Positions 1-34,331 of a stretch of 34,331 bases of DNA are shown here, piece by piece. The position numbers and the translations under genes were made by a program. This DNA is from an uncultured Bacteroidales bacterium. GTDB taxonomy: Bacteria > Bacteroidota > Bacteroidia > Bacteroidales > UBA3824. Within the stretch, counting starts at the first letter, position 1. Each line of letters begins with the position of its first letter. Where the stretch lies: assembly GCA_905233995.1 (NCBI GenBank), contig CAJOGF010000003.1, positions 1-34,331 on the forward strand. Direction: 5' to 3'. The notes beneath the pieces were generated by a model. That model ran no database searches, was not told the origin of the DNA, and worked only from the letters and a program-made list of their open reading frames with translations.

Positions 1-1533
1 GTAAACATCTTTTGGGATTTTCTCCCCGTTAATAATTTTGGTTTGTAATATATCATAAACTTCGTCAAGGGATTTGTTCGGACAATTTTTTTGTCCCCAC
101 CTTATTACTGCCCAAGCCCTTCTGCTCGCTTCGGAATTGTCTCCATAGTACTGCCATTTAGGAGTTTTGCCATCAGTAGGATTGTCATTAAAATACTCTC
201 TCCTAAACGCAGGAACATTCATCTCGTTGTAATCTCGTACAAGGCGTAGCCCGTCTAAATCTGTTCTTAGGTCAGAATGCCCTACTTCATGCATAATTGA
301 TTCTGCAATTTCATCTATGCAGCCTCCCTTCGTGCCTATATATGCAATGCCATCACTATAGTAACTTTCATCGGTGGCGCGATCTGACATAAATCGAATC
401 GTTGTTTCGCTTATCGCTCGTTTTTTGTCCGCAATTATGGTCGAAATCTGTGCATCGGAATAGCCTGCATTTCTAAGCCTACGATAATAATCATTCGTGG
501 ACAGTTCAAATATAAGTGCCGACTTGATTCTGTCGGTATCGACTCTTTTTTCGTTTATAATGCCTTTGATTTTGGCAAACAAGCCGCCGTTGTTATTACT
601 TTGCTCTGACGACATATATGCTTGATGACTGACATTGTTTGACAAAAAATTGTCCTGCTTGGTCAAAGCGTTGACACCATTTGCATTGTCAGTGTGCAAA
701 TAATTCGCTATCTTGCCAATGTTTCTTTTTGCGCCGTTTGCTGACGGTGCAATTGTCATGCCTAAGTTCATCATGTCGCCTAATCCTGACAATACCATAT
801 CACCATACCTGCCATCATCAAATGCTTGCTTAGTTTTCTCAACTCCATCTTCGCTCGCAAGGTTGTATGCGCCATACCCTGCAAAGCCAAGTTGCACTGG
901 TTTTAAAGCGTAAAAAGGCATTGCAGCGTTAGTCGTGGCAAATTCCAATTCGCTGCCCACAGTAGAGGGTACGTAAGCATTGTAGCCAAGCATTGATTGT
1001 GTCGGGGAGCCGTTTAACAGCCCCTGTGCCATCATCGGTGTATCCAAAGAGGTCATTAAAGCGTCCACTCCACCACTTATCGCCCTTTTCGTCTTTCGGT
1101 ATGCTTTTTCGTACCACGGCATTTTATCGGATGTTACCGTTATTTCTGGCAGCATGCCGCCGTCATATATTATCTCATCGGGATTGTATGATATTTCCGT
1201 CTGATTCTGCGGTGGATTGACTTGCGTCTGTTTAATTTGTCCGCCTTTTGCAAAACATTTTGATTTGAATCTTTCTTTTGTCTCGTCGGGCAATTCATCG
1301 AAAGCGTCCTTGTCTTTAACATATATGTCGTATTGAACCTCGTATGGCAACTTTTCAAAAATACTGGTTATATCCTTTGGCGATAGCAACATCATAAGAC
1401 TTCGCCAATCTTTATGTTTGGGTGTAAAGATTAATCGTGGATTGCATTTGATGTCTTCCGATGCCATATTTATCATCGTGTCCCAGTCCATTGACGGCAC
1501 TATTGTACCACGATTAAATGGATCATTATTCAT
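1..1533 (-). CDS. Phage-like protein with C-terminal zincin (HEVGH) domain, partial
   Basis: The frame is open for 511 codons from ATG 1533 to base 1 with no stop, so the C-terminus lies outside the window. A strong ribosome site (GGAGG, 1543-1539) precedes the ATG. Residues 1-90 are a soluble N-terminal part. A Gly-Gly (97-98) and a Pro/Gln-rich linker follow, then LPEITVT (128-134) and a Gly/Ala/Met-rich middle. The C-terminal part from about residue 335 holds His415-Glu-Val-Gly-His419, a zinc protease motif, and Glu468 could be the third ligand. From memory, LPEVTVT-like peptides and zincin domains recur in crAss-like and other Bacteroidetes phage proteins; this is inference. GC is visibly higher than in neighbours (27 of 60 bases at 901-960). 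It could instead be a protein of another mobile element. The frame is certain; the phage assignment is moderate. Confidence 0.72.
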   Translation of the reverse strand, partial: MNNDPFNRGTIVPSMDWDTMINMASEDIKCNPRLIFTPKHKDWRSLMMLLSPKDITSIFEKLPYEVQYDIYVKDKDAFDELPDETKERFKSKCFAKGGQIKQTQVNPPQNQTEISYNPDEIIYDGGMLPEITVTSDKMPWYEKAYRKTKRAISGGVDALMTSLDTPMMAQGLLNGSPTQSMLGYNAYVPSTVGSELEFATTNAAMPFYALKPVQLGFAGYGAYNLASEDGVEKTKQAFDDGRYGDMVLSGLGDMMNLGMTIAPSANGAKRNIGKIANYLHTDNANGVNALTKQDNFLSNNVSHQAYMSSEQSNNNGGLFAKIKGIINEKRVDTDRIKSALIFELSTNDYYRRLRNAGYSDAQISTIIADKKRAISETTIRFMSDRATDESYYSDGIAYIGTKGGCIDEIAESIMHEVGHSDLRTDLDGLRLVRDYNEMNVPAFRREYFNDNPTDGKTPKWQYYGDNSEASRRAWAVIRWGQKNCPNKSLDEVYDILQTKIINGEKIPKDVY

Positions 1534-1577
1534 GATTACCTCCGTTTTTAATTGTTAATACTATGTTATTTATGCTA

Positions 1578-1635
1578 TTCTGACATTCTACTTCTCCCTT
1601 CGTGGAATTAGGCTTTTTGCCTGTCAGAACCACGA
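1578..1635 (-). promoter_or_regulatory. Structured leader RNA: possible nested pseudoknot
   Basis: Read on the minus strand, the leader contains UCGUGG (1635-1630), which pairs with CCACGA (1605-1600), and directly after it UUCUGACA (1629-1622), which pairs with UGUCAGAA (1585-1578). A small hairpin GGC-AAAAA-GCC (1621-1611) lies between. The strand order P1, P2, hairpin, P1', P2' is that of an H-type pseudoknot with a nested hairpin. The 14 bases between P1' and P2' are nearly all purine. It sits between a promoter (1670-1700) and the ribosome site (1539-1543). No known riboswitch is recognised. It may instead be a DNA site of overlapping dyads. Confidence 0.45.
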
Positions 1636-1669
1636 CTATTAAGTTTAAATTTTTCAAGTTTTTTTTCTG

Positions 1670-1700
1670 CAAAAATAATTTGTCTTTTCTCATTTGTCAA
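1670..1700 (-). promoter_or_regulatory. Bacteroidetes-type promoter for the phage-like gene
   Basis: On the minus strand TTG (1700-1698, part of TTGACA) is followed after 20 bases by TATTTTTG (1677-1670), an exact TAnnTTTG element. Transcription would begin near 1663, giving a leader of about 130 bases. Confidence 0.5.
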
Positions 1701-1828
1701 TAGTATATAAGAGTGATTGTTATATGTTTTTTGATTTTTTTTGCAAGTTTATTAAATTTTTTTCCATTTATGTAATAGTATAAGTTTTGTTCTAATATTC
1801 TAAAATTACTAAAATATTGAAAATCAAA

Positions 1829-1858
1829 TAAATGAAAAAATACTAAATGAAAAAATAC
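1829..1858. repeat. Exact tandem repeat, 2 x 15 bp
   Basis: TAAATGAAAAAATAC occurs at 1829-1843 and again, without a gap, at 1844-1858. It lies 10 bases beyond the stop codon of the porZ-like gene. It may be polymerase slippage in AT-rich sequence or a scar of an insertion event. Confidence 0.8.
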
Positions 1859-1868
1859 ATAAAAATTT

Positions 1869-3716
1869 TTAGTTTATAAACAAAATTTTTTTTACAATTG
1901 TGTGTTTTGAATCTAATCCTATTATGAAAATAAGATAAACGCCTGTGGCAACCCGATTTGAATTTAGATTTTTACCGTCCCAAGATACTTTTCCGCCTTC
2001 AGAAACGGTTTTGAAAACTAATCTTCCTGCAATATCGGTGATTCTAACGTCAGAATTATTTTCTAATCCTGAAAGAAAAATTTCGCCTTGATAATCTTTT
2101 CTGACTGGATTCGGATAAATTATTACATCATCTAAATCCTGCTGACTATCTTGTGTATCAGTCATATAAGATGCAAGTCCGCATGATGTCGAAAAAAATA
2201 CTTCGCCCGTTTTTCCGCAATATTCCATAAAATAAATAGTATCAGAGGGTAAGCCAGAATTATCTTTGGTGAAACGATAAACTTGTTCTTGTGCATCAGA
2301 GGAGACCACAAAAACGCCTGCGTCAAAAGTGGAAATCCATTTCCTTGATTTTCCGTCGCATTTTATGGCTGTAATATGTTTTGTACTAAGTAGATATTGC
2401 GAATAGTTGCCTAAATCTTCCGATACTTCCGTCGTTATCGGTTTTACAAACGAAAAACTCTCTTGAAACACATTTTCAGCCTTCTGAATTGTACAAATTC
2501 CTTTGTCGGTTGCAACCCAAACTTTACCCTCTGTGTCAACACAAATATCTGTAACGTTGTTGCCAATTTTCTGATTAGAAGCGGTTTGGGGATAAAACAC
2601 TTTTAAGTCATCGTCAGAAAAATCTATTGGTGTGCCGTTGAAACGAATCGCTAAAATACCGTAATCTTTCAAAATAATCCAAAAAATATCGTCAGAGATT
2701 TTTATAATTTTCGTGGCTTTGTATTTGATTTCTGAAAACAATTTAGAATCGTGCCATACGCCCAAATGGTCAAAAATCAAAAGATTATTTTCTGTTAACA
2801 CAAATAAATCTCCATCTTTGTTACAATCCATCGATAGTATTTTATTGTGTAATTCGTATTGCGATTTCAAAATGTAATTGCGATATTCGTAAAGCGTTCC
2901 GTTTTCGGAGCCGAGAAAAACATGTGAAGAATTGTAAGGATTATAAAATGCACACGTAAAATTTTGATTGTCAGGATTTTCTATGTTTTTGACATTATTT
3001 TTTAGAATTTCTGACCAAAAATGCTTTCCCAATGAGATTCCGCCTGAAAGATTTGATGAGGATAAAAAAGATATATTATCTTCTGCTATTGTGTTGACTA
3101 TTAAATTGTTATAATCCTCTGCTGAAATCTCTAATTTTTCAAAATTATAATTATCAATTTTTTTCCATTTTGAAAAATCTTCTAAAACGCTGCTATTTAA
3201 GTCTAAACAATATACTCCAAAAGTAGTTTGAGCGTAAATTTTATTGTTATTAACCTCCGACTTTAAAACCTCAAACGGAAAACTACAAACATTTTTTATT
3301 TCTTTTTTGTCAACATCAACAATCGAAAGTCCTGAATTATAAGAACAAAATATTAAAGTATTAGTACAATTAATATGATTTATTTTACTGTTATTTTGAG
3401 AAATATTTATTAATGTAAAAACATTTTTGTTGGCACAAATATCAATATTTCCACTATTGTAACCTATGCAAAAATATTTTCCGATTTTTTCTGCTGCCCC
3501 GCAAGATATATCCGAAGCACTAAGTGGTGAATTTTTTTTTAGGTATTCAATTTCTCCGTCTTCGCCAAGAAGAAATGCGCCATGATTACAAATACATAAT
3601 TTTTTGTCAGCAAAACTATAAACTTCCTTCACTTTCGACAAAGAAGGTATTGCAGTAAATTGTGCTTTACAATTTACTGCTGTTAAAATTAATAGTAATG
3701 TTACAAAAAATCTCAT
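1869..3716 (-). CDS. porZ: PorZ-like T9SS beta-propeller protein with C-terminal sorting domain
   Basis: PorZ is a surface protein of the T9SS that supports attachment of cargo to anionic lipopolysaccharide. The 615-residue product begins with a signal peptide (residues 1-19, ending CKAQ). Propeller-type repeats follow, with phrases typical of the family: GYNSGNIDI near the N-terminus, VWVATDKGI in the middle and a Gly-Glu-Val-Phe-Phe segment near the end. The last 80 residues are a type A sorting domain (YPNPV, then an ITDIAGRLV segment, GVYLIFI and a Lys-rich end). I place the start at ATG 3716 because the signal peptide begins there; its ATGA overlaps the ruvC stop, so translation is probably coupled. 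At 615 residues it is shorter than the P. gingivalis protein (about 780). The neighbours argue for PorZ rather than a general propeller protein, but that is not proven. Confidence 0.75.
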   Translation of the reverse strand: MRFFVTLLLILTAVNCKAQFTAIPSLSKVKEVYSFADKKLCICNHGAFLLGEDGEIEYLKKNSPLSASDISCGAAEKIGKYFCIGYNSGNIDICANKNVFTLINISQNNSKINHINCTNTLIFCSYNSGLSIVDVDKKEIKNVCSFPFEVLKSEVNNNKIYAQTTFGVYCLDLNSSVLEDFSKWKKIDNYNFEKLEISAEDYNNLIVNTIAEDNISFLSSSNLSGGISLGKHFWSEILKNNVKNIENPDNQNFTCAFYNPYNSSHVFLGSENGTLYEYRNYILKSQYELHNKILSMDCNKDGDLFVLTENNLLIFDHLGVWHDSKLFSEIKYKATKIIKISDDIFWIILKDYGILAIRFNGTPIDFSDDDLKVFYPQTASNQKIGNNVTDICVDTEGKVWVATDKGICTIQKAENVFQESFSFVKPITTEVSEDLGNYSQYLLSTKHITAIKCDGKSRKWISTFDAGVFVVSSDAQEQVYRFTKDNSGLPSDTIYFMEYCGKTGEVFFSTSCGLASYMTDTQDSQQDLDDVIIYPNPVRKDYQGEIFLSGLENNSDVRITDIAGRLVFKTVSEGGKVSWDGKNLNSNRVATGVYLIFIIGLDSKHTIVKKILFIN

Positions 3717-4258
3717 TTTATCACTCTTGACGGGTTTTCTGCAATAAATGCTGCCCAAGAATTTCCGCTTTTTAGTTTAGTTAAAGGGTTTTTGCATTGA
3801 TAGTGATGACAAACAGCGGCTGCGAGGGCATCTGTTGCATCGAATTTGTCTGGGACTTCTTGTAAGTTTAACATTCCGATTAACATTCTTGCAACTTGGT
3901 CTTTTGACGCATTGCCATAGCCTGTAACAGCGAGTTTTATTTTTCTTGGTTCGTATTCAAAGACTTTTACATTGTTGTTGACGGCAGCCGCGATTGCAAC
4001 TCCTTGAGCGCGACCGAGTTTTAACATCGATTGGGCGTTTTTTTCGTAGAATTGTGCTTCGATTGCTAATTCGTCTGGTTTGAAACTTTTGCATAGTCCT
4101 GACACTCTATCGAATATCATTTTCAACTTTAAGTATTTATCTTCAACATTGTGAATATCAAGCACACCAACAGCAAGACATTTTATTTTATTGTCGGCAG
4201 AATTTATAACGCCATAGCCCATAACGTTTGTACCCGGGTCAATTCCAAGTATAACCAT
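3713..4258 (-). CDS. ruvC: Holliday junction resolvase RuvC
   Basis: RuvC cuts Holliday junctions symmetrically, together with the RuvAB branch-migration complex. The 181-residue protein starts ILGIDPGTN, with the first catalytic Asp in GIDPG. It carries the second acidic residue in IEAQFY, and the last acidic pair in the DATDALAAAVCHH segment. The length is normal for the family (about 170-190). I chose ATG 4258; the upstream TTG at 4270 adds only four residues and overlaps the previous gene. It lies 5 bases after the idsA-like stop and overlaps the porZ-like start by 4 bases, so it is the middle gene of a three-gene operon. Confidence 0.95.
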   Translation of the reverse strand: MVILGIDPGTNVMGYGVINSADNKIKCLAVGVLDIHNVEDKYLKLKMIFDRVSGLCKSFKPDELAIEAQFYEKNAQSMLKLGRAQGVAIAAAVNNNVKVFEYEPRKIKLAVTGYGNASKDQVARMLIGMLNLQEVPDKFDATDALAAAVCHHYQCKNPLTKLKSGNSWAAFIAENPSRVIK

Positions 4259-4263
4259 TTTTT

Positions 4264-5226
4264 TTACCAAACTCTAATTCTAAGTTTTTCAATAAATGAT
4301 TTTAAAACTTCAGAATTTTTAATTTCGTCAAAAATTTTGAATGCTTTGTCGTAATACGAATTTATTAAGTCTTGACAATAAGTGTCAACTTTGTACAACG
4401 AAAAATATTCTTTTGCCTTTTGAAATTTTTGATTGAAATTCAGCGTTTTGTCGTTATAGAAATTAATCCATTCTTGTTTTTTGTCGTTTTCCAAAACCTC
4501 TATCATTCGAGTGTAGAAAACTGTTTTTTTGCCTTCGTTGACATCTCCTCCGATTGGTTTGCCGAGAATTTCTGGCGTTGAATAATTGTCGAGATAATCG
4601 TCTTGCAACTGAAAAGCAATCCCCATTTCGATTCCTAAATCGTAAAGTTTTTGTGCTGAAACCTTGTCAGCACCGCCGATTAACGCTCCTATTTTAAGAC
4701 ATGCGGCAGGAAGGACTGCTGTTTTAAGGCGTATCATTTCGATATAATCTTTCAAGAAGACATCGTTGTTTGTTTCAAAATCCATATCATATTGTTGACC
4801 TTCGCAAACCTCCAAAGCTGTTTCGAAAAAAATATCAAGAACTTCGTTTTTAACATTTTCTGGACATTCTGACACCAATTTTGAGGCAATATAACTCATT
4901 CCGTCGCCCGAAAGAATGGCGATATTGTTTCCCCATTTTGCATTTACGGTAGGTTGTTTTCTGCGAAGATTGCTGTTGTCCATAATGTCATCGTGAAGAA
5001 GGGTGAAATTATGAAAAACTTCTAATCCTAAGGCTGGTTTCAACGCTTTTGAAATGTCTTCGGAAAAAATGTTGCACGCCATAAGCGTTAAAACAGGCCT
5101 CATTCTTTTACCTCCAAGAGATAAAATATATTTTACTGGTTGATAGAAATTTTCTGGTTGTTGCGGAAAATTGAGGTTTTTGATACCGTTTTCGGTTATT
5201 TTTAAAAGTTCTTCAAATGTTTTCAT
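4264..5226 (-). CDS. Short-chain prenyl diphosphate synthase (FPP/GGPP type)
   Basis: This enzyme condenses isopentenyl diphosphate with allylic diphosphates. The 320-residue protein carries both Asp-rich motifs: DDIMD at residues 79-83 and QDDYLD in the C-terminal half. Phe74, five residues before the first motif, is bulky. By the known chain-length rule this stops elongation early, giving a C15-C20 product. This contrasts with the second synthase in the window (10687-11664). The start is ATG 5226; extensions further upstream begin at TTG inside the promoter. It heads the operon with ruvC and the porZ-like gene. The family is certain; the product length is inferred from one residue. Confidence 0.9.
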   Translation of the reverse strand: MKTFEELLKITENGIKNLNFPQQPENFYQPVKYILSLGGKRMRPVLTLMACNIFSEDISKALKPALGLEVFHNFTLLHDDIMDNSNLRRKQPTVNAKWGNNIAILSGDGMSYIASKLVSECPENVKNEVLDIFFETALEVCEGQQYDMDFETNNDVFLKDYIEMIRLKTAVLPAACLKIGALIGGADKVSAQKLYDLGIEMGIAFQLQDDYLDNYSTPEILGKPIGGDVNEGKKTVFYTRMIEVLENDKKQEWINFYNDKTLNFNQKFQKAKEYFSLYKVDTYCQDLINSYYDKAFKIFDEIKNSEVLKSFIEKLRIRVW

Positions 5227-5247
5227 ATTAAAAATATTTTTTATTTG

Positions 5248-5279
5248 CAAAGATATAAACAAAAAAAGAAATTGTCAAA
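5248..5279 (-). promoter_or_regulatory. Bacteroidetes-type promoter of the idsA-ruvC-porZ operon
   Basis: On the minus strand TTTG (5279-5276) and TATCTTTG (5255-5248) are 20 bases apart, a full match to the consensus. The leader before ATG 5226 would be only about 15-20 bases. The -33 element lies at the tip of the preceding terminator hairpin. Confidence 0.65.
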
Positions 5280-5299
5280 AAATGACAATTTCTTTTTTT
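5261..5299. terminator. Perfect 17-bp hairpin terminator, both directions
   Basis: AAAAAAAGAAATTGTCA (5261-5277) is fully complementary to 5283-5299, with a five-base A loop. A T-run closes it in either reading direction. On the minus strand it would end transcripts from metG before they enter the prenyl synthase operon. Confidence 0.75.
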
Positions 5300-5549
5300 A
5301 AAATACAATTAACAAAATAGATTTCAGGTTGTTATTCTATAGTAATCATTAAACACAAAAACAAAAACACAAAAGTTTTTTAAAACTTATGTAAAAAAGT
5401 AAAAACGAAAAACATCATGCAAAAAAACAATTTGATTCCTAATTGTTATTTGTTTACAAAGATAAGGGTTTTGTTGTATGCATTATTCTATTCATTTTGT
5501 TCATTTTGACAATTTTTTATTGTAAATATAAAAAAAATCCTCCTTTTTT

Positions 5550-7598
5550 TTATCCTATTTGACAGCCGTTTTCTAATTCAGAATCAGGATTTAAGAAATG
5601 TAGACTGCCATCGCTGCCTTCAGCGCAGAGAATCATACCTTTTGATTCGATACCTTTTATCTTTCTTGGTTCAAGATTTACAATCATAAGAATTTTTCTT
5701 CCTACAATGTCTTTCGGGTCGTAATGCTCTGCAATGCCTGAAACTAAAGTGCGTTTGTCGATTCCTGTATCAACAGTGAGTTTTAGAAGTTTGTTAGTTT
5801 TCGCAACTTTTTCGGCTTCAAGAATTGTTGCGGTGCGAATGTCGCATTTTTGAAAATCGTCAAAACTGATAAGCGTTTTTTGTGCTTTCGGTTGAAATTC
5901 TTTTTTCTGATTTTCAACTTTTGTGCGATTTAGTTTATCAATTTGTGCTTGTACTATTTCGTCGGTTATTGGTTCAAACAAAAGCGAAGATTTGTTGAGT
6001 TTGTGTTGCGGTTTTAGGATTTCTGCTGACGAAATTGTATCCCAATCTATTAGATTGTCAAGGTTCAAAAATTCTCTAAGTTTTTTCATAGAGAAAGGAA
6101 TAAACGGCTCTAAAACAGTAGATATAGCCGCTGTTATTTGAAGATTTACATAAAGAATAGTTTTTACTCTTTCTTTATCTGTCTTAATAACTTTCCAAGG
6201 CTCTTGTTCGGTAATGTATTTGTTTCCAAGACGACCTAATCCCATTGCGTTGTTAAGTGCTTCGCGGAAACGGTAGTTTTCAATACTTTTTTCAACCTCT
6301 TGCTTTATTTTGACAATTTCTTCCAACGCTTCTTTATCTGCTGAAGAAAGTTCACCGGGTTGAGGTACGTAGCCGTCAAAATATTTGTCTGTAAGTAGAA
6401 GTGTGCGGTTAACAAAATTTCCTAAAACGGCAACAAGTTCAGAATTGTTGCGCTGTTGAAAATCTTTCCATGAAAAATCGTTGTCTTTTGTCTCCGGAGC
6501 GTTTGCCGTTAAAACATAACGCAAAACGTCTTGTTTGTTTGGAAAATCTTCGTTATATTCATGCAACCAAACAGCCCAATTTCTTGAAGTAGAAATTTTG
6601 TCGCTTTCGAGATTCAAAAATTCGTTTGCGGGAACGTTGTCGGGTAGAATGTAGGAGCCTTCTGCTTTCAAAATTGACGGGAACACAATGCAATGGAAAA
6701 CAATATTGTCTTTTCCGATAAAATGGACGAGTTTACATTCGTCGGATTTCCAATATTTTTCCCATTCGGGCGTAAGTTGTTTTGTAAAAGATATATAGCC
6801 GATAGGAGCATCAAACCAAACGTAAAGCACTTTGCCGTCAGCACCTTCTACGGGTACGGGTATTCCCCAATCCAAGTCCCTGCTGACAGCGCGAGGTTGA
6901 AGACCTTGGTCAAGCCAACTTTTGCATTGTCCGTAAACGTTTACTTTCCAATTTTTGTGGTCTTGAAGAATCCATTTTTCAAGAAATTCTTGATATTTTT
7001 CGAGTGGCATATACCAATGTTTGGTTTCTTTAAGAACCAATTGAGAACCAGAAATTGCTGATTTCGGGTCTATTAAATCGGTCGGGTCGAGACTTGTGCC
7101 GCATTTTTCGCATTGATCTCCGTATGCGTTAGGGTTTCCGCAGTGCGGACAAGTACCAGTTATGTAACGGTCGGCAAGAAACTGTTTTGCTTCCTCGTCG
7201 TAGTATTGTTTTGAAGTTTTTTCAACAAAAACACCTTTATTATATAGTGTTTTGAAAATCTCTTGTGATGTTTCGGTATGAACCTGAGAGGAGGTTCTCG
7301 AATAAATGTCGAAGCTTATGCCGAAATCTTCAAATGCTTTTTTGTTGAGTTCGTGATACTTATCAATAATGTCTTGAGGTGTAACGCCTTCTTTGCGGGC
7401 TTTCATTGTGATAGCAACTCCGTGTTCGTCGGAACCGCAAATATGAAGTACATCTCTGTGTTTTAGGCGTTGATACCTAACATAAATATCCGAAGGTACG
7501 TAAACTCCTGCTAAATGTCCAATATGGATAGGTCCGTTTGCATACGGTAAAGCTGAGGTTACTAAAATACGTTTATACTTACAATTTTCTTCTGACAT
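5550..7598 (-). CDS. metG: Methionyl-tRNA synthetase with C-terminal tRNA-binding domain
   Basis: The enzyme charges tRNA-Met with methionine. The 682-residue protein has the class I HIGH motif at residues 25-28, a zinc knuckle (CPHCG and CEKCG, roughly residues 148-166) and the second signature as DKISTSRNW in place of KMSKS, a known variant form. The anticodon-binding helical part follows. A Trbp111-type tRNA-binding domain occupies about the last 110 residues (from [10 protein letters not shown], with [13 protein letters not shown]). Length and domain order are those of the longer bacterial MetRS that dimerises through this domain. The ATG at 7598 follows a good promoter (7630-7660), and the gene appears to be a single transcription unit. 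Confidence 0.97.
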
Positions 7599-7629
7599 GA
7601 TTTTTCAACGAATTATTTTTTTAACGCTG

Positions 7630-7660
7630 CAAAGATAATTTATTTTCTATCAGTTTCAAA
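7630..7660 (-). promoter_or_regulatory. Bacteroidetes-type promoter of metG
   Basis: On the minus strand TTTG (7660-7657) and TATCTTTG (7637-7630) are 19 bases apart, 32 bases upstream of the metG ATG. Confidence 0.65.
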
Positions 7661-7753
7661 ATAATATTTTTTGCTTTTTTATATAAAATTGCACGAAATT
7701 TGTATTTGTATTAAACGTAAAATGATGTTTAAGGTTTTAGAGATTTGTTTATA

Positions 7754-7798
7754 AAAAAAGGCGGCGGAAAATAATTAATTGTTTTCGGCCGTCTTTTT
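7754..7798. terminator. Hairpin with T-run, no obvious upstream gene
   Basis: AAAAAGGCGGCGGAAAA pairs, with one mismatch and a G-T pair, to TTTTCGGCCGTCTTTTT across a short AT loop. It has the shape of an intrinsic terminator on the plus strand. It lies between two divergent genes, so no annotated plus-strand gene runs into it. Confidence 0.5.
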
Positions 7799-7829
7799 GA
7801 TTTTTATTTCAAAAAAAATGTTTATTTTT

Positions 7830-7850
7830 ACGCCGTTTTTTGTTAGGCGT
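7830..7850 (+). promoter_or_regulatory. Small hairpin next to the DUF4271 start codon
   Basis: ACGCC (7830-7834) pairs with GGCGT (7846-7850) around an 11-base loop. The stem ends two bases before ATG 7853, where it could affect ribosome access. Confidence 0.3.
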
Positions 7851-7852
7851 AT

Positions 7853-8797
7853 ATGGGAAAATTTTTAATATATTTTTTTGTTATTTTTTTTAGTTTTTGT
7901 CAAGTTTGTTATTCTAAAACCAACGTTTTACTTTCCAACAATCTTGATAAAGATTCTACGTCGTATATTTATCATTTTCAGGAAATTGATGTAAATAGTT
8001 TTCCTTTTTTGTCGTTTTCGGCATCTGAAATTTCACCAAATGATAAAAGAGTAATCAATAGTTCATCGTTTGGTATTAGAGCAAAGTTTGTTCAAGTTCA
8101 AACTCCTGAATATGAACGTATTCATATAGATTTAAACAAAGATAGAATCAAAGAAGAGTATCCTTGGCAAGTTTTTTTCCCGGTTTTGATATGTGTAATT
8201 CTTATACTTTTGGCAAAATTTTATTCCGACGAGTATATTAGTAGGTTGTTTTTGATAATTTTTTACAAAAATGCCTTCTTAAATGCGATTTCGGAAAAAA
8301 ATGTTAATGCTGACAAAGCCGGTTATATGCTTTTTTCGTGCTTTTTGCTTAATGTTGTCCTTACCGCTACCGTTTGTTTGTATCGTTATAATTATCAATT
8401 TTCTATTGATTTTATTATCTCTTATATTGGTTTGTTGGCAATTGCGTCAATATATTATTTTGTAATTAAGTTGATTACAAATGCTTTTTCACAGTTGTTT
8501 GCTGTTAAAGAGATTTTTGTTTTGTATTATAAGGATACGGATTATTTGGTGCAAGCCGCATCTATTGTTTTAACTATTCTCAACACCATAAGTTTGTATG
8601 TTGTTTCAGCGCAAATTCACGAAATTGCCTTTTATGCAACGGTTTTAACTTATGTTTTGGTTGAAATTATAAAAATTTTTAAACTTTTTTTAATTATAAT
8701 CGAAAAACGGTTTCCGATTTTTTATTTGTTTTTGTACCTTTGCGGCGTGGAATTTTTACCCGCAGTTCTTGCCGTCAAACTGTTGTCCGAAGCCTGA
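7853..8797 (+). CDS. DUF4271 membrane protein
   Basis: The function is not known. The 314-residue protein has a signal-like hydrophobic N-terminus (residues 1-22) and a soluble section of about 80 residues. Several membrane segments follow: one near 105-122, and more through the C-terminal half. The length, layout and position directly before the hemD-like gene and rnpA match the DUF4271 family of Bacteroidetes. The conserved neighbourhood suggests a link to the envelope or to haem supply, but nothing in the sequence shows a reaction. The DNA has long T-rich runs because of the Phe/Leu/Ile content. The ATG at 7853 is the only sensible start. The family assignment is from memory. Confidence 0.8.
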   Translation: MGKFLIYFFVIFFSFCQVCYSKTNVLLSNNLDKDSTSYIYHFQEIDVNSFPFLSFSASEISPNDKRVINSSSFGIRAKFVQVQTPEYERIHIDLNKDRIKEEYPWQVFFPVLICVILILLAKFYSDEYISRLFLIIFYKNAFLNAISEKNVNADKAGYMLFSCFLLNVVLTATVCLYRYNYQFSIDFIISYIGLLAIASIYYFVIKLITNAFSQLFAVKEIFVLYYKDTDYLVQAASIVLTILNTISLYVVSAQIHEIAFYATVLTYVLVEIIKIFKLFLIIIEKRFPIFYLFLYLCGVEFLPAVLAVKLLSEA

Positions 8798-8834
8798 CGG
8801 TTAAGACTTTTTTTGAGAGAATTAACGGACAAAT

Positions 8835-8873
8835 ATGAATAAATTAAAAGAGAATAATTTTGAAAATCAGTAA
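8835..8873 (+). CDS. Possible 12-codon leader ORF overlapping the hemD start
   Basis: ATG 8835 opens a 12-codon frame ending at TAA 8871-8873, past the TTG start (8860) of the hemD-like gene and in another frame. Ribosomes ending here would lie on the TTG, which could help it initiate. It may simply be chance. Confidence 0.2.
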   Translation: MNKLKENNFENQ

Positions 8874-9618
8874 CGTATTGGTCTCACAGCCCAAGCCCGC
8901 TGCAGAGAGCAACAATCCTTATCAGCTTTTGGCAGATAAGTTGAAGTTGAATGTCGAGTTTAGACAGTTCATCAAAGTTGAAGGTGTTACGACCAAAGAG
9001 TTTAGAGCACAGCATATTAATTTGCAAGATTTTACTGCTGTTGTCTTCACTTCAAAGATTGGCATTGACAATTATTTTAAGTTTGCCAAAGAGATGAAAT
9101 TCAGTGTCCCTGAAGACATGCTGTACTTTTGCACAACCGAGGCTATAGCCCTTTATCTTCAAAAATATATTATTTTTAGAAAAAGAAAGATTTTCTATGG
9201 CAACAAAACCATTTCTGATATAACAGAAACAATCAAAAAACATAGTGAGGCTAAGGTTTTGATTGTAAAAGGTGATGTTTCAAATGATGAAATTCCTAAG
9301 TTTTTCGACAAAATGAACATGTTTCATAAGGAGGTAACTCTTTATAAGACAGTAAGTGCAGATTTGTCGGATATGGAAAAAGAGTTTGGAAAGTATCAAG
9401 TTTTGGTTTTCTTTACTCCTTCGGGAATACGCTCTTTGAAAGAGAATTTTCCTAATTGGAAACAAGGTGATGTTAAGATTGCTGCTTTTGGAGTTTCAAC
9501 TCACGAGGAGATAAAAAAACTTGGTTACACGCTTGATATTGCAGCGCCTACCGAAGAGAATCCGTCGATGGTTATGGCGTTAGAAAAATTTATTACTGCC
9601 GCCAATAAGAAAAAATAA
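8860..9618 (+). CDS. hemD: Uroporphyrinogen-III synthase (HemD family)
   Basis: HemD closes and inverts the D ring of hydroxymethylbilane to give uroporphyrinogen III, a precursor of haem and related tetrapyrroles. The 252-residue product begins KISNVLVSQPKPA, a start typical of the Bacteroidetes branch. It contains the two-lobed pattern of the family: VVFTSKIGIDNYF in lobe 1, and VLVFFTPSGIRSL followed by IAAFGVST in lobe 2. The start codon is TTG. No in-frame ATG, GTG or TTG lies between it and the upstream stop at 8845. A 12-codon frame overlaps the start. The 62-base gap to the DUF4271 gene suggests one transcript with it and rnpA. HemD proteins diverge greatly, so assignment rests on family phrases and gene order. 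Confidence 0.82.
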   Translation: MKISNVLVSQPKPAAESNNPYQLLADKLKLNVEFRQFIKVEGVTTKEFRAQHINLQDFTAVVFTSKIGIDNYFKFAKEMKFSVPEDMLYFCTTEAIALYLQKYIIFRKRKIFYGNKTISDITETIKKHSEAKVLIVKGDVSNDEIPKFFDKMNMFHKEVTLYKTVSADLSDMEKEFGKYQVLVFFTPSGIRSLKENFPNWKQGDVKIAAFGVSTHEEIKKLGYTLDIAAPTEENPSMVMALEKFITAANKKK

Positions 9619-9641
9619 TGTATATTTTTTTGTAGAAGTTT

Positions 9642-10034
9642 ATGACGAAAAAATATTCTTTGTCAAGAGGCGAAAGATTGAAAAGCGTGGTGAAAACCCA
9701 AAAACTTTTCTTGAAGGGAAAATCGTTCAAGATTTTCCCTTTCCATGTATATTATCGTTTAAGTAATAATACGGAAATTCTTAAAAATCAGTTTGTTATC
9801 TCGGTTGGGAAACATTTTTTTAAACATGCAGTAGACCGCAATCGTATGAAAAGACTTGTAAGAGAAGCGTATAGAAAAAACAAACAATTAGTTTATCTGT
9901 TGTCAGAAGAAAAAAATATTTTTTTTAATGTGGGCTTTGTTTACAAATCAAGTAGCAAATTGGATTATGTTGAAATCGAAAAATTAGTAATTCAAGCCTT
10001 GAATATGTTGAAAGAAAAAATGTTGGAATTATGA
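9642..10034 (+). CDS. rnpA: Ribonuclease P protein component
   Basis: RnpA is the protein subunit that helps the RNase P RNA trim the 5' ends of precursor tRNAs. The 130-residue basic protein has the family signature KHAVDRNRMKRLVREAYR at about residues 62-79, preceded by the FVISVGK strand. Length is normal. It lies 23 bases after the hemD-like gene on the same strand, the arrangement usual in Bacteroidetes, where rnpA has left the dnaA-rpmH locus. Its last six bases overlap the end of the convergent zinc-ribbon gene. Confidence 0.94.
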   Translation: MTKKYSLSRGERLKSVVKTQKLFLKGKSFKIFPFHVYYRLSNNTEILKNQFVISVGKHFFKHAVDRNRMKRLVREAYRKNKQLVYLLSEEKNIFFNVGFVYKSSSKLDYVEIEKLVIQALNMLKEKMLEL

Positions 10035-10622
10035 ATCTTTTAAAGTGATTTTTATTTTATATCCGTTAAAATTGCTAATAGAAAAATTATTTGTGCCAAA
10101 ATTAATTCCACATTCCAAACAACAGGCTTCAAAACCGAAAAGAAATTTTCCGCAAGCCGGACAATGATTTTCCTTTGTAATAAAAAAAATAGACTTTCTC
10201 TTTTCTTTTTTTTCTTTAGGTGAGTTTTGTTTCAAAAACAATTCAATATTTTTTCTTAATCTGTTTTTAAGAGAAAACGCTGTAAGTGAGAGTCCTGAGA
10301 AAAAAAATATGCTTGAAAAAAAGAAATAATCCTCGGCTCTGCCTTTGAAAAGTAATGCCCCGAATAGTAAAATTAAAAAAAATGTCAAGATTACTTTTTC
10401 TAACGAAAATGTGGCTTTTATACAACGCTCTCTAACGGTTATTTTTGCGTCAAAAGAAAGAATGTTAAGAAAAAAAACGGACGAAAACTCTATTTTTTGA
10501 TTTTCTTTTTTTATGTCCTTCGCTTGAAGTTTTTGACATAAATAATCAAATAATTGAGTATCGCTAAACTTATAAGGTGAAATTATTTTCAAGTATAAAA
10601 CATTGAAAAAAAATTTTTTCAT
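10029..10622 (-). CDS. Zinc-ribbon membrane protein of unknown function
   Basis: I do not recognise a family. The 197-residue protein has a soluble N-terminal part of about 90 residues and two hydrophobic segments in tandem (about 94-112 and 118-137). A Lys-rich linker follows, then a C-terminal zinc ribbon with Cys pairs CPACG and CCLECG. The arrangement suggests an inner-membrane protein with a cytoplasmic zinc-binding tail. I place the start at ATG 10622 (ATG 10625 is next to it), because the promoter lies just upstream and any longer form would run through it into the divergent prenyl synthase gene. Its stop overlaps the rnpA stop region (10029-10034). Confidence 0.7.
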   Translation of the reverse strand: MKKFFFNVLYLKIISPYKFSDTQLFDYLCQKLQAKDIKKENQKIEFSSVFFLNILSFDAKITVRERCIKATFSLEKVILTFFLILLFGALLFKGRAEDYFFFSSIFFFSGLSLTAFSLKNRLRKNIELFLKQNSPKEKKEKRKSIFFITKENHCPACGKFLFGFEACCLECGINFGTNNFSISNFNGYKIKITLKDS

Positions 10623-10626
10623 CATT

Positions 10627-10661
10627 TTTGACGTTTTTAATGCAACAAATTTATACATTTG
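10627..10661 (+). promoter_or_regulatory. Promoter of the long-chain prenyl synthase
   Basis: TTTG (10627-10630) and TACATTTG (10654-10661) are 23 bases apart, somewhat wider than the usual 19-21. The predicted start of transcription lies shortly before ATG 10687. Confidence 0.5.
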
Positions 10662-10676
10662 CTTTTTGATTACAAA
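10646..10676 (-). promoter_or_regulatory. Promoter of the zinc-ribbon gene
   Basis: On the minus strand TTTG (10676-10673) and TAAATTTG (10653-10646) are 19 bases apart, just upstream of ATG 10622. The -7 element directly abuts that of the divergent promoter. Confidence 0.6.
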
Positions 10677-10686
10677 AAAAACTTTT

Positions 10687-11664
10687 ATGTCAACAATATT
10701 AGACCGTATAAAATCGCCGATAGAAACCGAATTGAAAGAGTTTGAACCGTATTTTAAGAATATTATGCGTTCCAAAACACGGCTTTTGAACTTTGTTATC
10801 AATTATTGTCTTAAAACCAAAGGTAAACAATTAAGACCGATGCTTGTGTTTTTGTCGTGCAAACTTCTTGGTAAAACCTCTGAGACAACAATGGTTGCAG
10901 CCTCGCTTATAGAACTTCTTCATACGGCAACTTTGATTCACGACGATGTTGTGGACGAAAGTTTTTATCGACGCGGTTTTTTTTCTATTTTTGCTTTGTG
11001 GAAAGCCAAAATTGCAGTTTTGACAGGTGATTATTTTTTAGCACAAGGTTTACTTCTTAGTCTTGAAAAAAATCAAACCGAAATTCTTCGTATCGTTTCT
11101 TCGGCTGTAAAAGAAATGTCGGAAGGCGAACTCGAACAATTGGAAAAAGCCGATCGTCTTAATATCACAGAAGAGGATTATTATGTGATAATCAGAAAGA
11201 AAACTGGTGCGCTAATTTCAGCATGTTGCGAGGCAGGAGCGTTTTCGTCAGGAGCCAAAAAAGAAGATGTTGAAAAGTTGAAACAATTTGGTATGCTTAT
11301 AGGATCTGCTTTTCAGATTAAGGACGATTTGTTTGATTATCAGAAAACTGGTCTTATCGGCAAACCAAAATACAATGATATTCAAGAAAGGAAAATGACT
11401 TTGCCAGTGATTTATTCTTTTTCAAATTCAGCACTTTCGGAGCGAAGTAACATAAGACGAATTTTCAAAAAACGTTCTAAAAATGCTTTGGATATAGAAA
11501 AAGTGGTGAATTTTGTAAAAAAATCTGGCGGTATCGACTATGCTCAGAACAAAATGCGAGAATTTTATGTTAATGCAATTGATATTTTAAAGTCTTTTCC
11601 TGATAATAGTGCAAAAGAATCGCTTCTAATTTTGGCTGAATATATTATCAGCCGCGACAAATAA
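10687..11664 (+). CDS. Long-chain polyprenyl diphosphate synthase (octaprenyl type)
   Basis: This enzyme extends farnesyl diphosphate with further isopentenyl units to make the side chain of menaquinone. The 325-residue protein has DDVVD at residues 86-90 and IKDDLFD as the second Asp-rich motif. The residue five before the first motif is Ala81, a small one, which by the known rule lets the chain grow long. The start is ATG 10687; the frame is open further upstream, but that part overlaps the promoter and the divergent gene. The family is certain; the exact chain length is inferred. Confidence 0.9.
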   Translation: MSTILDRIKSPIETELKEFEPYFKNIMRSKTRLLNFVINYCLKTKGKQLRPMLVFLSCKLLGKTSETTMVAASLIELLHTATLIHDDVVDESFYRRGFFSIFALWKAKIAVLTGDYFLAQGLLLSLEKNQTEILRIVSSAVKEMSEGELEQLEKADRLNITEEDYYVIIRKKTGALISACCEAGAFSSGAKKEDVEKLKQFGMLIGSAFQIKDDLFDYQKTGLIGKPKYNDIQERKMTLPVIYSFSNSALSERSNIRRIFKKRSKNALDIEKVVNFVKKSGGIDYAQNKMREFYVNAIDILKSFPDNSAKESLLILAEYIISRDK

Positions 11665-11703
11665 AGATTTTATTTATTAACAAATTAATATTTTAGAAAA
11701 AAA

Positions 11704-12294
11704 ATGAAAAAAGTATTGTTATTTGTTGTTGCAGCAATTTGTTTGATGTCCTCTTGCGCGATGCTTCAAAGTGCGGCGAGTCTCAAAAATTGTAATTTCG
11801 CAATGAAAAACGTAACTGACGTGTCGGTTGCGGGAATTAATCTTACAAACAAAGCAAGTTTTAAGGACGTTTCGGCAACAGACGTTTTGAAACTTGGAAC
11901 TGCTTATCTTACAAAGAGTTTTCCTTTGTCATTTAATGTAAATGTTAATGTTACAAATCCTAATCCAGTAACAGCAACTCTCGCCGGTCTTGACTACATA
12001 CTTTGGATTGACGACGTTAAAATGACCTCTGGAAGTATGAATCAGAGTCTTAGTGTTGCTCAAAATCAAACAGTTGTAATGCCGCTTAATTTTTCGATTG
12101 ACCTTTTGGATATACTAAAAGGTGAAAGTAAAGACAAAATTTTAAGTTTCGGTTGCGGACTTGCAACAGGTAATCCAGATGTTAGCCGCGTAAAAGTATC
12201 GTTTAAACCCGCTTTTAATATCGGCGGTACTGTTCACAAATGGCCTACATACATTACAATTGGCGGTAATAAGATTATGCCGTCAACAAACTAA
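11704..12294 (+). CDS. LEA-type-2 (WHy-like) lipoprotein
   Basis: The 196-residue protein has a lipoprotein signal with the lipobox LMSSC (Cys18), so the mature form is anchored in a membrane. The body has the look of the LEA14/WHy fold: SFNVNVNVTNPNPVTATLAGLDYILWIDD, which I break here as SFNVNVNVTNPNP (about residues 79-91) and then TATLAGLDYILW, followed by alternating strands. The fold is known from desiccation-related proteins, but in bacteria the role is unsettled. It follows the prenyl synthase by 39 bases on the same strand and may share its transcript. The family call is moderate, the lipoprotein call strong. Confidence 0.75.
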   Translation: MKKVLLFVVAAICLMSSCAMLQSAASLKNCNFAMKNVTDVSVAGINLTNKASFKDVSATDVLKLGTAYLTKSFPLSFNVNVNVTNPNPVTATLAGLDYILWIDDVKMTSGSMNQSLSVAQNQTVVMPLNFSIDLLDILKGESKDKILSFGCGLATGNPDVSRVKVSFKPAFNIGGTVHKWPTYITIGGNKIMPSTN

Positions 12295-12301
12295 AATTGT
12301 A

Positions 12302-12565
12302 TTATTTTTTTGAATTCCAATACCCGTCTGTAAGTTTTTTTACTATATCGTCAACAGAAAAAAAACTGTTCGGCAAAACTTGGACGGGAATTGGTTTATT
12401 ATAAATTTTGCTAACAAGAAAGCGTTTGCACTCTTTGTGTTTTAATGTTGTGCAATAAATTTTTTTGTAAGAATCGCCTGTAAATTTGTTTATCAATACA
12501 CCTTCTTGAAAAATTGGACATTTTGCTACTTTAGGGCATGTATTATTTGTATTTTCTAACTCCAT
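12302..12565 (-). CDS. Small Cys-rich protein of unknown function
   Basis: The function is unknown. From ATG 12565 the product has 87 residues. Four Cys are spaced as C10-x5-C16-PIF, then YC38-x7-C46-KRF, a pattern that could hold zinc or an iron-sulphur cluster. The C-terminal third has no Cys. I prefer ATG 12565 because the longer form reaches 48 bases into the divergent side. It ends 8 bases after the convergent lipoprotein gene, and no terminator is visible between them. Confidence 0.6.
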   Translation of the reverse strand: MELENTNNTCPKVAKCPIFQEGVLINKFTGDSYKKIYCTTLKHKECKRFLVSKIYNKPIPVQVLPNSFFSVDDIVKKLTDGYWNSKK

Positions 12566-12600
12566 TTTGTTTATTTTTTTAGTTTTTATTGTTCTTTTAA

Positions 12601-12630
12601 TTGTATTAGGCAAAAAAAATATTAACTTTG
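12601..12630 (+). promoter_or_regulatory. Promoter of the DUF1294 gene
   Basis: TTG (12601-12603) and TAACTTTG (12623-12630) are 19 bases apart. Transcription would begin near 12637, so translation should start at ATG 12660 rather than at a codon further upstream. Confidence 0.55.
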
Positions 12631-12659
12631 TAAGAAAATTTAAAACAAAAAAGATACCA

Positions 12660-12932
12660 ATGTATTATTTTTCTATGTATATTATTTTAATGGGTTTTGT
12701 CGGTGTGATTATGCTTTGTATTGATAAGTACAAGGCAACTCACGAAAAATGGCGCATTAAAGAAAAAACTCTTCATATTTTGGAATTTTTAGGTGGTGTT
12801 TTCCTGATGTTGCCCGCAATGTACTTAATAAGACATAAATGCAGAAAAATTCAATATTATTGGATTACTTACACTGCTCTTATTGCTTGGGTTGTTGGTA
12901 TTTGGTATATATCATCAAAACAAATACTTTAA
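12660..12932 (+). CDS. DUF1294 membrane protein
   Basis: The 90-residue protein has a first membrane segment (about residues 5-20), then the family core DKYKATHEKWRIKE-KTLHILEFLGG. A second membrane segment follows, then RHK and a final hydrophobic stretch. This matches small DUF1294 inner-membrane proteins in order and length. The function is not known. The start at 12660 is set by the promoter (12601-12630), which would lie within a longer form. Its stop shares the bases TTAA with the stop of the convergent carboxypeptidase gene. Confidence 0.8.
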   Translation: MYYFSMYIILMGFVGVIMLCIDKYKATHEKWRIKEKTLHILEFLGGVFLMLPAMYLIRHKCRKIQYYWITYTALIAWVVGIWYISSKQIL

Positions 12933-13858
12933 CTTTCAACGCAGTCTTCCAGCAGTTTTAGGCTTAAAGTTTTTGTATTTAATTCAGCCTTTATGCCGAT
13001 AGGTAATGTACAACGGTTTGTTACGTGTCCAAACGAAAAATTCATAATGATTGGGCATTTCAAATCTTTGCAGAAATCTTGAATTACTTCTTCAAGTTGT
13101 AGAGAGTTGTTGCCTTGTGCCTGACAGCCTTGAAATTTTCCGAAAACTATTCCTTTTAAATTTGATAAGTTTTTGGAATTTTTCAAATGAGTAAGCATAC
13201 GGTCGATTTTGTAGGGCGGCTCGTTGATTTCTTCCAAAAAAAGTATTTTGTTGTAAAGCGAAAAATCGTATTGAGTGCCGATTAATGTTTCGATTAGTGT
13301 TAGGTTTCCGCCGAAAAGTATGCCTTTGGCTTTGCCTGAATTAAAAATTGTTATTTCTTTAGAATCTTTTTCTTCTGGTTTTATGATAAATCCTTTTTTG
13401 CCGTTTTTAAAAATCTCAATCATCGTTTCTCTTGTGTATTCTGTATCCTCTGGAATTAGCATCGAAGAGTGAAATGTTACAAGCGAAGTTTTTTTGTAAA
13501 TTGCACATATAAGGGCTGTTATGTCGGAATATCCGCCGATGATTTTCGGATTTTGTTGTATCAGGTCATAATCCAACATGTCCAAAATTCTTGACGTACC
13601 ATATCCACCTCTTGCCGCAATTATGGCTTTTACATCTTTATTCTTAAACATTTCGTTTATTTGCATGGCTCTAAAGGTATCTTTGCCTGCAAGATAGCCG
13701 TGTTTTTGAAAAATGTTTTTGTCAACTAAAGGGCGAAAACCCAAATTTTCAATTTTTTTTGCAGCCTTTTCTATTTGACTTTCGTTTACATAACCTGCTG
13801 GTGCTATTATGCCTACTACATCGCCTTGTTTCAAGGCCTTAGGAAGTTGTGGTTTCAT
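12929..13858 (-). CDS. LD-carboxypeptidase (peptidase S66 family)
   Basis: Members cut the terminal D-alanine from muropeptide tetrapeptides during peptidoglycan recycling. The 309-residue protein starts LKQGDVVGIIAPAG and has AARGGYGTSRIL. The nucleophile Ser lies in GGYSDITAL (about residue 111). FGGNLTL and FLEEINEPPYKIDRML in the C-terminal half supply the Glu of the triad, and FSFGH near the end the His. No signal peptide is seen, so it is cytoplasmic, as expected for LdcA. Length is normal (about 300). A minus-strand -7 element TAATTTTG (13891-13884) lies upstream but lacks a good -33 partner. Confidence 0.92.
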   Translation of the reverse strand: MKPQLPKALKQGDVVGIIAPAGYVNESQIEKAAKKIENLGFRPLVDKNIFQKHGYLAGKDTFRAMQINEMFKNKDVKAIIAARGGYGTSRILDMLDYDLIQQNPKIIGGYSDITALICAIYKKTSLVTFHSSMLIPEDTEYTRETMIEIFKNGKKGFIIKPEEKDSKEITIFNSGKAKGILFGGNLTLIETLIGTQYDFSLYNKILFLEEINEPPYKIDRMLTHLKNSKNLSNLKGIVFGKFQGCQAQGNNSLQLEEVIQDFCKDLKCPIIMNFSFGHVTNRCTLPIGIKAELNTKTLSLKLLEDCVES

Positions 13859-13951
13859 ATTTTTTAACTAAATGGTTGTCTTGCAAAATTAATTCTTTTT
13901 TCTTTATTTGAAAGAAAATATATAACTTTGTCGCCGAAAATTAAACGTAAC

Positions 13952-15187
13952 ATGTTTTTTTATACTTTAGGAATCAATTTGTACAATTTTGGTGCAAAAG
14001 TTTTGTCACCATTCAACGAAAAAGCAAAACTCTACACTTTGGGTAGAGAAGGATTATTTGAAAATTTGAAACAAAATGTAAAGCCGACAGATAAAAATGT
14101 TTGGTTTCATGTAAGTTCTTTAGGAGAATTTGAGCAAGGTAGACCGGTAATGGAAAAATTTCGGGAAAAATATCCCGATTACAAAATCATTCTTACTTTT
14201 TTTTCGCCCTCTGGCTATGAAGTTAGAAAAGATTACAAAGGTGCTGATTATGTCTGCTATATGCCAAGCGATACACCAAAAAATGCTAAAATGTTTTTGG
14301 ATATTGTAAATCCAAAAGCTGTATTTTTTGTGAAATACGATTTTTGGTACAATTTTTTAAGCGAAGTCCATTCGAGAAATATTCCGCTATACATATTCTC
14401 AACTATTTTTAGAAGTTCTCAAGTCTTTTTTAAATGGTATGGCGCAAAATACAAAAAGGTCTTGAATTTTTTTTCTCATCTTTTTGTTCAGGACGAAGAT
14501 TCGGTGAAACTTCTTGCAAGTCTTGGTATTAATAATGTTACGATTGCAGGTGATACTCGTTTTGACAGGGTTTGTCAAATTACACAAAATGCTCAAAACA
14601 TTCCTATTGTTGACAAATTTGTTGAAGATAATAAGGTGATTGTTGCGGGTTCGAGTTGGCCTCCTGACGAAAGTTTAATTTTCCCTGCTTTGGAAAAACT
14701 GAGAGAAAAACACAAAATAAAACTTATAATTGCACCTCACGAGATTCACGAAAGTCATCTTGCTATGATAGAAAAAACGCCTAATTTCAAATATGTTAGG
14801 TTTTCTAAGGCGAAAGAAGAAAGTGTAAATGAATTTGAGGTTTTGATAATTGATAATTTCGGAATGCTTTCAAGACTTTATAAATATGCTGACATTGCAT
14901 ACGTTGGAGGAGGTTTTGGAGCCGGAATTCACAATATTCTTGAAGCCGTAAGTTACGGTATTCCAGTTGTTTTCGGAACCAACTATAAGAGGTTTAAAGA
15001 AGCAGTTGACTTGGTATCGCTTGGAAGTGCGGCTACAATCAGAAATTCGGAAGAATTGTTTTCTGTTCTTGATAGATATTTATCTGATAGTGCGCTTCTG
15101 GAAAGAGCGGGAAAAATTTCCGACGAATATGTTAAAAAGAATCTCGGTGCGGCAGACATGATTTTGAGCAATGTTGAAATAAAATAA
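13952..15187 (+). CDS. waaA: 3-deoxy-D-manno-octulosonic acid transferase
   Basis: WaaA (KdtA) transfers Kdo from CMP-Kdo to lipid IVA, the first sugar step of the lipopolysaccharide core, at the inner membrane. The 411-residue protein has an N-terminal membrane-associated stretch (MFFYTLGINLYN). The acceptor-side motif VSSLGEFEQGRPVM carries the conserved catalytic Glu, and FFVKYDFWYNFL and AGDTRFDRV follow. The nucleotide-sugar side shows AGSSWPPDE, IIAPHEIHE, and YVGGGFGAGIHNILEA with GIPVVFG. ATG 13952 is preferred to the TTG at 13928, which lies within a TAACTTTG promoter-like element. The next gene follows at 24 bases. Confidence 0.94.
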   Translation: MFFYTLGINLYNFGAKVLSPFNEKAKLYTLGREGLFENLKQNVKPTDKNVWFHVSSLGEFEQGRPVMEKFREKYPDYKIILTFFSPSGYEVRKDYKGADYVCYMPSDTPKNAKMFLDIVNPKAVFFVKYDFWYNFLSEVHSRNIPLYIFSTIFRSSQVFFKWYGAKYKKVLNFFSHLFVQDEDSVKLLASLGINNVTIAGDTRFDRVCQITQNAQNIPIVDKFVEDNKVIVAGSSWPPDESLIFPALEKLREKHKIKLIIAPHEIHESHLAMIEKTPNFKYVRFSKAKEESVNEFEVLIIDNFGMLSRLYKYADIAYVGGGFGAGIHNILEAVSYGIPVVFGTNYKRFKEAVDLVSLGSAATIRNSEELFSVLDRYLSDSALLERAGKISDEYVKKNLGAADMILSNVEIK

Positions 15188-15211
15188 AACTTTTTTATCA
15201 AGTGCGAAAAA

Positions 15212-15835
15212 ATGGCAAAGAAAAATAAATCTTTTTTTGAAAGGCTGAAAATAAGTCATCAATGGAACAAAAAAACAGGTTTGTATCCTTTTATTGGTAA
15301 AATTGCGCTGAAACTAATTCTAATTATTGTATTGATTGTTGCTGTGGTTTTGTTGTTAAATCATTTTTTCAATCTTGAAGCGATTATCAACGATTATATT
15401 TTCAAGCATGATACTCCGGGGATTTTAATTTCTTTTCTTATTTCTGAAACGCTTCTTGGGCTTATTCCGCCGGATTTGTTTATACTGTGGTCGGATAAAT
15501 TTAATGCTCCGTTTCAATGGCTTACGATTTTGGGAACAATTTCGTATATTGGTGGTATTAATGCTTATTTTCTTGGTAAGGCGGCTTTACGTTTTCCGAG
15601 AATTAAAAATTGGTTGGAAAAACGTAGCGAAGAGTTTTTTGTAAGAATACGCAAGTGGGGCGGAATAATAATTATTCTTGCCGCCTTGTTTCCTCTTCCG
15701 TTTGCAACTACAACTTTAGCCGCCGGAATGGTTAGATACCCGTTGAAACAAACAATGCTTTTCGGTCTTACCAGATATATACGATTTTATCTTTATGGTG
15801 CATTAATTTTCTTCGGAATGGACAAGTTGTTTTAA
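15212..15835 (+). CDS. VTT/DedA-like membrane protein
   Basis: The 207-residue protein has a basic N-terminus, a first membrane segment (about residues 32-50), a re-entrant-like SETLLGLIPPDLF segment (about 79-91) and further membrane segments. It also has FPLPFATTTLAAGMVRYP (about 160-177), which resembles the second half-helix motif of VTT-domain proteins. Such proteins move or arrange lipids such as undecaprenyl phosphate; whether this one does is inference. It lies 24 bases after waaA and is probably co-transcribed. Its stop shares TTAA with the convergent leucine-rich-repeat gene. Confidence 0.7.
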   Translation: MAKKNKSFFERLKISHQWNKKTGLYPFIGKIALKLILIIVLIVAVVLLLNHFFNLEAIINDYIFKHDTPGILISFLISETLLGLIPPDLFILWSDKFNAPFQWLTILGTISYIGGINAYFLGKAALRFPRIKNWLEKRSEEFFVRIRKWGGIIIILAALFPLPFATTTLAAGMVRYPLKQTMLFGLTRYIRFYLYGALIFFGMDKLF

Positions 15836-16857
15836 TAAACGTTTTTGTTTACTTGACACTCGTAGTTTATCATCTCAACGCCTGTCTTGGAAATCCCGAT
15901 GTACTTTAATGCTGGCATTTTGCCTAATATTTCAGGAAAAGCCTCAATTTTGTTGCCGCAAAGGTCTATGTCATAAAGGCTTGTCAGTTTGTTGATATCA
16001 GAAGAAATTTTTGGAATGTTGTTTGTGGCAAGTCCCAAATATTTAAGAGTTCGCATCGAATACAAATTTTGTGGTAATGTTGAGATTTTATTATTGTTTA
16101 ATAACAAATGTGTCAAATTTTTAAGTTTTGAAATCTCGTTTGGAATTACTGCAATATTGCAATTTGCAAGCGATAATTTCTTCAATGAACTAATATTTAT
16201 CACTCCTGAAGGTATTTGGTTTAGCGGACATTCGTCTAAATACAATATTTTAAGATTTGTAAGTTTGCTGATTTCTGCTGGTATTACGGCTATTTGGTTT
16301 GCTGACAAAAGCAAAACCTGCAATCCTGTAATTTCAGTCAACTGCATAGGGAAAGTAGAAATATTATTGAACGATAAATCCAATTCTGTCAAACGTTTAA
16401 GCCCTTTTATTTTAGGGTTTACTTCAGTTATTTTGTTGTCCGATAGGTTAAGCGCAGAAAGTTTATCTAATTGTGTAATATTTTCAGGAATATTCGAAAG
16501 ATTGTTGCCGCTTAACGATAATATTTTTAATTCTTTCAACGCCGCAAAACCGTTTGGAAGTTTTGAGATTGAGTTTTCGTCAGCGTATAAAAATTGCAAC
16601 TTTGTGTTTTTGCACAAACTTTCGGGCAAGGAAGTCAGTTTGTTGTCTTGAAGATAAAGCACTTGAAGATTTTTAAGTTCTGAAATCTTGTCGTCAAGTT
16701 GTGTTAAGTTTTGTCCGCTCAAATCCAAAACAGAAACCTCTAAAGGCTTTTTTAATGCTTCGTCCAATGAAGTATAATTTTTAGAGTCTTTGAGTTGTGA
16801 AAAAGCGATAAAATGTACACTTAATAAAACAATTATGGTAAAAAAAAGTTTTTTCAT
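15832..16857 (-). CDS. Secreted leucine-rich-repeat protein
   Basis: The 341-residue protein has a signal peptide (residues 1-21, ending IAFSQ). About eleven repeats of roughly 23 residues follow, of the bacterial LRR kind (LxxLxLSxNxIxxIPxxIxxLxx). Such repeats form a curved binding surface; the partner is unknown. No membrane anchor is seen, and there is no T9SS sorting domain at the C-terminus, which ends CQVNKNVY. It is probably periplasmic or exported. A -7 element TAAATTTG (16910-16903) lies upstream without a clear -33 partner. Confidence 0.85.
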   Translation of the reverse strand: MKKLFFTIIVLLSVHFIAFSQLKDSKNYTSLDEALKKPLEVSVLDLSGQNLTQLDDKISELKNLQVLYLQDNKLTSLPESLCKNTKLQFLYADENSISKLPNGFAALKELKILSLSGNNLSNIPENITQLDKLSALNLSDNKITEVNPKIKGLKRLTELDLSFNNISTFPMQLTEITGLQVLLLSANQIAVIPAEISKLTNLKILYLDECPLNQIPSGVINISSLKKLSLANCNIAVIPNEISKLKNLTHLLLNNNKISTLPQNLYSMRTLKYLGLATNNIPKISSDINKLTSLYDIDLCGNKIEAFPEILGKMPALKYIGISKTGVEMINYECQVNKNVY

Positions 16858-16910
16858 AACGGTTAATTTTTTTTTAGTTTTTTTTCTTGAAGATTCAATT
16901 TACAAATTTA

Positions 16911-16951
16911 GTGCCGCAAAAAAATTATTTTTTTAAATATTTTTGCAGCAC
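16911..16951. repeat. Inverted repeat at the end of the PH-like gene
   Basis: GTGCCGCAAAAA (16911-16922) and TTTTTGCAGCAC (16940-16951) pair with a single mismatch around an AT-rich loop. The repeat spans the stop codon of the PH-like gene. No T-run follows on the minus strand, so it is only a weak terminator candidate. Confidence 0.4.
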
Positions 16952-17398
16952 AGTTTCCAATTCTTTGATTTTTTCTTTTTTCAATATTGAAATGTTAGCA
17001 GAAATTGTTTTTTCGATTACTAATTTTTTTGCCGTTGGAGAAACGCCTTTTATTTTTATTGAAATCATTTTCCTTAGTCCAAACAAATCCGATTTTATTT
17101 CATAACTTTGTATAGTTTTTTTCATGATTCCGTATTGCTGATATTTTCTAAAAAACGGAAATGCCTGAACACTACGGATTTCAATCAAATCTTTGCCTGC
17201 AATTTCATCGTTGAAATAAAAATAAGAAGGGTTGATAAAAAGCATTACAACAAACGCAACAAGACTTAAAATGCCGAGTACAACCCATATAATGCTCGAA
17301 TCAAATGCCGAATAAATCATAAAAGCAATTCCTAAAACTAATGTCAAAACTTCCGCTAACATCCATCTTGACATACTAACTGTATTGTCAACAAACAT
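16925..17398 (-). CDS. Two-helix membrane protein with PH-like domain
   Basis: The 157-residue protein has two hydrophobic helices near the N-terminus (about residues 12-30 and 35-54). A soluble basic part follows, with alternating strands (for example FYFNDEIAGKDLIEIRSVQ) and an amphipathic Lys-rich C-terminal helix. This layout resembles bacterial PH-domain (bPH) membrane proteins; the match is by shape only. The role is unknown. It begins 4 bases after aroB and is the last gene of the polyamine-aroB operon. Confidence 0.6.
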   Translation of the reverse strand: MFVDNTVSMSRWMLAEVLTLVLGIAFMIYSAFDSSIIWVVLGILSLVAFVVMLFINPSYFYFNDEIAGKDLIEIRSVQAFPFFRKYQQYGIMKKTIQSYEIKSDLFGLRKMISIKIKGVSPTAKKLVIEKTISANISILKKEKIKELETVLQKYLKK

Positions 17399-17402
17399 TT
17401 TT

Positions 17403-18458
17403 TTAGATATTTATTTGATTATAAAATGATAATGCCTGAAATACGTCTTCTTTTTTGCAATGACAATCTGTTTTGTATTCTCCAAAATCGCTAACAAGCG
17501 AAAAATTTATATTTCCAGAAGAGTTTTTCTTGTCGAAAGTCATTAAATTATAAAGTTGTTCGTATTTTTCAAACTTAAATAAAAATGGTGTAAAAAGCGT
17601 TCCTAAGTATCTAACAACATTCATTAGTTTTGTGTGCTGAAAGTCCAAATAATTGTTGCTCAGATAAAGTTCCGCAACAAGACCAACCGCAACGGCTTCG
17701 CCATGAAGTAGGGGCGAGGTTGTTGCAAAAGAATAACTTTCTATTGCATGACCTATTGTGTGACCAAGATTCAGCATTTTTCTGATACCTTTTTCTGTTG
17801 GATCTTGACTTACAAAAAGGTTTTTTATCATAACCGATTCTTCTACCAATTTTGAAAGCATTTCAAAATCAGGCTTTTCGGGGTTAAATTCGGTTAGTTT
17901 CAAAAAGTATTCTTCGTTGTAGAGTAACGCATGTTTTACCATTTCTGCCATACCTGATTTCAATTGTCTTTGGTCTAAAGTTTCCAAAAATTCGGTGCTG
18001 ATAATCACTTTGTCAGGATTCTTGAAAAGACCGATTTCGTTTTTAAGATTGTTGAAATCAATTGCGAGTTTGCCTCCGCACGAAGCGTCAACTTGTGATA
18101 GGAGCGTTGTCGGAATGTTGATAAAGGTGATTCCGCGTTTAAACAAACTTGCCGCAAGTCCGCCCATGTCGCAAATAACACCACCACCAAGGTTGATAAA
18201 AAGACTTTTTCTATCGCCGTGGTTTTCACCCAAAAATGTCCAAATTTTTTGTAATGTATCAATGTTTTTGTGCTGTTCGCCGCTTTCTATTGTTATCACA
18301 AGTGCTTGTTTTTCTTTTAGAGACGGCAATTTATTTAAGCAATACTTTAATGTGTTTTCATCTGTTAAGACAAAAATTTTGTTTTGAAAATTGTCAATTA
18401 TTTTTTTTAGTTCTAAATCTGCATTCATGGTGCAGATAACATTTTCAGGTAAATTCAT
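17403..18458 (-). CDS. aroB: 3-dehydroquinate synthase
   Basis: AroB converts DAHP to 3-dehydroquinate, the second step of the shikimate pathway, with NAD and a divalent metal. The 351-residue protein has the NAD-site motifs (GEQHKN, GGGVICDMGG, and INIPTTLLSQVDAS with the GGKLAID continuation). The metal-binding residues lie in GMAEMVKHAL, LNLGHTIGHAIE and LLHGEAVAVGL. Length is typical. It follows the carboxynorspermidine decarboxylase gene by 39 bases on the same strand. Confidence 0.96.
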   Translation of the reverse strand: MNLPENVICTMNADLELKKIIDNFQNKIFVLTDENTLKYCLNKLPSLKEKQALVITIESGEQHKNIDTLQKIWTFLGENHGDRKSLFINLGGGVICDMGGLAASLFKRGITFINIPTTLLSQVDASCGGKLAIDFNNLKNEIGLFKNPDKVIISTEFLETLDQRQLKSGMAEMVKHALLYNEEYFLKLTEFNPEKPDFEMLSKLVEESVMIKNLFVSQDPTEKGIRKMLNLGHTIGHAIESYSFATTSPLLHGEAVAVGLVAELYLSNNYLDFQHTKLMNVVRYLGTLFTPFLFKFEKYEQLYNLMTFDKKNSSGNINFSLVSDFGEYKTDCHCKKEDVFQALSFYNQINI

Positions 18459-18497
18459 ATCTACTTTATAATTTGTTTTTTTGTATTCTTTTTTTTG

Positions 18498-19643
18498 TTA
18501 TCCTAACCGTCCTTTGAAGTCTTCGTAGCCGAATTTTTTTATCAATTCTACTGTTAAATCTTGTTTCAACAAGTAAATATCGGGTAATGGCATTCCGTTG
18601 AATGTGTTAGTTTTTACCATTGTGTAGAGTGCCATATCTTCAAAAATAACGTTATCTCCTATGTTTTTTTCAACCTCAAAATTGTAATCTCCGAAAACAT
18701 CGCCAGCAAGACATGTCATCGACGAGAGTCTGTATTTGTATTTTCCGTTTTCTGAAGTTTCAAAAATAGGCGGTAAAAACGGCATTTCAATTACGTCGGG
18801 ACAATGACAAGCGGCACTTGCGTCCAAAATTAAGATGTCAAGACCGTTGAAAACCTTGTCCATAACTTTTGAAGTTAAAAATCCGCTGTTTAAAACAACT
18901 GCTTCGCCCGGTTCAAGATATGTTTGAAGATTGTATTCGTCTTTTATGTATTTCAAAAGTGAAATCAAACCCTCAACATTGTAGTTTTTGTGAGTTATGT
19001 AATGTCCGCCGCCAAGATTCAGCCATTTTAATTTCGGAAAATATTTTTTGAACTTTTTTTCAACCTCTTTAAATGTTTTCTCCAAATCTTCAAAACCTTG
19101 TTCGCATAGCGTGTGAAAATGAAATCCTTCAATCTTTTCGGGTAATTCATCGGGCATATCGCAAAGCCTTACTCCGAGCCTTGACCCAAAAGAGCAAGGG
19201 TCGTAAATCGCATGGTTTTGAGTGCTAAATTCGGGATTTATTCTTATTCCAAGGCTTGCCTTATGACAGTTTGGGGAATGTAATTTAAACTGTTTCAACG
19301 AATTAAAAACAATATGTCCGCATATTGTATCCAATTCTTTGATGTCGCTTTCTTTGTAGGCTGGGGCAAAAACATGGTTTTCTTTTTTCATTTCTTCGTG
19401 CGCTAAGCGTGCTTCAAAAAGTCCGCTTGCAACTGCGCCTGAAATGTATTTCCCGATTAGAGGGTAAAGTTTGAAAGTAGAAAAACATTTCTGAGCCAAC
19501 AAGATTTTGCAGCCCGAAATTTTTTCTATTCTGTTCAATAGGGTTAAATTCATCAAAAGCCCGCCCTCGTCGATTACAAAGGACGGTGTGGGCAGGCTTT
19601 TCAAGACCTTTAATTTTTCGTTTTCAATAGGGTATGACTCCAT
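18498..19643 (-). CDS. nspC: Carboxynorspermidine/carboxyspermidine decarboxylase
   Basis: This PLP enzyme of the alanine-racemase fold removes CO2 from carboxyspermidine or carboxynorspermidine to give the free polyamine. The 381-residue protein has the PLP lysine in ILLAQKCFS (about residue 52), the segment GFHFHTLCEQ, a Gly-rich phosphate loop LNLGGGHY, EPGEAVVLNSGF, and the CHCPDVIEMP and TCLAGDVFGDY segments that complete the site. Three bases separate it from the dehydrogenase gene, so the two are cotranscribed. In Bacteroidetes this pair is known to make spermidine; the sequence alone does not settle spermidine against norspermidine. Confidence 0.93.
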   Translation of the reverse strand: MESYPIENEKLKVLKSLPTPSFVIDEGGLLMNLTLLNRIEKISGCKILLAQKCFSTFKLYPLIGKYISGAVASGLFEARLAHEEMKKENHVFAPAYKESDIKELDTICGHIVFNSLKQFKLHSPNCHKASLGIRINPEFSTQNHAIYDPCSFGSRLGVRLCDMPDELPEKIEGFHFHTLCEQGFEDLEKTFKEVEKKFKKYFPKLKWLNLGGGHYITHKNYNVEGLISLLKYIKDEYNLQTYLEPGEAVVLNSGFLTSKVMDKVFNGLDILILDASAACHCPDVIEMPFLPPIFETSENGKYKYRLSSMTCLAGDVFGDYNFEVEKNIGDNVIFEDMALYTMVKTNTFNGMPLPDIYLLKQDLTVELIKKFGYEDFKGRLG

Positions 19644-19646
19644 TTT

Positions 19647-20906
19647 TTATTCCACTAAAACGGGGTTTTCAGAAATCTGCCATGGCAGACCAAATTTATT
19701 GAGCATATCCATAAATGGGTCAGGATCAAATTCTTCCAAATTGAATACGCCTGCTTTTTTCCATTGTCCAGTAGCAAGAAGTGCGGCTGAAATCATTGCC
19801 GGAACTCCTGTTGTGTAACTAATGGCTTGTGAGCCTACCTCTTTGTAAGCCTCTTGATGGTCGCAGACATTGTAAATGTAAATGTTTTTTTTCAGACCGT
19901 CTTTGTAACCAGTAAAAATACATCCGATATTTGTTTTGCCAACAGTCCTTGGCCCTAATGTTGAAGGGTCGGGCATAAGCGATTTCAAAAATTGAATCGG
20001 AATTATTTTGTGTTCGCCAAATTTTACGGGTGTTGAATTTAACAATCCTACGTTTTCAAGACATTTCATGTGGGTTAAGTAACTTTTACCAAATGTCATA
20101 TAAAAACGCATTCTTTTTATTTCAGGAAAATTTTTAGTCAAAGATTCAATTTCTTCGTGATGAAGAAGATACATATCTTTTTTTCCTACTTCGGGAAAAT
20201 CATATTCCCGTTTGATGCTCATTGCAGGGACACCAACCCATTTGCCGTTTTCATAATAGTCAGCAGGAGAAGACACTTCTCTTAAATTGATTTCGGTGTT
20301 GAAATTTGTAGCAAACGGATAGCCATGATCGCCGCCGTTACAATCCAAAATGTCAACATAATCAATTTGGTCAAAGAAATGTTTTTTTGCGTATGCGACA
20401 AAAACGTTAGTTACTCCGGGGTCAAAACCGCCGCCTAAAAGGGCAGTAACGCCTGCGTTTTTAAACTTTTCAAAATACGACCATTGGTCAGCATAGTCGA
20501 AATAAGCCACAAATCCCTTTTCTTTGCAACGTTTTTCGTATTGTTCTCTCCAAACTGGCTGATTTGTATCTTCGGGTTCGTAGGCTGCTGTGTCAACATA
20601 ATGAACCTTACATTCCACACATGCCTGCATTAATACAAGGTTATGATACGGCATACCAACGTGAAGCAAAACATCAGGCTGAAATTCTTTGATTAAAGCA
20701 ATAACTTGCTCTTTGGAATTTGCGTCAATTTTTTTTGTTGAAATTATCGTACTCGTGGTAGGTTGCCATTTGGCTTTCATTGCATCGCATTTTTCGAGCG
20801 TTCTGCTGGCGATACATAAGTGAGAAAAAACTTTGCTGTTTTGACAAATCTTTGCAATAGCGGCACTTGCCACACCTCCGCAACCTATAACTAATACTTT
20901 ACTCAT
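19647..20906 (-). CDS. Carboxynorspermidine/carboxyspermidine dehydrogenase
   Basis: This enzyme of the saccharopine dehydrogenase family joins aspartate semialdehyde to a diamine with NADPH, giving carboxy(nor)spermidine for the decarboxylase that follows. The 419-residue protein opens with the dinucleotide-binding motif VLVIGCGGVASAA. It has LLHVGMPYHNLVLMQAC, YVDTAAYEP, LLGGGFDPGVTNVF and DCNGGDHGYPFATNF, all typical of the family. It is the first gene of the operon (dehydrogenase, decarboxylase, aroB, PH-like), driven by the promoter at 21002-21033. General saccharopine dehydrogenase is the alternative name, but the neighbour decides it. Confidence 0.9.
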   Translation of the reverse strand: MSKVLVIGCGGVASAAIAKICQNSKVFSHLCIASRTLEKCDAMKAKWQPTTSTIISTKKIDANSKEQVIALIKEFQPDVLLHVGMPYHNLVLMQACVECKVHYVDTAAYEPEDTNQPVWREQYEKRCKEKGFVAYFDYADQWSYFEKFKNAGVTALLGGGFDPGVTNVFVAYAKKHFFDQIDYVDILDCNGGDHGYPFATNFNTEINLREVSSPADYYENGKWVGVPAMSIKREYDFPEVGKKDMYLLHHEEIESLTKNFPEIKRMRFYMTFGKSYLTHMKCLENVGLLNSTPVKFGEHKIIPIQFLKSLMPDPSTLGPRTVGKTNIGCIFTGYKDGLKKNIYIYNVCDHQEAYKEVGSQAISYTTGVPAMISAALLATGQWKKAGVFNLEEFDPDPFMDMLNKFGLPWQISENPVLVE

Positions 20907-21001
20907 TTTTTTTATGCTATTTTTTTTAAAATTTGTGGATTAAACATTTAACTTTCAAGGGTAAAAACAAGTTTATAAAACACCCCTTAAAACTATCAGT
21001 A

Positions 21002-21033
21002 CAAAAGTATAATAAAAAAAACAAAAAAGCAAA
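21002..21033 (-). promoter_or_regulatory. Promoter of the polyamine-aroB operon
   Basis: On the minus strand TTTG (21033-21030) and TACTTTTG (21009-21002) are 20 bases apart. The leader would be about 90 bases long; within it AAGGGGT and ACCCTT (between 20955 and 20990) could form a short stem. The -33 element lies inside the stem of the preceding terminator. Confidence 0.55.
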
Positions 21034-21063
21034 AAAATAACTTTTTTTTGCTTTTTTGTTTTT
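21017..21063 (-). terminator. Long A/T hairpin terminator after the RND gene
   Basis: A-rich sequence with GC and C steps (21017-21037) pairs with T8-GC-T6-G-T5 (21042-21063) around a four-base loop. Pairing is nearly all A-T but continuous. It lies 24 bases beyond the transporter stop. Confidence 0.55.
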
Positions 21064-21086
21064 GATTTTTCTTGTTATAAATTTTT

Positions 21087-23423
21087 TTATGCTTTTTTCT
21101 CTTTCTTTTTCTTGAAGTTGATATTGAAAGAAAGTAACATTGACGGTAAGAACAACAAATTAGTAAACATTGCTACAAAAAGTGTGATGTCGATAAGCAA
21201 TCCTAATGCTATCGTGCCGCCAAATTGTGAAAAGCAGAAAATCATAAATCCTGTAAGAAGAATAATTGCAGAATAGATAATGCTTACTCCGGTTTCTCTA
21301 AGTGCGCCAATTACTGATTTATGAGTGTCATAATCTGTGGTATCAAGTTCATGACGGAACTTTGTGAATAGGTGAATAGCATTGTCAACCGATATACCAA
21401 ATGCAATATTGAAAACCAAAATTGTGGAAGATTTCAGTCTGATTCCGCAGAAACCCATTATCGCAGCCGTTACAATAAGCGGTATAAAATTGGGTATTAT
21501 TGAGATAAAAACCATTCTCCAAGACGAGAAAAGTCCAACCATACAAAGCGAAATAATTATAATCGCTAAAACAAGAGATTGTACCAAGTTGTCAATAAGT
21601 TTTAGAGAACCAAACGCAAAAATTACTGAAGTTCCTGTTATATCGCAAGTGTTTTTCTCTGGCGGAAAATAATGGTTGAGAATATTTTGAATACTATCCG
21701 TAATCGTTACCATTCTAACAGTTCCTATGTCAGCAACTCTCATTTGGATTCTTGCTCGTGAGTAGGTTGAGTCAATCATTGATTTTAGTAGGTTGCCCGC
21801 CATAGGATTGTTTTGAGCCGCTTCTTGATTACCTTTCAGATAAGGCATTATAAACGGTAATTCCGATTGCATAGGCAGCGAATAGTAATCAGGATTACCA
21901 TTATAATAGGCTCTTCTGATAATTTTAAGACCGTCAGCAATTGAAGTTCCACTTGATAAACAATTGAAATATTTTAAAGAGTCTTCTATTGCTTCAATTT
22001 TTTTAATTGTGTTGATGTTTAAAAGACCTTTTTTCTTCTTTGTGTCAATGGAGATTTCGAGCGGCAAAATACCGTTCATTTCTTTTTCAAAATATTTCAA
22101 ATCAACGTATGTTTGATTGTGTTCTGGTAGGTCGTCAACTTGAAAACTTTCGTTTTTCAAAAGTGTCATACCAAAAATCGAAATCGCAATCAATGCAATT
22201 GTGCCTAAATAAATTGCTTTTCGGTGGTTTTCTACCAAGTAAACAAATTTTTCTACAATCTTGTGGACAAACTTTGTGTCAAGATGCGTTAATTCCTTGT
22301 CAGTTGGCGGGTTTACAAAGCCGAAAAGCGATGGAACCATCAAAACCGAAAGGAAAAACATCGTTATAATACCTAAGGTTGCAATAAGTCCAAACTCCAT
22401 AAGCATTTCGTTTCCTGTGATTAGGAAAGTTGCAAAGCCTGCTGCCGTTGTAAGATTGGTAAGAAATGTTGCTTTACCAACTTGTGTGATTGTCTCGTAA
22501 AGTGCTTTTTCTCTGTCTCTTATCTCACGATATACGTAGTGATATTTGTTGAGAAGATAAATCGTGTTCGGCACACCTATAACTATAAGTAGCGGTGCTA
22601 ACATTCCACTCATCATTGTCATTTCGTATTGGAATAGTGTCATAAGAGCCATTGTCCAAATAACACCAACAAAGACAATCAAAACTGCTAAAGCCGTTGT
22701 TTTGATACTTCTGAAAAATATCATAAAAATAAGCGAGACAACAATCAAGGAGATGATTGCAAAAACAACAAGTTCGTCTCTTACCATAATCATAAGTCGG
22801 CTTCTTGTATACGGCAGTCCCGAAATGTGATATGGAGAATTGTTTTCGATGGAAAATTGTTGAACAAAATTTTCAATTCCGGCAACCATAACATCTCGTT
22901 GTTTGCAATAAATAACTTCGGGGTCGCAGGTTATTGCTAAAACATAACAATTGTTGTCGGTATACAGCATTTTGTCATAAAACTTGAAATCTTTAACCAA
23001 TTTAAAGCAAGAGTCTAATTGACTTTGCGTTTCGGGTTGTGGATCAAAGATTTTGTTAGCAACAAATTTTTTCTCAACAGTGTCTTTTTTGAGTTCTATC
23101 GCGTTTGCATACGAGAGAATGTTTGTAACACCAATTACGGTTTTAAGACTATCTTGAAGTTTTAAAAGATTTTTGTATTTCTCGATGTTCAAAAAATCTT
23201 TATCTTCAAAAGCACAGACTATAAGGCTTGCATCTTCGCCAAATGTTTTTCTGAAATCCAAAAACCTCTGATATGCTGTATCACTCTCGTTCATCATAAG
23301 AGCAGTTGCATATTTCATGCGGAGGTTTTTCATGTTGTAACCCATGAAAACTGTTATCACACCTATTATAATAAGTATGATTTTTTTGTTTTCAAGAATT
23401 TTTAATGCAATTTTGTTCCACAT
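21087..23423 (-). CDS. RND/MMPL-family transporter
   Basis: The 778-residue inner-membrane protein has the doubled layout of the RND superfamily: a helix at about residues 13-30, a large periplasmic loop, a bundle of five or six helices (about 215-370), a further helix near 405, a second loop, then a second bundle (about 630-765). The helix FNIAFGISVDNAIHLFTKFRHEL carries the Asp expected in the proton relay of helix 10, and the sterol-sensing-like part is present. Length suits the MMPL/HpnN-like branch, smaller than drug pumps of the AcrB kind (about 1,040). Substrates of this branch are often lipids; the one here is unknown. It follows the coiled-coil protein gene by 8 bases. Confidence 0.85.
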   Translation of the reverse strand: MWNKIALKILENKKIILIIIGVITVFMGYNMKNLRMKYATALMMNESDTAYQRFLDFRKTFGEDASLIVCAFEDKDFLNIEKYKNLLKLQDSLKTVIGVTNILSYANAIELKKDTVEKKFVANKIFDPQPETQSQLDSCFKLVKDFKFYDKMLYTDNNCYVLAITCDPEVIYCKQRDVMVAGIENFVQQFSIENNSPYHISGLPYTRSRLMIMVRDELVVFAIISLIVVSLIFMIFFRSIKTTALAVLIVFVGVIWTMALMTLFQYEMTMMSGMLAPLLIVIGVPNTIYLLNKYHYVYREIRDREKALYETITQVGKATFLTNLTTAAGFATFLITGNEMLMEFGLIATLGIITMFFLSVLMVPSLFGFVNPPTDKELTHLDTKFVHKIVEKFVYLVENHRKAIYLGTIALIAISIFGMTLLKNESFQVDDLPEHNQTYVDLKYFEKEMNGILPLEISIDTKKKKGLLNINTIKKIEAIEDSLKYFNCLSSGTSIADGLKIIRRAYYNGNPDYYSLPMQSELPFIMPYLKGNQEAAQNNPMAGNLLKSMIDSTYSRARIQMRVADIGTVRMVTITDSIQNILNHYFPPEKNTCDITGTSVIFAFGSLKLIDNLVQSLVLAIIIISLCMVGLFSSWRMVFISIIPNFIPLIVTAAIMGFCGIRLKSSTILVFNIAFGISVDNAIHLFTKFRHELDTTDYDTHKSVIGALRETGVSIIYSAIILLTGFMIFCFSQFGGTIALGLLIDITLFVAMFTNLLFLPSMLLSFNINFKKKKEKKA

Positions 23424-23431
23424 ATTTTTAT

Positions 23432-24325
23432 TTAATTGATATTAATTGTAACCGAACCGATATTTCTACCTTCACAGAAGACATCGGCCTGATAATTTCC
23501 GGCTGAAAGCACTTCGCGTGAGATTACATAAACAACAGCGTTTTGCGCTTTGCCGTCATAGTTTATGTTCTTTTTTGACGAATAGGCGATTTCTTTGCCT
23601 TGATAATTAAAGAAACCTGAACTTTCGTTCATAAGGATACTTCCGTCAGGTTTTACAAGTCTTACCATCAAATCTTTTTCGCCTTTTTTGGTCATTTCGT
23701 TTTCGCTGAGGGTAAATGTTACACGGAATTTTTTTGTTTTCAAAATTCTTGAAGTCTCGTTGTCTCTATCGTTGAGGGCTACGAGTTTTATGCCTTGTGC
23801 TTTTAATGTTTCAGCCTCTTTAACTCTGCCTTGAAGAGAATCTTTTACGTTTGAGAGTTGTTTGTTTTGCTGTCTTGCGTTTGAAAGTTGACCGCTAAGA
23901 CGGTTGTTTTCTTCGGTAAGAATTTGGTTTTTGGTGTTAAGACTATCAATTTGGACAACAAAACTACGCATTATCGACCTTAAAGTTTCAACCTCTGCGC
24001 GATATTTTTTCAGAGAATCAAGATTTGAAGCCTTGGTGCGTTTCAAGGTCGTCATTAATTCTTCAACCTTTGCTTTTTGCTCTGCAAGTTGAGCGTTGAT
24101 AGTATCGTTTGTGGTTTGAAGTTGATTGTAATTGTCTAAGATTATTTCCATTTCGCGGTTCAAAGAGTCTTTTTGATTGTTACCGATTTCGATTTTTTGC
24201 ATCATTTCTTCGGCCTCTTTTTCCTGCTTTCCTTTGTTGATAAATAAGACTAAAATTGCGATAGCCTCTGCAATTACTAAGGCTAAAAGTACCTTATTGA
24301 CTGTTGATTTAGAATTTTCCTGCAT
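23432..24325 (-). CDS. Membrane-anchored coiled-coil protein
   Basis: The 297-residue protein has one N-terminal membrane helix (about residues 11-27). A long Glu/Lys/Gln-rich coiled coil follows (about 30-190), then a C-terminal domain of alternating strands (about 195-297) ending SVTINI. The coiled coil would project from the membrane, with the domain at its tip in the periplasm. No enzyme motif is seen and I do not recognise a named family. Eight bases separate it from the RND-type gene, which suggests a common role, perhaps as an accessory part of the transporter (inference). A -7 element TATCTTTG (24353-24346) lies just upstream. Confidence 0.7.
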   Translation of the reverse strand: MQENSKSTVNKVLLALVIAEAIAILVLFINKGKQEKEAEEMMQKIEIGNNQKDSLNREMEIILDNYNQLQTTNDTINAQLAEQKAKVEELMTTLKRTKASNLDSLKKYRAEVETLRSIMRSFVVQIDSLNTKNQILTEENNRLSGQLSNARQQNKQLSNVKDSLQGRVKEAETLKAQGIKLVALNDRDNETSRILKTKKFRVTFTLSENEMTKKGEKDLMVRLVKPDGSILMNESSGFFNYQGKEIAYSSKKNINYDGKAQNAVVYVISREVLSAGNYQADVFCEGRNIGSVTININ

Positions 24326-24345
24326 TTTTATATGAATTTTTGGCG

Positions 24346-24353
24346 CAAAGATA
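24346..24353 (-). promoter_or_regulatory. -7 element of the coiled-coil/RND operon
   Basis: TATCTTTG on the minus strand, 21 bases upstream of ATG 24325, is an exact TAnnTTTG match. No TTG lies at the usual distance, so the promoter may be weak or activator-dependent. Confidence 0.4.
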
Positions 24354-24360
24354 CAATTTT

Positions 24361-24393
24361 TTGCAATACTTTTAAAAAAAATCTTTAATTTTG
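24361..24393 (+). promoter_or_regulatory. Promoter of the methyltransferase-ispG transcript
   Basis: TTG (24361-24363) and TAATTTTG (24386-24393) are 22 bases apart, slightly wide, and 20 bases before ATG 24413. Confidence 0.45.
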
Positions 24394-24412
24394 GGGCATA
24401 AAAATTATAGAA

Positions 24413-25609
24413 ATGACAAACTTCAATTTTCCGCGTATAATATTAAAATCGGGTAAAGACCGTTCGGTAAAACGTTTGCATCCTTGGATTTTTTCGGGTG
24501 CGATAAAAAAAATTATTGGTGGTGCTGTTGACGGCGAAAATGTTGCTGTTTTTGACAACAATGAAAACTTCTTAGGATTAGGACATTACCAAAAAAATGG
24601 CAGTATTAGTGTCAGAGTTTTTACTTTTAAAGAGTTAACGCCAGATAAGAATTTTTGGAAAGAAAAAATAGTTTCAGCAATTAAAACAAGAGAATGTTTA
24701 GGACTGATTTCTTCTACACAAACCAATGTTTTTAGAGTGATTCATGGCGAGGGCGACGGATTTCCGGGCTTTATATGTGATTATTATAACGGAATTTTGG
24801 TTTTTCAGGCGCATAGTTTAGGAATGTATAATTTGGAAGAGGTTTTCAAAGAGATATTTTTGGAGGTTTTTCCAAAGGAGATTTTATCAATTTATGACAA
24901 GTCTGAAAAAACACTTTCTAAAAGTGGTGGTACAACTGTTCAAAATAAGTTTCTCTACGGTGATAAATTTCAGACCGAGGTTAATGAATATGGTATGAAA
25001 TTTATGGTTAATGTAGTGGACGGTCAGAAAACTGGCTATTTCATCGACCAAAGAGAAAATCGTAATTTGTTGAGACAGTATTCTTTAGGCAAAACGGTTC
25101 TTAATATGTTTTGTTATACGGGTGGTTTTTCGATTGCAGCGTTAAAAGGTGGTGCAAAGCATGTAACTTCGGTTGACGCGTCTCAAACCGCTACTGATTT
25201 AGCCTCTGAAAATGCTAAAATAAATTCGCTTGAAAAAAATCATGAACCCGTAACCGCCGATGGTTTTGAATTTTTGGACAATATGGAAAAAGGTAAATAT
25301 GATTTGATAATTCTTGACCCTCCGGCGTTTGCAAAGCATGTATCGGCTGTTAATCAAGCCTTGAAAGGTTATCAAAGAATAAATTGTGCTGCAATGGAAA
25401 AAATTGCACCGGGCTCTATTCTTTTTACTTTTTCGTGTTCTCAAGCTGTTGATAAACTGTCTTTTAGAATGGCTGTTATGGAGGCTTCGATAAAGGCTGG
25501 TAGAAAAATAAAAATTCTTCATCAACTTTCTCAGCCTTCTGATCATCCGATTTCAATGTATCATCCAGAAGGTGAATATCTTAAAGGTTTGGTTCTGTAT
25601 GTAGAATAG
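24413..25609 (+). CDS. rlmI: RlmI-like 23S rRNA cytosine methyltransferase
   Basis: RlmI methylates a cytosine (C1962 in E. coli) of 23S rRNA using S-adenosylmethionine. The 398-residue protein has an N-terminal PUA domain (about residues 1-80, with RLHPWIFSGAI), a linking domain (VIHGEGDGFPGFICDYY) and a Rossmann methyltransferase. The SAM site reads VLNMFCYTGGFSIAA, the acidic loop VTSVDAS, and the target-binding motif DLIILDPPAFA. FTFSCSQAV supplies the position where RlmI-type enzymes carry a conserved Cys. The length equals that of E. coli RlmI. It is 15 bases upstream of ispG, so the two share a transcript. The exact target base is assumed by family. Confidence 0.88.
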   Translation: MTNFNFPRIILKSGKDRSVKRLHPWIFSGAIKKIIGGAVDGENVAVFDNNENFLGLGHYQKNGSISVRVFTFKELTPDKNFWKEKIVSAIKTRECLGLISSTQTNVFRVIHGEGDGFPGFICDYYNGILVFQAHSLGMYNLEEVFKEIFLEVFPKEILSIYDKSEKTLSKSGGTTVQNKFLYGDKFQTEVNEYGMKFMVNVVDGQKTGYFIDQRENRNLLRQYSLGKTVLNMFCYTGGFSIAALKGGAKHVTSVDASQTATDLASENAKINSLEKNHEPVTADGFEFLDNMEKGKYDLIILDPPAFAKHVSAVNQALKGYQRINCAAMEKIAPGSILFTFSCSQAVDKLSFRMAVMEASIKAGRKIKILHQLSQPSDHPISMYHPEGEYLKGLVLYVE

Positions 25610-25624
25610 CAAAAAGAAGAAAAA

Positions 25625-27373
25625 ATGGAATACGTAGAATCCTTAACTAATTTTTTTCGTGAAAAAACTTTAGAAACTTCTATTTCTTTCAAAAAAATCG
25701 GTGCTGAAAATCCGGTTGCAATTCAAACTATGTGCAATACTTCAACTTCGGATGTTGAAAATACTGTAAAGCAGATAGTTAATGTTGCTAAAAAAACTCC
25801 ATGTGATATAATCCGTTTGACCGTTCCGTCAATCAAGGATATTCAGCCTTTGAAAGAAATTCACAAAAAGATAAGAAATTTAGGAGTTTTGTTACCTATT
25901 GTGGCTGATGTGCATTTCAACGCTGAGATTGCTTTTGAATGTGCAAAAATTGTTGAAAAGGTAAGAGTTAATCCCGGAAATTTTGGACATCATTCTTTGC
26001 CTTGTCTTACTTTGGAAGAATATGAAAAGGAAGGTGAATTTTTGGATAATAGATTTGTCAACTTTCTAAATATTTGTAAAGAACACAAAACCGCAGTTAG
26101 AATTGGGACAAATCATGGCTCTTTATCTGCCAGAATTTTAAATCGTTACGGCGATACACCTGAAGGAATGGTGGAATCGGTTATGGAGTTTCTAAAGATA
26201 TGCAAAAGAGAACAATTTTTTGATGTTGTGATTTCGTTGAAATCGTCAAATCCAACAGTTGCAATACGAGCGGCAAGACTTATGGTTAAGTCGATGAAAG
26301 ATTTCGGGTTGGAATTTCCTTTACATCTTGGCGTTACTGAAGCAGGAGAGGGCGAAGACGGCAGAATGAAATCATGGGCGGGTATTTCGCCGCTTGTTAA
26401 CGATGGAATCGGTTCAACAATAAGAGTCTCGCTTACCGAAGACCCTGAAAACGAAATACTTCCTGCTCAAGAAATTCTTAAGTATAATTCTTATATAAAA
26501 CAAGGCGAAAAATTACCTGAAATTCCTTTTTTCTACGACCCTTATCATTATCAAAAGCGACAAACTATTGATTTTAATGGTTCAGAAACCGCTGTTGCTA
26601 TCATTGTTGAAACCTTGCAGGATTTAGACGAATTGATAACTCATATTTCGTTATTGAAAGGAAACGATAAATTGCCTGATTTTTTAATAATCAGCAATTC
26701 TGAAGTTCGTCTAAAGGCAAAATCTTTAATAAGGGATATTCGTATTCTGGAAGAAAAAGAATTTGAATTTGTTGACGAAAATACTGATTTTAGTCAGGAT
26801 TTTGGCTCTAAAATTCTTATTTTGGATGTTAAAAATAAGAATAAAACGGCTGCAATGCGTTTTGTTTTTTATAAACTTTTTGAGCGAAAATCTCTTAACC
26901 CTGTGTTGTTAGCACCAGATAACGGTTTGGAAAACTTTTCAACAAAAGATTATATTATTGCCTCTGAATGTGCAGGTGTTTTTGTTGACGGCTTTGGCGA
27001 TGGTATTTGCCTTAAAAGTAATTCAGATATTGTTTCCAGAATAGAATTGTCATTCAAAATTTTGCAAATCTGTCGTCTAAGAATTACGGGCAACGAATAT
27101 ATTTCGTGTCCGGGTTGCGGTAGAACTCTTTATAATTTGCAGGATACTGTTAAGAAAATTAAAGAGGCTACCAAAAGTTATAAAAATCTGAAAATTGCCG
27201 TTATGGGTTGTATCGTCAATGGTCCCGGTGAAATGGCAGATGCCGATTATGGTTATGTCGGCGATGGAAAAAATAAAATTTCTCTTTACAAAAATGGCAA
27301 AATAGTAAAGAAAGCAGTTGATGAAGAAAATGCTGTTGAAGAGTTGATAAAATTAATAGATAGTTTACATTAA
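25625..27373 (+). CDS. ispG: 4-hydroxy-3-methylbut-2-enyl diphosphate synthase, long form
   Basis: IspG reduces methylerythritol cyclodiphosphate to HMBPP in the MEP isoprenoid pathway, using a [4Fe-4S] cluster. The 582-residue protein is the long form known from Bacteroidetes, Chlamydiae and plants, with an extra domain inserted between the barrel and the iron-sulphur domain (about residues 300-480). The barrel has IQTMCNTSTSDV and RVNPGNFG. The C-terminal domain has CPGCGRTL and MGCIVNGPGEM, giving the three cluster Cys and a conserved Glu. It supplies the building blocks used by both prenyl synthases of this window. Confidence 0.96.
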   Translation: MEYVESLTNFFREKTLETSISFKKIGAENPVAIQTMCNTSTSDVENTVKQIVNVAKKTPCDIIRLTVPSIKDIQPLKEIHKKIRNLGVLLPIVADVHFNAEIAFECAKIVEKVRVNPGNFGHHSLPCLTLEEYEKEGEFLDNRFVNFLNICKEHKTAVRIGTNHGSLSARILNRYGDTPEGMVESVMEFLKICKREQFFDVVISLKSSNPTVAIRAARLMVKSMKDFGLEFPLHLGVTEAGEGEDGRMKSWAGISPLVNDGIGSTIRVSLTEDPENEILPAQEILKYNSYIKQGEKLPEIPFFYDPYHYQKRQTIDFNGSETAVAIIVETLQDLDELITHISLLKGNDKLPDFLIISNSEVRLKAKSLIRDIRILEEKEFEFVDENTDFSQDFGSKILILDVKNKNKTAAMRFVFYKLFERKSLNPVLLAPDNGLENFSTKDYIIASECAGVFVDGFGDGICLKSNSDIVSRIELSFKILQICRLRITGNEYISCPGCGRTLYNLQDTVKKIKEATKSYKNLKIAVMGCIVNGPGEMADADYGYVGDGKNKISLYKNGKIVKKAVDEENAVEELIKLIDSLH

Positions 27374-27410
27374 ATTAAGAAATTTGGCATAATTTTATCT
27401 GTAAATCAAG

Positions 27411-27423
27411 GGGATAATATCCC
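27411..27423. repeat. Short perfect palindrome upstream of the secreted-protein gene
   Basis: GGGATA-A-TATCCC lies 20 bases upstream of ATG 27443, in the gap after ispG. It could be an operator or a small RNA stem; nothing else supports a role. Confidence 0.35.
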
Positions 27424-27442
27424 GAAAAAATTATACGACGAA

Positions 27443-28252
27443 ATGAAATTTTTAAGATATACATTTTCTTTGCTTTTGATTGCAATGATTACTTGTCAGA
27501 ATGTTTTTGCTGATAAGGAAATGAGAGTTGACGGAGTTTTTCAAGGTGTTAATTTGTATATAATGAATCCTTTTGCAACAAGCGGTGTCGGCTTTTGCAT
27601 TACAAAAATTACAGTTAACGGCAAAGCCGCTATTGACGATACAAATCGTTCGTCAATAGAACTTAATTTGTCGGTTTACCACCTTGTTAAAGGAGATAAA
27701 ATTTCGATAGTTATAACACATAAAGAGGGTTGTACACCAAAAGTTTTAAATGGTGATGCGTTGAAACCAAAAAGTACATTCAATCTTGTTTCTTCCAAAT
27801 TCGATAAGACAGGTATGTTTACTTTTTTAACACAAGGCGAGTCGGGAAGTCTTGAATTTGCGATAGAACAATTCAAATGGAAAAAATGGGTAAAGGTTGG
27901 TCAAGTAATCGGAAAAGGAACTGCAGGAACTAATACTTATAACGTTAAAGTACCGCTTCATAGTGGAATCAATAAGTTTAGAATCAAGCAAGTAGACTGT
28001 ACTAAAAAACCGCGTTACTCTATGGAAGTAACATTCAATAATCCTACCTCTGAAGTAACTTTCTCTCCCGGAAACAATGGACAAACCACTGGTAAAATAA
28101 CGTTTTCGAGAGCCACAAATTTTGAAATTTTTGATTTCTACGGTAAGAGACTTGATAACGGATTTTCTACGACTGTTGACGTTTCAAGATACCCTAACGG
28201 AACGTATTTCATAAATTATGATTGCAAATGCGAATCGTTTGAAAAGAGGTAA
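27443..28252 (+). CDS. Secreted protein with T9SS-like C-terminal tail
   Basis: I do not recognise a family for the main part. The 269-residue protein has a signal peptide (residues 1-23, ending VFADK). A beta-rich body follows, including two Cys in a region of short strands. The last 60 residues resemble a type A sorting domain (FEIFDFYGKRLDNG, then DVSRYPNGTYFINY), ending CESFEKR. That suggests export through the T9SS. The end is a little shorter than standard sorting domains, so the call is moderate. It lies 69 bases after ispG. Its last codons form one arm of the shared terminator with the convergent gene. Confidence 0.65.
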   Translation: MKFLRYTFSLLLIAMITCQNVFADKEMRVDGVFQGVNLYIMNPFATSGVGFCITKITVNGKAAIDDTNRSSIELNLSVYHLVKGDKISIVITHKEGCTPKVLNGDALKPKSTFNLVSSKFDKTGMFTFLTQGESGSLEFAIEQFKWKKWVKVGQVIGKGTAGTNTYNVKVPLHSGINKFRIKQVDCTKKPRYSMEVTFNNPTSEVTFSPGNNGQTTGKITFSRATNFEIFDFYGKRLDNGFSTTVDVSRYPNGTYFINYDCKCESFEKR

Positions 28253-28280
28253 AGTTTTTTAGAACTTTACCTCTTTTTTT
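28242..28280. terminator. Bidirectional terminator spanning both convergent stop codons
   Basis: AAAAGAGGTAAAGTT (28242-28256) is fully complementary to 28263-28277 around a six-base loop, with a T-run on the plus-strand side (to 28280) and A4 at the other. Its arms include the last codons of the T9SS-tail gene (stop 28250-28252) and of the SprB-repeat gene (stop 28261-28259). Confidence 0.8.
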
Positions 28281-30373
28281 ACGGAGCAACCGTTTTGGTC
28301 AAAGATTGTGAGTTTGTAATCTTTTTTCGATAGTTTTTCTCTTTTGAAATCTTCAGAGCCGTCGCTCCAACGGACAGTGTAGGGTGGGGTGCCGCCGCTT
28401 GTTAAAATTTCAGCGGATTTGTCGGCGTATGTCATCACTTGAGCCGATAATTCTTTTTCGGGTTCTGAAATAATAACGGTTTCGATAACTGTACAATTGT
28501 TTCTGTCTGTGAGCCTTAGATTATAGTTTCCGGCTTTTAGATTTTCAAAACTTTTTTGATTGTTGCATGTTATGTTGTATGGTCCTATTCCGCCAGAGGC
28601 TGTCGCTGTGATTGAACCGTTTGAGAGTCCATTGCAAGTAACATCGGTTATAGAATATTCCAATTTTAAAACTTCTGACGGTGCGTTGACTGTGAAGGTC
28701 TTTTCTATGCTGCATTTTTTAGAATCGCTGATTCTTACTTTGTAAACGCCCGGCGAAAGGTTGTTGATGTCTTTTGTGTTAGCATCGTTGTTCCAAAAAA
28801 ATGTATAACCGGGAGTTCCGCCTGATACTTTCAGCGCAATGCCGCCGTTGTTACCACCCGAACAAGTTACGTGTTTAACTTCTCCTAATGCCTCCAAAGG
28901 TTTTTCTGGCTGACGAATTTCGGCTGAACGTGTAATTTCACAGCCCCAAGAGTCAACAACTCTCATTTGATAATTTCCTGCCGATAGAGAGTCTACATTT
29001 TGCGATACTTTTTTGTCGTCAAGGAAAAATTTGTAAGGTGCGCCGCCGCCTGAAACGTCAAAAAATAATCCTCCTTTTGGTTGGTTGCTGCATTGCGAAT
29101 GTGTAACTTTGGGCGAAAATTTTAGAGAAATGTCAGGCGATTTTACTTCAACAGAATCCCATGAAAAACAGCGATTTGCATCTCTTACGATACAACCGTA
29201 AATCCCTGTTCCTTTATTCACAATTTTGTCGGCTTCGGTATCGTCCGACCACACTATATAATAAGGCTTGGTGCCGCCGGTAACAATAGCGTTCAAGACT
29301 GCATCGTGTGCGCCGTAACATTTTATGTCGGAATATTCGATTTTGAGTTTCAATTCGTTTTCGGGTTCGTTGATTCTAATGCTTTTTACTTGTTTTTCGC
29401 CTTTGCAATCCGTAACTTCTACGGTGTAGACTCCGGCTTTTAGACTATCTCTTTTTCGTCCTTTCTTTCCATCGTTCCAGAGAAATTTGTAATCAGGCGT
29501 TCCACCGCTAACATTTACTGTAATCGAACCGTTTTTGCCTCCGTTGCAGTTGACATCGGTTTTATCAAGGCTAATCTCCATTGGCTGACGATGTTGATAA
29601 CGGATTACGGTGATGTTGCCTTCAAAATCGGCTTCGGCTTCAATAACGGCTATTCCGCTGTTTTTAGCAAACCAACGATAATAAACCGTTTTGCTGCGGC
29701 TTGAAAATTCAGCGGCAGGGACCCAACCTGTTAAATGGGAATTTTTGTAAGCCACAATTTTCTTGTACACCACATTTTTTTCTCTTAGCGTTTCATATTT
29801 GTCAACCGGCGTTTTTACTATGCCAAAAGTATCAAACATAGAATAATTGCTCATATCGAGGTCAATTCTAATGGAATCGGCAAATTGTTTTAAACCATAA
29901 CTTGAAACAAACTTCTTTGAAATGCTGTCGCTTAGAATCATACCCTTTTTTAGCGGAAATTTATAAACTGCAAGTTCGGTTGGAAAAACTAAAACAACAG
30001 CGGCTTTTAGTCCGAGGTAATCGTTTATTATGCCGTGCATTTTCACTTTCGAGGAGTCTATGGTTAGAAACTGCATATTCTTTTTCGATTGAAATTTCAG
30101 CACTTCGGCATTTGGAAAGAGATTTCCGTACCGACTTCGATTTTTAGAATAAAATCTTACAGTATCGTAACTATCGGGTTGTAAAGTTGAAATGTCCCAA
30201 TTTTGATTGTCAAGCATGGAAATTTTCATTTTGCCCGGTTGAAAATATTTTACAGCATAGATATATCCGTCCCCGATATTTGCAAAATCGGAGTAGGTGA
30301 TTTCTATTTGTGAAAAAGCGTAATTAACATTCCAACACAATGTTATTACTAAAAAAAATAATCGTTTAAACAT
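28259..30373 (-). CDS. SprB-repeat secreted protein
   Basis: The 704-residue protein has a signal peptide (residues 1-22, ending YAFSQ). A unique N-terminal domain of about 240 residues follows, then about six SprB-type repeats of roughly 68 residues. The pattern is DVxCNGGxNGSIxVxVSGGTPxYxFxW, then LxAGxYxVxVTDxxxC, which I give only in outline. The first five begin with the Cys-Asn-Gly segment; the sixth lacks it and ends the protein at KKEVKF. SprB repeats occur in surface and gliding proteins of Bacteroidetes, usually exported by the T9SS. No sorting domain follows the last repeat. ATG 30373 is the start; the codon before it is TTG. Confidence 0.88.
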   Translation of the reverse strand: MFKRLFFLVITLCWNVNYAFSQIEITYSDFANIGDGYIYAVKYFQPGKMKISMLDNQNWDISTLQPDSYDTVRFYSKNRSRYGNLFPNAEVLKFQSKKNMQFLTIDSSKVKMHGIINDYLGLKAAVVLVFPTELAVYKFPLKKGMILSDSISKKFVSSYGLKQFADSIRIDLDMSNYSMFDTFGIVKTPVDKYETLREKNVVYKKIVAYKNSHLTGWVPAAEFSSRSKTVYYRWFAKNSGIAVIEAEADFEGNITVIRYQHRQPMEISLDKTDVNCNGGKNGSITVNVSGGTPDYKFLWNDGKKGRKRDSLKAGVYTVEVTDCKGEKQVKSIRINEPENELKLKIEYSDIKCYGAHDAVLNAIVTGGTKPYYIVWSDDTEADKIVNKGTGIYGCIVRDANRCFSWDSVEVKSPDISLKFSPKVTHSQCSNQPKGGLFFDVSGGGAPYKFFLDDKKVSQNVDSLSAGNYQMRVVDSWGCEITRSAEIRQPEKPLEALGEVKHVTCSGGNNGGIALKVSGGTPGYTFFWNNDANTKDINNLSPGVYKVRISDSKKCSIEKTFTVNAPSEVLKLEYSITDVTCNGLSNGSITATASGGIGPYNITCNNQKSFENLKAGNYNLRLTDRNNCTVIETVIISEPEKELSAQVMTYADKSAEILTSGGTPPYTVRWSDGSEDFKREKLSKKDYKLTIFDQNGCSVKKEVKF

Positions 30374-30530
30374 CAATGAAAAAAATAGGTTATGAATGCG
30401 AAAATAAACAATTTTTTTGTCAAAACTTTTTTTTTCGATAAAAAAAGTTAAAAAAATTTTCGTAAAACAAAAAAAAACACAATATTTGCTATTTGAAATT
30501 CTTAGACAACGTTCAAAAAAAGTTGATGAA

Positions 30531-32522
30531 ATGCGTTCGATAATTTTAGCAGTTGCTATCTCTGCGGCAACTATTGCAGCAATGCCTTCACAGGCTCAAA
30601 ATAAAAAAGTAGACAAGGCTCTAACTTACTTTAATAGTGGAGAATATACAAAATGTCAGGAACTTTTGGTGAAGTATTTTCCGAAGATAAAGGACAAACC
30701 AACAAAGGGTCAGGCGGCTTTCTACATTGGAGAATGTAGTAGAAATTTAAGCGATGCCCGTAATGCTGAAAGGTGGTATAGAAAAGCGGTTCAGGCAAAA
30801 TATTCCAATCCGCTCGCTACTTTGTACCTTGCTGACGCTCTAAAAATGAAAGGTAACTATGAAGATGCGTCGATTCAGTACAGTAATTATCATGACCTTG
30901 TACCAGAAGACCCAAGAGGAGAGCAGGGCATTAAGGATTGCGAGACTTCAATCAAATGGATTAATAATCCTACTCGTTATGTGGTTTGGAATGCTCGTTG
31001 GCTCAACGACAAGGAGTCGGATTATGCTCCGTGTTTTGGTACCGACAGTACTGAAATATATTTTACTTCAGCGCGGGAGGCTTCGATTGGTAGTGTTAAA
31101 AACGCCAATTCAGGAACCAATTATACGGATATTTTCTATTCCGTTAAAGACAAAAAAGGAAAATGGTCGGTTCCTGTGCCTGTTGACGGTGCTGTTAACA
31201 CGCCTTTTGACGAAGGGTCGCCCTTTATCACCTCTGACGGAAATACGATGTTTTTTACCTCTTGCAAAAATATCAAAGGTCAATCTTTGGGGTGCAGAAT
31301 TTTTTTCAGTCAACTCGAAGAGGGTAAATGGGGAAATCCCGAAGAAGTAGTTCTCTTTAGAGATAGTAGTATTTCGGTTGGTCATCCGTGCCTTTCTCCT
31401 GACGGAAAGACTCTTTATTTCTCTTCGGATAATCCCGCCGGTTTAGGTGGAAGGGATATTTGGAAATCAAAAAGGGAAGGTAAAAATTCATGGTCAACAC
31501 CCGAAAACTTAGGCGCACAAGTAAATACAAAAGGTAACGAAGTATTTCCTTTTGCCTCTGATGATGGAAGTTTTTATTTCTCTTCTGACGGTAGAGGCGG
31601 TATGGGTGGACTTGATATTTTTCGTCAATTTACCAAAGATGGAAAAAATCAAGTCGTTAATATGAAATACCCAATCAACTCTTCTGCTGACGATTACGGT
31701 ATTCATTTCTTTAAGACTTATAAACGTGGATTTTTCTCTTCTAACAGAGAGGGTTCAAGAAGCGATGATATTTGGGGATTCTTTTTGCCGCCTATTCAGG
31801 TTAGTATAGAAGGTATTGTTAAAAACGAGGAGAATATGATTGCTATAGAAGGTGCAAAAGTTAGTATGACTTCAACCAACGGTACTCAACTTGAAGGGAA
31901 AAGCAATGGCGCAGGAAAATTTAATTTTCAACTCTCTGAAAACAACGACTATATGTTTATAACCGAAAAAGCAGGTTATTTAAAAGGTGTCGGAAAAGAA
32001 ACTACTCGCGGTCTTACCGATAATACAACTTTACATATAGAAATTCTTATGACACCGCTTCTTAATGTTATTGAACTCGAAAATATAGAATACGATTTCA
32101 ATAAGGCAACTTTAAGAGAAGAGTCAAAGGTATCGCTTGATTTGCTTGTTGATATTCTTAATGTCAACAACACTATTACTATAGAACTTAGAGCAAATAC
32201 TGACTTTAGAGGTTCTGACGAGGCAAATATGGAACTTTCTCAAGCGAGGGCTCAGTCGGTTGTTGATTATTTGATTTTGAAAGGTATCTCGCCTGACAGA
32301 CTTCAATCGAAAGGAATGGGTGAGAGCAATCCGATAAAAGTCAGCAAGAAAAATGCTGAAAAATATCCGTTCTTAAAAGAAGGTGATGTTTTGGATGAGG
32401 CTTTTATCAACAAACTTGAAAACAATCAAGACAAAGAAATTTGTCATCAGTTGAATCGTAGAACCGAATTTGTTGTTTTAAGAACCGATTACAAAGAAAG
32501 TGGTATTCCGTTTGGAGAATAA
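30531..32522 (+). CDS. PorE-like TPR/PD40/OmpA-family envelope protein
   Basis: The 663-residue protein has a signal peptide (residues 1-22, ending PSQAQ), then TPR-like helices (about 23-130) and a propeller of PD40 repeats (about 150-380) with typical DGKTLYFSSD and DDGSFYFSSDG turns. A carboxypeptidase-regulatory-like domain follows (about 385-470), then an OmpA C-terminal domain (about 515-655), which binds peptidoglycan (ELRANTDFRG and NRRTEFVVLR). This order is that of PorE of the T9SS, which is a lipoprotein; here the signal has no lipobox. Bacteroidetes have several proteins with this layout, so the PorE role is an inference. ATG 30531 is chosen because the signal peptide starts there. 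Confidence 0.82.
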   Translation: MRSIILAVAISAATIAAMPSQAQNKKVDKALTYFNSGEYTKCQELLVKYFPKIKDKPTKGQAAFYIGECSRNLSDARNAERWYRKAVQAKYSNPLATLYLADALKMKGNYEDASIQYSNYHDLVPEDPRGEQGIKDCETSIKWINNPTRYVVWNARWLNDKESDYAPCFGTDSTEIYFTSAREASIGSVKNANSGTNYTDIFYSVKDKKGKWSVPVPVDGAVNTPFDEGSPFITSDGNTMFFTSCKNIKGQSLGCRIFFSQLEEGKWGNPEEVVLFRDSSISVGHPCLSPDGKTLYFSSDNPAGLGGRDIWKSKREGKNSWSTPENLGAQVNTKGNEVFPFASDDGSFYFSSDGRGGMGGLDIFRQFTKDGKNQVVNMKYPINSSADDYGIHFFKTYKRGFFSSNREGSRSDDIWGFFLPPIQVSIEGIVKNEENMIAIEGAKVSMTSTNGTQLEGKSNGAGKFNFQLSENNDYMFITEKAGYLKGVGKETTRGLTDNTTLHIEILMTPLLNVIELENIEYDFNKATLREESKVSLDLLVDILNVNNTITIELRANTDFRGSDEANMELSQARAQSVVDYLILKGISPDRLQSKGMGESNPIKVSKKNAEKYPFLKEGDVLDEAFINKLENNQDKEICHQLNRRTEFVVLRTDYKESGIPFGE

Positions 32523-32622
32523 ACAAAAAGTTTGATTCTATTAATTTTAAGTTAAAGATATTTTAAAGGATAATTTAATAAATTAAATTACGTTTGTAAC
32601 AAAGAAAACTTTGTATTTACCG

Positions 32623-33063
32623 ATGGACGAAAAAGTAGATAATAGGATTGTGGAATTTATTAATAATCATCATGTTTTGACACTTGCAACAACTATAGAC
32701 GATTATCCTTATTGTTGTAATTGTTATTACGTTTATGATGAAAACGAAAATCTGTTTGCCATAAAAATCAACGAAGATACTCGGCACGGAAAAGAAATGA
32801 AAATTAATCCTAAGATTGCGGCTTCTATTGTTTTGGAAACTTCTGAAGTCGGTAAAATTCAAGGGCTTCAAATATGCGGGACGGCTGAATATTGTAAAGA
32901 CGAAAGTTTGGATTTTGTCAAAAAGATTTATTTGAAAAAATATCCTTACGCTTTGGCTGTCAGTGGCGACTATGTTGCCTTGCGTCCTAATTTCTATAAA
33001 TTTACCGACAACCGTTTTGGTATCGGTAAAAAACTTTTGTGGAATAGTAATAAGAAAAATTAA
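32623..33063 (+). CDS. PNPOx-fold (pyridoxamine oxidase-like) flavin-binding protein
   Basis: The 146-residue protein begins with a short helix, then HVLTLATTIDDYPYCCNCYYVYDE and LFAIKINEDTRHGKEMKINPK, which I name by their main segments. This is the split-barrel pattern of pyridoxamine 5'-phosphate oxidase-like proteins that bind FMN or F420. Its substrate is unknown. The pair of Cys in the second strand is notable. ATG 32623 is preferred over a TTG 12 bases upstream. TACGTTTG (32589-32596) resembles a -7 element, but no TTG lies at the right distance. Confidence 0.75.
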   Translation: MDEKVDNRIVEFINNHHVLTLATTIDDYPYCCNCYYVYDENENLFAIKINEDTRHGKEMKINPKIAASIVLETSEVGKIQGLQICGTAEYCKDESLDFVKKIYLKKYPYALAVSGDYVALRPNFYKFTDNRFGIGKKLLWNSNKKN

Positions 33064-33083
33064 TAATTAATATCAAAAGAATT

Positions 33084-33986
33084 ATGAAATTAAACTATAA
33101 GTCATTTGGCCTTAGCACAGTATTATCGGCAGCAGTTTTGTTGGGATTCCAATCTTGTAACGGTAATTCTAACCCTTCAGGAGGCAATCAGCAATCAAAT
33201 TCAAACAGCGGTTTTGAAGAACAAGACGAATTGACAACTTATTATTTGTTGCCTTCGCCTGAAGATATTTTTGCTTTTTCAAGCGAAAAACTTAAATTTT
33301 CGTCTTCTTTGCTTAATCCTACCGACAAGGCTGCAACATACGAGGATAGCAAAAGCAAAGAAACTAACTTCGGCGTTTATTGTGCTGACATGGCATATTG
33401 CGCTGTAAACGGACAAAATCAAGAGTCAATCAAATATCTTGGAACATTAAAAGAATTGTCTTCAAAATTGGGTCTTGAATCTGTTTTCGGAAAAGAGTTA
33501 GGCGATAGAATTGATAGATACATGCAAAACAAAGATTCTCTGAAAGTAATTGCAAACGAGACTTATCTTGATATTAAAAAGGCTCTCGAAATTCAGGGAA
33601 AAAATTCTACAATCGCTCAGATTTCTGCAGGTGGTTGGCTCGAATGTATGTATATCATTATCAATTCGATTGATAGTTTCTCTAATAGTGATGTTAATAT
33701 TCAGCAGATTGCTGACGAGAAAAACGTTTTTGAATCGCTTATGGCATATCTTGAACAATTCAAAAACAAACCCGGTATTCAAGAGACTATAGATCAATTA
33801 AAACCGTTAGGAGAGGCTTACAAAAAACTTTCAGTTGTGGTTGTTGAAGATGCAGGTAATCAGACAACTGACAACGGCGCGATTGTAATCGGTGGTAACA
33901 AAAAAATCGAAATTAGTGAAGAAAATTTCAATGCTTTGAAAAAATGTATCACTGACATTAGACAAGAATTTACTTCAAATAAATAA
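33084..33986 (+). CDS. Lipoprotein of unknown function
   Basis: The 300-residue protein has a lipoprotein signal with the lipobox LGFQSC (Cys25), then an Asn/Ser/Gly/Gln-rich linker to about residue 45, and a mainly helical body. A segment YCADMAYCAVNGQNQESIKYL lies at about residues 99-119, of a kind I have seen in uncharacterised Bacteroidales lipoproteins. No enzyme motif is visible. It begins 20 bases after the PNPOx-like gene, and the secreted protein gene follows at 85 bases. Confidence 0.72.
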   Translation: MKLNYKSFGLSTVLSAAVLLGFQSCNGNSNPSGGNQQSNSNSGFEEQDELTTYYLLPSPEDIFAFSSEKLKFSSSLLNPTDKAATYEDSKSKETNFGVYCADMAYCAVNGQNQESIKYLGTLKELSSKLGLESVFGKELGDRIDRYMQNKDSLKVIANETYLDIKKALEIQGKNSTIAQISAGGWLECMYIIINSIDSFSNSDVNIQQIADEKNVFESLMAYLEQFKNKPGIQETIDQLKPLGEAYKKLSVVVVEDAGNQTTDNGAIVIGGNKKIEISEENFNALKKCITDIRQEFTSNK

Positions 33987-34071
33987 AAAACTAAAAAATA
34001 ATTAATTTTTGCACATTTTGAAAAATAATAAAGCGGTATCAACGTTTTATTAATAAAAAATGACATATAAT

Positions 34072-34331
34072 ATGAAAGCGTTAAAAAATATAATACTTGG
34101 CATGGCAATATCAGCGATGTTGCCGATAGCATCGAATGCTCAAAATTGTGCTGACTTCCTTAATTATAGGAAACCGGTTCATCCATGGAGATATAACACT
34201 GCTTCTAAGAGTGCAACTTGTTTTTCTGGTAAAAAATACGAGTTTGTGCTTCCGCTTGCAAAAGGCAATGAATATAGGGTTCAGTTTTTTGCATCGCCTG
34301 TTTTTAATGATGATGTTCAGGTAAAAATTGT
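34072..34331 (+). CDS. Secreted protein, cut by the right edge
   Basis: The frame stays open from ATG 34072 to the last base (86 full codons visible); an in-frame ATG also lies at 34060. A signal peptide (residues 1-23, ending ASNAQ) is followed by a Cys-containing segment (NCADFLNYRKPVHPW) and CFSGKKYEFVLPLAKGNEY, then strands with VQFFASPVFNDD. The latter resembles a small conserved region of secreted Bacteroidales proteins. The function is unknown. It probably shares a transcript with the lipoprotein gene before it. Confidence 0.65.
   Translation, partial: MKALKNIILGMAISAMLPIASNAQNCADFLNYRKPVHPWRYNTASKSATCFSGKKYEFVLPLAKGNEYRVQFFASPVFNDDVQVKI

Follow-up and report, generated by a model that had tools for sequence, protein, structure and literature searches.

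Positions 1635 to 1578 on the minus strand of the window (the whole 34,331-nucleotide stretch of DNA analysed) probably encode a functional cis-acting leader RNA with a nested double pseudoknot, which precedes a cassette-borne gene family in one genus of Bacteroidales. As the leader of a moving gene family, this RNA is most likely an operator recognised by a protein or a stabiliser of the 5' end of the mRNA.

Read from 1635 to 1578, the element is UCGUGG-UUCUGAC-AGGC-AAAAA-GCCU-AAUU-CCACGA-AGGGAGAAGUAGAAU-GUCAGAA, with all strands of the nested pseudoknot proposed in the preliminary description found in their places on the minus strand. In this arrangement the helices P1 and P2 can cross each other, and a hairpin, P3, lies inside the crossing. 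The exact abutment of P1 and P2, which had also been claimed, was confirmed in the sequence; P3 follows directly after P2 (0-nt gap), and the joining lengths of the knot are 0, 0, 4 and 15 nt. The helices as originally drawn were right in their strands and order and needed correction at one base, since A1622 had been counted as an eighth pair of P2 and belongs to P3, where it forms an A-U pair that covaries to U-A. Because A1622 is assigned to P3 in the relatives, P2 comprises 7 bp and P3 comprises 4 bp. The leader and its gene consist of the following parts, in the order of transcription.

1670-1700, minus strand: promoter, read from the sequence as TTG (1700-1698), a 20-nt spacer and TAttTTTG, that is TATTTTTG (1677-1670)
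1636-1669, minus strand: A/U-rich 5' stretch from the promoter box to the pseudoknot, of variable length (34, 38 and 40 nt)
1630-1635, minus strand: 5' strand of P1, UCGUGG, pairing with 1605-1600
1623-1629, minus strand: 5' strand of P2, UUCUGAC, pairing with 1584-1578
1610-1622, minus strand: P3 hairpin, AGGC-AAAAA-GCCU, in which 1622-1619 pairs with 1613-1610
1606-1609, minus strand: joining strand AAUU, which is AAUN in all three sequences
1600-1605, minus strand: 3' strand of P1, CCACGA, from the pairing comparison
1585-1599, minus strand: purine-rich strand that joins P1' to P2', AGGGAGAAGUAGAAU (consensus AGGRAGMAGYAGAAW), 15 nt long in each of the three sequences
1578-1584, minus strand: 3' strand of P2, GUCAGAA, from alignment and pairing comparison
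1544-1577, minus strand: linker, 34 nt in all three sequences, about 80% A+U, with little predicted structure
1539-1543, minus strand: strong Shine-Dalgarno sequence GGAGG, whose first base lies 10 nt from the AUG in each of the three sequences
1-1533, minus strand: downstream gene, with the AUG at 1533 and 511 codons seen; the contig end cuts the gene

The element had been described as lying between a promoter and a ribosome site, and this placement was borne out by TTG-N20-TATTTTTG upstream and GGAGG downstream. The upstream sequence is a Bacteroidota-type promoter by the Bacteroidota promoter consensus; it also scored as a sigma-70-like site (10/12), and its box TAnnTTTGCAGA is kept in both homologous leaders (G001 and G005). 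From its position we infer a transcription start at about 1665-1660, approximately 25-30 nt upstream of P1. The linker was predicted to be open, and the predicted accessibility of the Shine-Dalgarno sequence and the AUG barely shifted once the knot residues were barred from pairing. No expression platform was visible by accessibility prediction of the leader, and the leader yielded neither a pairing partner that would sequester the Shine-Dalgarno sequence nor a terminator-like site. A minimal frame, AUG UCA GAA UAG, lies within 1597-1574 of the window (minus strand) with an SD-like AGGGAG ahead of it and overlaps the 3' strand of P2. A conserved leader peptide was rejected: AUG UCA GAA followed by a stop occurs in the window and in G005 (stop UAA), and the AUG is AAG in G001.

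Two further species of the genus, represented by the MAGs RGIG1595 (goat abomasum) and UBA3824, carry the same leader ahead of their homologue of the gene. Pairing was assessed in an ungapped alignment of the element from three sequences of this one genus (the window, G001 and G005). The results showed that 17 of 17 pairs were formed in each of the three sequences, with no broken pair. Both bases had changed in three pairs, two of them in P1 (G-C to A-U, U-A to G-C) and one in P3 (A-U to U-A), and a single base had changed in two further pairs. P1 of G005 reads UCAGGG/CCCUGA and differs on both sides at 2 of its 6 pairs, while P3 of the same genome has its outer pair changed from A-U to U-A and an inner pair changed from C-G to U-G. 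The P3 loop is AAAAA in the window and GGAAU in both relatives. P2 was nearly invariant, its sole change being C-G to U-G in G001. Compensatory changes in homologous leaders, proposed beforehand as a check, were thus present in P1 and P3 and absent from P2, with no pair broken in any helix. P2 is backed by conservation rather than by covariation, and its near-invariance is consistent with pairing. On this comparison P1 and P3 change as structure would, and P2, like the purine-rich strand after P1', looks more like a sequence read by some partner.

Controls were run on the same alignment. With the 3' partners slid by 1-3 columns, the paired share was 35-47% and no double changes were found. Column shuffles matched the observed score in 21 of 500 cases, which is near the limit attainable with three sequences, and an equal number of random substitutions placed on paired positions left all pairs intact in 12 of 200,000 trials. 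The lengths of the knot (58 nt), the linker (34 nt) and the interval from the Shine-Dalgarno sequence to the AUG (10 nt) were constant in all three sequences, whereas the 5' stretch varied and contained gaps. This geometry links the knot with the ribosome site and not with the promoter. Sequence identity was 79-84% in the element, 59-79% in the linker and 70-76% in the first 300 coding bases, and the few four-fold sites were identical at 11 of 15. Because the identity of the element is little above that of the gene start and the four-fold sites, unusually strong sequence conservation is not claimed, and the case for the element rests on pairing and fixed lengths.

The strength of the arrangement was compared with that in dinucleotide-preserving shuffles of the whole window. 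Abutting, crossing helices of 6 bp and 7 bp with any hairpin of at least 3 bp occurred about 0.8-0.9 times per shuffled 34-kb window (2,081 occurrences of this bare topology in 2,557 shuffles), and nearly all of these were weaker than the element. No arrangement as strong (summed stacking -33.1 kcal/mol) was found in any of the 2,557 shuffles, which upholds the nested pseudoknot. The accompanying warning that a lone inverted repeat would be expected by chance also held. When ordinary nested folding was scored, the 132-nt leader did not stand out (z = -1.65), and the 59-nt element did so moderately (z = -2.59).

These controls bear on the reading that the three sequences are alike by descent and the pairings meaningless; the sample of three sequences with moderate divergence leaves some room for it, but the shuffles and the substitution trials argue against it, and we consider it highly unlikely. 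The inverted repeats might instead act in DNA, as an operator or a recombination site of the moving cassette, with the RNA fold incidental. Such a role would suit a leader found with its gene at another chromosomal place and a P2 that is a nearly invariant inverted repeat. However, a DNA protein that reads sequence does not require P1 and P3 to change with their pairing kept, and the element falls within the leader predicted to be transcribed and keeps a constant spacing to the Shine-Dalgarno sequence, so that a DNA site is very improbable. The nested double-pseudoknot order P1-P2-P3-P1'-P2', including a strand joining P1' to P2', is shared with the HDV-like (delta, theta) ribozymes, which raises the question of a self-cleaving ribozyme or its degenerate descendant. 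HDV-like ribozymes require a C as the first nucleotide of J4/2 and no longer cleave when it is replaced (PMC10879173). The element differs in having no J4/2 catalytic cytosine, no P4 and no P1.1, for which loop 3 offers no partner, and in its 4-nt joiner between P3' and P1'. The strand joining P1' to P2' contains no C in the window or in G005, the two Cs in G001 are both at non-conserved positions, and no HDV family matched at E up to 10 in the window or at E up to 1 in the three loci; the element is almost certainly not of this kind. The caution already voiced about its likeness to ribozymes and riboswitches was well placed, with no C where the HDV catalytic cytosine would stand and no Rfam family assigned.

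Other accounts place the function in the RNA itself. P1 and P2 could be mutually exclusive hairpins, with a trigger shifting the leader between P1+P3 and P2+P3. As plain nested folds these two states lie within about 3-3.5 kcal/mol of one another in all three species, and the minimum-energy nested fold differs between them (P2+P3 in the window, P1+P3 in both relatives), as a two-state switch would allow. Nevertheless, the strand order and the joining lengths match a compact nested pseudoknot and do not differ between the three sequences, and neither helix takes in the Shine-Dalgarno sequence, the AUG or a terminator. The switch would therefore have no visible output, and we regard it as rather unlikely. 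A new small-molecule riboswitch with the knot as its aptamer would accord with the existence of small pseudoknotted aptamers, and the contrast of a near-invariant P2 and joining strand with a P1 and P3 that covary could point to a binding pocket. This is improbable, given that no terminator and no Shine-Dalgarno pairing partner were found and that the element stands ahead of one gene subfamily only, not ahead of genes of a shared pathway. The knot might also sit near the mRNA start to block 5'-end-dependent decay, with no sensing role. The inferred start close upstream of P1, the constant geometry and an expression platform that was not seen all agree with a stabiliser, but it would need neither the fixed 34-nt distance to the Shine-Dalgarno sequence nor the near-invariant P2 and purine-rich joining strand, which leaves this account somewhat unlikely.

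No Rfam family reached its gathering threshold in the window or in either relative. The preQ1-II riboswitch (RF01054) scored 15 bits in the window (E = 6) against a gathering score of 47 bits and had no match on the three whole loci at E up to 1; membership was rejected as a chance score far below the gathering threshold. Both this riboswitch and the element are leader pseudoknots that carry an additional hairpin. In the preQ1-II riboswitch this hairpin is placed in a different loop, and the 3' helix includes the Shine-Dalgarno sequence, whereas the 3' helix of the element does not. A frameshift-site family in Rfam was likewise dismissed as a sub-threshold chance score. A type III toxin-antitoxin RNA, in which a knot lies between promoter and toxin, was rejected on the single copy, the lack of a terminator and a gene with no Pfam or PADLOC match.

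A covariance model (R1), with P2 and P3 modelled, was built from the three loci. In the 18 genomes of the genus it gave strong scores for these three loci only (E below 1e-17), and the element was present as one copy per genome, each ahead of the same N-terminal gene subfamily. Of the weak matches to R1, 2 from the genus, 7 from the order (295 genomes searched) and the 2 from the phylum (395 genomes searched) were read by eye, and the P1-P2-P3-P1'-P2' arrangement was present in none; among the best weak matches inspected, the samples of the order and the phylum thus contained no convincing copy. Three patterns of the leader had no match in viral contigs, and blastn against phage DNA gave short matches only, none over most of the leader. 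G007 lacks the leader, and a relaxed topology search found nothing there; at its locus with the arabinanase gene (L019:1590-1900, minus strand) it retains the promoter region after that gene but has another leader. This other leader holds a 63-codon open frame and is followed by a divergent member of the gene family.

The downstream gene runs off the contig, the window starting at base 1 of the contig. Its protein has a homologue of 81% identity in G005 and one in G001 that shares the N-terminal part, both in the same genus, and more distant homologues in G007 and G017. A protein search of a 393-genome sample of the order gave matches within the genus only. Further N-terminal matches (G001:C67 and G009:C182) were discarded as very weak and unconvincing. 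The family has a conserved N-terminal domain and a C-terminal part that changes between species: an HExxH motif is present in the window and G005, and G001 has a weak peptidoglycan-binding match and, by eye, an NlpC/P60-like stretch. Structure prediction gave a mean pLDDT of 37, with only residues about 20-95 reaching 58-84, in an all-helical domain. A viral fold search with the predicted protein was empty below E = 0.001, the model being too poor for this result to weigh. The gene product had no significant Pfam, PHROGs or PADLOC family and no recognisable nucleic-acid-binding family. The gene had earlier been called phage-like, and this name found no support: tblastn gave no match to a phage record, PHROGs reached only E = 0.3, and two protein scans found no relative in viral contigs. 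It is better described by its conserved N-terminus and changing C-terminus, its restriction to this genus among the genomes searched and its place in a variable cassette in two genomes. The family could be effector-like. The window gene (1-1533, minus strand) and L018:1003-2442 belong to a family with a 'DGGMLPE' linker, an N-terminal helical domain and exchanged C-terminal parts.

The genomic setting differed between the species. The upstream same-strand gene in the window is PorZ-like (type IX secretion system), whereas G001 and G005 both have the gene flanked by the same arabinanase-like genes (upstream) and by argH; the leader is therefore found with its gene at two chromosomal places. In G001 a GH25 lysozyme gene is found further downstream of the homologue. 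In JAFPYR010000041.1 and DGIK01000180.1 (L071 and L072) the region at about 5600-9800, from the arabinanase-like genes to argH, forms a variable cassette. One species has an AAA ATPase gene there and the other a gene for a GH25 lysozyme, and in both the cassette starts with the leader and its gene.

Within the class of cis-acting leaders, a protein-bound translational operator is our tentative choice, at somewhat below even chances; a 5' mRNA stabiliser is possible with lower probability, and ligand sensing and other roles, for example antitermination, are each doubtful. For the preferred reading, the mRNA would start about 25-30 nt upstream of P1, and the knot would fold while the RNA emerges and serve as the recognition site for a protein, either the gene's own product or a host factor. 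The bound protein would then govern either how ribosomes gain access across the open linker or the 5'-end decay of the mRNA. The nearest layout appears to be the operator of T4 gene 32 (and that of RB69), which mediates autogenous repression and has a 5' pseudoknot, then an A/U-rich stretch of more than 40 nt that has little structure and carries the ribosome site (PMC535899). The T4 operator and the element have in common a pseudoknot and an open A/U-rich stretch reaching the ribosome site, serving one gene in cis. They differ in that the T4 pseudoknot is about 28 nt long, whereas the element is 58 nt long and nested, with an inner hairpin, and in that the gene here shows no sign of a single-strand-binding protein; the likeness is one of layout, not of descent.

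The suggestion of a new regulatory RNA stands as regards a structure kept in homologous leaders and matching no Rfam family, and its regulatory part is suggested by position and conservation. We tentatively propose an undescribed leader-RNA family, in which the HDV-like nested double-pseudoknot fold, without catalysis, may read a protein or a ligand and so control a mobile gene family of gut Bacteroidales whose C-terminal part changes. If regulatory, it would be a compact 58-nt RNA control element from Bacteroidota that is absent from Rfam; to our knowledge, few leader RNAs of this sort are known from Bacteroidota. It would also present a ribozyme topology that lacks the catalytic residue and is joined to a gene in which species exchange the C-terminal part. 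At 58 nt the element is small enough for direct structure determination, and the natural variants of P1 and P3 point to compensatory mutants. In the window alone, UCGUGG and CCACGA, the two strands of P1, appear again near the start of the coding sequence, at about 1513-1506 and about 1440-1433 (minus strand); not being kept in the relatives, this recurrence is probably a coincidence.
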